Source: a bacterium (GTDB lineage: Bacteria > Planctomycetota > Planctomycetia > Pirellulales > Pirellulaceae). Taken from it: a DNA stretch of 64,000 nucleotides. How positions within the stretch are numbered: the first letter of the stretch is position 1; each line of letters starts with the position of its first letter. Both the position numbers and the translations under genes were made by a program. Where the stretch lies: the NCBI GenBank assembly GCA_030430075.1, contig JAUIGN010000013.1, positions 62,001-126,000 on the forward strand, written 5' to 3'. Positions 1 through 64,000 of this stretch are shown here, piece by piece. The notes under the pieces were generated by a model, which saw nothing but the letters and a program-made list of their open reading frames with translations, did not search any database and had not been told where the DNA came from.

Positions 1-50
1 GCCACACAGTCCAAAACGAGGCACGTTCGACAATTGGTACTCGTTGGCAC

Positions 51-923
51 TTACGGTCGCTTCGCCATCAAACTGCCAATGCCGCTCGGTAGCTGGAGGA
101 TGCGTTGGATCTCTTGCTCGGACAGTGCTTTGTTGAAGACGGCCAGGTCGTCTAATCGGCCGACGTAGTAGATGCCGAGCATGATCGCCAGGCGGTCGTC
201 GCCCCAGGTGATTTGTTGTTTGCCGCGGAGGCTTCCCTGGGGCTTGCCGTCGAGGTAGAGCGTAGCAAGGCCGGATTTTTGTTCGGCATTCATGTCTCGG
301 AGCGTGATAGCGACATGGGTCCAGCGGTCACGTGAGAACGGTGGCTCGTCTACCGTGACGAGCGGTCGCTCTTGGGGCGGAATCGCATCCCATTCGCGGT
401 CTTGTGGATTCCAGAATTGATAGTCGGAGAAGACGCCCAGGCGAAACTTGCGGGGCAGGTCCTTGGTGAAGTCGACAAACAGCGAGGCGTCGTTCCAATT
501 CTTGTCGGTGATCTGGATCGGGTCGACGTATCCTGGCGGCAAGTCCGTGGCGGGTGAAAGACGCATCCAGAAGAGAATCGATCCGGAGAACGGCCCATCC
601 GTAGAAGGCAGATTATCCTTCCCCGTAAAGTAAATGATTTCTTCCACTTTCTTCGTGAAGGCCAGGGCCCCGCCGTAGCGGCCCGACCGTGGATCCAGGC
701 GCACGCCTGGCGAATGGAGACCGGCTCGGACCTTGTCCCGTTTGAGCGACGTTGCCGTGTATATGCTGGAGTCGCCACTGGCCACCTCCGCATTTGGCGA
801 ATCGTCAAACGATGCGTGCAGCAGCAGCGCCTCGGCCAACCCGGCCGGAGCACGTGACGGCTCGTCAGCCGCCAGGGCAAACGTTGCAGATAGCAAGATT
901 CCGAGGGTGGGAATTATACGCAT
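51..923 (-). CDS. Secreted LamG (concanavalin-like) domain protein
   Basis: 290 residues. The start is placed at 923 because the protein then begins with a typical signal peptide (MRIIPTLGILLSATFALA, cleavage after about residue 18); a longer frame exists upstream, but its added residues have no signal character. The body reads as one LamG/laminin-G-like jelly roll: a 'LLLHASFDDS' opening strand near residue 35, a 'GALAFT' strand, 'RWTHVAITL' in the middle, 'LYLDGK' and a closing 'GRLDDLAVFNKALSEQEI' motif near the C-terminus. The family binds carbohydrate or other surface ligands. No catalytic residues are visible, so the role is probably binding or surface display. It lies on the minus strand just downstream of the hydrolase gene (158-bp gap) and may be co-transcribed with it. 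Exact ligand unknown. Confidence 0.85.
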   Translation of the reverse strand: MRIIPTLGILLSATFALAADEPSRAPAGLAEALLLHASFDDSPNAEVASGDSSIYTATSLKRDKVRAGLHSPGVRLDPRSGRYGGALAFTKKVEEIIYFTGKDNLPSTDGPFSGSILFWMRLSPATDLPPGYVDPIQITDKNWNDASLFVDFTKDLPRKFRLGVFSDYQFWNPQDREWDAIPPQERPLVTVDEPPFSRDRWTHVAITLRDMNAEQKSGLATLYLDGKPQGSLRGKQQITWGDDRLAIMLGIYYVGRLDDLAVFNKALSEQEIQRILQLPSGIGSLMAKRP

Positions 924-1081
924 CGATCTGTTCTCCGATTGGTGGTGGTTGTGAACGCCAGCGGTTGTATTGCTGCCCTTCTTCCATCTGCTAGTCGCCG
1001 ACACGTTCGGTCATCAGGGGGCCAAAGTAACTTCGCACATCAACGTTTCAATGTCACACGCCGGCCGCGTGGTCAGACCGT

Positions 1082-2440
1082 TCAATGCTCCATGATCCAC
1101 GCTCGAATGTCGTCGACCACCGTGCGGGCAACATTGCCCGCCAGTTGATACTCGGCCGGGGTGCTCGGCCCAGCACCGGGAATGAAGAGATGGTTGAGCC
1201 TCGGGTAGCGTTTGAACCGTACGTCCGGCCGCGACGTGAGGCCGTCTTTCCAATTCTGGAAATCTTCGTCGGTGACCTGGTAGTCCCGTCCACCCTGGAG
1301 GACAAGCATGGGACGTTTGACGCTTCGTGCCTCGATTGCCGGGCGATAGCCGCGCAGGTCGAGCCAGTAGCCCGGGCGAGCACCGAGGATGGGCCGATCG
1401 GCCGGCGCGTCTGGCAGTGCGTCGCTCTTCAGCCGCTCAATCTCCTGCTTCAACTTCGCGAGTTGCTCTGCATCCGCAGGTGACTTTTCACCATCTAACG
1501 CGAGAATATAGTTCGTTTGCTCCCACATCAAATCTTCCGTGGGACGTGTGCTGCCCGCCAGGATCACATAGCCCGCAATCAACTCGTCCAGGTCGTGCGC
1601 AGCGATCCGGGGGACCAGGTATCCGCCCAGGCTGTGCCCGGCGACGAAAATACGTGACCTGTCGATCTCTGCGTGGCCGCTCAGCAGTTTGACGGCGTGC
1701 AAAGCGTCTTCGACCGTCTCTTGTTTCACCGTCAGTGGAGTCTCCTGCGCCAACATCTTCGCCCCGTGAACCAGCGTCCGTTTGTCATACCGCAGAACGG
1801 CAACGCCTTGCGACGACAACCCTTCCGCCAGATCTCGAAACGGCTTGTTGGCGCCGATGGACTCATCCCGATCGTTGGGGCCAGAGCCGTGCACCAACAC
1901 GAGGGCTGGAAACGGACCGTCGCCCTGGGGAGTCGTCAGCGTTCCCGGTAAGGCCCATGCTGATGAGCCGACGGTGACCGCCTGTTCTCGAAACGCATTG
2001 GCGTCCACATAGGAGGGTGGCTTGTACTGGCGGTCGGCCAAGGGGGGGACGAAGAACAGACCGGCGATCTTCATTTCGCGGTCGAAGACAAGCTTCAGGT
2101 CGAGCGCGGCGTTGGTAAACTTGCAAGGAATGTAGACGACATCGTAGCGGCCCAGCTTCTCATGGTAGGCCGACCCACGTTCCGTCAAGGGACCGTGGGC
2201 CAGCAGGATGCGTTGCCACGTCAACTTCATGGTGGCGGCCGGCATCACGCGTGCCATGGTCGTGTCGAAGTCAGCGACCGCCGCGTCAAATTCGCCCTGG
2301 CCGAGATCATCAAGGAACCGGTTCGCGGCGGCAGCGCGCTGATTGTCGGCGACATGCCGAGCCGGCAGTTCGTCGGCACAGGCGAGCCGGTTCGGACCGG
2401 GAACAAAGATCAATGCAATCAGGACCACAAGTCGCGACAT
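1082..2440 (-). CDS. Secreted alpha/beta hydrolase with N-terminal DUF3887-like domain
   Basis: 452 residues. The start at 2440 is preceded by a clean GGAGG ribosome-binding site 8 nt upstream and gives a signal peptide (MSRLVVLIALIFVPG...). The longer upstream frame overlaps the divergent neighbour and is not real. Residues about 30-130 resemble DUF3887 (small alpha+beta domain found before hydrolases). Residues about 145-450 are an alpha/beta hydrolase: oxyanion strand 'LVLVHGSGPNDRDE', nucleophile elbow G-H-S-L-G-G with Ser near residue 269, and C-terminal 'LNHLF' with the likely catalytic His near 416. The family includes serine esterases and peptidases acting on small exported substrates. 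Substrate not predictable. It is divergent from the PSCyt1 gene, with starts 287 bp apart. Confidence 0.9.
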   Translation of the reverse strand: MSRLVVLIALIFVPGPNRLACADELPARHVADNQRAAAANRFLDDLGQGEFDAAVADFDTTMARVMPAATMKLTWQRILLAHGPLTERGSAYHEKLGRYDVVYIPCKFTNAALDLKLVFDREMKIAGLFFVPPLADRQYKPPSYVDANAFREQAVTVGSSAWALPGTLTTPQGDGPFPALVLVHGSGPNDRDESIGANKPFRDLAEGLSSQGVAVLRYDKRTLVHGAKMLAQETPLTVKQETVEDALHAVKLLSGHAEIDRSRIFVAGHSLGGYLVPRIAAHDLDELIAGYVILAGSTRPTEDLMWEQTNYILALDGEKSPADAEQLAKLKQEIERLKSDALPDAPADRPILGARPGYWLDLRGYRPAIEARSVKRPMLVLQGGRDYQVTDEDFQNWKDGLTSRPDVRFKRYPRLNHLFIPGAGPSTPAEYQLAGNVARTVVDDIRAWIMEH

Positions 2441-2727
2441 CCGCGGGACCTCCATCATGAATATTGCTCGACGCCGCCAACTCGATAACGGCCTGCGGGC
2501 ATGCGGTGCATGCCCCCGGGATGGAGTCCGCCGCGCGATGCTTGTCGTCAGAATCTGGCCGCCAGAACGTCGATTGTAGTATGATTGGGAACTGGATGAG
2601 CAACGTCGATTGCCATCACGCCCTACCCAATCCAGCCCAACGCCAGGGGCGGACCGCTTGTCGGCGAGCGATCGCACCGACCCGGCCCACCCGCATCGGT
2701 CCCGCCAGATTGCCACAGGAGAACTTC

Positions 2728-5700
2728 GTGCGACGAATCGGCTGCGTCTCGTTGGTGATGGTTTCGTTGTTCCTGTGTGGGTTGCCGCTGGAATTGCCGG
2801 CAACCGAGGATGGTCCGGGCAAGGAGGCGGCGCAATTCTTCCAGGAGCAGATCGAACCGATTTTCCAGGAGCACTGCTTCTCATGCCATTCCCATGCGGC
2901 GGGGGAAATGTCGAGCGGTTTGACTCTCGATTCACGTAGCGGCTGGCGCGAGGGGGGGGATCGCGGACCGGCGGTGATGCCGGGCAAGCCGGCCGAGAGC
3001 CTGTTGATCGTCGCCGTGCAGGGAGCCGATCCCGACCTGCAGATGCCGCCCGAAGGCCGATTATCGGCAGACGAGATCGCACGGTTGATCGAATGGGTCA
3101 AGCGGGGGGCTCCTGATCCGCGCACCATGAAGGTCGCGCGGCCTGAGACGCGTGATTCATTGGATTGGTGGTCGCTGCGTTCGCTGCAACGCCCTGCCCT
3201 GCCGGCCGCCGGGCCCGACGACTCGGAAGCGGTTCAGGCGATCGATGCCTTTATCAACGATCGGCTACGCCAGGCCGACCTGACACCGATGGCAGTCGCT
3301 GATCGGCGGACCTTGATCAAGCGGCTGTATGTCGACTTGCACGGCATGCTGCCGGACCCGCAGGCGATTTCTGCGTTTGTGTCGGACCCCGATCCGCGGG
3401 CCTACGAAAAGCTGGTGGACCGGCTCTTGCAGTCACCCAGATACGGCGAGCGTTGGGCTCGTCATTGGCTCGACACCGTACATTTCGCCGATTCACACGG
3501 TTGCGAGCACGACGTGTTTCGGCCACACGCGTGGCGCTATCGGGACTATGTCATTGCGAGCTTTAATCGTGACACGCCTTGGGATCGAATGATTCGCGAG
3601 CAGTTAGCCGCGGACCACTTCTTTCCGGAGAACGCTCGGCTGACGGCGGCGTTAGGATTCATCGCCGCCGGTCCGCTCGAGCTGAGCCGGGCCGGCACGG
3701 CGCCGGTGACGTTCGACTACCTGGACCGTGACGACATGGTAGCGCAAACAATGGCCGCATTTGCCAGCACGACGGCCAATTGCGCAAGGTGCCACGATCA
3801 CAAATTCGACCCGATCTCGCAGGAGGATTATTACTCGCTGCAGGCCGTCTTTGCCGGGGTAGGCAAGGGAGATGTTGAATTTGACATGGACCCGCACGTC
3901 GGCCAGCAACGTGTCTACTGGCAGCAGATGTTGGCCGCCGCGACCTCGGACCGCAGTGATAAGCTGTTCTCAGCAGAATACGCTTCCTGGGTTGCCGCTT
4001 GGGAAGCGGAGTTCCTCAAGCGTCCGGCGGCCTGGACTCCCCTGGTCCCAGACACGTTTACGGCCGTGGAGGGTTCCACGCTGAAGCTGCTCGACGATCA
4101 TTCTCTGTTGGCTGTGATGGCTCGGCCCGAGCAGGAGACCTATCTTATTACGGGACCGATTGTCGGCTTGAATACATTAGCCGCCATTCGCCTGGATGTG
4201 TTAGCAGATGATTCGCTGCCGCAGCGAGGTCCGGGCCGGCAGGACAATGGCAACCTCCACCTTAGCGAGTTTGAAGCCTACTTGCTCGAACCTGGGGCTG
4301 CGGAGCCTGAGCGATTGGCGATCGGATCGGCGGAAGCGGACTGGAAACAGGCAGGCTGGACGATTGCCCACGCGATTGACGGCAACCCGGCGACCGCCTG
4401 GGGAATTTATCCCCAGGTGGGAATGTCTCATCACGCGGTCTTCCAGCTCAAGGAATCCCGGCCGTTGATGCCTGGCAGCCAGTTGCGCGTCATATTGAAG
4501 CAGCTCCACGGGGGCGGCCATTTGATTGGCAGGCCGCAGCTCCATGTCACCGAATCCGCCGATGTGGTGGCGGACGTGTTGCCTCAAGCGGTCCACGCTG
4601 CCTTGCTGATTCCCCGTGATGAGCGGTCGGATGCGCAGCGGATTGCGGTGGCCGGCCACGCATTGCGGAAGACGGCCGAGCAACACCTGGCAGCCCTGCC
4701 ACCGCCGGAGCTCGTGTACGCCGTTTCGTCTGGCTATTCGCATGCCAAGAAACTGCCCGAGCCGATGCCGCCCAAGGTCGTTCATGTCTTGCGGCGAGGC
4801 CAGATCGATCTGCCGGGCGAGGTTGCCCAGCCAGGCGCCCTGTCCGCCCTGACCTCATTACCAGGTCGATTTGCCTTTGACGACCCCAACGATGAAGCGT
4901 CCCGCCGGGCAGCGCTTGCTGATTGGTTGGCTTCGCCGGACAATCCACTTACGTGGCGTAGCGTCGTCAATCGTGTCTGGGCATATCATTTCGGCCGCGG
5001 CCTTTGCGAGACGACCAATGACTTTGGGCGGATGGGTGGTCTCCCCTCGCATCCCGAATTGTTGGATTGGCTCGCCGTTTGGTTTCGCGATGATGCACGG
5101 GGATCCTTGAAGCGGCTGCACAGGCTGATCTTACTTTCTGCTGCCTGGCGTCGCCAATCCATCGTGACCGCTCGCCGGCAAGGAATCGGCGACGCATCGG
5201 CTGGGGCGCTCGAACGTGAACGAACCGTCGATGGTGAGAACCGGCTATTGTGGCGAATGAATCGCAGACGGCTGGACGCGGAGACGTATCGAGACGCGGT
5301 GCTGCAAATTGCAGGGCGTATCGACTTGGCGATGGGAGGGCCCGGGATCCAGCAGTTTACGCAGTCTCCCGGAGCACAAGCCACGCCAACGCTGGACTAT
5401 GCGGCATTCGACTGGAGCCGCCCCTCGGCCGCTCGACGCAGCATCTATCGGGTTGTCTGGCGGGGGATCGCGGATCCCTTCATGGAGTCGTTAGATTTTC
5501 CCGACCTGGGGATTCTCGCGCCCCAACGTGGTAATTCCGTCTCGGCCCTGCAAGCCTTGGTGGTTTACAACAACGACTTTGTCTTGCATCACAGCCGGGT
5601 CATGGCGGAACGCGCGAGCCGGGACGGCGGGCCGCTTGACCGCCAGATTGCTACGGTGTTTCAGTGGATCCTGTTGCGGGAGCCGACGGACCGCGAAGCA

Positions 5701-5790
5701 GTCATGTTGACAGGCTATGCGAAACAGCACGGACTGGCCGCGACGTGTCGCGTCCTGCTGAATAGCAACGAATTCTTGTATGTCGATTGA
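2728..5790 (+). CDS. PSCyt1 / DUF1549 / DUF1553 planctomycete cytochrome-like protein (copy 1)
   Basis: 1020 residues from a GTG start at 2728, chosen because an AGGAGA site lies 5-6 nt upstream and the product begins with a signal peptide (RRIGCVSLVMVSLFLCGLPL); the frame stays open further upstream but overlaps the divergent hydrolase. Order: PSCyt1 haem-binding-like domain with C50-F-S-C53-H54, DUF1549 (about 170-370) ending in a second C352-A-R-C355-H-D-H motif, a discoidin-like insert with 'AIDGNPATAWG' (about 510-600), and DUF1553 (about 720-1010, 'RVWAYHFGRGL', 'DFGRMGGLPSHPELLDWLA'). These proteins are hugely expanded in planctomycetes and thought to be periplasmic, probably redox or polysaccharide related; function unproven. 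Its partner DUF1501 gene follows on the same strand. Confidence 0.95.
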   Translation: MRRIGCVSLVMVSLFLCGLPLELPATEDGPGKEAAQFFQEQIEPIFQEHCFSCHSHAAGEMSSGLTLDSRSGWREGGDRGPAVMPGKPAESLLIVAVQGADPDLQMPPEGRLSADEIARLIEWVKRGAPDPRTMKVARPETRDSLDWWSLRSLQRPALPAAGPDDSEAVQAIDAFINDRLRQADLTPMAVADRRTLIKRLYVDLHGMLPDPQAISAFVSDPDPRAYEKLVDRLLQSPRYGERWARHWLDTVHFADSHGCEHDVFRPHAWRYRDYVIASFNRDTPWDRMIREQLAADHFFPENARLTAALGFIAAGPLELSRAGTAPVTFDYLDRDDMVAQTMAAFASTTANCARCHDHKFDPISQEDYYSLQAVFAGVGKGDVEFDMDPHVGQQRVYWQQMLAAATSDRSDKLFSAEYASWVAAWEAEFLKRPAAWTPLVPDTFTAVEGSTLKLLDDHSLLAVMARPEQETYLITGPIVGLNTLAAIRLDVLADDSLPQRGPGRQDNGNLHLSEFEAYLLEPGAAEPERLAIGSAEADWKQAGWTIAHAIDGNPATAWGIYPQVGMSHHAVFQLKESRPLMPGSQLRVILKQLHGGGHLIGRPQLHVTESADVVADVLPQAVHAALLIPRDERSDAQRIAVAGHALRKTAEQHLAALPPPELVYAVSSGYSHAKKLPEPMPPKVVHVLRRGQIDLPGEVAQPGALSALTSLPGRFAFDDPNDEASRRAALADWLASPDNPLTWRSVVNRVWAYHFGRGLCETTNDFGRMGGLPSHPELLDWLAVWFRDDARGSLKRLHRLILLSAAWRRQSIVTARRQGIGDASAGALERERTVDGENRLLWRMNRRRLDAETYRDAVLQIAGRIDLAMGGPGIQQFTQSPGAQATPTLDYAAFDWSRPSAARRSIYRVVWRGIADPFMESLDFPDLGILAPQRGNSVSALQALVVYNNDFVLHHSRVMAERASRDGGPLDRQIATVFQWILLREPTDREAVMLTGYAKQHGLAATCRVLLNSNEFLYVD

Positions 5791-6148
5791 GGTTTACGGG
5801 AACAGCAACTTTGGGTGTTCAGCGGTCTGCAGGCCGTGTGGGCGCGCCGCGTTCGGCGAGCGAAGAGTGACAGCAACTTTGTGCTGCCCGTCCTAGAGGT
5901 GGCAAGGCAACAGCCTCACAGGGAGCGAGTTGGCACGGTCATTCATCAGCCGTTGGGCGTTAGCCCCGGTTCTCCTGATGGCTGAGCAGACCGGACGCTA
6001 GCGCGTTTCGGCTGATGTGCGCGGCGCTCGGGGGCACGTTCACCGCAAAGATTCGCCAATATCAACTCCCTGCGTGTCGATGCCGTTTGGCGACGGCAGA
6101 TCGAGGCTCGATTTCCGGTCCCTTGGAAGATATCAAAGGAAACCGCTC
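5791..6148. other. Intergenic region with dispersed repeat copy 1
   Basis: 358 bp between the PSCyt1 gene and its DUF1501 partner. No credible gene. It contains one copy of a dispersed intergenic repeat (see 5938-6050). The DUF1501 ribosome-binding site (AAAGGA) lies at its 3' end. The frame of the DUF1501 gene is open back to 6017, but the added residues show no protein character. Confidence 0.6.
5938..6050 (+). repeat. Dispersed intergenic repeat, family A, copy 1
   Basis: Core CAGCCGTTGGGCGTTAGC at about 5948, followed by CCCCGGTT, 'TGATGGCTGAGCAGACCGG' and 'GGCTGATGTGCGCGGCGC'. The same blocks in the same order occur at 9283-9385, and the core occurs inverted and duplicated at 49303-49368. 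All three copies are intergenic. Confidence 0.75.
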
Positions 6149-7567
6149 ATGTTCAATCGCCGCTCCTTTCTAGCGAATGTTGGCGGAGGCTTTGCCGGGC
6201 TGGCTGCAACCGAGATGCTGCTGCGGGATGGCCTGGCCGCCGCGGGTGAGCAGTCGTCCGCGGCTCTGCTTGGCGGTCTGCACCATCCGGCCAAGGCACG
6301 GCGTGTGATCCAGCTGTTCATGACCGGTGGCGCGAGTCCGATGGATACGTTCGACTACAAGCCGGAGCTGGATCGGCTCCATGGCCAGAAGCTGGGTCCG
6401 GAGAAGAAGCCGGAAGGCTTTACCGCCATGCCGGGGGCGATCATGAAGAGCCCGTTTAAGTTCAAGCAGCACGGGCAGAGCGGTCGCTGGGTGAGCAGTG
6501 TCTTTCCCGAGCAGGCGAAGGAAGTGGATGAGATGGCCTTCTTGATGGCGATGGCTTCGAAGACGAACGTCCACGGTCCCGGCACCTACATGATGAATTC
6601 GGGGTTTCTGTTACCCGGTTTCCCTTGCATGGGGGCCTGGATCTCGTATGGATTGGGGAGCCTCACCGACGACCTGCCGACGTTCGTCGTGCTACCGGAT
6701 GCGAAAGGGCTTCCTTACAACCAGAGGGGTCCGTTCACGGCCGGTTTCTTGCCCGCCGTCCATCAGGGAACGGTGATTCAAGCCGGTGCCCCGAACCCGG
6801 TACCCGATCTGTTCGCCAACGCACGGTATGAGTTTGCGACAGGCCAGGCGGACCGTGATGGTTTCGAGTTGCTGCGGCGGCTGAATGTGTCGCATGCCGA
6901 CGATCATCCCTTCGATTCCCAGCTCGATGCCCGCATCCGCTCGTACGAGTTGGCAGCGAAAATGCAGCTGTCGGCGCCGGAAGCCTTCGATCTGGGCCAG
7001 GAGACCGCGGCCACGCGGAACGCCTACGGCGTGGAGGAAAAGACGACCGAGGATTTTGGCAGGCGGTGCCTGCTGGCACGACGGCTGGTGGAGCGGGGTA
7101 CACGGTTTGTGCAGGTGTGGAGTGGCCCGCAGGGGGCGACAGGCAATTGGGACAACCATGGCAGCATTCCCAAGGAGTTGCCTCCCATCGCGGCGTCCGT
7201 CGATCGGCCGATTGCCGCGCTGATACGCGACTTGCGCTCGCGGGGCCTGTTCGAAGACACGCTGTTGATCTGGACGACGGAATTCGGACGGACACCGTTT
7301 GCCCAGGGCGGCGAAGGACGGGACCACAACGGAGGGTCATTTGTCACCTGGCTCGCCGGCGCCGGCGTGAAGGCTGGGACGAGTTACGGCCGGAGTGACG
7401 ATTGGGGCTACCAGGCCGTCGAGGGCAAGACCTATTGCTACGACTTCCATGCCACCGTGCTTCACCTGCTGGGGGTCGACCACAAGCGACTGACATTTCG
7501 CCAAAATGGGATCGATCGACGGCTCACCGATGTGCACGGCCATGTTGTCAACGAGATCCTGGCGTGA
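6149..7567 (+). CDS. DUF1501 family Tat-exported protein (copy 1)
   Basis: 472 residues. Start at 6149 has AAAGGA 8 nt upstream and begins with a twin-arginine signal (FNRRSFLANVGGGFAGL). Family hallmarks are present: 'FMTGGASPMDTFDYKP' near residue 50, 'WTTEFGRTPF' and 'GRDHNGGSF' in the C-terminal half, 'DFHATVLHLLG' and a terminal 'LTDVHGHVVNEIL'. DUF1501 proteins share the alkaline-phosphatase/sulfatase-like fold and are nearly always encoded beside a PSCyt1/DUF1549/DUF1553 gene, as here. The pair is probably exported by different routes (Tat and Sec) and may act together outside the cytoplasm. Substrate unknown. Confidence 0.95.
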   Translation: MFNRRSFLANVGGGFAGLAATEMLLRDGLAAAGEQSSAALLGGLHHPAKARRVIQLFMTGGASPMDTFDYKPELDRLHGQKLGPEKKPEGFTAMPGAIMKSPFKFKQHGQSGRWVSSVFPEQAKEVDEMAFLMAMASKTNVHGPGTYMMNSGFLLPGFPCMGAWISYGLGSLTDDLPTFVVLPDAKGLPYNQRGPFTAGFLPAVHQGTVIQAGAPNPVPDLFANARYEFATGQADRDGFELLRRLNVSHADDHPFDSQLDARIRSYELAAKMQLSAPEAFDLGQETAATRNAYGVEEKTTEDFGRRCLLARRLVERGTRFVQVWSGPQGATGNWDNHGSIPKELPPIAASVDRPIAALIRDLRSRGLFEDTLLIWTTEFGRTPFAQGGEGRDHNGGSFVTWLAGAGVKAGTSYGRSDDWGYQAVEGKTYCYDFHATVLHLLGVDHKRLTFRQNGIDRRLTDVHGHVVNEILA

Positions 7568-7783
7568 GGCTCCGTCTGCGGCCACTCCGTATTTTTTTTG
7601 GCGGCTCGAAGGTTTGGCAACGGGTGGCCGAATTGCTATGTTGCGGCACAGCCGCCGCGGGGGAGGCGGGAAAAAGGGGGATGCCGGGGTGATCGGCCGG
7701 CCTTCCGGCCCGGGTTCGTCTGCGCCGCCGGCTCCCGGGTTGCAGTCACGATGTGTGTCACACGCTTGCCGGACCGGTGTGCC

Positions 7784-8062
7784 ATGACGGTTTCGATTTA
7801 CATCGCGTCGACGCTGCGAACCTACGTTCGGGAGTCCCGAGCCGAATTGACGTCTTCCGCCGCGACGGTACAGGAGGCACTCGACCAGCTCAAACGCGAG
7901 CATGCGTCGCTCTACCGCAGTGTGTGTGACGAGACGGGGGCGGTCAGGCGCCACGTCCATCTGTTCGTTAACGACGATTTCATTCACGACCGCGCAGGGC
8001 TGGAGACGCAACTGGCTCCCGGCGATGTCCTCGCGATCATGCCCGCCGTTTCAGGAGGTTGA
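7784..8062 (+). CDS. MoaD/ThiS-like ubiquitin-fold protein
   Basis: 92 residues from ATG 7784; an alternative in-frame ATG at 7751 would add 11 residues and neither has a strong ribosome-binding site. The protein is a beta-grasp fold of MoaD/ThiS type: 'VSIYIASTLRTYV' first strand, 'HLFVNDDFI', 'LAPGDVLAIMPAVSGG' at the end. It ends exactly in Gly-Gly, the residues that are adenylated and thiocarboxylated in sulfur-carrier proteins. The stop TGA at 8060-8062 is 2 nt from the next start (8065), and that gene's AGGAGG site lies inside this gene's 3' end, so translation is coupled. No molybdopterin or thiamine genes are nearby, so its target is open: sulfur carrier, or a tag used with the adjacent propeller protein. 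Confidence 0.88.
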   Translation: MTVSIYIASTLRTYVRESRAELTSSAATVQEALDQLKREHASLYRSVCDETGAVRRHVHLFVNDDFIHDRAGLETQLAPGDVLAIMPAVSGG

Positions 8063-8064
8063 AG

Positions 8065-9156
8065 ATGGCCGAACGCGTTATTCTCTGCATTGGTACCAAG
8101 AAAGGGCTGTTCGTGGCGGAAGCGGCCAAGGGGCGTCGCCGCTTCGAGATGCGTGGTCCGTTTGGGTCTGGCGTCGAAGTCTACGCGGCGCTGATCGACC
8201 GCCGCGGCAGCCCGCGGATTTATGCGTCGAGCTGCAATGCGTTTTTCGGCATGAAGATCCTGCGTTCGAACGACCTGGGCAGGAAGTTCAAGGAGACGAA
8301 GTCGGCGCCGGCGTTTCCCGAAAATGACGGGCGGGCCGTGGCCAATATCTGGTCGCTGGAAACCGGCAAGACCAAGAAGGAATTGTGGTGTGGGGTCGAG
8401 CCGGCTGCCTTGTTTCGCAGCAACGATTACGGCAACACCTGGGAGATGATCCTGGGAATCAGTAATCATGACCATGCGCGGCAATGGCACCCGGGCAACG
8501 GCGGTCTCTGCATGCATACCATCCTGCGAGATGGAAACCGGGTGCATCTGGGAATTTCGACCGGCGGTCACTACCTGAGCGAGGATGGCGGCCAAACGTT
8601 CGCGGCCGCCAACGAGGGGATCGGTGCGGGGTTTGTGCCGGACCCCTACCCCGAGTTCGGCCAGTGCGTCCACAAGATCGCCGGTCACCCCGATGTGCCG
8701 GGCCGCCTCTACATGCAGAATCACGGCGGCTGGGAAGAGCGGCCGGGGATTGGCGTGTTGCGGAGTGACGACCATGGACACACCTGGTATTCGATTGCCA
8801 AGGGCCTCCCCTCGGACTTTGGCTTTCCCATCATCGTCCACCCTCACGACCCCGACACGGTCTTCGTGATGCCGCTCGACCCGATGACACGGACCTGTCC
8901 CGATGCAGCGCCTGCCGTCTGGCGCAGCGAAAACGGCGGGTCGTCTTGGAAGCGACTGGCCAAGGGGTTTCCCAGGAAGGAGACCTTTTTTACCGTCTTG
9001 CGGGATGGAATGGATATTGACGATCTCAAGAAGCCGGCCCTCTATTTTGGCACGACCACCGGCCAACTCTGGATGGGACGCGACGGAGGCGAAGAATGGA
9101 CATGCCTGTTCGACGCCTTGCCACCGATCAACTGCGTCAAGGTCGCCGTCGTGTGA
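8065..9156 (+). CDS. BNR/VPS10-like beta-propeller (sialidase-like) protein
   Basis: 363 residues. ATG 8065 has a perfect AGGAGG at 8053-8058, 6 nt away, within the end of the MoaD-like gene. The frame reads several BNR/Asp-box blades: 'RSNDLGRKF', 'RSNDYGNTWE', 'LSEDGGQTF', 'RSDDHGHTW', 'RSENGGSSW', 'GRDGGEEW' (S/T-x-D-x-G-x-T-W type). There is no signal peptide, which is unusual for a sialidase and suggests a cytoplasmic propeller. The catalytic Arg triad and Tyr of true sialidases cannot be verified by eye. Its tight coupling to a beta-grasp carrier protein suggests a joint function. Confidence 0.88.
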   Translation: MAERVILCIGTKKGLFVAEAAKGRRRFEMRGPFGSGVEVYAALIDRRGSPRIYASSCNAFFGMKILRSNDLGRKFKETKSAPAFPENDGRAVANIWSLETGKTKKELWCGVEPAALFRSNDYGNTWEMILGISNHDHARQWHPGNGGLCMHTILRDGNRVHLGISTGGHYLSEDGGQTFAAANEGIGAGFVPDPYPEFGQCVHKIAGHPDVPGRLYMQNHGGWEERPGIGVLRSDDHGHTWYSIAKGLPSDFGFPIIVHPHDPDTVFVMPLDPMTRTCPDAAPAVWRSENGGSSWKRLAKGFPRKETFFTVLRDGMDIDDLKKPALYFGTTTGQLWMGRDGGEEWTCLFDALPPINCVKVAVV

Positions 9157-9542
9157 CCATCGACCGGGGTTGGTATTTTGCTTGAATTGTAGTCTTAACG
9201 CGGCAACATGTTTGCAGTTCAGTCGCATTACATACACCGCGATGTTGACAACCTGCCTCGTTGGTCTGAAGCGTAACTTCGCCAATCATCAGCCGTTGGG
9301 CGTTACCCCGGTTCCGTTGATCGCTGGGCAAACCGGCGCTCCGGCTGATATGCGCGGCGCCTTGGGTAAGTTCGCCACAAACGACGGCGACGTCGCGCTG
9401 TGCCTGGTTTCGTTGTTCATTCGGCGGTAGAGTTCGGGTTCGTGGCGTTGCGTTTTTCGGGCCGTGCTCCCGTCATGCTCGGCATTCGAAAGCTATGTTT
9501 GCAGAGGGCGGTTCTGGAATATCGCAACTCTGAGACACCAGC
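9157..9542. other. Intergenic region with dispersed repeat copy 2
   Basis: 386 bp without a credible gene; holds family A repeat copy 2 (9283-9385). No terminator with a clear T-run was seen after the propeller gene. Confidence 0.55.
9283..9385 (+). repeat. Dispersed intergenic repeat, family A, copy 2
   Basis: Contains CATCAGCCGTTGGGCGTTA from 9288, then CCCCGGTT, 'TGATCGCTGGGCAAACCGG' and 'GGCTGATATGCGCGGCGC', matching copy 1 block for block over roughly 100 bp with scattered substitutions and small indels. Confidence 0.75.
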
Positions 9543-10277
9543 ATGAAAAAGCTACGCATCGCACCACCCTTGTGGCTGTGTTGGTTTACCGGCATTGGCG
9601 GTCTGGCGACGTACTTCCTGGCGAAAGGGGACATCGTCACATCGGCAGTCACTTGCTTGATCGGCCTCACGAGCATCATTGGCTATTGGCTCGGCAAAGG
9701 GGCAATCTCCGTCTTTCTCCTGGCATTCGTAACCAGTGCTTTCTTCGCGGCTCGCGTGGTCGAAGCATTCGGACCGCCCGTCAGCAGTGTGTTGGGCACC
9801 ATCGGCATTCTGAATAGCCTGCTGGCCGTCTGCATCGGTTGCGTGGTGCTCGGCGCGGCCGCCATGGTGACCTACGATCTCGTCTGGAATCGGCTGATGG
9901 GGAAACGGGGAACGCTGAAGCCGTTCGACCGGGGTATTGCGATGGTCGTCGGAGCTATGCAAGGCGTCGCCATGTCGCTTGTGATTCTGGGCGCCATCCA
10001 GGTCGCTGAACCGTACGCGAGATTTGCTGCCAACATGCATGTTGCCAGCGTCCGCGGGTACCTCGGCCGGTGCACGGCCGACAGTGTCGTCAAGATCGGA
10101 CTCGCATCGAGACGCACGCCGCTGCGACCGTTCCTGCAGGCGTACAATCCGTTTGAACGGTTGCCCCAACTGCGCCGGCTGCACGCCTCGCCCATCTATC
10201 GTTTCGTCGAGCATACTGCTCGGCCCGGTGCGACGGCCTGCGCGAGGCGGCCCGCGACAGGTGCCCACCGGGTTTAG
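9543..10277 (+). CDS. CvpA-like integral membrane protein
   Basis: 244 residues with four hydrophobic segments: about 8-26, 34-51, 57-77 and 88-112, then an amphipathic 'MVVGAMQGVAMSLVILGAI' segment near 142-160. The layout (four N-terminal helices, the 'FDRGIAMVVGAMQGV' stretch and a soluble C-terminal tail containing 'NPFERLPQLRRL') fits the CvpA family of inner-membrane proteins, whose role in colicin V production and envelope integrity is known only in enterobacteria. The last 30 residues are Arg/Ala-rich and of low complexity, so the C-terminus may have been altered by a frameshift. No operon partner is evident. Confidence 0.65.
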   Translation: MKKLRIAPPLWLCWFTGIGGLATYFLAKGDIVTSAVTCLIGLTSIIGYWLGKGAISVFLLAFVTSAFFAARVVEAFGPPVSSVLGTIGILNSLLAVCIGCVVLGAAAMVTYDLVWNRLMGKRGTLKPFDRGIAMVVGAMQGVAMSLVILGAIQVAEPYARFAANMHVASVRGYLGRCTADSVVKIGLASRRTPLRPFLQAYNPFERLPQLRRLHASPIYRFVEHTARPGATACARRPATGAHRV

Positions 10278-10661
10278 CGTTCGGCGCGGCAGTCCGCCGT
10301 ATTGGTGTTTGGCAGTCTTACGGCCGAGCGTTGCAGGCGGACGCGTGTGGACGGAAAGGTGCTGAACGGTCTTGCCGACCGATGTTGCGTCATGCACCGC
10401 ATGACCTGCGAATCGTTCGCCGGTCGAGCCGCGGCCTGCGGATTAGCGGGCGGTTATCTACAGCATGACCTGCTCTTGCTGTCCGGGTCGAAACGTCATG
10501 CCGGCCATCACGCAACGCGGACCAACCCTGCTACAATCGCACCGTCCGCCGAGTCTGTCAGTGCGGTATCGATGTGCACCTGCTGCAGCTTGGACCCGGG
10601 TGGCACGATCCTGTCTCGCCGGATGGAGGTCGAGCAACCGCAACTTTCAGCCACGTTTACG
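10278..10661. other. Intergenic region upstream of fhcB
   Basis: 384 bp. The fhcB frame is open through part of it, but the translation is Cys/Arg-rich and unlike the family. A TACAAT hexamer at 10532-10537 could be a -10 element; no convincing -35 at 17 bp spacing. Nothing else supportable. Confidence 0.4.
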
Positions 10662-11990
10662 ATGAAACCACGCGACGAAGAGTCAACCACTCCGCAGATT
10701 GCCACGGACGTCGCTTGCACGGTGTGTGGATGTGTCTGTGATGACCTGGTGCTGCAGATCGACGCGGCGCGGGTGACGGGCATCTCTCCCGGGTGCTCGC
10801 TGGCGGAACCTTGGCTGCTGCGGCAATCCACCGTCGACATCCCACCCGCTCGGGTTGCAGGCCGCATCGTTTCGTTGGAGAAAGCGGTGGAGCGGGCGGC
10901 GGAGGTCTTGCAAACCTCCCGCGCCCCGTTGATTTACGGCCTGTCGCGGAGCAGTACGCCGGGCCAGCGCTCGGCGGTCCGCCTGGCCGACCAATTGGGC
11001 GCCACGATCGACACGACGACTTCCACCTGCCACGCGCCGTCAATCATGGCAGTCCAATCGGTTGGCGAGAGTACCTCATCGCTGGGCGAGATTGGAAACC
11101 GGTCCGACCTGGTCATCTACTGGGGCAGCAATCCATTGGAAAGCCATCCCCGCCACCTGGCCCGCTACGTCGAGGCACCAGGCATGTTTGTCCCCGGCGG
11201 GCGAGCCGATCGCCATCTGGTGGTGGTTGACACCGTGCGGTCGGCGACGGCGGCGGCGGCGGATACGTTCATCCAAGTGGCGCCGGGCGGCGACTTTGAC
11301 GTGATTTGGGCCTTGCGAGCGCTCATCCGCGGCATGCCGGTCGAAGTTGACCGGATTGGCGGCGTCGACCGCGACTCGCTTCTGCGGCTGGCCGACATCT
11401 TGAAGACTTGCTGCTATGGGGCCGTTTTCTTCGGGCTCGGACTTACCCGCCACGGCGTGCCGCACGCCAATGTCGAAGCCCTCCTCAATCTGGTAACGGA
11501 TCTCAACGCCCACACCCGTTTCGTGGCCCGCAGAATGCGCGTGCCGGGGGACGTGGCCGGTGCCGACATGGTCCTTTGCTGGCAAACGGGGTTCCCCTTC
11601 AGTGTGAATCTGGCCCGCGGATATCCTCGCTACAATCCGGGTGAGTACACCGCCAACAACTTGCTCGAACGCGACGAGGTTGATGCCGTCGTGCTGGTCG
11701 GATCGGAGGGCGTCGCCAAGCTTTCGGCCGCCGCCCAGGCGACGTTGCAACGAATTCCCGCGGTCGTTCTGGATTATCCCCAGGCGGATGTGGGCGTCAC
11801 TGCGGCCGTGCAGTTCACGACGGCCGTGTACGGGATACACCGGCCGGGGACCGCGTATCGCATGGATGAAGTTCCGATTCCACTCCGCAAGGTGCTGGAC
11901 TCCAGCCTGCCTGCCGATCATGAAGTGCTGGACGCCATTGCGACCAGGCTGCGGACGTCGGAGGTTCACGATCCGCTCGATCCGCGCTGA
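10662..11990 (+). CDS. fhcB: Formylmethanofuran dehydrogenase/formyltransferase subunit B (FhcB-type)
   Basis: 442 residues from ATG 10662; ATG 10623 is an in-frame alternative and neither has a strong ribosome-binding site. N-terminal Cys cluster C19-T-V-C22-G-C24-V-C26-D-D is the signature of FwdB/FhcB. 'STCHAPSIMAVQ' with Cys123 matches the position of the catalytic Cys/Sec of methanogen FwdB, and 'YWGSNPLESHPRH', 'GGDFDVIWALRALI' and 'YNPGEYTANNLLERDEVDA' are further family stretches. In bacteria the Fhc complex (A, B, C, D) releases formate from formyl-H4MPT/methanofuran in C1 oxidation; planctomycetes carry such genes. Here fhcB stands alone: no fhcA, C, D, mch, ftr or mtd gene lies within the window. 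Confidence 0.88.
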   Translation: MKPRDEESTTPQIATDVACTVCGCVCDDLVLQIDAARVTGISPGCSLAEPWLLRQSTVDIPPARVAGRIVSLEKAVERAAEVLQTSRAPLIYGLSRSSTPGQRSAVRLADQLGATIDTTTSTCHAPSIMAVQSVGESTSSLGEIGNRSDLVIYWGSNPLESHPRHLARYVEAPGMFVPGGRADRHLVVVDTVRSATAAAADTFIQVAPGGDFDVIWALRALIRGMPVEVDRIGGVDRDSLLRLADILKTCCYGAVFFGLGLTRHGVPHANVEALLNLVTDLNAHTRFVARRMRVPGDVAGADMVLCWQTGFPFSVNLARGYPRYNPGEYTANNLLERDEVDAVVLVGSEGVAKLSAAAQATLQRIPAVVLDYPQADVGVTAAVQFTTAVYGIHRPGTAYRMDEVPIPLRKVLDSSLPADHEVLDAIATRLRTSEVHDPLDPR

Positions 11991-12103
11991 AGATGCGACC
12001 TGCCTGGAGTTTCACGCGCTGAGAGTTTATGCTGGCCTCATCGTCCCGGCCCTGCAAAGAGCACGATAGAACAACTTCCACGACGCGTTTGCGAGAAGAA
12101 CTC

Positions 12104-13000
12104 ATGAATTGGCATCCCGCGTTTCAGCTTGGCACCATGCCAATGCTCAAGTACCGCTCGACTGCCCAGGCTGGCTGGTGCCTCGGCGTGGCGGCCATCT
12201 GCCTCGTATTTACGGCGTGTACGCCGCCAACGCCGCTGGCAAGCGGAACGGCCGATACGTCCAGCAACACAACCAACTCCCTTCCGCCTGAAAGCGAGCC
12301 AGCCGACGTGCCAACAACTGCCCGCTCCGACGAGTCCGACGACACGCCCGAGTTCGGTCCGGCACCGGCAGGGAAGGTCCTGCGGCACGCCGTGTTCTTC
12401 TCGTTCAAAGATTCGTCGAGCGAAGATGAGATTCAGCAAGTGGTCGATGCATTTCGTAATCTGCCGAAGGAGATTCCGGAGATCATAGATTTTCAATGGG
12501 GCGTCAACAACAGTCCGGAAGGTCTTAACGACGGACTGACACACTGCTTCCTGCTTACTTTCAAGGACGCAGCCGGCCGTGCCGCTTACCTGCCGCACGA
12601 TGCCCACAAGGCGTTTGGCGATGTGCTCCGGCCACACAATGACAAGGTCTTTGTAGTCGACTACTGGGGTGATGCGGACGCCAAGCCGCTGGAAAAGGAA
12701 CTCAAACACGCGGTCTTTTTCCGCTTCAAGAAGGACGCGGCGGAGGACGCCGTCCAAAAGGTTGAAGCGGCATTCGCGGCACTGCCGGAAAAGATCGACA
12801 CGATCAAGGCATTCGAATGGGGAACCAACAACAGCCCGGAACGGCACGCCCAAGGGTTCACCCACTGCTTCATGGTCAGTTTTGATTCGGAAGCCGGCCG
12901 CGCCGCTTATCTGCCGCATCCCGACCACGAAGCGTTCGTCGAGATTCTCAAACCGGTCCTGGATGCGCCGCGGGTTCTCGATTTCTGGGTCCAGCGGTAG
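12104..13000 (+). CDS. Lipoprotein with two Dabb (stress-responsive A/B barrel) domains
   Basis: 298 residues from ATG 12104; ATG 12143 (MLKYRSTAQAGW...) would give a more compact signal. The signal ends in a lipobox L-V-F-T-A-C, so the protein is probably a lipoprotein. A Ser/Thr/Pro-rich linker follows, then two homologous Dabb domains: first with 'LRHAVFFSFKD...WGVNNSPEGLNDGLTHC', second with 'LKHAVFFRFKK...WGTNNSPERHAQGFTHC', each ending in 'GRAAYLPH..H..F' and a V-x-D-(Y/F)-W strand. Dabb domains normally dimerise to form the barrel; fusion of two gives an internal dimer. Function of exported Dabb proteins is not known. It converges on the DUF1501 gene 25 bp away. Confidence 0.9.
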   Translation: MNWHPAFQLGTMPMLKYRSTAQAGWCLGVAAICLVFTACTPPTPLASGTADTSSNTTNSLPPESEPADVPTTARSDESDDTPEFGPAPAGKVLRHAVFFSFKDSSSEDEIQQVVDAFRNLPKEIPEIIDFQWGVNNSPEGLNDGLTHCFLLTFKDAAGRAAYLPHDAHKAFGDVLRPHNDKVFVVDYWGDADAKPLEKELKHAVFFRFKKDAAEDAVQKVEAAFAALPEKIDTIKAFEWGTNNSPERHAQGFTHCFMVSFDSEAGRAAYLPHPDHEAFVEILKPVLDAPRVLDFWVQR

Positions 13001-13025
13001 CCGCGGCCGGCTTGGCCCGCACTGG

Positions 13026-14468
13026 TCAGGCGAGGATATCCGAGATCACCTGGCCGCGGTCAATATCCAGCCGCTTGCGGCCCGGGACTTCCAGGCGGGT
13101 GTTATCCAGTCCCAGCAGGTGCAGTACGGTGGCATGGAGGTCGGTGACGTAGTGCCCGTCCCCTTGGGCGTGATAGCCAAGCTCGTCGGTTTCGCCGTGC
13201 ACGTAACCTTTCTTGAGTCCCGCTCCAGCCAGCCAGACGGTGAAGCCATTCGGATGATGGTCTCGCCCCGTGGTTCCGCCTGATCGCTCTTCGAGCCCCG
13301 GCGTGCGGCCGAACTCCGTGCAGAAGACGACCGCCACATCGTTCATCAAGCCCCGCCTTTTCAAGTCGCTGAGCAGGCCTGCGATTGGCTTGTCGACCGA
13401 CTTGCACATCTTGCTGTGGTTCTCCTTGAGTTTGCGGTGCGAATCCCACGTGCCATAGGACGACGGGAAGACCTGGACAAAACGAACGCCCCGCTCGACC
13501 AACCGCCGGGCGGCGAGCAACCGCCGGCCGGCGACCTTCGTTGCGTCGTCATCGATACCGTACAGGTGGTTTACTTCCGCAGTTTCATTCGACAGATTGG
13601 CAACCTCTGGCACGGCCATCTGCATACGGTACGCCAACTCGTAGGACTTGATCCGGGCCAACAGTTTTTCATCACGCGGGTGGCGGTCGACCGAGATCCG
13701 GTTGAGTTCCTCAATCAACTCGAACTCGTTGCGCTGTTGGGCGGCCGTTTGGCTGCTCTGACGGGAACCGAAGCGAAGCGGATTCTTGGGGTCCAATTTC
13801 AGTGGCACACCGGCGTGTTCCGGCCCGAGATAATACGAGTCGATGGACGCACGCGTGTTGGAACGCGTCGGCCCCCCCAGCACGACAAACCGCGGCAAGC
13901 TCTCGTTGATCGACCCCAGCCCATAGTGCGCCCAGGCCCCGATACTCGGTTGGGTTTCGTCCAACCGGTGACGGCCGGTGTGCATCTGGTTTTCGGCCGC
14001 ATGATCGTTGTCCGTTGTCCACATGTTGCGGACGAAACTGATCTCGTCGACGCATTTCGCCAGGTGCGGCCACCAGTCCGTGATCTCGATACCACTCTCG
14101 CCCTGCCGGGAAAATCCGACCTGCAAGGGATAGATCTTGGGGTACACATCCCGGACGTTGATCTCTGCCGCCGCGACACTACGAAACCGCTTCGCATGCA
14201 GGGGGGAGTCGACCGGATTGGGAAAAGGCGTCTCTGCCAGCGTCTTACCGGCGTACTTGTTGAGCGCCGGTTTCGGATCGAACGTCTCCAGGTGGCTGTA
14301 GCCGCCGGAGAGAAACACCCAAATGATCGACTTGGCACGAGGCGGAAAGTGGGGTTCGCCGGCGGGCAATGTTGCCGCTTGCGTCACGCCCTGGTCGGCC
14401 AACATGGCGCCCATGGCGAGTCCCGTGAATCCCATTCCAAAGTCGGCCAGAAAATCGCGGCGATGCAT
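13026..14468 (-). CDS. DUF1501 family Tat-exported protein (copy 2)
   Basis: 480 residues. Start at 14468 gives a twin-arginine signal (HRRDFLADFGMGFTGLAMGA) with AAGGG about 9 nt upstream. Family motifs: 'FLSGGYSHLETFDPKP', 'WPHLAKCVDEISFVRNM', 'VFCTEFGRTPGLEERSG', 'GRDHHPNGFTVWLAGAG', 'DLHATVLHLLGLD'. It lies 66 bp downstream of its PSCyt1/DUF1549/DUF1553 partner on the minus strand, the reverse orientation of pairs 1 and 3 but the same gene order within the transcript. It is more diverged from copies 1 and 3 at the ends than in the motif core. Confidence 0.95.
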   Translation of the reverse strand: MHRRDFLADFGMGFTGLAMGAMLADQGVTQAATLPAGEPHFPPRAKSIIWVFLSGGYSHLETFDPKPALNKYAGKTLAETPFPNPVDSPLHAKRFRSVAAAEINVRDVYPKIYPLQVGFSRQGESGIEITDWWPHLAKCVDEISFVRNMWTTDNDHAAENQMHTGRHRLDETQPSIGAWAHYGLGSINESLPRFVVLGGPTRSNTRASIDSYYLGPEHAGVPLKLDPKNPLRFGSRQSSQTAAQQRNEFELIEELNRISVDRHPRDEKLLARIKSYELAYRMQMAVPEVANLSNETAEVNHLYGIDDDATKVAGRRLLAARRLVERGVRFVQVFPSSYGTWDSHRKLKENHSKMCKSVDKPIAGLLSDLKRRGLMNDVAVVFCTEFGRTPGLEERSGGTTGRDHHPNGFTVWLAGAGLKKGYVHGETDELGYHAQGDGHYVTDLHATVLHLLGLDNTRLEVPGRKRLDIDRGQVISDILA

Positions 14469-14534
14469 GGCAATGTGCCCTTGTAACGAGGGCGATGTGT
14501 CGGCAGGCGCGCCGGCCCTGGCCCTCAAAGAAAT

Positions 14535-17500
14535 CTAGCGAACGGTAACGAAGTCGTTGTGGTTGAACAGAACACGCACCAGCCCTTCCCGCACCAACTG
14601 CTCGTCGTCCGTGATCGCCCGCTGTTTGTCGAGAAACCGTTGCGAGGCGGAAGCTTCCCTGTCGGTCGGTGGCCGGGACAGGACGGCGAGGAATGCGCCG
14701 CTGATGAACTGGCCGTCGCCAGTGCCGGTCTGCTGCGCGATTCGCCGAGCTGCCTGGCGGCTGCAACGATGGATGATCGAGCTATTGCTGAGAGCCAGCG
14801 CCTGCTGCGGCACAATCGTGCTGCTACGGCGAAAGCAATCGGTCGGATCGGGCGCATCGAAGATCTCGGCGAGCGCGTCACTGCCGCCATTCTCCGGAAA
14901 GACCTCGTAATACAGGGTGCGGCGATTGGTGGTCATGGCCTGTGAGTTCAAGAGGACCTGGCCTCCCAAGGTGGCATCCAGGGCCCCTGAAATCGCCAGG
15001 ACACTGTCGCGCACCACTTCGGCTTCCATCCGCCCTTGGTTCATGCGCCAAAGTAGACGGTTGTCCTTGTCTTTCGCCAGGTTGGACTCCCGTCCGGCCG
15101 CAGACGAACTCATCCGATACGCGCGGCTGGTGACGATCAGCCGGTGAATGTGCTTCATGCTCCAGTTGTGATCCCGCAGCTCGACGGCCAACCAGTCGAG
15201 CAATTTCGGATGCGAGGGCGGTTTGCCGTTGCGTCCAAAGTCGAACACGCTTTCGACCAGTGGAACGTGGAAGTGTCGCAACCAGATATGGTTCACGGCG
15301 ACACGCGGTGTAAGCGGGTTCAGCGGGTCGGTAATCCAATGTGCCAGCGCCGAACGCCGGCCCGTGCTCTGTTGTGAGCTGGTGGGGCTCAACCTGGTGT
15401 ATTCGGTCGAGACGGGCGCGGAACTTTGTTTGGCGCGGGCCGCAGCCAGTTCCTGCCGAGCTTGCGTCAACGTCTTCCCGGCCGCAGCGATCTTCTGCTG
15501 GCGGTCCTTGTCGGTGGCTGGAATTCCGTTCGCCTGCAGCAGTTCGACCTCGGCATTCAGGGCGTCCGATTCCGCTCGGGCAATCGCCGCGACAAGCTGT
15601 TTCGAGTAGGCCTCTTGGGCCAATTTCTCGAAACGGGCGGTTTCCTCGAGCGTGGCAGGCGATTCCGCAAGGAATCGATCCGCAGCAATCGTGGCCAGCA
15701 GGCTGGCTTGCCGATGTTGGGCTGCGACTAACGTCTGTTCCGCCGCGGTGGCGTGCAACGTGACTTCGCGGAGTGCGGCTCGAGCCGCTTGCCACGCGTC
15801 GTAACTCTCCCGAGCCGATTCACAGCCGGCAATCAGGGAAACGACCGAGGTCGCCGGGGCAACCGAGAGGGGATGGACCAGCCAGCCGTCGATCCCGTCA
15901 ACGTCCTGGTCGTCTCGGAAATCGGGGGCCTCGAAGTCCCACACGAATCGTTGCTCGCCAGCCTCGACCACGACCGCATCGAGCAGTGCCCGCGTCCCGG
16001 TCCGGCAATCGAACGTGAACGGTTGATTTGGATTGCGAGTTGGGTTCCATCCGTTCAGCGCAATCGGTTGATTCTCGACCAGGACCGTCTCGGTGCCGTG
16101 GAGCGTCACCGTCAAGTCAGCCTGATCCCTGTCGGGGTGAAGCACCAACCTGACATCAAAATGCTGTTGGCCATTCGCGAACTGGTAGGTGCCGACGGTC
16201 GCTTCATCGAACCCGCCGGGCTGGTAAGCGCGGATCTTGCCACCCACAAAGCCGACATAGAGTGCCGTCAAATGCTTGACCGCATCCCGGGCCAACTGGA
16301 AGTTGACATGGTTGTCTTGGAGAATTCGGAGCTGGAAAGAGATGGTCGTTCCTGCCGGCAACGTCGACAGGCGGGGCAACGTGTTCTGTACGATTCTTCG
16401 CCCTTCAACGGCATCGAAGGAAAGCGACTGTCGGCCCACCAGGGCACCGGCTTCTCCGGCCTCGATCGCCGCTTGCAGTGCGTCGTCGAACGCTTGTCGA
16501 GCGGTGGTGACCCGCGTCTCTTCTTCCGTCGAGTTCGCCGGCTGCTTTTCGATTGCCTCCAGCGCTTGCTCGGCGGCGGCGACGGCTTCCCCAGCATCGA
16601 CGACCAAGGCCTGTTGCACCTCGGGCCGCGCGCCGGGATACCAGCCTTGCGTGGGCAACTCAATCGGTTCGATTTCGCGCAGCGGCACTCCCAGAAACGA
16701 TGGGACGCCCGGCGGGATGCTGCCCCGTTCAGAGACGCGGTTTCGTTCATCCCCTTCCGTGTAGAACCAGGTCGGGGCCTCGGGACGCTCGTCATAGATG
16801 CGGACCATGCCTTCGCGTATCACTTTTCGTGAGCCGCCGTAGACATAGACTTCAAACGGCGGCGGCTCGGCCTGCCCCGCGACGCGATCTTGGCGGATAC
16901 CGATCGGCTCGAAAAACGCACGCAGCCGAAAGTAGTCGTCGTGCGCGATGGGATCGTACTTGTGATCGTGGCAATGTGCACAATTGAACGTCAGGCCCAG
17001 AAACGCCTTGCCGGTGTACTCGACGTTGTGTCGCATCCATTCGTTCGGATTCAATGAATAGTAGTTTCGCACCAGGTAACCCGTCGCCGGCCAGGCGGAG
17101 TCATCGTCAGCGGCCAGTTCGTCGGCGGCCAGCATCTCCTGGATCATCCTGGCGTAACTCTTGTCCTCGTTCAGCGAATCGACAATCCAATCGCGCCACC
17201 GCCAGATCTGCGGCGCGCTGTTGCGGACATCGTTTTGGCTGCGGCGACCGTACCAGTCCGAGTAGCGCCAGACGTCCATCCAATGCCGCCCCCAACGTTC
17301 ACCATACTGAGGGGCGTCGAGCAGTTCGTCGACTATCCGCCGGTAGTGTGCATCGGACGGATCCGCCATGAATGCCTGCAGTTGGACGGTCGTGGGCGGC
17401 AGGCCGATCAAATCGAGATAGAGACGACGCAATTGTTGCGCAGGCGACGCATCCGCCGTGGGAGTCAGGCCATGCCGATCGTACTGGGCGTGAAGAAAGT

Positions 17501-17978
17501 GATCGACCGGATTGCGGGGCCAGTCAGGCGCAGAGACCGAAGGCAACGCTGCCTTGCGGGGAACTTGGAACGCCCAATGTTCGCGCGGGTCAGCTTCGGG
17601 TTGCTCGTCGGCCGGCGAGCGGGCGCCGGCTGCCACCCAGGATTGCAGGAGCTGTACCTCGTGCTCATCGAGCGGTTTCCCGTCCGGCGGCATGCGGTCG
17701 AATTCGGACTCCGAGCGAACGCGTTCCAGCAACGTCGACTCGGCCGGCGACCCGCCGGTAATGACTGGTCCGTTCTCGCTGCCCCGGCGTGCCGCGGCCC
17801 CCGTATCGAGACGCAGGCCCGCTTCCTGTTTTAGCGCTCCGTGGCATGCATAGCAGCGGGCTTTCAAGAGTGGTTTGATCTGCGACTCGTAGTCGACTTC
17901 CGCGGCACCGATGGCCGCAGTGCAAGTGAGCGCGCCAAGCAGCAATGCCGCAAACAACCGGGAAATGGCCATGGTCAT
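14535..17978 (-). CDS. PSCyt1 / DUF1549 / DUF1553 protein with jelly-roll insert (copy 2)
   Basis: 1147 residues from ATG 17978 (alternatives 17996, 18005; no clear ribosome-binding site for any). Signal peptide 'MAISRLFAALLLGALTCTAAIGA', then PSCyt1 with C42-Y-A-C45-H46, DUF1549 ending in C333-A-H-C336-H-D-H, a large insert at about 530-760 that reads as a concanavalin-like beta-sandwich ('ISFQLRILQDNHVNFQLARD', 'FDVRLVLHPDRDQADLTVTL'), an Ala/Glu-rich coiled-coil stretch (about 770-860), and DUF1553 (about 870-1140, 'NHIWLRHFHVPLVESVFDFGRNG'). The insert may bind a glycan and give this copy its own specificity. Co-transcribed with the DUF1501 gene downstream. Confidence 0.93.
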   Translation of the reverse strand: MTMAISRLFAALLLGALTCTAAIGAAEVDYESQIKPLLKARCYACHGALKQEAGLRLDTGAAARRGSENGPVITGGSPAESTLLERVRSESEFDRMPPDGKPLDEHEVQLLQSWVAAGARSPADEQPEADPREHWAFQVPRKAALPSVSAPDWPRNPVDHFLHAQYDRHGLTPTADASPAQQLRRLYLDLIGLPPTTVQLQAFMADPSDAHYRRIVDELLDAPQYGERWGRHWMDVWRYSDWYGRRSQNDVRNSAPQIWRWRDWIVDSLNEDKSYARMIQEMLAADELAADDDSAWPATGYLVRNYYSLNPNEWMRHNVEYTGKAFLGLTFNCAHCHDHKYDPIAHDDYFRLRAFFEPIGIRQDRVAGQAEPPPFEVYVYGGSRKVIREGMVRIYDERPEAPTWFYTEGDERNRVSERGSIPPGVPSFLGVPLREIEPIELPTQGWYPGARPEVQQALVVDAGEAVAAAEQALEAIEKQPANSTEEETRVTTARQAFDDALQAAIEAGEAGALVGRQSLSFDAVEGRRIVQNTLPRLSTLPAGTTISFQLRILQDNHVNFQLARDAVKHLTALYVGFVGGKIRAYQPGGFDEATVGTYQFANGQQHFDVRLVLHPDRDQADLTVTLHGTETVLVENQPIALNGWNPTRNPNQPFTFDCRTGTRALLDAVVVEAGEQRFVWDFEAPDFRDDQDVDGIDGWLVHPLSVAPATSVVSLIAGCESARESYDAWQAARAALREVTLHATAAEQTLVAAQHRQASLLATIAADRFLAESPATLEETARFEKLAQEAYSKQLVAAIARAESDALNAEVELLQANGIPATDKDRQQKIAAAGKTLTQARQELAAARAKQSSAPVSTEYTRLSPTSSQQSTGRRSALAHWITDPLNPLTPRVAVNHIWLRHFHVPLVESVFDFGRNGKPPSHPKLLDWLAVELRDHNWSMKHIHRLIVTSRAYRMSSSAAGRESNLAKDKDNRLLWRMNQGRMEAEVVRDSVLAISGALDATLGGQVLLNSQAMTTNRRTLYYEVFPENGGSDALAEIFDAPDPTDCFRRSSTIVPQQALALSNSSIIHRCSRQAARRIAQQTGTGDGQFISGAFLAVLSRPPTDREASASQRFLDKQRAITDDEQLVREGLVRVLFNHNDFVTVR

Positions 17979-18196
17979 GGCTGGGGGAGTGAACATGTGC
18001 TCCATTCTATCGATTCGCCCGTTTTGCTGCAAAAACGGACCATCGAAAATGGCCCGCGGGCCGAACTGCCGAATGTGGCCGCGGAGTACTTCGCGTTGCC
18101 TCGGTCCGGTGTCCCCAGCGAGAATCGCAAGGGGTAAGATAGACACTTCAGTTTCTGCAGCGTTGGATCAGTATCTGCAAGGTCGGAGTTGAATTC

Positions 18197-20317
18197 ATGT
18201 TATGCCGCCGCGTGCCCCTGATCCTCATTCTGTGCCTGACGGCGACGACGGCCGGGGCGGCTCAGCAGAATGCGACTGACCCAGCCACGGCGGAGCCACC
18301 GGGCATCGGCGAGGCCACGGGCGCCGCGGAGAATACTGCAAACAACGATACCGGTGCGGCTCCGGGTCCACTGGGAAGCCCGCGCCGAGCGTTAGAATCG
18401 TTTGTGGTGGCGATGGAAGAAAAAGACTATCGGCGTGCCATCGCCGCGATGGATTTCTCTGCGCTCAATCCGGCGCCGGATGCGTTTCAGCAGGTCGCGC
18501 TGGCGCAGAAGTTGAAAGCGTCGATGGATCGCTTGTCGTTGGTTGATCCGGACAGGATCAGCGACGACCCGGCGAGTCCCCCCGTTCCGCTTCCGCCCGA
18601 AAAGCTGGATTCCGAGATCGTTCTGCGACCGGGCGACGACGGCCAGTGGAGGTTTGCGTCGACGACCGTTGTTGCGGTCGAGTCGCTGTATCGTCTGCTC
18701 CAGCAGACCGCACCGGTCGATCAGGGCGCCGAACTGCCGGCGGCCGTGACTCAGGCTAAGCCAAGTATTGACGATTCTCAGGAGGCTGCCGGGGACGCGC
18801 CGCCGGAAACCACGCCCGCGCCCATGGTACCCGAGGGACTCAAGAGTGCTCGCCGGACCCTCCGCAGCTTGATGGACGCGTTTGAAAAGAAAGACTACGG
18901 TCTGGCAGTGACAGCCTTGGATTTTTCAAAACTGGAGGAACAGGATCCCGAAATGGGGCCGTACGCGAAACTCCAGACGGCTCGGCACCTCAAGGAGGTC
19001 CTCGAGCGGTTGGCAGAGATCGACTACGCTGCGATCAGTGACGATCCGGAAGGGCCGCCGTGCGGCTTTCCACCCGAGTCAACCAGCCCGCCCATCTTGA
19101 TCGTTCGCAGTGGGTCGCCTGCCTGGCGTTTCTCTGCGGACACGGTTTCGCGAGTTGATGATCTTCACGAGATCTACGGCAACCGGCCCGTGCTGAACGT
19201 GCCTGAGACCGACAAGGCCTGGTACGACCGCGAGCTGCTGCTGGGCAATGAAACGTGGCGAATCCTCGCTCTCTTTGGCGCGATCTTTACCGGGTTGCTC
19301 GTTGGTCAGATTCTACGTGCCGTACTGCGATGGCATGCTGATCGCCTGGAGGGACGAGGTCGCACCATGGGGTCGTTTGTCGCTCGAACACTGGCCGCCG
19401 CCGCCGTGGGTGTCCTATTTCTTGCCGGCCTCACTGCCGGCATGAGAGCGTTGGTCCTGGGGCACGAGATCGAGTCACTGGTCACAACCGTGATCCATGT
19501 GATTTTCGCCTTGGTTGTCGGATACATCTGCTTTCGACTGGTTGATGTGGCGGTCGAAATGTTGCGGGAACTGGCGACGCGAACCGGTAGCACGCTGAAC
19601 AATATGCTGGTCCCGATTGTCCGCACATCGCTCCGCTTGACCATCATCGTGCTGGTGGCGTTGGACGTTGCGACCGCCGTCAGCGAACAGCCACCCTCTG
19701 CCGTGTTGGCCGGGCTGGGTGCCGGCGGACTGGCAATCGGGCTCGCCGCTCAGGACACGATCAAGAACCTGTTTGGGTCCGTCATGATATTCGCCGACCG
19801 TCCGTTCGAGTTGGGTGATCGGATTGTCATTGACGGCCATGACGGACCGGTGGAACAGGTCGGTTTTCGGTCGACGCGAATCCGCACGCTGGACGGCCAT
19901 CTGGTGACCGTCCCCAATGCCGAGATGGCCAATAAGACGATTCACAACATTGGCAAGCGTCCGTTTATTCGCCGCGTGGTGGACCTTCGCGTGGCACCCG
20001 ATACCGGTCCGGAGAAGATCCAAGAGGCGCTCAACATCCTGCAGCAATCCCTGACTGACCACGAAGTGCAGCAAGCGGACTTTCCGCCGCGCGTCTTTCT
20101 GCACGACTTCCTCGATTCGGCGATCAACCTGCGTGCCATTTACTGGTACCACCCGCCCGCCTATTGGGATTACTGCGAGTTCAGCGAACGCTTCAATCTG
20201 CAGGTGATCGAACGCTTCCGAGAGGCCGGGATCCGTTTTGCCCTGCCGACCCAACGCGTGTTGCTAACGAACGAGATTGACGCGTCAACCACCAGCCAAT
20301 CGCCACGTCCCACGTAA
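18197..20317 (+). CDS. MscS-family mechanosensitive channel with duplicated periplasmic domain
   Basis: 706 residues. Start 18197 has GGAG 8 nt upstream and begins with a signal peptide (CRRVPLILILCLTATTAGAA). Two homologous ~120-residue domains follow: about 58-180 ('SPRRALESFVVAMEEKDYRRAI') and about 218-340 ('SARRTLRSLMDAFEKKDYGLAV'), each containing an 'AISDDP/RISDDP' motif. Then transmembrane segments near 355-375, 393-415, 428-452 and 475-495, and the pore helix 'AVLAGLGAGGLAIGLAAQDTIKN' (about 508-530) with its Gly/Ala packing pattern, followed by the beta domain 'FELGDRIVIDGHDGPVEQVGFRSTRIRT'. It releases osmolytes on membrane tension. The extra N-terminal domains probably sense the envelope. 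Monocistronic in appearance. Confidence 0.92.
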   Translation: MLCRRVPLILILCLTATTAGAAQQNATDPATAEPPGIGEATGAAENTANNDTGAAPGPLGSPRRALESFVVAMEEKDYRRAIAAMDFSALNPAPDAFQQVALAQKLKASMDRLSLVDPDRISDDPASPPVPLPPEKLDSEIVLRPGDDGQWRFASTTVVAVESLYRLLQQTAPVDQGAELPAAVTQAKPSIDDSQEAAGDAPPETTPAPMVPEGLKSARRTLRSLMDAFEKKDYGLAVTALDFSKLEEQDPEMGPYAKLQTARHLKEVLERLAEIDYAAISDDPEGPPCGFPPESTSPPILIVRSGSPAWRFSADTVSRVDDLHEIYGNRPVLNVPETDKAWYDRELLLGNETWRILALFGAIFTGLLVGQILRAVLRWHADRLEGRGRTMGSFVARTLAAAAVGVLFLAGLTAGMRALVLGHEIESLVTTVIHVIFALVVGYICFRLVDVAVEMLRELATRTGSTLNNMLVPIVRTSLRLTIIVLVALDVATAVSEQPPSAVLAGLGAGGLAIGLAAQDTIKNLFGSVMIFADRPFELGDRIVIDGHDGPVEQVGFRSTRIRTLDGHLVTVPNAEMANKTIHNIGKRPFIRRVVDLRVAPDTGPEKIQEALNILQQSLTDHEVQQADFPPRVFLHDFLDSAINLRAIYWYHPPAYWDYCEFSERFNLQVIERFREAGIRFALPTQRVLLTNEIDASTTSQSPRPT

Positions 20318-20574
20318 ATCATGCGATGCGTGACATAAACACGGGCCAATCAGTGTGGGCGGAAGATACCACCGAAGCCCCGTGTTCCATGCGCTGCTCG
20401 ACGCCACAGCATGGGCCGTCATGCCCTCAGCGATCGCGGCAACGCGCATCGCGCGTCCGACGTTGCAATCGCAGGCCCTGGCGCTTTACAACAGGGAAAC
20501 CGATTGTCAGTACACCGAGTCGATAAAACGGCGCCCGATATGCGCCGTCTCAGTAACCAAGGCGGAGCGAACCA

Positions 20575-22092
20575 ATGAGTGGTAGATACAGCCAGTGGGG
20601 CCTTGCGGCACTGATTTTCATGGTTTCGTTCATCGGCGGCCGCGACCAGCCGGCCCTGGCCCAGCCCGCACGCACCAATATCATTCTCTGCATGGGTGAC
20701 GACCACGGCTGGGACGAGACCGGCTATAACGGCCATCCGCATTTGCAGACCCCGGTACTTGATGCGATGGCGGCCAACGGCCTGCGGCTCGACCGCTTTT
20801 ACTCCGCCCATCCATCCTGCTCGCCAACGCGGGGCAGTGTGCTGACCGGTCGTCACCCGGTGCGCTATGGGACGTTCGCACCCAACTACTCGATCCGGCC
20901 CGAAGAGATCAGCATCGCCCAGTTGCTTGGGCAGGCCGGCTACGTTTGTGGGCATTTCGGCAAGTGGCATCTGGGACCGGTGAAACAAGCTTCACCGACC
21001 AGTCCCGGAGCGATGGGGTTTTCCGAATGGCTTTCCCACGACAACTTCTTTGAACTCAACCCGACGTTTTCGCGGAACGGCGCGGCGCCGCAGAAGTTTA
21101 ACGGCGAGAGCTCGGAGATTCTGGTCGCCGAGACGATTCGTTTCCTGGAAGCGGCGACATCCAGCGATCGTCCGTTCTTCGTAGTCCTCTGGTTTGGTTC
21201 ACCACACGAACCGTATAGCGGCCTCCGCGAGGACCTGGATCGGTACGCCGACTTGCCGGAACACTACGCAGATCGGCAGGTCTCCCTCACTTCAAACGAA
21301 ACTGGGCGGCCAACCAAACGTCCACTCCGAGAGGTCCTTCAGGAACGCTACGCCGAGATTACGGCGATGGACCGATCGATGGGGACGTTGCGAACATGGC
21401 TGGCGGAAAACGGCCAGCAAGACAACACGTTGCTCTGGTATTGCGGTGACAACGGGACCCCAGGCGATGGCATCGTGACATCGCCGTTCCGCGGCAGAAA
21501 GGGAACATTGTACGAAGGTGGGATCCGCGTTCCCGGCATCATCGAATGGCCGCATGGCATCCCGGAGCCTCGTCAGACGGACGTGAATACGGTGACGAGC
21601 GACATCCTGCCGACGCTCTGCGAACTGGCGGGCATTGCCCTCCCGAACCGGCCGCTCGACGGGCTCTCACTGCAACCGTTGCTCAACGGCGAATGGGAAG
21701 TTCGCCCGACACCGATCGGGTTTTGGGAATTTGATCGCTCCGGTGCGGGAAACGCCGAACCCTACTTGCCGGCGACGTTGCAGTCCGGCACGACGCCGCT
21801 CGTCAAATTGATGGCGGGCTTGCCGACTCGGAATTTTCGCAACTTCCATCACCCGGACATTGCCGCACGCGACTACGGCGGTCAGCGAGTGCTGCTCGAC
21901 AATCGGTACAAACTCCTCGTCAAAGGGCTGGGAGAAAAGACCCGTGTCGAACTGTACGATCTGCGACGTGATCCGGCCGAACGGGAAGACGTGGCGGCAG
22001 CCAAGCCCGCCGTCGTTACCCGCCTGCAGGATGAGCTTCGAGATTGGCAAGCGTCCGTTCTGCGCAGCTTGACGGGTGCCGACTACCGATAG
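20575..22092 (+). CDS. Secreted sulfatase (formylglycine-type)
   Basis: 505 residues. GGAG lies 7 nt before ATG 20575. Signal peptide to about residue 30 ('GLAALIFMVSFIGG...ALAQ'). Sulfatase family core: metal-binding D42-D43 in 'MGDDHGW', the formylglycine motif C82-S-P-T-R86 with 'GSVLTGRHP', 'GHFGKWHLG', 'WYCGDNGTPGDG' and 'PFRGRKGTLYEGGIRVPGI'. Cys82 is the residue converted to formylglycine by a maturase; no maturase gene is in the window. It likely hydrolyses sulfate esters of algal or other polysaccharides, as is typical of the large planctomycete sulfatase sets. Confidence 0.96.
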   Translation: MSGRYSQWGLAALIFMVSFIGGRDQPALAQPARTNIILCMGDDHGWDETGYNGHPHLQTPVLDAMAANGLRLDRFYSAHPSCSPTRGSVLTGRHPVRYGTFAPNYSIRPEEISIAQLLGQAGYVCGHFGKWHLGPVKQASPTSPGAMGFSEWLSHDNFFELNPTFSRNGAAPQKFNGESSEILVAETIRFLEAATSSDRPFFVVLWFGSPHEPYSGLREDLDRYADLPEHYADRQVSLTSNETGRPTKRPLREVLQERYAEITAMDRSMGTLRTWLAENGQQDNTLLWYCGDNGTPGDGIVTSPFRGRKGTLYEGGIRVPGIIEWPHGIPEPRQTDVNTVTSDILPTLCELAGIALPNRPLDGLSLQPLLNGEWEVRPTPIGFWEFDRSGAGNAEPYLPATLQSGTTPLVKLMAGLPTRNFRNFHHPDIAARDYGGQRVLLDNRYKLLVKGLGEKTRVELYDLRRDPAEREDVAAAKPAVVTRLQDELRDWQASVLRSLTGADYR

Positions 22093-22133
22093 CAGGCCAC
22101 GCCGTCCGGGCGACGGCGGTTCCAGCCAACGCG

Positions 22134-22177
22134 CGGCACTCCTTCCACGGTTCCGAAGGTCATGCTGGGCATGACGT
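22134..22177 (+). repeat. Dispersed palindromic element, family B, copy 1
   Basis: The 17-nt imperfect palindrome GTCATGCTGGGCATGAC (22159-22175) is preceded by GCACTCCTTCC...CCGAAG. The same arrangement occurs at 61148-61190 (GTCATGCTGTGCATGAC) and in weaker form at 43114-43142. Confidence 0.65.
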
Positions 22178-22305
22178 CAATCGGTCCAACGCCGCACGGA
22201 AACGCGTCATCAACAACGTTGTGCCGTTGCCTCCCAATGCGTCATACGCAGCGACCGCGCCACCCGGAAGCGATGTTTCGCTCGCTCCGTTGTTTGCCGC
22301 GATCC

Positions 22306-22524
22306 TTACTGCTGTTCGCACGTCTTCATGGCGCGGAAGCCGGCATGGGTCAGCGAGTAGGCGCCTTTGAAAGTCTCTTTCACCAGGAAGTCTTTCTCCG
22401 TCAGTTGCCGCAGGGCCGCTTTGTGCCGTTCCAGGTTGGGCCCGAAGAAACAGAGCATCTTTCCCGGTGTGACCAGGTATTCACTGAACGTACGCAAGAC
22501 TCGCTTCTCGGATGGTGTCAACAA
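22306..22524 (-). CDS. Small planctomycete protein with winged-helix-like fold, TTG start
   Basis: 72 residues from a TTG at 22524, chosen because GGGAGA lies 5 nt upstream and the upstream frame translates to Arg-rich noise. The product (starting 'MLTPSEKRVLRTFSEYLVTPGKMLCFFG') has three predicted helices and a 'LTEKDFLVKETFKGAYSLTHAGFRAM' end that resembles the recognition helix and wing of MarR/winged-helix domains. I know similar short proteins in planctomycetes but no assigned function. Possible DNA-binding regulator. Located 264 bp downstream of the DEAD-box helicase on the same strand. Confidence 0.7.
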   Translation of the reverse strand: MLTPSEKRVLRTFSEYLVTPGKMLCFFGPNLERHKAALRQLTEKDFLVKETFKGAYSLTHAGFRAMKTCEQQ

Positions 22525-22788
22525 GGTTCTCTCCCGTTCGAAGTCTTGGTGAGTTGCTTCCGAACCGCGGAGTGGATCGGAATACGATAACAGTTGCTCT
22601 CGGTTGGATCGATTGGTTGCGTATGGGGGACGACGTCGAGCTTCCCGGGTTCGCTCGAGCAATGTGACCCTCCCTGGCTGTCGGCACCGGACCTCCCTGG
22701 GGCCCACTGCCTGGCTGCAGCGGTAAGTCCGTGATCCGGCGTGAAACCCCTGCGGCCGAAGGGCATTCACGTGCCGTCTTGATTTCGT

Positions 22789-24249
22789 CTATTTACGCTT
22801 GTCGGTTGCAGACTTGGTAAACCTCCGCCGCTTCGCCCCGGTTACTTTCCCCGTGGCGGTCGCCGGCCGTTTCGCTCGGCGCGAATTCCCCTGCTTGGCC
22901 GGTCGCTTGCCACCCGTGTGAGGCTCGGTTCCGTCGCTTTGATTGGTGTTTCCATAACGCATCTGGCCCGACCCCGCGCTTGAGCCCCTGCCCGACTCTT
23001 GTTGCTGCCCGCCCTTCCGGCTCCGCTTGTTTCCTGGCTCGGTACGCTCTCGCTGCGCGTTGGGTGACGGTGGACCGGCAATCTTCCCGGTGGCGACCGG
23101 CGGTGATTTCTTGACCGGCACTTTCCGTCCCGTCAACCGCTCGATCATCCGCAGCAGTTTCCGCTCGTCGCTGTCGCAAAACGAGATTGCCTGGCCTGCG
23201 GCGCCGGCCCGCGCCGTGCGGCCGATGCGATGAACGTACGTCTCCGGGACTTCCGGCAGATCGTAATTGATAACATGCGAAATGTCGCTGAAATCCAAAC
23301 CGCGAGCTGCCAGGTCCGTGGCCACCAGCACCGGGGGCCGGGGCCCGTTGAACTCGCCCATCACGGCCGTTCGCCGGGCTTGGCTCTTGTTCCCGTGAAT
23401 CGCCAGGGCGCGGATCCCGTCTCGCTCCAGGATCCGAGCGATCTTGTCCGCTCCGCGCTTGGTGCGTGAGAACACCAGCGTCTTCGAGCGAGCGGTCGTC
23501 TGCAGCAAGTGGCTCAGTGTCGCCGCTTTCGCGTGTCGTTCGACAAAGAACACCGATTGTGCAACACGGTCGGGCGTGGAGGCGACCGGTGCGACTTTGA
23601 CTTCCACCGGACGTCGCAGCCACTGGTCGGCAAGCTCGCGAATCGCAGCCGGCATCGTGGCGGAGAACATCAGCGTTTGTCGTTGCAAGGGCACCTTGGC
23701 CACGATCTTGCGCAGGTCATGGATGAAGCCCATGTCGAGCATCTGGTCGGCCTCGTCAAGAATCAGGATCTCCACGTGGCTGAGATCGATCAGGCCTTGG
23801 CCCATGAGGTCCAGCAGCCGACCGGGCGTCGCCACCAAGGTGTCAATTCCGGCTTGCAAGGCGCGGACCTGCGGTCCTTGCCGAACGCCGCCGAAGATCA
23901 CCGCGTGCCGTAACCCCGTGTGGCAACCATAGGTCCCCAGGCTGTCACCAATTTGACCCGCCAGTTCACGCGTGGGGGTCAGGATCAAACACCGAATTAC
24001 TCGACGACCCGATCGCTGCCGTCGCCGCTGAGCGCCCGACGGACGCGCCGGGGCGCGCGACAACCGGTGCAGCGTGGGAAGTGAAAACGCGGCCGTCTTG
24101 CCGGTCCCGGTCTGGGCGCAACCGATCAAATCTCTACCCTGCAATACGTGCGGGATGGCCTTCGCTTGGATGGGGGTTGCCTTTTCGTAACCAGCCTCCT
24201 GGAGACTGCGGAGAAGGGGCGGGGAGAGTGCAAGTTCAGCAAACTTCAT
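22789..24249 (-). CDS. DEAD-box ATP-dependent RNA helicase (RhlE-like)
   Basis: 486 residues from ATG 24249. Helicase motifs are complete: Q motif 'ATPIQ', motif I A45-Q-T-G-T-G-K51-T, Ia 'PTRELAGQ', Ib 'TPGRLLD', II D165-E-A-D168, III 'SAT', V 'ATDLAARGLDF', VI 'HRIGRTARAG'. The C-terminal ~110 residues are Lys/Arg/Ser/Gly-rich and low in complexity, as in RhlE/CsdA-type helicases that bind structured RNA in ribosome assembly or cold adaptation. A frame extends upstream to 24378 but adds no conserved residues; the helicase family normally starts just before 'FAELALSP', as here. It is divergent from the NIPSNAP gene across a 726-bp gap. Confidence 0.95.
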   Translation of the reverse strand: MKFAELALSPPLLRSLQEAGYEKATPIQAKAIPHVLQGRDLIGCAQTGTGKTAAFSLPTLHRLSRAPARPSGAQRRRQRSGRRVIRCLILTPTRELAGQIGDSLGTYGCHTGLRHAVIFGGVRQGPQVRALQAGIDTLVATPGRLLDLMGQGLIDLSHVEILILDEADQMLDMGFIHDLRKIVAKVPLQRQTLMFSATMPAAIRELADQWLRRPVEVKVAPVASTPDRVAQSVFFVERHAKAATLSHLLQTTARSKTLVFSRTKRGADKIARILERDGIRALAIHGNKSQARRTAVMGEFNGPRPPVLVATDLAARGLDFSDISHVINYDLPEVPETYVHRIGRTARAGAAGQAISFCDSDERKLLRMIERLTGRKVPVKKSPPVATGKIAGPPSPNAQRERTEPGNKRSRKGGQQQESGRGSSAGSGQMRYGNTNQSDGTEPHTGGKRPAKQGNSRRAKRPATATGKVTGAKRRRFTKSATDKRK

Positions 24250-24512
24250 CAAAATAATCTGTCTTCCGATTTCCGAGACGGTCAGGCACGGGCTCCGATT
24301 GCTACCGGCAACGGCTGAGCGCTTGTGCGAAAACTCGAAGCGAACGAGACGCCAGAGAGCCTTGCGGCGGCTCGACACCGTCGCACTCTCCCGAACCGCT
24401 TAGGCCCTGCGTCTCCGCAGTCGCCGCTCCGGGAGAGGAGCAAACAAGTCACCGGTAAGAAGGTCTGGAGCGAACGCATCCATTGCGGGCGAGAGAAAAC
24501 ACGACGCACCCC

Positions 24513-24546
24513 GCCAGTCACTCGGCAGGGCCAGTCACTCGGCAGG
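24513..24546. repeat. Perfect 17-bp tandem duplication
   Basis: GCCAGTCACTCGGCAGG is present twice head to tail (24513-24529 and 24530-24546). Confidence 0.9.
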
Positions 24547-24576
24547 TGTCCCAATTACCGCAATCGTGAAGTGAAG

Positions 24577-24593
24577 CCGGCAAGATTTGCCGG
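24577..24593. other. Perfect dyad CCGGCAA-GAT-TTGCCGG
   Basis: 7-bp arms with a 3-nt centre. No T-run follows, so it is not a typical terminator; it could be an operator or simply chance. Confidence 0.45.
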
Positions 24594-24975
24594 TCACGCG
24601 ACGTGTTATGCAGCCACTGTAGTGTAGCAGATCCACTCGCCTCGTCAACGGCCGACGGGCGATGCACTCGCGCTGCCGCCAGGTACGGTGCAGTGCTTCG
24701 TGATGCACGGGCGCCCAAGCGAGACGCTGCCACGGTGCGGCGAGCCATGCGGACGCTGATTGCGCACTCAATCGCTGCGGTTGTCCTCAATGACACGCCG
24801 GGCCGCTATATTGCAACGCTGCAAACGCATCCCTGGTTCCGTCTGTCACGAACGTCGCCGGCCGACGTGGTTGCTTACGAACAAGGTTTCCCAAGCCGAC
24901 GTGTGTACGTTACGCTTGCACGATCACGCTACGTGCAGGCACTCCCACAACGGGCATTTTCAACAGGAGTCATCA

Positions 24976-25731
24976 ATGCAGATTCACCCCCTGGTCGGTT
25001 ACCTGGCAACATGTGCGGTGCTGGGAATGTTGGTTTCGGAGTCATTGGCCGACGTTTACGAACTGCGTACCTACACCACCAACCCCGGCAAGCTCGACGC
25101 TCTGAATGCCCGCTTTCGAGATCATACCGTCAAGCTGTTCGACAAGCACGGGATGAAATCGGTCGGCTACTGGGTACCGACCGACGGCGACGAAGCCAAG
25201 AACACGCTGATCTACGTCATCAAGCACCAGAGCCGCGACGCTGCCAAAGCTTCCTGGCAAGCCTTCCTGGCCGACCCCGCCTGGCAGAAGGTGGCGAAGG
25301 AGTCTCAGTTGGATGGGCGGATACTGGCGAAGCGTCCCGAAGCGGTGTTTATGGAGAAGACGGAGTACTCGCCGACCTGGAATGAGGGACCGAAAGCCGA
25401 CGATGGGGTCTTCGAATTGCGGATCTATCAGGCCGCCCCCGGCAAACTCGGCAAGCTCGACGCGCGGTTCCGCGACCACACAATCCGGCTGTTCAACAAG
25501 CACGGCATGAAATCGGTTGCCTACTGGCACCCGACCGACGAACCTGATTCGAAGGACCACCTCATCTACATCATCAAGCATGCCAGCCGTGCCGCGGCCA
25601 AAGAGTCCTGGCAAGCATTCAGCGCGGATCCCGAATGGAAGAAGGCGGCGCAGGAGTCGGGGGTTGGACGGCTGGCGGAACGGCCCGAGTCCATCTACAT
25701 GAAGGCGACGGATTACTCGCCCATCAAGTAA
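24976..25731 (+). CDS. Secreted double NIPSNAP-domain protein
   Basis: 251 residues. ATG 24976 has AGGAG 6 nt upstream and begins with a signal peptide (QIHPLVGYLATCAVLGMLVSESLA). Two NIPSNAP domains follow: about 26-130 ('VYELRTYTTNPGKLDALNARFRDHTVKLF') and about 142-248 ('VFELRIYQAAPGKLGKLDARFRDHTIRLF'), each with 'KHGMKSV.YW.PTD' and '.LIY(V/I)IKH.SR.AAK.SWQAF'. NIPSNAP belongs to the dimeric alpha-beta barrel superfamily, so two fused copies should form one barrel. Molecular function is unknown. Single gene between a divergent and a convergent neighbour. Confidence 0.93.
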   Translation: MQIHPLVGYLATCAVLGMLVSESLADVYELRTYTTNPGKLDALNARFRDHTVKLFDKHGMKSVGYWVPTDGDEAKNTLIYVIKHQSRDAAKASWQAFLADPAWQKVAKESQLDGRILAKRPEAVFMEKTEYSPTWNEGPKADDGVFELRIYQAAPGKLGKLDARFRDHTIRLFNKHGMKSVAYWHPTDEPDSKDHLIYIIKHASRAAAKESWQAFSADPEWKKAAQESGVGRLAERPESIYMKATDYSPIK

Positions 25732-25918
25732 ACGTCGCCAACAGGATCATGCGAGCGGACGGTCTGCGCGAACCATTGCGGTTTGCACGAGGGCCGGCGC
25801 CGCGCCACCGTTTCTCGCGGCGCGTGTCGCAGTGCTCTTACGGCGCGACCGGCGATGGTGGCGATGGTGGCGGTCACCGGCCGCGCCATCGCGCCGCGAT
25901 TCCGCGCGGACCGCGGCG

Positions 25919-28900
25919 TTACTTGGTTTCGCTCCATTCGAGCACGCGAAACGAACCATGCGGGTCGACGTATTCGTATGCGCCGACTTCAAATGCCTTG
26001 AAGGACGGTCGCGCATTGCCATCCAGATCGTTGGCAACCTGGCCACCCAGATCGAGCCCGATGTTGATGGCAGGAGAACCGACGGCCAGGTGGAAGTCGC
26101 CCCCAACCGCATCGACAAAGCGGGGTGACTTCAGCAGTTCCGTCGCATCCGCAACCGTTCCCTCGAAAGGTTTGCTGAAGTCGTGCAGTAAATTATACGA
26201 GTGAGCCAGGGTGGCCTTGTTGGCCTTCATCAGCCCCACACCCGTGCCATCGCCGGTGAGAATCGAGTTCTGCACGGTGGCGTCGCCTTCCATTGCATAG
26301 ACGCCGAACGCGGCGGCATTGGCGATCGTGGCGTTGACGACGGTCGCATCGTCTGCCGCCGCAGTCGTCGTTAGAAACACGCCCCCCCAGAACCCGCCGA
26401 TGACGGTATTTCTGATCGTCACGTCGCCACCATAACGGACGACGCCCCACCCGGGGACGCCGCTGGCGACAATCCGCGTGGCGTCGATCGTCAGCCCCTG
26501 GTTGGCTCCGTCCGCGAAGATGCCATGCGGGGCGACGATTGTGCAACCCGACAGGGTTAAGAGGCTGTCGATCGCCAGCACGCCGTACGACGTACTGTCT
26601 TCAACCGTAACTCCGTTGAGGGTCAGCGTGCTCTTGACCGAGCTTATGTTGTAATTGTTGCGAACCACTTGCCAGTTGTTGGTCGCCTGGTCTCCGAAGG
26701 TCAGGTTGCCGTTGATGAACTGCAGCCCCTTCTTGTTGTTGTCTCGAATCGCTGAATCCACCAGGGTGAGATCGCCGGTGCCGCCGTTGATGAGTGTGAC
26801 TCCGTTGTCATTGTCGTGCAGATCGCAGCCGTCAAAGGTGACGTTCGCGCTGGCTACCGAACTGGCATAAATGATCGATGCCCAGGCGGAATTGTTCTTC
26901 AGTTCGCTGTCGGCGACATAGACGGACGCGTTTTCATGCAGGTAGAGCCCGACGGTGTTTCCGGAGACACTGCACGTGTCGAGCGACAAACCGGCGCTAC
27001 CGCTGACGCCGAGGCCATACCCATTGTCCGTGAAGGTTGTATTCTGGGCTGAGAGGACGCCGCCGCTGGCCAGCACGCCGGCAACCGCGCCGCCACGGAA
27101 GGTCAATCCGTTCAAGGTCAACTTGCCGCCCGACATCGCCACCACGTGATCGCTTCCGGAAATCAGGGCAGGATTCAGCGAGCTGCTGTCGAAGGTCACA
27201 TCACAATCATCGAGATAGATTCCGTAGTCGACGTTGTCTGACAGGCCCAGATCGACGAACTTGAAATCGCCGTCCTGGTACGCGGTCAGCCACAGTCCGC
27301 CAATGCCGTTGCCGTTGACGGTGCAATCCGCCAGGTCGCAGGTTCCGCGGAGTGAAAGGCCCCATTCGAGGTTGCTGTTGTAGACCGAATCAACTGACTT
27401 CAGTGACTGGGCCGTCTCCATGTGGATGCCGCGGCTGTTGTCGTTGACCGTCGAATCGTTGACTTCGAGATCCGCCGTCGCAATCGCAGACCAACTGGAT
27501 GGTGGAGTCGGCTCCGAGTTCCCGTTGCCGCCTTGCAGGCCGAAGGCGTATCCGGTCAGGGACACGTCGGCGTGGATCGCTTGGCCGCTCATCACGATCT
27601 CGTCCCCGACCGCCATCCCGAACAATTCGACCGAACCGGTAATCGTAATCCTTGCATCGGGCGCGTAGATCGCAGCTTGCACAGGACTGGTCCCCTTGAA
27701 ATTCACCGACGGCCCCATCACCAGGATCTTGCAGTCGATCGGCTTGCCTGACGGATTGATGATCGTCCCGCCGCTGCTGTTGACATCGCTGACGACGTAA
27801 AACGTCGTTGGCCCGCTCAACTGGATCGTGCCTCCCGTCAGGGCCAGCTTGTTCAGATAGTACGTTCCCGCGGGCAGGGTCAGCACGTGGCCGGACGGGA
27901 CCGTCAGGTTGCCGCCCGAGAGTGGATTGATGCCGAGATCCGTGTTGGGGATGCTCGCATTGTTGTTATTGGTGGCCGCGTCGCCGGGATCGATGGGGTC
28001 CAGCGAGATTTCCCGGGGCATCTGGATCACCGACCCGGTCAAATTGGGCGCGCTGGCGCTGCCGCTCGGCCCGTAATACACGTCGCCATACACAGGCACG
28101 GCTGCCCCCAGCGTGACTGTATTGTTGGTGTAAAGGTCCGCATCCGAACCTGTATTGCCGGGACCATATGCGCCCAACCCGGAGTCATAGCTGTCGAACG
28201 CTCCGCCACTGGCCAGGATCGCGTCTCTGCCGACGACCAGCCGCGGGCCGGTCGGCAGCGGAGCGGCGCCGGCGCCCCCATCGTCGATTGTGCCGGCCAG
28301 ATGTTCGACTTTAATGCCGTCACCCGTGTTCTCTTCGATGGTCGTCCCGGTGACGACGACGCGCGCCGTCTTGCTGATCTCAATCCCCTCGCCCCCGCAT
28401 CCCGAGATCGTGGAAGCAGAAACCGTGACGAACGCCTCGCCGTCCACGTAGATGCCATCACCCGCGAAGTCGGTGATCTCGCATTGGTCAAAGGTGACGT
28501 GCCCGTCCTTGATCAGCAACGGTTCGGCCCCTTCGTCAAAGACACAGTCCTCAAATCGCCCCTCGTAGGCCCCCTTCCAGACAAGGGGCCGCGTGGCGCC
28601 ACGGAACGTGAAACCGTGAAATCCGACATAATTGCAGTTCACCACGGCCAAGGATCCGGAGATCACGACATAGCCGGCGTCCCCGGTCTTGGTCCCCAAC
28701 GGATCGGCGACAAACGTGGTGACATCGGTCGAGCCGAGGATTCCGTCGATCGTGACGGCGTCCCCGTAGGTTCCTCCGCCGACGTAGATCGTGTCGCCAC
28801 TGGCGGCGACTTGGGCCGCGCGGGTGACGGTGGCAAACGCCTGAGTTGCCGAAACCCCAGGATTCGTATCGTCCCCGCTAACGCGCACGAAATACTCGGC

Positions 28901-28969
28901 GGCGAACGCCTTGTTGGCCCCCAGCCCCATGAGGTGCAGCATCATGCATGCTAAGACGATCAGACGCAT
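25919..28969 (-). CDS. Secreted right-handed beta-helix surface protein with DUF1565, DUF7305-like and choice-of-anchor regions
   Basis: 1016 residues; AAGG lies about 9 nt before ATG 28969 and a signal peptide covers residues 1-23 (RLIVLACMMLHLMGLGANKAFA). Residues 25-60 carry the DUF1565 opening ('YFVRVSGDDTNPGVSATQAF'). Two blocks of parallel beta-helix rungs (about 60-260 and 490-930, repeated 'V.....NT.DG' and 'L....T.NG' turns) flank a central region (about 330-480) that resembles DUF7305 ('LPAGTYYLNKLALTGGTIQLSGPTTFYV'). The end 'SPAINIGLDLGG...DLDGNARP...VGAYEY' matches the choice-of-anchor Q type C-terminus. Likely adhesin or polysaccharide-binding/lyase-like surface protein; no catalytic residues identified. 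Confidence 0.85.
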   Translation of the reverse strand: MRLIVLACMMLHLMGLGANKAFAAEYFVRVSGDDTNPGVSATQAFATVTRAAQVAASGDTIYVGGGTYGDAVTIDGILGSTDVTTFVADPLGTKTGDAGYVVISGSLAVVNCNYVGFHGFTFRGATRPLVWKGAYEGRFEDCVFDEGAEPLLIKDGHVTFDQCEITDFAGDGIYVDGEAFVTVSASTISGCGGEGIEISKTARVVVTGTTIEENTGDGIKVEHLAGTIDDGGAGAAPLPTGPRLVVGRDAILASGGAFDSYDSGLGAYGPGNTGSDADLYTNNTVTLGAAVPVYGDVYYGPSGSASAPNLTGSVIQMPREISLDPIDPGDAATNNNNASIPNTDLGINPLSGGNLTVPSGHVLTLPAGTYYLNKLALTGGTIQLSGPTTFYVVSDVNSSGGTIINPSGKPIDCKILVMGPSVNFKGTSPVQAAIYAPDARITITGSVELFGMAVGDEIVMSGQAIHADVSLTGYAFGLQGGNGNSEPTPPSSWSAIATADLEVNDSTVNDNSRGIHMETAQSLKSVDSVYNSNLEWGLSLRGTCDLADCTVNGNGIGGLWLTAYQDGDFKFVDLGLSDNVDYGIYLDDCDVTFDSSSLNPALISGSDHVVAMSGGKLTLNGLTFRGGAVAGVLASGGVLSAQNTTFTDNGYGLGVSGSAGLSLDTCSVSGNTVGLYLHENASVYVADSELKNNSAWASIIYASSVASANVTFDGCDLHDNDNGVTLINGGTGDLTLVDSAIRDNNKKGLQFINGNLTFGDQATNNWQVVRNNYNISSVKSTLTLNGVTVEDSTSYGVLAIDSLLTLSGCTIVAPHGIFADGANQGLTIDATRIVASGVPGWGVVRYGGDVTIRNTVIGGFWGGVFLTTTAAADDATVVNATIANAAAFGVYAMEGDATVQNSILTGDGTGVGLMKANKATLAHSYNLLHDFSKPFEGTVADATELLKSPRFVDAVGGDFHLAVGSPAINIGLDLGGQVANDLDGNARPSFKAFEVGAYEYVDPHGSFRVLEWSETK

Positions 28970-31794
<2,825 letters not shown>

Positions 31795-31812
31795 TCGGCC
31801 CCCCGGCCGGTA

Positions 31813-34800
31813 CTACGGTTCAGTAACCACCAGCTCGCCATTCATCACCAGCCAGTGCCCTGGGAACGTACAGAGGTACGGATACCTTCCGGGCTGCTGG
31901 GGTGCATTGAAGTAGATCGTGAAGTCACTCTGGGGCAAGACCACGTCGGTATGCGCCAGTACGTCGTCGGACTCGGGAATGTATTGTCGAATTGCCGCAT
32001 CCGGATCCGAGATCAAACGATTTGCGAGCTGCCCGACGCGTCTTAGTGTTCCCGGTTTGACAAGGGCCCAATTGTGCGGCACGACGTCGGGGTTCCGCAA
32101 CGTCAACTCGATCAGCTCTCCGGGGCGGGCTTCCAGCCGTCGAGTGGCAAAGGAGAGGTTGCTGCCGGTCGCGATGTCGATCTTACGCCCCCCTTTCCGG
32201 CGTTTCGCGAACGGATTGGGAACACTCCGTGTCGCCAGCTTCAAGTCCGTCAGAATCGGGTGGGGATTGACCACCTTCCCATCCAGCGGATGCAGTCCGG
32301 CGGCATCGAGGAAATCGACTGCCTCCAGTCGGTGCACCGTCATGAACAGCTCCCGCGAATCCTGCGCGTCGAGGGCGACCCGCAGGTGGAGTTGATTGAC
32401 GGGTTGCAGTTCGGGGATTTCGAGAAACAGGCCGCGACCGTCGTCGACCAGTCGCGCCGCGGTGATCGGCAGATGATCGTGACCTCGCATTCCCGCATGC
32501 CGGGTCGAAAACTCTGGTGATCCATAGGCACTGCTGTATCGGTAGTTCCAACACTGGGCAAAGTGGTTGTTCGGCTGCTCGGCGACGTCGGCCTCGAGGG
32601 GTGCCGAGAAACGGAGGAGAATTCCGTTGCGATACGCCTTGAATGCCGTCGGCAGGCGAACCTCATCCCCGGTGTACCGTACGCGTTGGAAGCAGCCCGA
32701 CTGCGGCGTATAGGATCCCCAACCCTGCATCCCGGTAACGTAAAGCTGTCCGTCGTGCGGCGAGAACCGTCCACGATGGGTGCCCGACAGAAAAGCGCCC
32801 GGGAGCGGCACCACGGCCCCCTGCATCTGGCCGTCAACCTCGTCCCGAAGCACCAGGAAGTGGGCTCCGGCACCGAAAGAGAAGTGCAAGAGTTGGTCCT
32901 GGAGCGGTCCCCAACGGTCACTCGTAACGACCTGCTGGCCGCCGGCAGAATTGTCGATCCCGCGGGGTAGATAGACCAGCGGCAGTTCCGGTGGTTCGTC
33001 GCCGCGCGGTCCCGGATAACCGAAGTAAGGGACAGGTTGCTTGACGCCGCTCGCCGGTTTCCGAAAAGCGCAGATCATCGTTGCCGGGGTCCAACTGCCT
33101 TCCGAGCAAGGGACGGTGACCACTCCGTCCGAGGTCAGGCCGATCCCGTCCGGATTGCGGAAGCCGGTCGCGACAACGTCCGCCTGGCGGCCGTCGGGCG
33201 AAATACGAACGATTCCCTGATTGCCGGAAGCAAGATAAAAATGTCCCTCGGCGTCGCGTTCCAACCCGCAAATGAAGTCGTGCCCCGCAGGTGAAGTTTC
33301 GTAAGCGTTGCTGAAGCACTCATAGAAATCTGCTTCGCCGTCCTGGTTCAGGTCGTGCAGTCGAGTGATCTGATCCCGACCCAACACAAAGATCCCGTCA
33401 CGGTCCACGAACAGGCCCTGGCAGTGATGCAGGCCGGATGCGAAACGCGACCAGGTGGCTTCCGTTGACGGGTGCTGGTAACCGGTCACCCGCCAGACGT
33501 CACCGTGCATCGTGCAGAGCAAGGCCGAGCCATCCGGCAGGAAACCGAGCCCGCCGCCGAAGAGCGGAATCTGCCACCGGTTGTCGAAAGGCATCTCGAT
33601 CGTATCGACGGCGTACGGACGTCCTGCGCCGGGCCGGACCGGAGTGACAAGTTGGTCCGGCCATTGCCGCGGCAACGCATCGAACTGCCGGCTTAGCGGG
33701 TGCTGTGAAAACGGCGCGACGTGGCGGACGAACTTGCCGTCCTCGACCCAGGGGGCATCCAGGTACCGGGTGTCGCCAATCCGGTAGGCAAACGCGACGC
33801 GGGCACCGATTCGATAGAGTCCTTCGTAGCGAACCGTGCGATTGTTTCTTTCCCTGCCGATCGATCGGGCGGCTTGGATCGGCCTGCCCCGGTCCGCGAT
33901 ATCGACCGGCTTGCCGTCCATCGACAGCCCATGCATGAAGCCGTGCCGGACCGATGAGAAGCTGACGAATCCGCCTCGCCAGACGGCTTCGTAGCCCAGT
34001 GTGTCCGGATTGAAGCAGGCTGATAATTCGCCGGATTCGCCCAGTTGCAGACAGACGGCCCGTGGTACCGTCAGACCGGCACCGCGAAAGATTCCGGCCT
34101 GCAACGAGCCTAACTTGACATCGTTCCAGGCGTTGCTGGCCCACGTCTCTTCGCTCTGGTTGCCCCAATGGCCCAGGGTCCCGCCATCGAGGCCGGGAAA
34201 CGGCATCAACAGGGGCGGCACGCGTTGGCCCTCACGCGCGAGACCGCGAAAAAAATCGGCCTGCTTCGCATAGAAATCGTACAGCCGATCACGATTGACC
34301 TCGGCATCCCAGTGTGGCCAATCGGCTCGCCGCAGCGGTTCCTTCGTAAGGGGAAATTCCGCAGGGCCGTGCAGATGGGCTGTGGCGTGGTGCAGGACAT
34401 GACCAATATCTGCTAACGGCAGGCCATCCGGTTGGCCCAGTCCGGCCAGGAACTTGACGAGGTCATGAACTTGCTGGCCGGTCATCGCCGCCGTCAGTTG
34501 TTCCGGCATCAAGGACCCCCGCTCCCTTCGCACCTCGATTTCGTTGACGGGAATCACCAGCCGATGGTCGGTGCCTCGGGTCGGATCGCGGAGCTCGATC
34601 TGGTTTGGAGTTTCCTTGATGATGTAGCCGGTATGTGTGGTGCCGGCGGTGGTGACGACCAGATGCGCCAGATGTTCTGGCTTGACCTGTCGCTTCGGCC
34701 AGAGCACGGATTCGACGATTTCCGTGAGCTTCCGTTCTTTGCCGATCGATGTCAGCGGCGGGCCGACCGTTCCTCCGTGCGTTCCGACCCGATGGCAACT

Positions 34801-36501
34801 AAGACAGGCCGCTTTCGCATCAGCGAAGACGAGGAGTCCCCGCGCGGCATCCCCATGGCGCAAAGCGGCATCCCGGACCGCCTCCACGCGGCTGGGCGAG
34901 TACTCAGGGGTTGGACCGAAGCGGTCGGTCGGTTGCCGAACATCGTCGGTCGGTAGCGAAGCCCCTGACGACGGTCGTTCGCTGACCCACAACAACCGGG
35001 TCGCCTCATCACGTGGTGGTGCGGTCGTCTGCCGCCAGGCAGGCAGGTCGTCGCCCGCGGCAATCCGCACCCAATCAATGTGGCCGCTGCAGCCAAGCCG
35101 CCCCTCCACGAGTCGCCCGATCGCCAGCCCGCCCGGGACGGCGGGACGCCCCTTGCCCCGAACCGGCTGGTCGGCCACGACCTGGCCGTCCACCAAGAGC
35201 CGCAGCCGCTCCGGCTTGAGGATCATCCCGACCAGGTGCGGCTTGCCATCACACAGCATCACTTGCGAGCGCGTGTGGTCCGGGATCAAACCGGGCGTGT
35301 AGGCCGTCAACAGACCGCTTCCTGCATCCGTAAAAATCTCCCAATGCGCACCTGATTGCTTGGTGTCACTGGCAACGAGAATGTTGTATCGATCACGATC
35401 GGTCAGGGTGGCACGGCAGGCGACGGTGAGTGGCGGCGAGCGGAACTCGGCCTGGCCGGGTAGTACGATTCCCTTCGGTAGAGACGCGGAACCGTCCGTG
35501 GATCGCTCGGGAGGCGACCAGGTGCGGGGCGTCGGCTTCTCGCCCGCCTCGCGGCCCTCCAGTTGGGCACGGATCCAGGCGAGCCCCTCCAGGTTGTCGC
35601 GGAGCCGCAATTCAACGTCGTCCTGCGTGTGCCCAATGACGCCGATCCTGCCCTGGTATCCGGAATCCTGGATGGCCTGCAACAGCTTCACGTCCAGCTC
35701 GCCTTGCCCCAGGGGGAGAATCTTCTGACCGCGCTGGTCTCCGTGATGCGTCATACCGTTCAGGTTGAGGCAAAGCAGATAGGGCTTCATCAGCCCGATC
35801 ACTTGGGCAAAATCATCGGTGTGATTGTGGGCATGGTGCTGGTTGTAGACGATGCCGACGTGGTCGGCGCCATGCTGCCGGTGGAGCAGTTTGCAGACGG
35901 CGACCAGATTCTCCGGTTCGCCGCCCCATCCGCCGTGATTGTAGAGCCCCAACTGGCATCCTAGTTTTCTGGTGCGCTCGACCAGCGGGAGTAACTGCGT
36001 GGCCGCCGCCTGGGCCCGCGCTGGCGGGGGCGTTTCTGCGGGCACGGCCAGCATTGTCCAGATCTGCGGATGCAGGTCGTACTTTTCGAACAGCCGGAAA
36101 GCCTCGTCGTGAACACCCCAGAAGGCGAAGTATTCCAGGCCATGCTTCTTATATTCGAGGATCTCTTGCTCGAACGTCGGGACATGCTTGGCCCGCCAAT
36201 CGTAGGCCACGCGTTGAAAGCCCAGTTCCGCGCACATGGCAGCCCGTTCCGCCGGTCCGCGCTGCTTGCCGTCGAAAGGGACGATGCACCAGGCGACCAG
36301 ATTTTCCATCGCAAAAATGCTCGGATCCTGGCCGGGAGCCTCGGCGCTGCACACGGCGGGCGACGCAGACCAGATCACGGCGAGCAGCAATCCCCAGATC
36401 AGCCCCCCGTGGACGACCGGCACCGACGAATCCGCGTCGCCGCGCGTGGCCCGACATGCGAAAGCAGCACGCCACCCGGGCGACAAGTTGAAGTTCCCCA
36501 T
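31813..36501 (-). CDS. Giant secreted redox fusion: TIM barrel, LamG-like, cytochrome c, DUF6797-like, propeller, cupredoxin
   Basis: 1562 residues; GGAG lies 8 nt before ATG 36501 (GTG at 36504 also possible). A signal segment 'GGLIWGLLLAVIWSASPAVCSA' ends near residue 53. Order: xylose-isomerase-like TIM barrel (about 60-330, 'WCIVPFDGKQRGPAERAAMCAELGF', 'GIVYNQHHAHNHTDDF', 'IGVIGHTQDDVE'); LamG-like sandwich (about 345-500); cytochrome c with C-L-S-C-H near 565 and a PVC-type haem domain to about 690; DUF6797-like region (about 700-880); beta-propeller of L-sorbosone-dehydrogenase type (about 900-1290, 'DRDGIFVLGRDQITRLHDLNQDGEADFYECF'); and a C-terminal cupredoxin with a complete type-1 copper set (His in 'VPHNW', Cys and His in 'YLCTFPGHW', Met in 'LVMNG'). 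Presumably a periplasmic sugar-oxidising or electron-transfer protein; substrate unknown. Confidence 0.92.
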   Translation of the reverse strand: MGNFNLSPGWRAAFACRATRGDADSSVPVVHGGLIWGLLLAVIWSASPAVCSAEAPGQDPSIFAMENLVAWCIVPFDGKQRGPAERAAMCAELGFQRVAYDWRAKHVPTFEQEILEYKKHGLEYFAFWGVHDEAFRLFEKYDLHPQIWTMLAVPAETPPPARAQAAATQLLPLVERTRKLGCQLGLYNHGGWGGEPENLVAVCKLLHRQHGADHVGIVYNQHHAHNHTDDFAQVIGLMKPYLLCLNLNGMTHHGDQRGQKILPLGQGELDVKLLQAIQDSGYQGRIGVIGHTQDDVELRLRDNLEGLAWIRAQLEGREAGEKPTPRTWSPPERSTDGSASLPKGIVLPGQAEFRSPPLTVACRATLTDRDRYNILVASDTKQSGAHWEIFTDAGSGLLTAYTPGLIPDHTRSQVMLCDGKPHLVGMILKPERLRLLVDGQVVADQPVRGKGRPAVPGGLAIGRLVEGRLGCSGHIDWVRIAAGDDLPAWRQTTAPPRDEATRLLWVSERPSSGASLPTDDVRQPTDRFGPTPEYSPSRVEAVRDAALRHGDAARGLLVFADAKAACLSCHRVGTHGGTVGPPLTSIGKERKLTEIVESVLWPKRQVKPEHLAHLVVTTAGTTHTGYIIKETPNQIELRDPTRGTDHRLVIPVNEIEVRRERGSLMPEQLTAAMTGQQVHDLVKFLAGLGQPDGLPLADIGHVLHHATAHLHGPAEFPLTKEPLRRADWPHWDAEVNRDRLYDFYAKQADFFRGLAREGQRVPPLLMPFPGLDGGTLGHWGNQSEETWASNAWNDVKLGSLQAGIFRGAGLTVPRAVCLQLGESGELSACFNPDTLGYEAVWRGGFVSFSSVRHGFMHGLSMDGKPVDIADRGRPIQAARSIGRERNNRTVRYEGLYRIGARVAFAYRIGDTRYLDAPWVEDGKFVRHVAPFSQHPLSRQFDALPRQWPDQLVTPVRPGAGRPYAVDTIEMPFDNRWQIPLFGGGLGFLPDGSALLCTMHGDVWRVTGYQHPSTEATWSRFASGLHHCQGLFVDRDGIFVLGRDQITRLHDLNQDGEADFYECFSNAYETSPAGHDFICGLERDAEGHFYLASGNQGIVRISPDGRQADVVATGFRNPDGIGLTSDGVVTVPCSEGSWTPATMICAFRKPASGVKQPVPYFGYPGPRGDEPPELPLVYLPRGIDNSAGGQQVVTSDRWGPLQDQLLHFSFGAGAHFLVLRDEVDGQMQGAVVPLPGAFLSGTHRGRFSPHDGQLYVTGMQGWGSYTPQSGCFQRVRYTGDEVRLPTAFKAYRNGILLRFSAPLEADVAEQPNNHFAQCWNYRYSSAYGSPEFSTRHAGMRGHDHLPITAARLVDDGRGLFLEIPELQPVNQLHLRVALDAQDSRELFMTVHRLEAVDFLDAAGLHPLDGKVVNPHPILTDLKLATRSVPNPFAKRRKGGRKIDIATGSNLSFATRRLEARPGELIELTLRNPDVVPHNWALVKPGTLRRVGQLANRLISDPDAAIRQYIPESDDVLAHTDVVLPQSDFTIYFNAPQQPGRYPYLCTFPGHWLVMNGELVVTEP

Positions 36502-36760
36502 CACAAAATCTCCAGCACGTGACTCGTTGGGCGCGTCGTTTCGCGGCCTTCGCCGGTGCGATACAATCGACGGCCGCGTGGCACCAACGGCGAGGAAGCA
36601 TGGTTGATGTTCACGCTTGAAATGGCCTTCTGGTGCGCCGAGTGAGCCTGCGAATGCACGGTCCCCCGCCAGTCACCTGCGCGGCCAGGATGGCGCAGCG
36701 TTCGATGAAACGTCGAATTCATCATTGAAACACAACCCCGTCGGTGGAACAAGCAAATCG

Positions 36761-38038
36761 ATGAAAAGCGCAGTTGGCACGACGGTGATTGCGAACGGGC
36801 AATTGGTCGACGGAAATGGAGGCGAACCGATCCCAGATGGTTGCCTGGTAATCGAGCATGGCAGGATCGTTTTCGCAGGCGAGCGTGACGCCGCGCCGAC
36901 CGTGCCGGCCGACGCGACTCGACTTGACGCCCGCGGCGGCACGATCATGCCGGGTCTGGTCGAAGCGCATTTCCATCCCACGTACTTTAACGTGGCGGCA
37001 TTGGAAGACCTGGATATCAAGTATCCCGTCGAGTACGTCACGTTGCTGGCGTCAGCCAATGCGAAGCTGGCGCTGGAGTGCGGCTATACGGCCGCTCGCA
37101 GCGGCGGCAGCCTGTTCAATATTGACGTTTGGCTAAAGAAGGCCATCGAAGAGGATCTGGTACCCGGCCCTCGGTTGGCGGCCAGCGGCCGGGAGATCTG
37201 CGGCGCGGGCGGGTTGATGGACTGGAATCCCGAGTTCCGCAAGATCGGCATGGAGGGTTTGATTCTACTGGTCAACGGTGCCGACGAAGCCCGTAAGGCG
37301 GTCCGCAAGCTGGTAAAGGACGGCGTCGAATGGGTGAAGACGTACCCGACCGGTGATGCGGCTGCCGCCGAAGTCAACGACCACCATACGCTCTGCATGA
37401 CCTTCGAGGAGATGCATGCGGTCGTCCAGACGGCCCATAATCACAATTTGAAGGTAACGGGCCATTGCCGCGCGACAGCCGGCATCAAGAACGCCTTGCT
37501 TGCCGGTTACGATTCACTCGAACACGCCACGTTCATTGACAACGAGACGCTTGACCTGCTCCTCGAGCGCGACGTTCCCTCGGTTCCGGCGCTGTACTTC
37601 GAGCAGGCGAGCGTCGAGCTCGGGCCGCAGTATGGAATGTCGCAGGCGGTCATCGACGGTCACCAGGAAACGCTGGAAGGGGGCGCTGAGTCCGCGCGAC
37701 GCATTCTGGCCGCCGGCGGCCGACTGGGGATGGGAGGCGACTATGGATTCGCCTGGAATCCACACGGCGACTATGCCAAAGAACTGGCCTTTTTCGTCGA
37801 CTATGTCGGCCTCAAGCCGCTGGAGGTTCTCACCTGTGCCACGAGAACCGGGGCGGAAATCCTGGGGCGGGGGGACGAACTCGGCACGCTCGAGCCAGGC
37901 AAATTGGGCGACGTGCTCGTGGTCGCCGGCGACCCCGTCACGAACATCGAAATCTTGCAGCAGCGTGACCTCTTCCTGGCCGTCATGCAGGGGGGGGTGA
38001 TCAAGGCAGGGCGTGAAACCGGCGAACGGAAAGAGTAA
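36761..38038 (+). CDS. Amidohydrolase-family protein (imidazolonepropionase/prolidase-like)
   Basis: 425 residues from ATG 36761; the frame is open 48 codons further upstream with no conserved character. Amidohydrolase marks: N-terminal 'TTVIANGQLVDGNGGEPIPDG' small beta domain, metal-binding H-x-H in 'GLVEAHFHPT', His in 'HNLKVTGHCRA' and 'DSLEHATFID', 'GGDYGFAWNPHGDYAKEL', and the closing 'GTLEPGKLGDVLVVAGDPVTNIEIL'. No signal peptide, so cytoplasmic. The family hydrolyses C-N bonds in cyclic amides or dipeptides; substrate not assignable. Divergent from the giant redox gene (259-bp gap) and 258 bp upstream of the selenoprotein candidate. Confidence 0.9.
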   Translation: MKSAVGTTVIANGQLVDGNGGEPIPDGCLVIEHGRIVFAGERDAAPTVPADATRLDARGGTIMPGLVEAHFHPTYFNVAALEDLDIKYPVEYVTLLASANAKLALECGYTAARSGGSLFNIDVWLKKAIEEDLVPGPRLAASGREICGAGGLMDWNPEFRKIGMEGLILLVNGADEARKAVRKLVKDGVEWVKTYPTGDAAAAEVNDHHTLCMTFEEMHAVVQTAHNHNLKVTGHCRATAGIKNALLAGYDSLEHATFIDNETLDLLLERDVPSVPALYFEQASVELGPQYGMSQAVIDGHQETLEGGAESARRILAAGGRLGMGGDYGFAWNPHGDYAKELAFFVDYVGLKPLEVLTCATRTGAEILGRGDELGTLEPGKLGDVLVVAGDPVTNIEILQQRDLFLAVMQGGVIKAGRETGERKE

Positions 38039-38296
38039 GCTGGATGTGGACATGAGTCCGCGGGCGGCGGTCGGGCCTGACGATCGGCCGGTAAGATGAA
38101 GTCGGAGGACGCCCCGCCAAAGCGCCATGGACGCGTTGTATTCGAGGAACGCGAACCGACAATCCTCGCACCACGCTCGGGTCGTCGCGCACCCGGCAAC
38201 GAAGTGAGAAGCCAAGCGGCGTGCCGCGGAAGAAGCGATTCACGCGGCTCCCAGTACCCATGTTCGTCCATCGTTGGTCCCTTGAAGGAAGCACAC

Positions 38297-39580
38297 ATGC
38301 ATCGCCGAATGAAGGTCTGCCTGACCGCGATCACCGCGTCGTTGTTCACAGTCGCCGCCGCAGCACAAGCCATTGAAAAGCCGCCTCGCGTTGACGTCGA
38401 CGGCAAGATTTCTTGGGTCTACGATTATGCCGAAGGGCAGTTGCTCAGCCAGGCCAGCGGCAAGCCGATGTTTGTCGTGTTTCGCTGCGAACGCTGACTG
38501 GACTGCTCGAATTTCGACGGGCAGGTTGTCCGTCAAGACGATGAAATCGCCGAACTGGCCACCAAGTTCGTCTGCGTGCGGATTCAGTCGATGAACGGCA
38601 TGAATCTGAACCAGTTTCAGTTCGAATATGATCTGACCTGGATGGCCTTCTTTCAGAATGCATCCGGCCAGACTTACTTGCGCTACGGCGGCCGCCGGGA
38701 CGCGGATGCGGAGACGTATATGACGAAGGCATCGCTGGTTCGTGCCATGCGGCAGACGCTGGTGCTGCACGAACAGGGGGCCGCCAAGCCAAGCAGCCGT
38801 TACGAGCCGGTTGCCGAGCGGGTGAGGACGCCTGCAGACATTCCGCCGATGCGGGGCATGATCAGCCGTCGCAAGGTGAGTTGCATCCACTGCCACGACG
38901 TGAAGGTCGCCGAATTACGTCATGCCCGTGACCAGGGAACCCTCCGCAAGGAAATGGTTTTCACCTATCCTGATCCTGCGAACCTGGGAATTCGCTTGGA
39001 TCCCGACATTCAGTACCGAGTGGCCTCCGTCGCGCCCGCCTCGTCGGCCGCCGCGGCCGGTATCCGTGTGGGCGACCTCGTCCGCCAAGTTGAGGGGCAG
39101 CGAACACTCACGTTCGCAGATTTCACGCGGGTTCTCGAGTTGGCGCCGGCGAGCGGGACGCTGGGGATCGTCGTCGAACGGAACGGCCGTCGGCAGGACG
39201 AGATGCAGTTGCAACTGCGCCCCGGGTGGCGCAAATCAGCCGACCCGTCCTGGCGCGCATCCGGAGGGGTCGTCGGGCCGAACGCCGGGTTGTGGGGCGT
39301 TCCGGCAGACCAGGCTCGACGCCGTGAAATCGGCCTGACGGCGAACGATCTGGCGATCAAGGTCACTTTCATTCACAAACCCTGGTCACGCTCGGCCGGC
39401 ATTCGCTTGAATGATTACATCCTCTCGATTGATGGTCAGTCGAACCACATGACGACGCGCCAGATGCAATCCTACCTGCACCAAAACACGGATTGGGGGG
39501 ACACGATCGAACTGGTCCTATATCGAGACGGAAAGAAACGCACTGTGCAGATGACCTTTCCAGACTCACCGCCCGAGTAG
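38297..39580 (+). CDS. Secreted thioredoxin-like/PDZ protein with in-frame UGA; selenoprotein candidate
   Basis: 427 residues if UGA at 38495-38497 is read as selenocysteine. ATG 38297 has AAGGA 7 nt upstream and starts a signal peptide (HRRMKVCLTAITASLFTVAAAAQA). The frame runs without interruption to TAG at 39578-39580 except for that one UGA at codon 67. Reading through gives C64-E-R-U67-L-D-C70 in a thioredoxin-like domain ('KPMFVVFRCER' before, 'FDGQVVRQDDEIAELATKFVCVRIQS' after), then C196-I-H-C199-H200, and two PDZ domains (about 240-315 and 345-425, 'SRSAGIRLNDYILSIDGQ'). I recall a planctomycete family named 'Trx7/PDZ domain-containing (seleno)protein', which fits. The alternative is a nonsense mutation: the downstream part then lacks a signal peptide and any ribosome-binding site. 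Confidence 0.85.
38516..38534 (+). promoter_or_regulatory. Candidate bacterial SECIS hairpin
   Basis: GACGG (38516-38520) pairs with CCGTC (38530-38534) around a 9-nt loop GCAGGTTGT. The loop begins 24 nt after the UGA and its first base is G. The general rules for bacterial SECIS elements ask for a loop of 3-14 nt, a G in its first two positions, a stem of at least 4 bp and a loop 16-37 nt from UGA; all are met. A U-A extension on both sides past a bulged C is possible. Short GC-rich hairpins also arise by chance. Confidence 0.5.
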
Positions 39581-40051
39581 CGCGGGCCGGCCAACCTGAA
39601 CCGGACCAGATCAAGCCGGGCCTTCTACGTGCAAATGGGCTGGTTTTTTGTGGCGGCGACTGCCTGGGCGAGCGGCCGCTGCCGTTCTGTGGCGGACCGA
39701 GTCATCGCCGGCGCTGGCAGAACGGCGGAAGTCATTCATTAGCCGTCTTTTACTGACAGGAACCGTTCCGTGAATCGGGTCGTTTCGGTTATACTGGTGG
39801 GTTCGGTGCGCGGGTGCTCCGTTGCGGCGAGCCGTTACCGGCCGAAAGCAGTTGACGCCGTGAGCAGTTGAGGAACGGGTCGCCATTCGCAGCCGGTCAG
39901 CGTCCGCCCAGCGCGGCGCGGGGCCGCCGGAAAACGCAGCGTCCGGTTCGCTCGGCGATCTACGGCACCGTGGGCGAACGCCCCACGATTGATGGACCCC
40001 ACGATTGATGGAGCAGCCGGGTCGGTACACGACAACTTTTCGGAGCATTCC
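39581..40051. other. Intergenic region between the Trx/PDZ gene and the third PSCyt1 gene
   Basis: 471 bp, no supportable gene. It includes a TATACT hexamer at 39790-39795 that could be a -10 element (no good -35 at 17 bp) and a perfect 16-bp tandem duplication at 39981-40012. Confidence 0.4.
39981..40012. repeat. Perfect 16-bp tandem duplication
   Basis: CCCCACGATTGATGGA is present twice head to tail, about 40 bp upstream of the GTG start of the PSCyt1 gene. Confidence 0.9.
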
Positions 40052-43000
40052 GTGATTAGCACGCGATCGATCCAGTGCAGCTCGATGGTCTTTCTCTCGC
40101 TCACGATGGGAGTTGGCCTGTCGACCTTTGGCGCCGATGATGGCCAGCACGTCCAGTTCTTCGAAACGCGCATTCGTCCGGTGCTGGTCGAACACTGTTA
40201 CGCGTGTCATGCCTCGACGGGCGACGAGGTCAAAGGGGGACTGGTCCTTGATTCCCGTGCCGGCTTGATCAAGGGCGGAGACTCGGGGCCGGCGCTGGTG
40301 AAGCATCAGCCGGATGCGAGCTTGCTGATTGAGGCCCTGCGCTACGAGGGATTGGAAATGCCTCCTGCCGGCAAATTGCCGGACGAGGTGATTCGCGACT
40401 TCGAGCGCTGGATCAAGCTGGGCGCACCGGATCCCCGTTCGGAAGCATTGGGGCCGCGCCCGGCAACTCGCACGATCGACATCGACGAGGGGCGTCGGTT
40501 CTGGTCGTTCCAACAGCCTCGCCGCCACGCACCGCCGCCAGTCCAAGCCGCGGACTGGCCCCGTAACCGAATCGATCACTTTGTTCTTGCCCGGCTCGAA
40601 GCGGCCGACGTGAGCCCCGTCGGCGACGCCCCAACGGCAGCCCTGATTCGCCGCATCTACTTCGATTTGACCGGTTTACCGCCCGCGCCGAGCGAACTGG
40701 CGGCGGCATTGCACGAGGAGGGGGACGCAGCCCTGGAGTCGCTCGTCGACCGGCTGCTCGATTCGCCTCAGTTCGGTGCGCATTGGGGAAGGCACTGGTT
40801 GGACGTCGCCAGGTATGCCGACTCCAACGGCAGTGATTTCAACGCAACCTTTCACAATGCTTGGCGCTATCGCGACTACGTGGTCAACGCCATGAACGGC
40901 GACAAGCCATTTGATCAGTTCGTCCGCGAACAGATTGCCGGCGATCTCCTTCCCTTTGCTTCGGACGCTCAACGGGCGGAGCAGCTCATCGCGACCGGGT
41001 TCTTGATGCTCGGCGCCAAGATGTTAAGCGAACGTGACAAAGAGAAGCTGCAGATGGACGTGGTGGACGAGCAAATCAGCACGGTTGGCAGCGCCTTCAT
41101 GGGCATGACGTTGGGGTGTGCCCGATGTCATGATCACAAGTTCGATCCCATTCCCATGCGGGACTACTATGCCTTGGCGGGAATCTTTCGCAGTTCACGG
41201 ACGCTGCACGGCGAGAGCCAGAAATACGTCTCCACCTGGCGGCGCCGCGGGCTCCCCGCCGATCCAGCCCATCTGAAAGCGGTCCGCCGGCACGAGCAAA
41301 AAGAGAAAGAGTTGGGCGCGGCCGTGGCCGCCTCCAAAAAACGGTTGCAGAAGCTGGAGCGTCAACTGAATGGGCTGGCCGCGACAGCCAACCCGCTGTT
41401 GGTCGACAATGTTGCTGCCAAACTGATGGGCTCCTGGAAGTCATCGACGCTGGTCCCCAGTTTCATCGGTCCCGGTTACCTTCACGACGACAAGCAGGGT
41501 AAGGGATCCAAGTCGGCTTCCTTTACGTTCTCGCCGCCGGCGGCCGGTGACTATGAAGTTCGCGTCTCCTACACGTCCGGTTCGAGCCGCGAGAAGCGGG
41601 TTCCGATCACGATCCTGCACGCGGAGGGACAAGCACAGGTCACGCTTGACCAAAGTCGTAAGCCGCCCATCGAGGGACTATTTGCCTCTGTGGGCACCTT
41701 TCGCTTCGCCATGGATCGCCCGGCCACGGTGACGATCTCCAATGCCGGGACAACCGGCCACGTCATAGTCGACGCGGTCGAGCTGGTGCAGCTTGACGCG
41801 GCCGGCGCACCGGTCGCGGCGGCGGCACGGGAGACGACGGACGCAGCGACACCGATTCGGACCGAGATGGCGGCGGTGAAGAAAGAGATCGCAGACCTGG
41901 AACAACAGGAAAAGGAGCATGCGGATGCCGCTCCCCCGCCGCTTCCTCAGGCAATTGCCGTCGCCGAGCTGGACGAGATCGATGACTGTGCGATTTGCAT
42001 TCGAGGAGAACATCACAATCGGGGCGAGCTCGTGCCGCGCGGATTTCTCCAGGTTGCCTCGACCGGCGCCCCTCCCACGCTGCCCGACGGGGAGAGCGGC
42101 CGCCGACAATTGGCGGATTGGATCGCCAGTCCGGACCATCCGTTGACGGGGCGCGTAATCGTCAATCGCGTCTGGCACCATCTCATCGGCGCAGGACTGG
42201 TCCGCAGTGTTGATAACTTTGGACAACTGGGCGAACGTCCCTCGCATCCCGAGTTGCTTGACGATCTGGCTGCCCGCTTCGTCTCACCCAGTGGCGACGG
42301 CGGTTTCGCCTGGTCGATCAAGCAACTTGTTCGTGAAATCGTGCTGAGCCGGACGTATCAGCTTGCCAGCGACCATGACGAGGTATCGTGGACGGCCGAT
42401 CCCGAGAACCGGCTGTTGTGGCACGCGCATCGAAAGCGTTTGCCTGCCGAGTCGATTCGCGATTCCATGCTGGCAATCAGTGGTACTTTGGATCTCAGCC
42501 CGGGCGGATCCCCCGTCGAGGGATTGGGTACGCTGGTCAACAACAACAGCGCTTCGGCGAAATCGTACCGATCGGAGGAGACCAGCAAACGGAGCCTCTA
42601 TTTGCCGATTATTCGTAACGAGTTGCCGGCGGCGTTGACCGCTTTTGATTTCGCGGATCCGGATCTGGTCGTCGGCCGACGGCCGGTCACGAACGTCCCT
42701 GCGCAAGCGCTGCTGTTGATGAACAGCCAATTCGTGATGGACTCCGCCCGCCTGACGGCAGCCGCCTTGCTCCGCGATTCCGCCATGACCACCGAACAAC
42801 TGGTCGCGGCGACGTACCGGCGCGTACTGGCACGCGATCCGACGCCAACCGAGGTCGAACAGGCGGTCAGCTACCTGCAAGTCGCGCCGCCTGGGGCGAC
42901 CGAGGGGCCAACCGACCTGCCCGTTCGACCAACGGAGACGCGTTTGGGCCGCTTTGTGCATGTCCTGTTCGCTTCAACCGAGTTTCGCATGCTAGATTAA
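40052..43000 (+). CDS. PSCyt1 / DUF1549 / DUF1553 protein with golvesin-like insert (copy 3)
   Basis: 982 residues from GTG 40052, preceded by CGGAG with 6 nt spacing; the frame is open 21 codons further back but across the tandem duplication. Signal peptide 'ISTRSIQCSSMVFLSLTMGVGLSTFGA'. PSCyt1 motif C49-Y-A-C52-H53; DUF1549 (about 170-380) ending in C356-A-R-C359-H-D-H; a Lys/Glu-rich coiled coil (about 410-450); a golvesin-like beta-sandwich (about 455-590, 'FIGPGYLHDDKQGKGSKSASFTF', 'AGDYEVRVSYTSGSSREKRVPI'); a second short coiled coil; DUF1553 (about 695-980, 'RVWHHLIGAGLVRSVDNFGQLGERPSHPELLDDLA'). Paired with the DUF1501 gene 226 bp downstream. Confidence 0.95.
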   Translation: MISTRSIQCSSMVFLSLTMGVGLSTFGADDGQHVQFFETRIRPVLVEHCYACHASTGDEVKGGLVLDSRAGLIKGGDSGPALVKHQPDASLLIEALRYEGLEMPPAGKLPDEVIRDFERWIKLGAPDPRSEALGPRPATRTIDIDEGRRFWSFQQPRRHAPPPVQAADWPRNRIDHFVLARLEAADVSPVGDAPTAALIRRIYFDLTGLPPAPSELAAALHEEGDAALESLVDRLLDSPQFGAHWGRHWLDVARYADSNGSDFNATFHNAWRYRDYVVNAMNGDKPFDQFVREQIAGDLLPFASDAQRAEQLIATGFLMLGAKMLSERDKEKLQMDVVDEQISTVGSAFMGMTLGCARCHDHKFDPIPMRDYYALAGIFRSSRTLHGESQKYVSTWRRRGLPADPAHLKAVRRHEQKEKELGAAVAASKKRLQKLERQLNGLAATANPLLVDNVAAKLMGSWKSSTLVPSFIGPGYLHDDKQGKGSKSASFTFSPPAAGDYEVRVSYTSGSSREKRVPITILHAEGQAQVTLDQSRKPPIEGLFASVGTFRFAMDRPATVTISNAGTTGHVIVDAVELVQLDAAGAPVAAAARETTDAATPIRTEMAAVKKEIADLEQQEKEHADAAPPPLPQAIAVAELDEIDDCAICIRGEHHNRGELVPRGFLQVASTGAPPTLPDGESGRRQLADWIASPDHPLTGRVIVNRVWHHLIGAGLVRSVDNFGQLGERPSHPELLDDLAARFVSPSGDGGFAWSIKQLVREIVLSRTYQLASDHDEVSWTADPENRLLWHAHRKRLPAESIRDSMLAISGTLDLSPGGSPVEGLGTLVNNNSASAKSYRSEETSKRSLYLPIIRNELPAALTAFDFADPDLVVGRRPVTNVPAQALLLMNSQFVMDSARLTAAALLRDSAMTTEQLVAATYRRVLARDPTPTEVEQAVSYLQVAPPGATEGPTDLPVRPTETRLGRFVHVLFASTEFRMLD

Positions 43001-43113
43001 GGATCCCCGCCTGGCCCACCCGAGCAACCGCGCGATCGAGGAGGCCGCCGCGACCGGACCGTGTCCCCTGCCCTATTCATCCTGTTACCCCCGATACCGT
43101 TCGATCGGATTCC

Positions 43114-43142
43114 GCACTTCCGCAGGTCATGGCGTGCATGAC
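43114..43142 (+). repeat. Dispersed palindromic element, family B, copy 3 (weak)
   Basis: GTCATGGCGTGCATGAC (43126-43142) differs at two positions from the copy at 61172 and is preceded by GCACTTCCGCAG. Confidence 0.5.
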
Positions 43143-43225
43143 ATTCAGTACTGCGACCGAGCGACATGCACGGAAGCGCTGCTCGCTCATGATGAATCCG
43201 CACTGAGTTTCCCGGAGAAATGTCG

Positions 43226-44620
43226 ATGAGAACGCGACGTTCGATTTCACGCCGCGATGCCATGTTGAGAACGGCTTCCGGCTTGGGCGGGCTGGTCCTG
43301 GGAGGCTTGCCGGCTCAGGTTGGCCTGGCTGGATCCAGCCAGACGAGTGCTCGGCAGCCCCACCATGCGCCGCGTGCCAAGCGTGCCATCTTCCTCTTCA
43401 TGCATGGCGGCCCGAGCCAGGTCGATACGTTCGACTATAAGCCTCGGCTACAACAGGACGATGGTAAGGAACTGCCGTTCGACGCGGCCAGCAACATCGA
43501 CGCCGTGCCCAAACTGATGAAGTCTCCCTGGAAGTTTGCGCAACACGGTCAGTCGGGACGGTGGGTCTCCGAGTTGCTACCGAATATCGCTCGACATGTG
43601 GATGACCTGTGCGTCATTCGATCGATGTACAGCCGCGGTCAATCCCACGGGCAGGCGGTCAGTATGCTGCATACCGGGAGCGACAACCTGGTACGCCCAT
43701 CCGTCGGGGCCTGGGTCTCCTACGGATTGGGCACCGAGAATCCGGATCTGCCGGCCTTCGTCTCGATCAGTCCTGCCAGTGGACACGGCGGTCCCCGGAA
43801 CTACGGTTGCGCCTTTCTGCCGGCCGCGCATCAGGCGACCGCGATCGGAAATTCGGGAAAACTGGGCGATGCGAAGATTCGCCACCTCGGCAACACGACC
43901 ATTCCTCCGGAAGAGCAGCGCGAGCAGTTGGATTTGCTCCAAGCGATCAACCATCGTCATCTCGAACGTGCCGGTCGAGACAAACAGATTCGCGGGGCCA
44001 TCGAATCATTTGAGCTGGCGTACCGCATGCAGGCGGTGGCGCCGGATGTACTCGACCTTGCGCGGGAAACGGAACAACTTCAGCGGGCGTACGGCATCGG
44101 TGCCAAAGCGACCGACAACTTTGGCCGCCAGTGCCTGTTAGCTCGGCGGCTCGTCGAGTCCGGCGTGCGGTACGTGGAAGTCTCGACGGGCAATGTTTGG
44201 GACCAGCACAGCAACCTGAAGAGCGGGCATGAAAAAAACGCTTTGGCCACGGACCAACCGGTCGCCGCTCTCTTGGCGGACTTGAAGGCACGCGGCCTGC
44301 TGGAGGAGACGTTGGTCGTGTGGGGCGGCGAATTCGGTCGAACGCCAATCGTCCAGGGAAGCAATGGACGGGATCACAACCCGCAGGGCTTTACCACGTG
44401 GCTGGCGGGCGGCGGCGTCCAAGGCGGACTAGCTTACGGCAATACGGATGAATTCGGCTACTACGCAAGGGAAGATCGCGTTCACATGCACGACTTGCAT
44501 GCCACGATGCTGCACCTGCTGGGGCTCGACCATACGCGCCTCACCTACCGCTACGCGGGACGCGACTTTCGCTTGACCGATGTGTACGGAGATGTCGTTC
44601 AGGACGTAATCGCAGGTTAG
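43226..44620 (+). CDS. DUF1501 family Tat-exported protein (copy 3)
   Basis: 464 residues. Two closely spaced ATGs (43220, 43226) follow GGAGA; 43226 has the better 8-nt spacing. Twin-arginine signal '[21 protein letters not shown]'. Motifs: '[16 protein letters not shown]', '[21 protein letters not shown]', '[33 protein letters not shown]', '[33 protein letters not shown]'. It is closer in length and motif spacing to copy 1 than to copy 2. Second gene of the third PSCyt1/DUF1501 pair. Confidence 0.95.
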
Positions 44621-44847
44621 TGCTGCTGGAAGAAGCCATCAGCCACTTCCTGGAGCAGTACGGTCGCCGGATGGAGGCATGAGGTTTACACCATCGGGCG
44701 GCGGTTGCAAGCGGTGGCGTGTTTCCATTGCGCTTGTCGCCGGGCAGCGTGCAGGCCGTGACATGCGGCAGTTTCGCACCCGCCGCGACCCGTGAAACGC
44801 GGACATACCCGTGGGTTCATCCTCAAAGACGGAAAGAGACAATCGCC

Positions 44848-45894
44848 ATGCATGGGAATTGGGCAGGCGGGCTAGTCGCCACATTCGTTGGACTTTCGGT
44901 CGTTGCCGGCAACACGCACTTACATACGGCGACCGCTGAACAACCGACGCTGCGTTGGGAACGCGTCACCGAGGCAGCCGATTGGCAACCTCGCGACTCG
45001 CAAGGCGAACTTGTTTACGACAACCGCCTTTGGATTTTCGGTGGGTGGTTCCAGTCGTTTGAAGCCCCCCCGCGCGATGTCTGGAGTTCTCCTGACGGAA
45101 GCGTCTGGACGGCGGTCACGCGCACCGCGCCGTGGAGACATAGTGATCTTTCCATGGCGATTACCTTTCGCAATCGGATGTGGTTTATGGGCGGTTGGTA
45201 TAACGGTCGTCTGCCCGGCCACTCCGCCAGCAATCACGTCTGGTCGTCCCGGGACGGAGCCGAGTGGAAGCAGGCAACGGCCAACGCGGGTTGGTCACCA
45301 CGACTTGCCGCCGGGCTGGTCGCGTTTCGGGGGAGAATGTGGTTGCTGGGTGGGACGGAGAACTATTATTTCGGTGATCAACAGAGCCTTAAAAGCGACG
45401 TCTGGTCCAGTGCCGACGGCCAGACGTGGAGACTGGAGACGGAAGATGCCGGCTGGTCTCCCCGCGCCTACCACCAGGCCGCCGTGTTGAACGACAAGAT
45501 CTACGTTTTCGGGGGCGGCAATTACGTGCCCGAGTATCACGCAACCAATGATGTCTGGTCGTCGTCCGACGGCGTTCATTGGAAGCAAGTTACGGCCAAG
45601 GCACCCTGGCATCCGCGACTCTGGTTCTCGTCGGTTGTCTACCGTGATCGAATCTGGGTCCTCGGCGGCTGGTCCAACAACCCGTCACAGAACTGGGGTG
45701 ACGTCTGGTATTCGCGGGACGGGCGCGAGTGGCATGAACTAAAATCGGACTTCGTTTGGAAGGCCCGCCACGAGCATTCGGCGTACGTCTTCCAGGACAA
45801 GATCTGGGTCGCCGGGGGACATGCTCAGCCTCTATCGAGTGAGGTCTGGTCGCTGCGGGTTCCGCCCGAGTGGTTTGACGATGACGGTCGTTGA
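44848..45894 (+). CDS. Secreted kelch-like beta-propeller protein
   Basis: 348 residues from ATG 44848 (AAAGAG about 9 nt upstream), signal peptide 'GNWAGGLVATFVGLSVVAG'. Six repeated blades carry 'W.P(R).....(V)..(D/N).(L/I)W(I/V).GG(W)' followed by 'D(V)WSS.DG..W': for example 'LWIFGGWFQSFEAPPRDVWSSPDG', 'MWFMGGWYNG', 'MWLLGGTENYY', 'IYVFGGGNYVPE', 'IWVLGGWSNN', 'IWVAGGHAQ'. This is a kelch/galactose-oxidase-type propeller without visible copper ligands. Probably a periplasmic or surface binding protein; ligand unknown. Followed by the nitrilase-family gene 142 bp downstream. Confidence 0.9.
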   Translation: MHGNWAGGLVATFVGLSVVAGNTHLHTATAEQPTLRWERVTEAADWQPRDSQGELVYDNRLWIFGGWFQSFEAPPRDVWSSPDGSVWTAVTRTAPWRHSDLSMAITFRNRMWFMGGWYNGRLPGHSASNHVWSSRDGAEWKQATANAGWSPRLAAGLVAFRGRMWLLGGTENYYFGDQQSLKSDVWSSADGQTWRLETEDAGWSPRAYHQAAVLNDKIYVFGGGNYVPEYHATNDVWSSSDGVHWKQVTAKAPWHPRLWFSSVVYRDRIWVLGGWSNNPSQNWGDVWYSRDGREWHELKSDFVWKARHEHSAYVFQDKIWVAGGHAQPLSSEVWSLRVPPEWFDDDGR

Positions 45895-46036
45895 AAGCTG
45901 CGGTCGCTCACGCGGCGTTCGGGGCGGACCCTGCGTAGTTCCGGGTCGGCGCCTGGCGAAGCGAAGCCAGGTGTACTGTGTTAAGCTGTTGCCTCGTCAG
46001 CAGGTCAATTGTGAAACCGCGAAAAGGGGCCAACCC

Positions 46037-47086
46037 ATGCGAGGATCAGGCCGTATGCAATTCGCCAGCCATTTTGCCGCCGACTTCTCAGGCGCGTCCG
46101 CGCCGATAGTGTCCTGCGGTCCGGCAACGAGACGGCTCCACCCATCCCCCGTGCGGCTCGCACTGCTGTTGATTGGCCTGGCAGGAGGATTCTGTGAACA
46201 TGTGGCCGCTGACGACGTGGCTTCCGATCGAGGTTCGATCAAGGTTGCTGCCGTACAGATCAGCGGGTACGACAAAGGCGACCTGCCGCGGGACGGTTTT
46301 GACCCGGTTGCGTCCCTGATTCCCTACATTCATCGTGCCGGTAAAGAGGACGCCGATTTGGTTGTATTTCCCGAGTACGTACTCGGGCACATTCCCGTTC
46401 CCGGCGATTCGACGAAGCGAATTTCCGCGGCCGCCGCCGCCAATCGAATCTACGTAATCGTCGGATGCTGGGAAACTCTGCCGAACGACGCCTACGCCAA
46501 CACCGCGCTCATTTTCGATCGGGATGGAACGATCATGGGAAAGTACAGGAAGACCCATGCGGCAGTCGATTCCTTCGATCCGAATTCGCCGCCCTGGGTG
46601 AAGCCACCCGCAGGCAAGAACCGGGAATGGTTCAAGTCGCATGACCCGGAATGGGCCATGGAAGCGGGGACGGAGTTGCCGGTTTTCGAGTTTGATTTTG
46701 GGAAGGTCGGGATCATGACCTGTTACGACGGTTGGTTTCCCGAACCGGCGCGCGTCATGTCTTTGCGGGGCGCCGAACTGATCGTGTGGATCAACGGCCG
46801 CGGCGGCCGCGTGGAAGACTTCATCGTGAAGTCAATCATTTTTCAGAGCCATGTGGCGATGGTCGCAACCAACCAGGCCTACGGCAGCGGAACCATGATC
46901 GGGGATTGGCCGGCACGCATTATCGCACGCGCCCCGGACACGTCCGAGGCTTATATTACCGGCACCATCCATCTCGCCAAGTTACGGCACGTCCGCACTG
47001 CGAGCCGCAATTTCCGCCAGCGGCGTCCCGACCTGTATGGCGAGTTGGTCGAGCCCAATCGTGATTCAGAACACGACCCGCAGTGA
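46037..47086 (+). CDS. Exported carbon-nitrogen hydrolase (nitrilase superfamily)
   Basis: 349 residues. ATG 46037 has AAGGGG 8 nt upstream. An N-terminal hydrophobic stretch near 38-52 ('VRLALLLIGLAGGFC') suggests a signal. The catalytic triad is complete: Glu113 in 'VVFPEYVL', Lys172 in 'KYRKTHA', Cys229 in 'IMTCYDGWFPE'. Nitrilase-superfamily enzymes hydrolyse amides, carbamoyl groups or nitriles; an exported member is unusual because most are cytoplasmic. Substrate not assignable. The next gene starts 6 bp after its stop, so the two are co-transcribed. Confidence 0.93.
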   Translation: MRGSGRMQFASHFAADFSGASAPIVSCGPATRRLHPSPVRLALLLIGLAGGFCEHVAADDVASDRGSIKVAAVQISGYDKGDLPRDGFDPVASLIPYIHRAGKEDADLVVFPEYVLGHIPVPGDSTKRISAAAAANRIYVIVGCWETLPNDAYANTALIFDRDGTIMGKYRKTHAAVDSFDPNSPPWVKPPAGKNREWFKSHDPEWAMEAGTELPVFEFDFGKVGIMTCYDGWFPEPARVMSLRGAELIVWINGRGGRVEDFIVKSIIFQSHVAMVATNQAYGSGTMIGDWPARIIARAPDTSEAYITGTIHLAKLRHVRTASRNFRQRRPDLYGELVEPNRDSEHDPQ

Positions 47087-47092
47087 GACACC

Positions 47093-48352
47093 ATGATGCA
47101 GCGAATCACATTCCCCATGAGCCTGCTCGCCCTGGCGACCATTACCGGTGGGATGTCGCCGACCGAAGTTCAATCGGCGGACCCGCCTGTCGACTTTGAG
47201 ATCGACCGGACGGTCGCCCGACGCGGATACGACGGCAAGATGTGCTGGGTCCATGCGCGGGCCGGCGCGATTCCTGCGCATGGATCGCGCCCGTCGCCGC
47301 TGGTCGTCATGACAATGCAGCCGCTTCAGATCACGGGCTCGGACGTCTTCTACGCACTGAACGACTTGACGTCGGCCGATCTGGGGGCAACCTGGACGAC
47401 GCCGGTCGCACGTGAATCGTTCGCCCGCAAGAAGATTGACGCCCGCACGGAAATGACCGTCTGTGATTTCACACCCACCTGGCACGCCGCCACCGGAAAG
47501 CTTCTGGGGACGGGTCACACCGTGTGGTACAAAGACAATCGCGTCATGCATGTTCGGCCCCGCGCAACCGCCTATGCCGTCTATGACGAAGCGAACGGCC
47601 GGTGGTCGAAGTGGGAGGAGTTGGAGTTGCCGGACCGGCCGCAATTCAAGAACTGCGGCGCGGGCAGCGTCCAACGCTTCGACCTACCGAACGGCGACAT
47701 CTTGTTGCCCGTCTACCTGAAGGAGCCCAAACAGACCCAGTACAGTGTTTCCGTTTTGCGCTGCGGCTTTGATGGTAAGCGGCTGTCGTATCTCGAGCAG
47801 GGCAACGAGCTGACGGTTGCAGTGAAGCGTGGGCTGTATGAACCGTCTCTGACGAAGTTCGGCGAGCGGTATTACTTGACGATGCGGAATGACGATCACG
47901 GTTACGTTTCCACGAGCACTGACGGGCTTCAGTTTGCGGAGCCGCGCCGGTGGATGTTTGACGACGGCCGGGATCTGGGTAACTACAATACGCAGCAGCA
48001 TTGGGTCACCCATAGCGGCGGCCTGTTTCTGGTTTACACGCGAAAGGGTGCGGACAACGATCACGTCTTTCGGCATCGGGCACCGCTCTTCATCGCGCGG
48101 GTCGATCCCGAGAAACTGCATGTCGTGCGGGACACCGAGCGGATTCTCGTGCCGGAGCGCGGTGCCCGCCTGGGAAATTTCGGAGTCGTCGAGGTCAGCC
48201 CCAGTGAGACCTGGGTGACCGTCACCGAATGGATGCAGACCTGGGGGCCGAACTATGTCCTGCCGGTGGACAACCAATATGGTGCCGACAACAGCGTCTA
48301 CGTCGTCAAGCTCAAGTGGAATTCGCCCAACCGTCTGTTTCCGGCGCGGTAG
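47093..48352 (+). CDS. Secreted sialidase-like (BNR-fold) protein
   Basis: 419 residues starting 6 bp after the nitrilase-family stop; signal peptide 'QRITFPMSLLALATITGG...VQSA' to about residue 29. The sequence reads as a six-bladed sialidase/neuraminidase-like propeller: 'PSPLVVMTMQPLQITGSDVFYALNDLTSADLGATW', 'YEPSLTKFGERYYLTMRNDDHGYVSTSTDGLQF', 'NTQQHWVTHSGGLFLVYTRKG', 'VVEVSPSETWVTVTEW'. Similar proteins in planctomycetes are annotated as sialidase or exo-alpha-sialidase homologues. Catalytic residues could not be confirmed. Probably acts in the periplasm or outside the cell on a glycan; the operon with a C-N hydrolase could indicate amide-bearing sugars (inference). Confidence 0.8.
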   Translation: MMQRITFPMSLLALATITGGMSPTEVQSADPPVDFEIDRTVARRGYDGKMCWVHARAGAIPAHGSRPSPLVVMTMQPLQITGSDVFYALNDLTSADLGATWTTPVARESFARKKIDARTEMTVCDFTPTWHAATGKLLGTGHTVWYKDNRVMHVRPRATAYAVYDEANGRWSKWEELELPDRPQFKNCGAGSVQRFDLPNGDILLPVYLKEPKQTQYSVSVLRCGFDGKRLSYLEQGNELTVAVKRGLYEPSLTKFGERYYLTMRNDDHGYVSTSTDGLQFAEPRRWMFDDGRDLGNYNTQQHWVTHSGGLFLVYTRKGADNDHVFRHRAPLFIARVDPEKLHVVRDTERILVPERGARLGNFGVVEVSPSETWVTVTEWMQTWGPNYVLPVDNQYGADNSVYVVKLKWNSPNRLFPAR

Positions 48353-48424
48353 CGCCCATATGGCGAGCGGGCGACCAACTTGCCGGCCCGCACCGCCGGG
48401 TGACACAACATTGAGGAAGTCGCC

Positions 48425-49135
48425 ATGAAGACCGTCGCTCAAGTCATGACCGAACTGGAGAAATTGGGGACGGCGCAGACCCGCAAGGTCTTCTCACGGC
48501 ACGGCGCACCGGATGACATGTTTGGCGTCAAAGTCGGCGATTTGAAGAAGGTTGCCAAGTCGATCAAGGGCCAGCAGGAACTGGCATGCGAACTCTATAA
48601 GACGGGGAACGCCGACGCCCAGTACTTGGCGGGGATGGTTGCCGACGGGTCGCAAATGACCAAGCAGGAACTGCAGAAGTGGGCCAGCACCGCCAGTTGG
48701 CAAATGGTGGCCGAGTACAGTGTGCCGGGCGTCGCCACGGAGAGTTCGCACGCCCGCAGCCTGGCACAGAAGTGGATCCAGTCGAAGCGGGAGTCGATCG
48801 CCTCGACCGGTTGGTGCACCTACGCCGGCATCGTCGCCATGCTTCCCGACGAAGATCTGGATCTGGCGGAGATCAAGGAACTGCTGCAACGCGTTGTCGA
48901 GTCGATCGAGGCCGCGGCACCGCGCGTCCGCTACACGATGAATGGTTTTGTGATCTCGGTCGGCTGCTACGTTAAGCCGCTCCTGAAAGAGGCCAAGGCG
49001 GCCGCCAAAAAGTTGGGTGTGGTCGACGTTGATATGGGAGAGACTGCCTGTAAGGTGCCTCTCGCCACCGAATACATCAAGAAGGTCGAGTCGATGGATC
49101 GTGTCGGCAAGAAGCGAAAAACGATGAAGTGTTGA
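48425..49135 (+). CDS. DNA alkylation repair protein (AlkD-like HEAT-repeat)
   Basis: 236 residues; GAGGAAG lies 6-7 nt before ATG 48425. Opening 'FSRHGAPDDMFGVKVGDLKKVAKSIKGQQELACELYKTGNADAQYLAGMVAD' matches the AlkD-like DNA alkylation repair family, followed by helical HEAT-like pairs ('WASTASWQMVAEYSVPGVA', 'WIQSKRESIASTGWCTYAGIVAM'). AlkD-type glycosylases remove N-alkylated purines. Some members of this family in bacteria lack the catalytic Trp/Asp pair; Trp residues at 'SWQMV' and 'TGWCTY' are candidates but I cannot confirm activity. Cytoplasmic, no signal peptide. Basic C-terminus ('GKKRKTMKC'). Confidence 0.85.
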   Translation: MKTVAQVMTELEKLGTAQTRKVFSRHGAPDDMFGVKVGDLKKVAKSIKGQQELACELYKTGNADAQYLAGMVADGSQMTKQELQKWASTASWQMVAEYSVPGVATESSHARSLAQKWIQSKRESIASTGWCTYAGIVAMLPDEDLDLAEIKELLQRVVESIEAAAPRVRYTMNGFVISVGCYVKPLLKEAKAAAKKLGVVDVDMGETACKVPLATEYIKKVESMDRVGKKRKTMKC

Positions 49136-49496
49136 CGGCATCCCCTCGGTTCGCCACGCGTTGCGCGGGCCGGTCTGCGGGCCGGCCTGCGAGCGATCGG
49201 CAGCTGTGTGCAAGTCGCCGTGGCATCGCCGTGTGCGATGAGCTTGCCCAGAACGACGCGGACATCAGACCAGCGCGCGTTCGGTTGGTGCAGGTTTCGC
49301 CTGAACCGGGGCTAACGCCCAGCGGCGGGTGGAGGACCCGGGTGTAACGCCCAACGACGGGTGGATGATTCGGGTCAGCATCCGGTATTGTCGGACATCA
49401 ACGGAACCAGCAGGCTGACGCCCGCCGGTGGATAAGTGGTCTGGGATCGCTGGAATGTGGCAGCGAGTCTCGAGTCATCACGTAGGGGAGCATTTG
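49136..49496. other. Intergenic region with duplicated repeat copy 3
   Basis: 361 bp without a gene; holds the inverted, tandemly duplicated family A repeat at 49303-49368. The GGGGAG ribosome-binding site of the sulfatase gene is at its 3' end. Confidence 0.5.
49303..49368 (-). repeat. Dispersed intergenic repeat, family A, copy 3, inverted and tandemly duplicated
   Basis: AACCGGGGCTAACGCCCA is the reverse complement of the family A core. A second, degenerate copy (CCCGGGTGTAACGCCCAACG...) follows directly, so 49306-49336 and 49337-49368 form a ~31-bp tandem repeat. Confidence 0.7.
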
Positions 49497-50930
49497 GTGA
49501 ACGGTGTAACTTCTGGAACGCTCGCAATACTGCTGGCCGTCGCCGCGGCCAGTTCCGAAACAAGCGCACTGGCGGACGAAGCCAGGCCGAATGTGCTCCT
49601 GCTTTGCGTCGACGATCTCCGGCCGGAATTGGCATGTTTTGGCAAGTCCTACATCCATTCACCTCATATCGATCGCCTGGCGGAAGCCGGCCGCGCCTTC
49701 CATCGGCACTACGTGCAAGCACCAACCTGCGGTGCGTCCCGATACACACTATTGACCGGACGATACGGCGGTGCCGGCAACGGGGCATTATTTGACCGGG
49801 CCAAGAGGATCGCCCGCGACGCGGCCGCGGTGCCGCCGAGTATGCCGGCCTGGTTTCGAATGCACGGCTACACAACCGTCTCGGTGGGAAAAGTGTCGCA
49901 TCACCCCGGAGGGCGAGGCGGCAAGGACTGGGATTCCGATCAAGACCTGGAGATGCCGCACTCCTGGGACCGCCATCTCTTGCCCGCCGGTCCCTGGCAG
50001 CATCCACGCGGCGCGATGCACGGTCTGGCCAATGGAGAGATCCGCGTCAAGGCGGGTGAGATGGCCCTGTTCCAGTCGGTGGACGGCCCCGACTCGATCT
50101 ATCCGGACGGCTTGATCGTTGACGAATCGCTGCGCCAATTGGAATCCCTGGCAAAGGGCGCTCGTGACGACCAGCCGTTCTTCCTGGCAGTCGGGATCAT
50201 TCGACCTCACTTGCCGTTTGGGGCCCCCGCCAGGTACATGGCGCCGTATCGCGAAACTCGACTGCCCCCGATCCCCCATCCCCAGAAGCCGTCAGGCAGG
50301 ACAACCTGGCATCGATCGGGCGAGTTCATGAAGTACCAGCGCTGGAATCGAGATCCAAACCAAGATTCGCAGTTCGCAACCGAAGTTCGCAAACACTACG
50401 CAGCCTGCGTGACCTATGCGGACGCCCAGGTAGGGCGCGTGTTGGCGAAGCTCGATGAACTCGGTGTCCGGGAGAACACCATTGTCGTCCTCTGGGGAGA
50501 CCATGGTTGGCATCTGGGTGAACACGCGATCTGGGGTAAGCATGCGCTGTTCGAAGAATCGCTCCGTTCACCGTTGATTATTCGCTATTCCGGCATCCCT
50601 GCTCCCGGCAAACCGTCGGACGCAATTGTCGAGACGCTGGACATCTTGCCAACGCTCTGCGAACTGGCGAACCTGCCGCGTCCGGAATTTGTACAAGGTG
50701 TTTCGCTGGCTCCCATCTTGCGGGAGCCGTCGGCCCCCGGACATCACGCTTTCTCGTACGGCCGAGGACGGACGATTCGGACCGAGACCCACCGCCTGAT
50801 CTTACATCGAGACGGCTTTGTCGAACTGTATGACCATACATCGGCCGACAAGGAAACGCGCAATGTCGCAGCCAGCCATGACGATCTGGTAGCCGCACTG
50901 AAAGGCGAATTGCTGAATCGTCTGCCGTAA
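49497..50930 (+). CDS. Secreted sulfatase (iduronate-2-sulfatase-like)
   Basis: 477 residues from GTG 49497, chosen for a GGGGAG site 6-7 nt upstream and a signal peptide ([20 protein letters not shown]); the frame is open further upstream. Sulfatase core: D39-D40 in '[15 protein letters not shown]', formylglycine motif C78-G-A-S-R82 with 'YTLLTGRYG', 'GKVSHHP', 'LPHSWD'-like variant '[11 protein letters not shown]', '[13 protein letters not shown]', '[29 protein letters not shown]'. The last stretch and the '[13 protein letters not shown]' opening are typical of iduronate-2-sulfatase-like family members. Ends 160 bp before the phosphatase gene. Confidence 0.95.
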
Positions 50931-51090
50931 GCACATGGGAACCGTCGAGTCTTCTCTTGCCGGGCCGACGTCCGGCCGATTCGTGGAGCAGGCGGCAACC
51001 ATCACCGAAGGATTCGATCTCTCGTGCGTTGCGACTCGCGACCGCCACACCTGCCAAGTGATTCATCGAGACAGCACCTGGGGACACATC

Positions 51091-52998
51091 ATGAAACTGC
51101 ACGCCGTTCAGCTATCCTTTCTGACCGCCTGCCCGGTTGGCCCGACCGTGTTCGCCGGCAGTCTGCTCGCCTGGATCGTCCTCTTGTCGCCTGCCGCGGC
51201 CGAGCGAGATCCGATTCGCCTGACACACGGCCCGATGCTGGGGAAACCGACGGCTCATTCGATGTCCGTCTGGGGGCGCACGTCGGATGCGGGCGAGTTC
51301 ACGGTTCATTACGGCACCAACGCCAACCGGCTGGACCAGGTCAGCCCACCGGCCAAGACGAGCATTGACCATGACAACACCGGCGTGGCGCGGCTCGCCA
51401 AGCTGCAGTCGGATACCGTGTACCACTATCAGATCTGGGTCAACGGGCGGCCGCACGGATTGCCGGGGAGGTTTCGCACGCTGCCCAGCGCTGCAGACAC
51501 GCGTCATGAAAAATACAATCCCGACGGACTGTTCAATTTTCGATTCGAAATCGGTTCCTGTGCCAATCAGAATCCGCTGCATGGGGTGGGGCACCGAACG
51601 CCCACCTATGAGAACCTGAATCGAGACTGGGCGGAGAAGGTCCACTTTCACATCATGAACGGGGATTGGCTTTACGAAGAGCTCCGTGAATATCCGCCGG
51701 AAGCCTGGCGACTGACCCAGGGTATCCAGGAATACCCCTTGGCCGTCCAGGTCATGCCGACATTGGTTGGCGTCTGGGAAAACTACAAGCTCTATCTCAG
51801 CCGAGGTACGGAGCTCGCAAAATGGCATCGCAACGTCCCCAGTTACTTCACCTTTGATGACCATGAACTGGTCAATGACATCTGGGGCGCGTCGGAAGCG
51901 GGCAAACGTCATCGGCGAACGGTCTTTCGCGATATCGGCACGTATGCCTGGGGGGACTACCTGGGGTGGGCCAACCCCATGGAACACCACCATCCGGTAC
52001 ACTTCGGACGCGGCCGGATGAAGGCGGGCAGCGACCGGCTTGTCGATCCGGATACCGACTTTACCCGCCTGCCGCTGGACGAGATGTTGAATCTGCACGT
52101 CCATTGGGGCACACCGGAGGCCGGAGCAAATGACATTCGCTATGACAACGATGACGGCAACAAGAATTCGTACGTCTATGACATTGTCGAAGTGATCGAC
52201 CCCCACACGCTGCGGCTCCACATGCCGGCCAAAGTCGATGACGACGTCAGCTATTCGATCGGGCGGCGAAGCTACGGTAAGTTCCGCGTCGCCAACTGCG
52301 AGTTCTTTCTGATCGATACACGCGGTGACCGTGATATGCACGACATTCGCGATCGAGGCAAAGAAGGCGTCTCGATGCTCGGCCGACCGCAGCGCGAGTG
52401 GTTACTGCGATCGATGCGTAAGAGTGACGCCGACTTTTTCTTTGTTATCTCCAGCGTGCCGTTCATGATTCCACACAGCGGCGCCGGTGGCTTCGAGGTT
52501 GATGCGGCCAATAAGGAGGAAGCCTGGACCGGGTTCTTTCATGAGCGGGAATTGCTGATTGACGCGTGGGAGAAGCTGGGCAAGAAGGTGTTCGTGATGA
52601 CCGGCGACCTTCATAACAGCTTTGCGATCAAGGTCACCGAAAACATCTGGGAGTTCTGCTGCGGGCCGCATAACAGCGTCAACCATGTTCCGGCACTGGA
52701 TGAAAGTGATCGGCCCGCCACCGGAAAATGGACGTTCGGTCCTCGCGAATGCGACATCCGTTGGAGTAGCTACATCCTTCCCGACCTGCCTCGGCTGGAA
52801 CGACTCTATCCACACTACTGTATTGTGCAGGTCAACAATGTCTTCAATATGCCGCGACGATTGGGGGACACGCGATGGGTGGCCTACCCCCACCCCCAGA
52901 TTGTTTTTCAGTACTTTGACGGCCGCACGGGAGAGCTCGCCTATGCAGAGGCCGTTTCCCTGAACCGCGAACCTTATCGACGGCTGCGCGGCAAATGA
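51091..52998 (+). CDS. PhoD-like alkaline phosphatase/phosphodiesterase
   Basis: 635 residues from ATG 51091 with GGGGA about 8 nt upstream; signal segment 'LLAWIVLLSPAAA' ends near residue 34. N-terminal fibronectin-like PhoD domain (about 38-140, 'LTHGPMLGKPTAHSMSVWGRTSDAGEFTVHYG'), then the metallophosphatase core: 'FEIGSCANQN', 'FHIMNGDWLYEE', 'SYFTFDDHELVNDIWG', 'WLLRSMRKSDADFFFVISSVPF', 'VFVMTGDLHNSFAIKVTENIWEFCCGPHNS'. PhoD-type enzymes are exported phosphodiesterases acting on teichoic acid, phospholipid or nucleotide-type substrates. Downstream of a sulfatase on the same strand, so both may serve degradation of an acidic polymer (inference). Confidence 0.92.
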   Translation: MKLHAVQLSFLTACPVGPTVFAGSLLAWIVLLSPAAAERDPIRLTHGPMLGKPTAHSMSVWGRTSDAGEFTVHYGTNANRLDQVSPPAKTSIDHDNTGVARLAKLQSDTVYHYQIWVNGRPHGLPGRFRTLPSAADTRHEKYNPDGLFNFRFEIGSCANQNPLHGVGHRTPTYENLNRDWAEKVHFHIMNGDWLYEELREYPPEAWRLTQGIQEYPLAVQVMPTLVGVWENYKLYLSRGTELAKWHRNVPSYFTFDDHELVNDIWGASEAGKRHRRTVFRDIGTYAWGDYLGWANPMEHHHPVHFGRGRMKAGSDRLVDPDTDFTRLPLDEMLNLHVHWGTPEAGANDIRYDNDDGNKNSYVYDIVEVIDPHTLRLHMPAKVDDDVSYSIGRRSYGKFRVANCEFFLIDTRGDRDMHDIRDRGKEGVSMLGRPQREWLLRSMRKSDADFFFVISSVPFMIPHSGAGGFEVDAANKEEAWTGFFHERELLIDAWEKLGKKVFVMTGDLHNSFAIKVTENIWEFCCGPHNSVNHVPALDESDRPATGKWTFGPRECDIRWSSYILPDLPRLERLYPHYCIVQVNNVFNMPRRLGDTRWVAYPHPQIVFQYFDGRTGELAYAEAVSLNREPYRRLRGK

Positions 52999-53107
52999 GC
53001 CTTCGGCAAGCAACGCGCGGCCGTATATCTGCGGACTCCCGTGGGTCGTCCTGGTCCATACGCTGCGCAAGTATCAATAAAACTCCCAGAATGATCATCT
53101 CAAGCCG

Positions 53108-53677
53108 ATGAAGCCCCAAGCCCTGATTTTTGACTGCGACGGAACGTTGCTCGACTCCATGCGAGCTCATTTCGTTGCTTGGCGCGACACGCTGATGTCG
53201 TACGGTATGCAGTTGGACGAACAACGTTTCTATTCCTACTCGGGAACCCCATCCCGCCGCGTGATCCCAATGCTGGCCGCCGAGCAAGGAATTCGGTTGG
53301 ATTTCGAAGTAGCGAACGATGCGAAGGAAGCGGCGTTTCTTGACGCCGTTCACCTGCTCGATCCCATTCTCCCCGTGATTCAAATTGCCCGGGATCATCA
53401 GGGCAAACTCCCCATGGCGGTTGCCAGTGGTGGAGTTCGCCGAGTTGTGCACGAACAACTGCGGCACATTGGGGCCTTCGACTGGTTCCAGACGATCGTC
53501 ACCGCGGAAGACACGGAACGGCACAAGCCGGACCCCGATGTGTTCCTGGAGGCAGCTCGGCGCCTCGGTGTTGCACCCCGATCGTGTCGGGTCTATGAAG
53601 ACGGAGACCCGGGAATCGAAGCCGCCCGCCGGGCCGGGATGGAGTGTGTCGATGTCCGCGTGATGCGCGCCGAGTGA
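53108..53677 (+). CDS. HAD-superfamily hydrolase (beta-phosphoglucomutase-like)
   Basis: 189 residues starting at ATG 53108; no obvious ribosome-binding site. Motif I F-D9-C-D11-G-T in 'LIFDCDGTLLDSM', motif II 'VASGG', motif III K140 in 'ERHKPDPDVF', motif IV 'YEDGDPGIEAARRAG'. The arrangement (alpha-helical cap between motifs I and II) fits the beta-phosphoglucomutase/YqaB-like subfamily that acts on sugar phosphates. Cytoplasmic. It is the last gene before the repeat-rich region upstream of greA. Confidence 0.9.
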   Translation: MKPQALIFDCDGTLLDSMRAHFVAWRDTLMSYGMQLDEQRFYSYSGTPSRRVIPMLAAEQGIRLDFEVANDAKEAAFLDAVHLLDPILPVIQIARDHQGKLPMAVASGGVRRVVHEQLRHIGAFDWFQTIVTAEDTERHKPDPDVFLEAARRLGVAPRSCRVYEDGDPGIEAARRAGMECVDVRVMRAE

Positions 53678-53723
53678 CCGCTCGAGACGCGGGCTTCCCG
53701 CGACGCGGCGAGGTGTGTGGTGC

Positions 53724-53880
53724 GGGCGTATTGTTTGGTACGGTTAGCAATGTTTGGTGCGGGTGGCGCTGTTCGGCGCAGATGGCGCTGTTCGGCGCAG
53801 CTGGCGCTGCTCGGTGCAGATGGCGCTGTTCGGTGAAGGTGGCGCTGTTCGGCGCAGGTGGCGCTGTTCGGCGCAGGTCT
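53724..53880 (+). repeat. 19-bp tandem repeat array (left arm)
   Basis: Six contiguous 19-bp units from 53767 to 53880, consensus CGCTGTTCGGCGCAGGTGG, with one to five changes each. Two degenerate units precede them (53728-53766). 19 is not a multiple of three, so the array is not protein-driven. Confidence 0.92.
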
Positions 53881-53901
53881 CCCGACCTCGCCGAAACCGT
53901 C

Positions 53902-53950
53902 GACCGCAGGTCTCCTCCTTGCGGCGGAATGGTGGGGAGACCTTGCGGTC
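53902..53950. other. Long inverted repeat between the two 19-bp arrays
   Basis: GACCGCAGGTCTCC (53902-53915) is complementary to GGAGACCTTGCGGTC (53936-53950) except for one extra base, with a 20-nt loop. It marks the centre of the inverted arrangement. A second short dyad, GGGTCT-G-AGACCC, follows at 53963-53975. Confidence 0.85.
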
Positions 53951-53970
53951 AGGGGCAGTGCGGGGTCTGA

Positions 53971-54151
53971 GACCCGCGCACAACAAATTGACCCGCGCAC
54001 AACAAACTGACCCGCGCATCGCAAACTGACCCGCGCAAGACAAATTGCCCCGCACACAACAAACACAACAAACACAACAAACACAACAAACACAACAAAT
54101 TGACCCGCGCATCGCAATTTGCCCCACACACAACAGATTGCCACCCACAAC
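53971..54151 (-). repeat. 19-bp tandem repeat array (right arm, inverted) with 9-bp subrepeats
   Basis: Units GACCCGCGCACAACAAATT, period 19 (53971, 53990, 54009, 54028, 54047), then a run of about five 9-bp units ACAACAAAC, then further 19-bp units. The reverse complement of the unit (AATTTGTTGTGCGCGGGTC) resembles the degenerate leading units of the left array (AATGTTTGGTGCGGGTGG), so the two arrays are probably inverted relatives. Confidence 0.85.
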
Positions 54152-54321
54152 AACGGCGCTACTGCGGACATGCAAGCGCCCCGCAGGCCGGCACGCTCGG
54201 AGAACGGTGCGTGGCAAGAACCTCACGCGGCGACCGGCGACCGGCGACGTCGATCGAGCTGGATCGTCTTTACAGAATTGCCGGAATCGCACAGAATGTG
54301 GGTTGAACACGACAACACTTC

Positions 54322-54352
54322 GCGACCTCCCAAGTTGGAGGTCGCCTTTTTT
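54322..54352 (+). terminator. Rho-independent terminator 18 nt before greA (possible attenuator)
   Basis: Perfect 9-bp stem GCGACCTCC / GGAGGTCGC with a 6-nt loop CAAGTT, followed by C and six Ts. Only 17 nt separate it from the greA start, with the greA ribosome-binding site in between. Confidence 0.9.
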
Positions 54353-54369
54353 GCTAGCGGAGAGATCTT

Positions 54370-54846
54370 ATGTCGCAGCGCGTCCCGATGACCCAGGAAG
54401 GCTACAACAAGAAAAAGGCTGAAGTTGACCGAATGGAGAATGTCGAGATGCCGTTGATTGCCGAGAAGATCGCTGCTGCGCGGGACGAAGGCGATCTCAA
54501 GGAGAATGCGGAGTACCACGCGCAACGGGAAAACCAAGGCATGTTGCAGGCGAAGATCAATCGCCTCAAGGCCGATTTGGCGAACGGGTACATCATCGAC
54601 CCCAAGGACATGCCGCGGGACGAAGTCGCTTTCGGCGCAACGGTCAAAGTCAAGGATCTCGACTTTGACGACGAGGAAGTCTACACACTCGTTGGGTCTG
54701 GCGAGGAAGATTACGACACGGGAAAGATTCTCCTGACCAGCCCGATCGGCCAGGGATTGCTCGGCAAGAAAGTCGGCGAGGTTGCCGAGGTCGAAGCGCC
54801 GAAAGGCGTATTCAAGCTTGAGGTTTTAGAAATCTCTTACGAGTGA
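54370..54846 (+). CDS. greA: Transcription elongation factor GreA
   Basis: 158 residues, the standard GreA length; GGAGAG lies 6 nt before ATG 54370. The N-terminal coiled coil carries the acidic tip in '[21 protein letters not shown]' (Asp42, Glu45 equivalent to the catalytic-site residues), and the C-terminal FKBP-like domain ends '[32 protein letters not shown]'. GreA enters the RNA polymerase secondary channel and stimulates cleavage of backtracked RNA. A strong terminator hairpin sits in its immediate leader, so expression may be attenuated. Convergent with the MORN protein gene 28 bp away. Confidence 0.97.
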
Positions 54847-54874
54847 TCCGTGCCAGAGATCTTTCAGCCGGTGG

Positions 54875-56041
54875 TCATGGATCGATCGAGACAGGATGAA
54901 TTGGAATCAATTCACTCTCGACGACCACGGACCGCGAGTGCTCTGAGCTTTCCGGTGTCGGCAAATCGGCCAATTGCTGCTCATCGATCAGTTGACCGTC
55001 TTCGGCCCAGATCTTCCACGTCCCTTGTTTGACGTCGGCGTAGAATTCGCCTTCCTCCTGTTTGCGTCCGTTCGCATGCCAGCGGGTCCAGCGGTCCACG
55101 CGTTCACCGTCTTGGTAGCGGCCGACCAGTTGTTTCTGGCCGTTCTCATGCCACCAGACGTGATCGCCGGTCGGCTCCCCGTCGCGGTAGCTGCCGGCGA
55201 ACCGCTTGGTTCCGTTGGGATACCATTCGGTCCAACGTCCCACACGGACGGGTTCGCCCACGGTCGGTTCGCGGTTGATCTGGAGGATCCCATGCCACCA
55301 GTCGATCGTCTTATGCAGGGTCACTTCCGCGGTCTGTGTCCAGCCTTCCGCTTGCTTCTGTTGCTGCGGTACGTGCCACGTCACCACGGGAATCAACTCG
55401 CGTCCATCGCGAAAGTACTCCCGATTGGCGACCGACCCCTGCAAGTTGTAAGCGACAACTTCGCCATCCAGCCTTCCCTGCTGAAAAGTCATCTCGCGCT
55501 GGGGCTGGCCGTTGGCATACCAGTAAGTGACCTTGCCGTGGAGTTCGTTGTTGTCGAATTCCCAGCTGCCAACCGAACGTCCTTGGCTGTCACTGATCGT
55601 CCAGGTACCGTTCAGCTTGCCGTCGACAAAGTTTGCTTGTGACGTGAACGGAGGCATGAAGGACTCGCCGCCCGTACCGAAATCCGACATCAGGCGCATC
55701 CAGGGACCGTGTTGTTTTCCGTACCGAAAATCGCCGTGTGCAACCAGGCGCCCTTCCGGATCATACATCTTCCAGGGACCGTGATTTACGTAGTTACGTT
55801 CGGCGTCCTGCACCACCTGCCGCTCGATCTTGACCTTCCGATTGGGATAGTTTTCAGTAATGGTCTCCGGAGCAGAGAAGGCACGAGGCGGCGTGAGGGT
55901 CTCCACTTCCAGCTTGGGACTGCCGATTCGCAGCACCGGCAAGGGAGTGGGCAGCAGCTCGTCGGCCTGGACGCTGGCAACGAATGACAAGGCCGTCAAA
56001 CTGAGAAGGGCAGATCGCATCCGGTCAATGCAGCAGAACAT
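54875..56041 (-). CDS. Secreted MORN/YwqK-type repeat protein
   Basis: 388 residues; GGAG lies 7-8 nt before ATG 56041 and a signal peptide follows (MRSALLSLTALSFVASVQA within residues 8-26). The body contains at least eight MORN_2/YwqK-like repeats of 20-24 residues with the pattern 'G.W..(W/Y)..(N/D)G....G.(Y/F).(D/N)G': for example 'HGPWKMYDPEGRLVAHGDFRYGKQHGPW', 'GRWTEWYPNGTKRFAGSYRDGEPTGDHVWW', 'RWTRWHANGRKQEEGEFYADVKQGTWKIW'. Bacterial proteins of this type are often called YwqK-family antitoxins, but this one is exported and has no toxin partner nearby. Function unknown. Confidence 0.88.
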   Translation of the reverse strand: MFCCIDRMRSALLSLTALSFVASVQADELLPTPLPVLRIGSPKLEVETLTPPRAFSAPETITENYPNRKVKIERQVVQDAERNYVNHGPWKMYDPEGRLVAHGDFRYGKQHGPWMRLMSDFGTGGESFMPPFTSQANFVDGKLNGTWTISDSQGRSVGSWEFDNNELHGKVTYWYANGQPQREMTFQQGRLDGEVVAYNLQGSVANREYFRDGRELIPVVTWHVPQQQKQAEGWTQTAEVTLHKTIDWWHGILQINREPTVGEPVRVGRWTEWYPNGTKRFAGSYRDGEPTGDHVWWHENGQKQLVGRYQDGERVDRWTRWHANGRKQEEGEFYADVKQGTWKIWAEDGQLIDEQQLADLPTPESSEHSRSVVVESELIPIHPVSIDP

Positions 56042-56261
56042 GGATTGTCTCCAAGCGGGGAGTCAGGCATCCATGCGGGCAACGTCCCGTGCGTCCAAGC
56101 CAGACGGACATTGCAACAAAGCAATATCCGGCTTATCGGCGGAGGCGACCGGGAGAATTCAGTGAAGGCCGGCGCGATCCACTGACCACTACGGACCGCG
56201 TAAACGGCACACGACGCGCGACCATTCAGAGTGGGGCAAACGACAACGTGGTAGCAACCGG

Positions 56262-59147
56262 TCAGGGTGATTCGGCAAGCCGGTTCGCCACCTGCTCCGC
56301 TCGTTCCATGACGCGGAGGATATTCCCGCTGCAGATCAGGTCGACTTCTGTTGCCGTGTAACCCCGATTGAGGAGTTCCTGCGTAATTCGGGGGTAAGCG
56401 GCAACGTCCTCCAACTGCCGGGGAACAACGCTGACACCGTCATAATCCGACCCCAGCCCGACATGGCGAATGCCGGCAACGCGGACAATGTGATCGATGT
56501 GGTCGACCAGATCGTGAATCGTCCCGGGTAGAATCGGGTTCTTGGCCCGCCAGGCGGCACTGGCTTTGGCGCGCGCATCCTTGTCCACCGGGTGCTCTTC
56601 GCGAATTTCGCGGAAGGCATCAAACATGCGGGACATGCGGCGAGCCGATTCGGGGACGACAAAGCCGGAAAAGAAGTTCACCATGACGACGCCCCCGTTG
56701 TCGGCCGTCAACCGTAGCACGTCATCGGGGACATTCCGTGCATGATCAGCGACCGCCCGGGCCGACGAATGCGAAAAGATGATCGGGGCCTGCGAGACAC
56801 GCAGCGCATCTTTCATGGTCGCAGGCGAGACGTGCGACAGGTCGACCAGCATTCCCAGTCGATTCATCTCCCTGACCACCTCTTCTCCAAACGTCGACAA
56901 CCCGCCGTGCCGGGCCCCATCGGTGGCAGAGTCCGCCCAATCCAGCGTATCGGAATGTGTCAACGTCATGTATCCCGCGCCGAGCCGATGCAGGCGGCGC
57001 AGGTTTTCCAGCGAGTTCTCGATCGAATGCCCGCCTTCGACACCGATCAGGGACGCAATCTTGCCGGCCCGTTGGATGCGCCGCACATCCGCAGCCGTCC
57101 TGGCGAACTCGAACACCTGCGGATACCGCTCCACCATGGCGTGCACCAGGTCGATCTGCTCCAGCGTCTGCAGCAACGCCTCACCTTGCTTGCCGGTCTC
57201 CGCGGGGACATAGACGGACCAGAATTGAGCTCCCACGTTGCCCTTTCGGAGCCTGGCAATATCCGTGTGCAGGGTCGGCTGTGGTTGGCTGATATCCATC
57301 CGCTCGAACGACGATGACGCATTGCTGCGAAGTGCCCAGGGGAGGTCATTGTGTCCGTCGAACACAAACGTCTCACGGTGCGTGTTGTGGGCTGCCGCAC
57401 CAACTTTTACCGTCGAACGTCGTTCCGGTTTTCTCCAATACCCGGGCCCGCGCACAACCTGGCCCGGTGTCTCACCAGTCGGCTCACCGTCGCGGAGAAC
57501 GAAACGCCCGTTGACCAGGACGTCACGGATCCCGGTCGCGAATTGATGCGGGGCATCGAAGGTGGCCCGATCGCTGACCGCCGCCGGATCAAAAACGACA
57601 ACGTCGGCAAAGTAGCCTGGTTGCAGCAGCCCACGGCGACGAATCCCCAGGTTGCGCGCCGGCAGGCCCGTCATCTTGTGAACCGCCTGCGCCAGCGGTA
57701 TTACCTTTTCGTCACGAACATATTTTCCCAGCAGCCGCGCGAACGAACCGTAGGCCCGCGGATGCGGGTTCGACTTCAGAAACACGCCTTGCGGCGCGAG
57801 CGAAGCCGAATCGCTGCACAGGCTGACCCACGGCAAGGCCACCTTCTTCCTGACGTTCTCTTCGCTCATCAGAAAATAAATACAGCCGACGCGACTTCCG
57901 TCCTCAACCACCAAATCCATGGCCGTCTCCTCGGCCGACTTTCCCCGTTGCCTGGCCACCGCGGCCAGCGTCTTACCGGTCAGGTGTTTGAGCTGGGCGC
58001 TCTTGAACCCCACCAACAGTACTCGCTCCGCCGACCCGGCCATCAACAACAGGTTTTCCCAGTCGTCCGTCGGCGCCTCCATCTCGCGCTTGACCTTGGC
58101 TCGAATCTCCGGGTCGCGGAGACGATCCCGCCAGCGATCGAATCCGCCCTCTTGAACCCAGGGCGGCATCGCCGCATTCAATCCCGTCGCGCCCGCCGTG
58201 TACGTATACATATCGGCTGTGATGCGCAAGCCTTCCGCCCGCGCCGACTCGACCCTTTCGATGACCTGATCCAGTTTCCCCCAGTTCTGTTGGCCCGCCG
58301 CCTTGAGGTGGTAGATCTCGGCCCCGATGTTGGCCTGACGCGCGATCGAGATGAGTTCATCCACCGCTTCCAGCAACTGGTTCCCCTCGCTGCGGATGTG
58401 GGAAATGTACATCCCGTCATACTCGGCGGCGACCTTGCAGAGGGCGACCAGTTCCTCGGTTTGCGCGTAAAATGCCGGCGCGTAGATCAATGACGAACCG
58501 ACACCCAGCGCCCCATTCTCCATTTCTCGCCGCACCAGATTGCACATCCGATCGAGTTCTTGGGCCGTTGGAGCGCGGTCCTCGAATCCCACTTCATGAA
58601 TCCGAACGGTGGTCGCGCCGACAAACGAAGCAACATTACAGGCGACACCCTGTTCGACGAGATGCTCGAGGTAGCCGCTGAGCGTGCGCCAAGGGATGGC
58701 GTACTTGATATCGCTTTGGCTCGCCAATTCATTTCGCCGCATCGGTCCGTTCAACGGCCCCATGGACCAGCCCTCGCCAAACACCTCCAGCGTCACACCC
58801 TGGCGGATGTCGCTCTGGCTAGAGCCATCTTGCAACAGGGACTCGGTGGCCCAACTGAGCATGTTGATGAAGCCGGGAGCGACCGCCATGCCGTCGGCAT
58901 CGCGGATCACAGCGGCCGTCTCGCCACTCAAGTCTCCGATGAATGCCACGCTATCGTCGCGGATTCCCACATCGGCTGCCCGCGGTTCGCCGCCCGCTCC
59001 GTCGATCACCAATCCGCCACGGATGATGACGTCGTACTCTGGGTCGGCAGCGATTGCCTGGGAGGCCGCATGCAAATGCCAGTTAAGACATCCCAGTACA
59101 AAGTACAGAACGAGTGTACGGTCGATCCGTCGTCTGACGTGCTTCAT
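56262..59147 (-). CDS. Fusion of D-aminoacylase-like amidohydrolase and membrane-type dipeptidase (M19)
   Basis: 961 residues; GGGAG lies 9 nt before ATG 59147, signal segment 'TLVLYFVLGCLNWHLHAASQAIAA'. Residues about 36-580: N-acyl-D-amino-acid deacylase family ('YDVIIRGGLVIDGAGGEPRAADVGI', 'VTLEVFGEGWSMGPL', 'YISHIRSEGNQLLEAVDELI', 'AEIYHLKAAG', 'LGIRRRGLLQPGYFADVVVFDP'). The usual H-x-H metal motif is replaced by 'GFINMLSW', as in one large subfamily. Residues about 590-955: peptidase M19 with metal ligands in 'DGHNDLPW', 'GVEGGHSI', 'LSHVSP' and 'FSHSSARA'. No internal stop or frameshift separates the halves. Likely hydrolyses acylated or dipeptide-linked D-amino acids outside the cytoplasm. 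Confidence 0.93.
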   Translation of the reverse strand: MKHVRRRIDRTLVLYFVLGCLNWHLHAASQAIAADPEYDVIIRGGLVIDGAGGEPRAADVGIRDDSVAFIGDLSGETAAVIRDADGMAVAPGFINMLSWATESLLQDGSSQSDIRQGVTLEVFGEGWSMGPLNGPMRRNELASQSDIKYAIPWRTLSGYLEHLVEQGVACNVASFVGATTVRIHEVGFEDRAPTAQELDRMCNLVRREMENGALGVGSSLIYAPAFYAQTEELVALCKVAAEYDGMYISHIRSEGNQLLEAVDELISIARQANIGAEIYHLKAAGQQNWGKLDQVIERVESARAEGLRITADMYTYTAGATGLNAAMPPWVQEGGFDRWRDRLRDPEIRAKVKREMEAPTDDWENLLLMAGSAERVLLVGFKSAQLKHLTGKTLAAVARQRGKSAEETAMDLVVEDGSRVGCIYFLMSEENVRKKVALPWVSLCSDSASLAPQGVFLKSNPHPRAYGSFARLLGKYVRDEKVIPLAQAVHKMTGLPARNLGIRRRGLLQPGYFADVVVFDPAAVSDRATFDAPHQFATGIRDVLVNGRFVLRDGEPTGETPGQVVRGPGYWRKPERRSTVKVGAAAHNTHRETFVFDGHNDLPWALRSNASSSFERMDISQPQPTLHTDIARLRKGNVGAQFWSVYVPAETGKQGEALLQTLEQIDLVHAMVERYPQVFEFARTAADVRRIQRAGKIASLIGVEGGHSIENSLENLRRLHRLGAGYMTLTHSDTLDWADSATDGARHGGLSTFGEEVVREMNRLGMLVDLSHVSPATMKDALRVSQAPIIFSHSSARAVADHARNVPDDVLRLTADNGGVVMVNFFSGFVVPESARRMSRMFDAFREIREEHPVDKDARAKASAAWRAKNPILPGTIHDLVDHIDHIVRVAGIRHVGLGSDYDGVSVVPRQLEDVAAYPRITQELLNRGYTATEVDLICSGNILRVMERAEQVANRLAESP

Positions 59148-59332
59148 TGCAACTCACTCCCGACCGCGTGGCGGACAGGTTGAAGGCCATCGTTGAAAAA
59201 CCGACGTGTGGTAACCATCGCCATGACATGGACTGTGTCACCAACCGCCTTGGCTGATTTATAATGCACGCCCCGGTCGATTCCAACTCGGGACGACCGT
59301 TTTGCCCGTCTTCACTCATTTCGGAATTCACC

Positions 59333-61105
59333 ATGGCTGGTAAACGATTCTTGGTAGCGTGCTTCGTTCTGATCTCGATGTTGTCTCTCGCCGGGCAGCC
59401 CCGGGCCAGAGGCCAGGAAAATGATACAGAACGCCTGCACGCCCTGATCGACGAGGCCTGGCAATTCGGTCTCGAAGAAGCGCCCGTCTTCGCCACGCGC
59501 GTCGGCGACCACCGTTATAACGATCGCTTGAGCCAGCAATCGGTGGCGGCTCACCGGCGTCGTCTGGCGAAGACCGAAGAATTCCAACGCAGGCTGCAGG
59601 CGATTGACCGCAACAAGTTGACGCGACTGGACCAGATCAACGTCGACGTGTTTGGCCGGCTACTCCACGACGACCTCCAGGAAGGCAGATATCGGTCCTA
59701 TTTGATGCCGATCACCAATCGCTCGGGTTTCCACGTTTCGTTTCCACAGTTGGCCAATCAGGTTCCGTTCGGGACGGTGGCCGATTACGAAAACTACATC
59801 TCGCGTTTGAGCCAGTTTGATCGCTACGCGACCGAGCACATCGAGCTGATGCGGGCCGGCATCAAAGCGCAGTTAGTGCTCCCTGCCGTGGTGCTGGAAG
59901 GTTATCGCGATGCGGTGGATACCCACATCGTGGATGATCCTCAACGGAGCCTCCTGTTTGCACCGTTTCGCGACTTTCCCGACCAGGTCGAACCGCCGCA
60001 ACAGGAGAAGTTGATCGCGGCGGGAAAAGATGCCATTACCAACAGCGTCGTGGTTGGCTATCGCAAGTTCCTCGAATTTATGGAGCAGGAATACTTGCCC
60101 GCCTGCCGGAGTTCCATTGGCGCGTCCAGCCTGCCGGAGGGGCGCGACTTCTACCGGCACCGTGTCCGCCGCTTCACCACGCTTGACGTCACCCCGGAAC
60201 AAGTGCACGCAACCGGGCTCGACGAAGTCAAACGCATACGAGCCGAAATGGCGGAGGTGATCGAGCAAGTCGGTTTCGACGGTGATTTTGCTGCCTTTGT
60301 CGCGCACTTGCGGACTGCCCCCGAGTTCTATCCGGCGACGGCAGAATCGCTGAAGAAGGATACGGCGTACGTGCTCAAGAAGATGGACGGCCAGTTGCCG
60401 CGCCTGTTCCGCACCTTGCCGCGAACGCCGTACGGGATTCGCGAAGTGCCGGCCTACATCGCGCCGAAGACGACAACGGCCTACTATCAACAACCGGCCG
60501 GGGATGGCAGCCAGGCCGGTTTCTACTACATCAACACTTACAACTTGAAGGCTCGCCCGCTGTACGGTGTCGAGGCATTGTCACTTCACGAAGCGGTTCC
60601 CGGACACCACCTGCAGATTGCCCTCCAGCAAGAATTGCAGGGCTTGCCCGAATTTCGGCGGTTCGCCGGAATCACTGCCTTCATTGAAGGTTGGGCCCTA
60701 TACGCCGAACGGCTCGGTCTGGAAGTCGGATTCTATCAAGACCCGTACAGCAACTTCGGTCGCCTCACCTACGAAATGTGGCGAGCGTGCCGGCTGGTCG
60801 TCGATACGGGCATGCACCACCTCGGCTGGACGCGACAGCAGGCAATTCAGTTCATGGCCGACAACACGGCCCTCTCGCGGCACAACATTGCCGCCGAGGT
60901 AGACCGCTACATCTCCTGGCCGGGACAAGCGCTGGCCTACAAGACGGGTGAACTGAAGATCCGTGAACTTCGCCGACTTGCCGAGCAAGACCTGGGAGCG
61001 GCGTTCGACATTCGCTCGTTTCACGACGCCGTGCTGGAACACGGCGCTGTCCCGCTGGACGTACTGGAAGAGAACATCCGGCGCTTTATCAGGAAGCACC
61101 AATAA
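59333..61105 (+). CDS. Secreted DUF885 family metallopeptidase-like protein
   Basis: 590 residues from ATG 59333 (frame open upstream without conserved residues); signal peptide 'GKRFLVACFVLISMLSLAGQPRARG'. DUF885 marks: 'APVFATRVGDHRYNDRLSQQS' near residue 50, 'TAYYQQPAGDGSQAGFYYINTYNL', the H-E-x-x-x-G-H metal motif in 'SLHEAVPGHHLQIALQQEL', 'FIEGWALYAERLGLE', and 'WPGQALAYKTGELKIRELR'. The family is zinc-dependent and thought to be peptidase-like. Divergent from the M19 fusion gene with a 185-bp gap; the two may share a promoter region and both act on peptides. Confidence 0.92.
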   Translation: MAGKRFLVACFVLISMLSLAGQPRARGQENDTERLHALIDEAWQFGLEEAPVFATRVGDHRYNDRLSQQSVAAHRRRLAKTEEFQRRLQAIDRNKLTRLDQINVDVFGRLLHDDLQEGRYRSYLMPITNRSGFHVSFPQLANQVPFGTVADYENYISRLSQFDRYATEHIELMRAGIKAQLVLPAVVLEGYRDAVDTHIVDDPQRSLLFAPFRDFPDQVEPPQQEKLIAAGKDAITNSVVVGYRKFLEFMEQEYLPACRSSIGASSLPEGRDFYRHRVRRFTTLDVTPEQVHATGLDEVKRIRAEMAEVIEQVGFDGDFAAFVAHLRTAPEFYPATAESLKKDTAYVLKKMDGQLPRLFRTLPRTPYGIREVPAYIAPKTTTAYYQQPAGDGSQAGFYYINTYNLKARPLYGVEALSLHEAVPGHHLQIALQQELQGLPEFRRFAGITAFIEGWALYAERLGLEVGFYQDPYSNFGRLTYEMWRACRLVVDTGMHHLGWTRQQAIQFMADNTALSRHNIAAEVDRYISWPGQALAYKTGELKIRELRRLAEQDLGAAFDIRSFHDAVLEHGAVPLDVLEENIRRFIRKHQ

Positions 61106-61147
61106 ACAACACATTGCCAACCACGTCCTGGCCCGGAGCCAAGTGGG

Positions 61148-61190
61148 CAGGCATTCTTCCGCTACCCGAAGGTCATGCTGTGCATGACTG
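61148..61190 (+). repeat. Dispersed palindromic element, family B, copy 2
   Basis: GTCATGCTGTGCATGAC (61172-61188), preceded by GGCATTCTTCC...CCCGAAG, matching the copy at 22134-22177. Located between the convergent DUF885 and HEAT-repeat genes. Confidence 0.65.
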
Positions 61191-61324
61191 CATGCTATCT
61201 ACGTGATGCCGCCTGGTTCACGCTGATCCCATCACGCTGATTGTTGCCGGCTTGCTCGACGCAGGAGCGCACCTTTCGCCGAGCACAAGGCAACGTCACT
61301 TCCAAGCACGACCGAGACGCCCGG

Positions 61325-63127
61325 CTAATTAGCCGGGCGGAGGAACCAATCGCCAAAATTGAACGGCCGCGGATCGGGTGGTGGGGATGCTTCTCCGGTG
61401 AGTTGCTCGATAGCCCAGTAGGTTGCCCGTTTCGGATAGCCGGCATCGACGACGGCAAGTTGGCGCAGTCGGTTCGTCGCAAACTGGCTGTTCATCCGGC
61501 CGATGCTGATGGCGCTCATCTGCCGGACCACCGGCGCCTCCGGTTCAAAAGACATCGTGTCGGCCAGCCTGGCCAGCAACTCCTTTGTCAGGTCTTGAGG
61601 CGCTTTGTTTTCATTGAGGAAGCCAACGGCCCAGACGGCAGCGGCACGGGCATAGGCACCCAGCGAATGATCCTTAGGAACATACTTTCGCAGCAGCGGT
61701 TCGGCGTCAGCGAAGTGCCCGTGCCCAAACGCCATGAACAGTTGCGCAATCTTGAATTCGGCGCCCGCCGATTCGAACGTCGTCGTTCCCTGCTGAAAAC
61801 CGTCGTAGACGCTCTGCGCATGTTGCAGCATCGCCGGCAGATGCTCGGGTATTGCCAGCCGTCGCAATCCCCATCCCGCGACATGCATGACTTCGCCGCG
61901 CGGAAAGGACAACAGTTCGACGAGCCGGCTGCCGGCCGGTTTGTGCTCCAACAGCACCAGGACGACGCCGGCTTGCTCCAATCCCCGCCACTGGTCGCCA
62001 GCCAACATCTCGCTGGCCCGCACGATGACTTCATCGTGCAGGGCGGGTTCGTCGGCGAGCTGCACAAGGGCCATGGCAACGCGTCGGCGGAGCGTTGGAT
62101 TGACGTCATCCAGCAACGTGGCCAGGGGGGCGATCAGTTCGAATTTTCGCTGCAAGATCAGCGCTTCTGCGCCAATCGACCTGACGACGGAATCCGGGCT
62201 GCCAATCGCCTTTTCGGCGAGATCATACACGTGTTTGGGGTCGATCTCGAATAAGCGGCGCATGGCGCCACCCTGAACTGCCGTGTTGGAATCCGTAGCC
62301 AGCCGCCGCAACAGCTCGATTGCGGCCGCCCCGTCCTCGTGCTGCAACAAGGCGACCGCCAACGTCGAGTGCAAGACGGCCGGCTGTGAGGAGTCCTCCG
62401 CCATCTGTTTTGCCAGGTCAACTACGTTTGGGAACTCGAGCTGTGACACGGACCGGGCAGCAGCCAGGCGCTCGGCCGGATCCAGCCCGGGGTCGGCCAC
62501 GAGCACACGCAGCCGTTCCGCAGCCTTTCGCTCGCGGACTTCGCCCAACGCCTCGATGGCCAACATCCGTGCGGCCCGGGCCGAGCGAGGATCTTCGATC
62601 CGCGCCAGCCATGCTTCGCGCATCACATCGGACTTCCATCGAGCAAGTGCGGGCTCGACGAGCAGGGCGAGGTGCAAGCCGCCGCGCCCGGCGGTCTCGG
62701 CAAGAAGCGGTGCGTAGTCTCGGGCTTCTAATTCGATCAGCGCATGGGCTGCGGCCCGTTTCACGGCGGCATCCTGGTCGGGGGCCCTCAGCAGTTCGGC
62801 CAGCGGTTCATAGGCGTCCTCGAGATCGCGCAAACCGCGTTGGTGAGCGAGCACGAACGAATCGGCCGCCAGACGCTGGAGCTGCACTTCGGAACGTGCC
62901 ATCGCCCGCAGCCAAAGCTCCTTGAGGCCGTCCGGCAATTTCAACTGCGGCTCGGACAACTCAAGCGTCGGATCATGAAACATGACCTGGTCAATCACGT
63001 CATCCGCCAGCAAGCCGGCCGCGTATTCCTGACCGTGGGCCGGCGCCAACGAGGTCCAAAGGCAGCCGCAGGCAACCAGCAGGTGGCCTGGCCGGAAATT
63101 TGCTAGACAGCGCGAGTAAGTCGCCAT
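61325..63127 (-). CDS. Secreted HEAT-repeat protein
   Basis: 600 residues from ATG 63127, which overlaps the end of the upstream ABC permease gene by 25 bp, implying translational coupling. Signal peptide 'GHLLVACGCLWTSLAPAHG'. From about residue 60 on the protein is a string of 30-40-residue helical pairs of HEAT type ('AAVKRAAAHALIELEARDYAPLLAE', 'RAARMLAIEALGEVRERKAAERLRVLVADPG', 'NPTLRRRVAMALVQLADEPALHDEV'). Probably an exported scaffold or regulator of the ABC system. The last ~40 residues ('PKRATYWAIEQLTGEASPPPDPRPFNFGDWFL') are Pro-rich and recur in planctomycete HEAT proteins near ABC permeases (recalled, unverified). Confidence 0.85.
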   Translation of the reverse strand: MATYSRCLANFRPGHLLVACGCLWTSLAPAHGQEYAAGLLADDVIDQVMFHDPTLELSEPQLKLPDGLKELWLRAMARSEVQLQRLAADSFVLAHQRGLRDLEDAYEPLAELLRAPDQDAAVKRAAAHALIELEARDYAPLLAETAGRGGLHLALLVEPALARWKSDVMREAWLARIEDPRSARAARMLAIEALGEVRERKAAERLRVLVADPGLDPAERLAAARSVSQLEFPNVVDLAKQMAEDSSQPAVLHSTLAVALLQHEDGAAAIELLRRLATDSNTAVQGGAMRRLFEIDPKHVYDLAEKAIGSPDSVVRSIGAEALILQRKFELIAPLATLLDDVNPTLRRRVAMALVQLADEPALHDEVIVRASEMLAGDQWRGLEQAGVVLVLLEHKPAGSRLVELLSFPRGEVMHVAGWGLRRLAIPEHLPAMLQHAQSVYDGFQQGTTTFESAGAEFKIAQLFMAFGHGHFADAEPLLRKYVPKDHSLGAYARAAAVWAVGFLNENKAPQDLTKELLARLADTMSFEPEAPVVRQMSAISIGRMNSQFATNRLRQLAVVDAGYPKRATYWAIEQLTGEASPPPDPRPFNFGDWFLRPAN

Positions 63128-64000
63128 ACCTGCACACCAAACACGAGAAACATGAAGCCTGAAACTGCGCCCGCCACCCACCAGGCAGCCGGCAAGAGAT
63201 CGTAATTCGTAAACCCTGGCGACTCGATGACACTCAGCGCCGCACCGACCGGATTCAGCAAGAGTACCGTCTCGACCGTCTCGTGCCCGAATGGCGCATC
63301 GCGGCCCAGCCAGACAAGAAACGGGATCAGGAACAGTGACATCACGGTAACGTAGGACGTGGTCGTGGCAACGGCCGTATTCCGGAACAGGCTGCCGACG
63401 GCCGCACCCACTGCCAGGGTATAGACGGCCGTCCAGGCGAGGCAGATCAACACCAGATTCACCTGCAGCCACATCACCGGCTTGATGTAGATCATCACGA
63501 GGTAGCCCGGCAGCGTTGCCATCAGCACCAGCAGGAGTGTCCAGACGACGCTCAGCAGTTTGCCCCGTACGATCTTGAATGGCGAAAGCGGTGTGATGCG
63601 AAGAAGTTCCCAACCGCCACTATCTCGCTCGCCGCTGATCAGTCCCGCCGTTAAGCTTGGTGTCAACACGACGACCAGGATGACTTGCAGAAACACCATC
63701 AGGCCGCCGATCGTCTCCACGCCCCAGGAAACGACGCTCGTGGCTGCAGCAAACGTCAGCAACATCGAGACCAACGCACATCCGGCCACCAGTCGGAGCA
63801 ACCATTGGGACCGTCCGAAGCGGCGGCAACGAAACTCCTTGACCATGACCGGATTCAGATACCACGGAATGCCCGCCTTGCGGCGTTGGGGATCGACGAC
63901 AAACAGCAGCCGGCGGGCCATCCGCGACGAGAGCTGTCGATCGTCGGTCATCACGCCCTGGGCCCGCGACCGGTCGTAGATCCGATAGTTCAGCCGAGTC
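63103..64000 (-). CDS. ABC transporter permease, 5' end outside the window
   Basis: At least 298 residues; the frame is open through the right edge of the window ('NYRIYDRSRAQGV' precedes the first in-window ATG 63951), so the gene is truncated. After 'RRLLFVVDPQRRKAGIPWYLNPVMVKEFRCRRFGR', six hydrophobic segments: 'LVAGCALVSMLLTFA', 'GGLMVFLQVILVVVLTPSLTAGLI', 'VWTLLLVLMATLPGYLVMIYI', 'VNLVLICLAWTAVYTLAV', 'TTSYVTVMSLFLIPFLVWL', 'WWVAGAVSGFMFLVFGV'. The 'SGERDSGGWELLRITPLSPFKIVRGKL' motif between segments 2 and 3 is typical of ABC-2 type permeases such as gliding/export systems. Its ATPase is presumably outside the window. Confidence 0.9.
   Translation of the reverse strand, partial: TRLNYRIYDRSRAQGVMTDDRQLSSRMARRLLFVVDPQRRKAGIPWYLNPVMVKEFRCRRFGRSQWLLRLVAGCALVSMLLTFAAATSVVSWGVETIGGLMVFLQVILVVVLTPSLTAGLISGERDSGGWELLRITPLSPFKIVRGKLLSVVWTLLLVLMATLPGYLVMIYIKPVMWLQVNLVLICLAWTAVYTLAVGAAVGSLFRNTAVATTTSYVTVMSLFLIPFLVWLGRDAPFGHETVETVLLLNPVGAALSVIESPGFTNYDLLPAAWWVAGAVSGFMFLVFGVQVWRLTRAV

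Follow-up and report, generated by a model that had tools for sequence, protein, structure and literature searches.

The window, that is, the whole 64,000-nucleotide stretch of DNA analyzed, carries on its forward strand a reading frame that runs from an ATG at 38297 to a TAG at 39578-39580 and is interrupted by a single in-frame TGA at 38495-38497. Read through this codon, the frame gives a product of 427 residues including U67. The features of the locus are as follows.

38284 to 38291, forward strand: probable ribosome-binding site GAAGGAAG, from the sequence.
38297 to 39580, forward strand: complete coding sequence of the predicted Trx7/PDZ selenoprotein, read through the UGA at codon 67, stop codon TAG.
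38297 to 38371, forward strand: probable signal peptide, about residues 1-25, ending in AQA (by inspection; predicted N-terminal helix 2-23).
38414 to 38629, forward strand: Thioredoxin_7 domain PF13899, residues 40-111 (Pfam, 38.4 bits, cut-off 27).
38486 to 38506, forward strand: predicted active-site motif C64-E-R-U67-L-D-C70 (sequence and alignments).
38495 to 38497, forward strand: predicted selenocysteine codon UGA, residue 67 (only Cys or Sec in 98 relatives and in 15 named-genome relatives).
38516 to 38534, forward strand: predicted bSECIS-type hairpin GACGGGCA-GGU-UGUCCGUC (pair counts, covariation and folding).
38882 to 38896, forward strand: C196-I-H-C-H200, a CxxCH motif of the heme-c type, invariant in the family alignments.
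39020 to 39181, forward strand: first PDZ domain PF17820, residues 242-295 (Pfam).
39389 to 39550, forward strand: second PDZ domain PF13180, residues 365-418 (Pfam).

The sequence-only reading had described a continuous frame broken by one TGA, preceded by a ribosome-binding site and a signal peptide and carrying on as protein beyond it. All these elements were recovered: the TGA is codon 67, 5 nt lie between the probable ribosome-binding site and the ATG, residues 1-25 resemble a signal peptide on inspection, and past the TGA the frame continues with homology to relatives and with the same GC content by codon position (0.59/0.45/0.73 upstream and 0.63/0.46/0.74 downstream). In a mechanical ORF listing the frame was also open further upstream, to an ATG at 38096; the start at 38297 was preferred because of the ribosome-binding site and the signal peptide. 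As had been anticipated, mechanical ORF calling breaks the frame at the TGA, and the read-through coding sequence corrects the annotation of a gene that ordinary callers would cut short.

The gene is flanked by an amidohydrolase upstream and by a PSCyt1/PSD1 and DUF1501 pair downstream. This planctomycete pair, directly downstream at 39989-44620 of the window, consists of a PSCyt1/PSCyt2/PSD1 gene with an inserted Golvesin_C domain and of the DUF1501 gene. A frame of 1563 codons on the reverse strand (31813-36504) contains a xylose-isomerase-like TIM barrel, DUF6797 and DUF7133. Comparison of the window with seven other family loci revealed no conserved neighbors; beyond the gene, the similarities were scattered and unrelated. 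The gene neighbors give no hint of function.

The read-through product matched NCBIfam NF041199, "Trx7/PDZ domain-containing (seleno)protein", with 428.9 bits (cut-off 300) over positions 2-389 of a profile of 390, and this is the family that the sequence-only reading had named for the gene. In the Pfam matches, the Thioredoxin_7 domain is followed by the two PDZ stretches. The motif reads C64-E-R-U67, with the UGA three residues after Cys64 as proposed, and the third cysteine noted after it is C70 in the window gene and is present in 93 of 98 relatives. For CxxU, which had also been called the usual arrangement, a nuance applies: bacterial thioredoxin-like selenoproteins are mostly UxxC and less commonly CxxU in the table of PMC13188914, where this family is listed as CxxU.

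An AlphaFold model of the product was obtained with a pLDDT of 86.5 and a pTM of 0.82. Whole-chain TM-scores in Foldseek were low, about 0.2, because the PDZ part alone matches, the solved structures resembling the model being the PDZ parts of DegP, DegQ and RseP. These PDZ domains are the best matches in sequence as well as in structure, the family was probably first named 'putative secreted serine protease MucD' (PMC2398784, an identification of our own), and CxxUxxC together with CxHCH offers many soft ligands. The protein might thus serve chiefly in PDZ peptide binding or quality control, as a relative of HtrA/MucD, with a CxxU motif that binds metal and performs no thiol redox chemistry. 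We consider this unlikely: no trypsin-like or other serine-protease domain was found among the Pfam matches of the gene, and redox activity is favored by a Thioredoxin_7 domain with CxxC or CxxU at the active-site position and by a profile match to the disulphide isomerase 3fk8. As judged from these features, the gene product probably has a redox role.

Relatives of the gene were found in 36 of the 147 genomes of the order and in 124 of the 392 genomes of the phylum. Among 98 distinct relatives (L119, which gave no motif, was excluded), the residue-67 column held Cys in 37, Sec (TGA) in 61 and any other residue in 0. The first motif position was Cys in 60 and TGA in 38, the motif classes being 37 CxxC, 23 CxxU and 38 UxxU. 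Since this set was located partly by a Cys/Sec motif, some steps of the search demanding Cys or Sec at neighboring positions, the cleaner test is an alignment of 32 sequences made without motif requirement, in which all had C or U in the residue-67 column. In addition, 15 loci from named genomes, mostly metagenome assemblies of Planctomycetaceae and Gemmatales, were 72-33% identical to the window gene and had TGA in 13 cases and TGC in 2; the search would have admitted W, S, R or Q at this residue as well. Alignment of homologues, which the sequence-only reading had put forward as a check, hence returned Cys or Sec alone at position 67 in all three sets (98, 32 and 15 sequences).

In the aligned relatives, homology spans the TGA on both sides, and many independent genomes, among them those of orthologues with 43-72% identity to the window gene, have the TGA in an identical column; in practice, chance and a sequencing error can therefore be dismissed. 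That the TGA is a true stop, a sequencing error or a decay mutation, leaving a pseudogene or a short peptide with a late downstream start such as the GTG at 38576, would fit the break seen in mechanical ORF calling, but it is very improbable given the shared TGA column, the conservation of both flanks and the ungapped comparison with the 72%-identical orthologue, in which synonymous and non-synonymous codons number 15:7 upstream of the TGA and 33:32 downstream.

We looked for the selenocysteine machinery in the same genome (9.24 Mb in 101 contigs), where the sequence-only reading had suggested that sel genes be sought, and all components were found. The selA (463.6 bits) and selB (355.9 bits) genes adjoin each other on contig C23, a tRNA-Sec with a UCA anticodon is present on contig C4, and selD lies on contig C94. 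This selD gene has itself an in-frame TGA, across which the motif reads CAGU, so that SelD is probably a selenoprotein too; the locus (L023, C94:132435-133361) adjoins a radical SAM-like frame. Two paralogues of the window gene also occur in the genome, a Sec form (L006) whose TGA falls at the matching place and a Cys form (L005). Within the sample of the order, SelA scored over the cut-off in 6/6 genomes with a Sec form compared with 10/30 of the others (hypergeometric p about 0.004).

Downstream of the UGA, we identified a hairpin that starts after 18 nt, has 8 of 8 pairs formed and presents a GGU loop that begins 26 nt from the UGA. It conforms to the published bSECIS rules as quoted in PMC13188914; no Rfam match was obtained at the hairpin position. 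When the window gene was folded from the UGA itself, a competing stem was more stable (-16.5 kcal/mol), whereas omitting at least the 6 nt that directly follow the UGA made the GGU hairpin the minimum-energy fold (-12.0 kcal/mol). A ribosome positioned on the UGA would remove these first nucleotides, leaving the GGU hairpin as the best fold. The simple folding energy of the 57 nt that follow the UGA set Sec forms apart from Cys forms only weakly (p=0.04), and a register-specific pair count was used in its place. In the fixed register, the mean pair count out of 8 was 6.56 in Sec forms (n=57) and 1.84 in Cys forms (n=37), a difference with p=5e-14 if kinship is ignored, and the contrast was largest at this register among all registers compared. 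Double changes were found in 26 cells compared with 6.0 in shuffles, and the covariation score of 0.264 (0.125 in shuffles) was reached in 0/500 shuffles. Seven to eight of the 8 pairs are kept in the CERU orthologues L137-L147, and 4 pairs in the close CERC forms L148 and L149. The CERC forms lose pairs although their amino acids are nearly identical, a pattern typical of a constraint on the RNA beyond protein conservation. Some Sec forms of family f44, as well as L122, are off this register (2-6 pairs); at roughly that position they have shorter stems, whose loop is of the GUU type. In the sequences compared, Sec forms thus retain the predicted hairpin and Cys forms have largely lost it, and it shows compensatory changes.

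UGA stands for Trp in some bacteria (code 4), and other reassignments occur as well. That UGA 67 might likewise be read as Trp, Cys or by near-cognate suppression, and not as Sec, is nevertheless highly unlikely in view of the full Sec machinery including the tRNA-Sec with UCA anticodon, of the restriction of the site to Cys and Sec, of the Sec-form-specific hairpin, and of TGA ending 19 of the 41 window frames of at least 300 codons (mechanical frames, not all of them genes). On the comparative sequence evidence, the gene almost certainly encodes a selenoprotein of the NF041199 Trx7/PDZ family with selenocysteine at UGA 67, where it replaces one Cys of a thioredoxin-type pair. The proposal of a probable selenoprotein is in this way borne out by the sel genes, by Cys or Sec at residue 67 and by the family match, and a planctomycete-type genome gains one strongly supported selenoprotein. 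Comparative genomics suggests that UGA 67 would be decoded by SelB and tRNA-Sec under the guidance of the bSECIS hairpin.

Both active-site positions are TGA (UxxU) in 38 relatives, or 38 of the 61 sampled Sec forms. Examples outside the window are L057, L060, L063, L066, L068, L072, L076 and L028, together with 30 more. The UxxU relatives, the SECIS hairpin and the CxxCH motif were all missing from the sequence-only reading. Most UxxU members carry an extra hairpin, placed downstream of the second TGA and upstream of the GGU hairpin. Its loop follows the first TGA by about 15 nt, a distance that borders on the published range of 16-37 nt. The best stem score was 5.2 in UxxU forms, compared with 3.1 in CxxU (p=2e-7) and 2.9 in CxxC forms (p=2e-10), kinship being ignored in both tests. 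The extra stem covaries in UxxU forms (score 0.279, 0.182 shuffled, 0/500 as high), whereas the same columns showed no covariation in CxxU forms (0.128, 0.134 shuffled). CxxU members mostly lack the extra hairpin, and the window gene, which is CxxU, is without it. On the tree, about 16 changes are needed to account for UxxU versus all other forms and only 2 for CxxC; the first motif position has therefore switched often. Sister groups mostly fit a hairpin that tracks the first TGA, with family f86 as an exception. These patterns suggest that the extra hairpin could provide the first UGA of UxxU members with a SECIS of its own, the GGU hairpin then serving the second UGA. We found no prior report of UxxU tandem hairpins in the literature searched, a scope that leaves most subscription journals outside. 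Switching between CxxC, CxxU and UxxU with hairpins gained and lost constitutes a natural experiment on the decoding of two UGAs three codons apart.

The C-x-H-C-H sequence, located between the Thioredoxin_7 and PDZ domains, is invariant in alignments of 32 and 36 relatives; the larger relative set was gathered by demanding CxxCH (L119 gave no match) and is no test of invariance. In an exported protein, CxxCH is the attachment motif of heme c. The product carries this motif and is putatively exported, to judge from its N-terminus. Because no cytochrome c family matched in Pfam or NCBIfam up to E=1, heme on CxxCH is put forward tentatively: the motif may bear it, with a probability that we place somewhat below even, and a metal site is as possible as heme. 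Among the papers searched, none joins planctomycetes, CXXCH, thioredoxin and PDZ. The motif offers a testable lead on what the protein does.

Taken together, these features outline how a redox-active selenoprotein might work. The protein would be secreted and act outside the cytoplasm, where C64-x-x-U67 would cycle between a selenenylsulfide and the reduced selenol/thiol. It would then be an oxidoreductase of the thiol-disulfide (or peroxide/methionine-sulfoxide) type, and its two HtrA-like PDZ domains would hold a protein or peptide partner, probably choosing it. The CxxCH motif may bind a c-type heme covalently or hold another metal, through which electrons could pass to or from the selenol. 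The full picture of a secreted seleno-redox relay, combining a C/UxxU site with a c-type heme on CxxCH and, in UxxU members, one SECIS per UGA, is speculative and in our estimate rather doubtful as a whole.

The gene is an additional member of an already described selenoprotein family. A 2026 review (PMC13188914) lists NF041199 (trx7_PDZ_seleno) as a Trx7/PDZ domain-containing protein with CxxU and one Sec, and a 2022 review (PMC9312934) lists a PDZ domain-containing/pfam13899 selenoprotein with CxxU. In 2008, the Global Ocean Sampling study (PMC2398784) reported a CxxU selenoprotein, with two Sec sequences only, under the MucD name; it very probably belongs to the same family as NF041199 and would be its first report. 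The NF041199 entry and the window gene are alike over their whole length, in domain order and in CxxU. Nothing essential differs from the table entry of PMC13188914, which is without the UxxU two-Sec form and without CxxCH. The MucD-named protein and the PMC9312934 entry share CxxU, PDZ and Thioredoxin_7 with the window gene, but the name MucD implies a protease and Pfam finds no such domain here. Similarly, HtrA/DegP and RseP share PDZ folds with the window gene but have a protease domain that it lacks. The VPGUxxT family (NF041382/NF041383) has a related Trx-like N-terminal part, but its match to the window gene is weak (24.6 bits, far under the cut-off of 350) and its Sec motif differs. Measured against these known systems, a specialist may be unfamiliar with the tandem hairpins of the UxxU forms and with the CxxCH motif.
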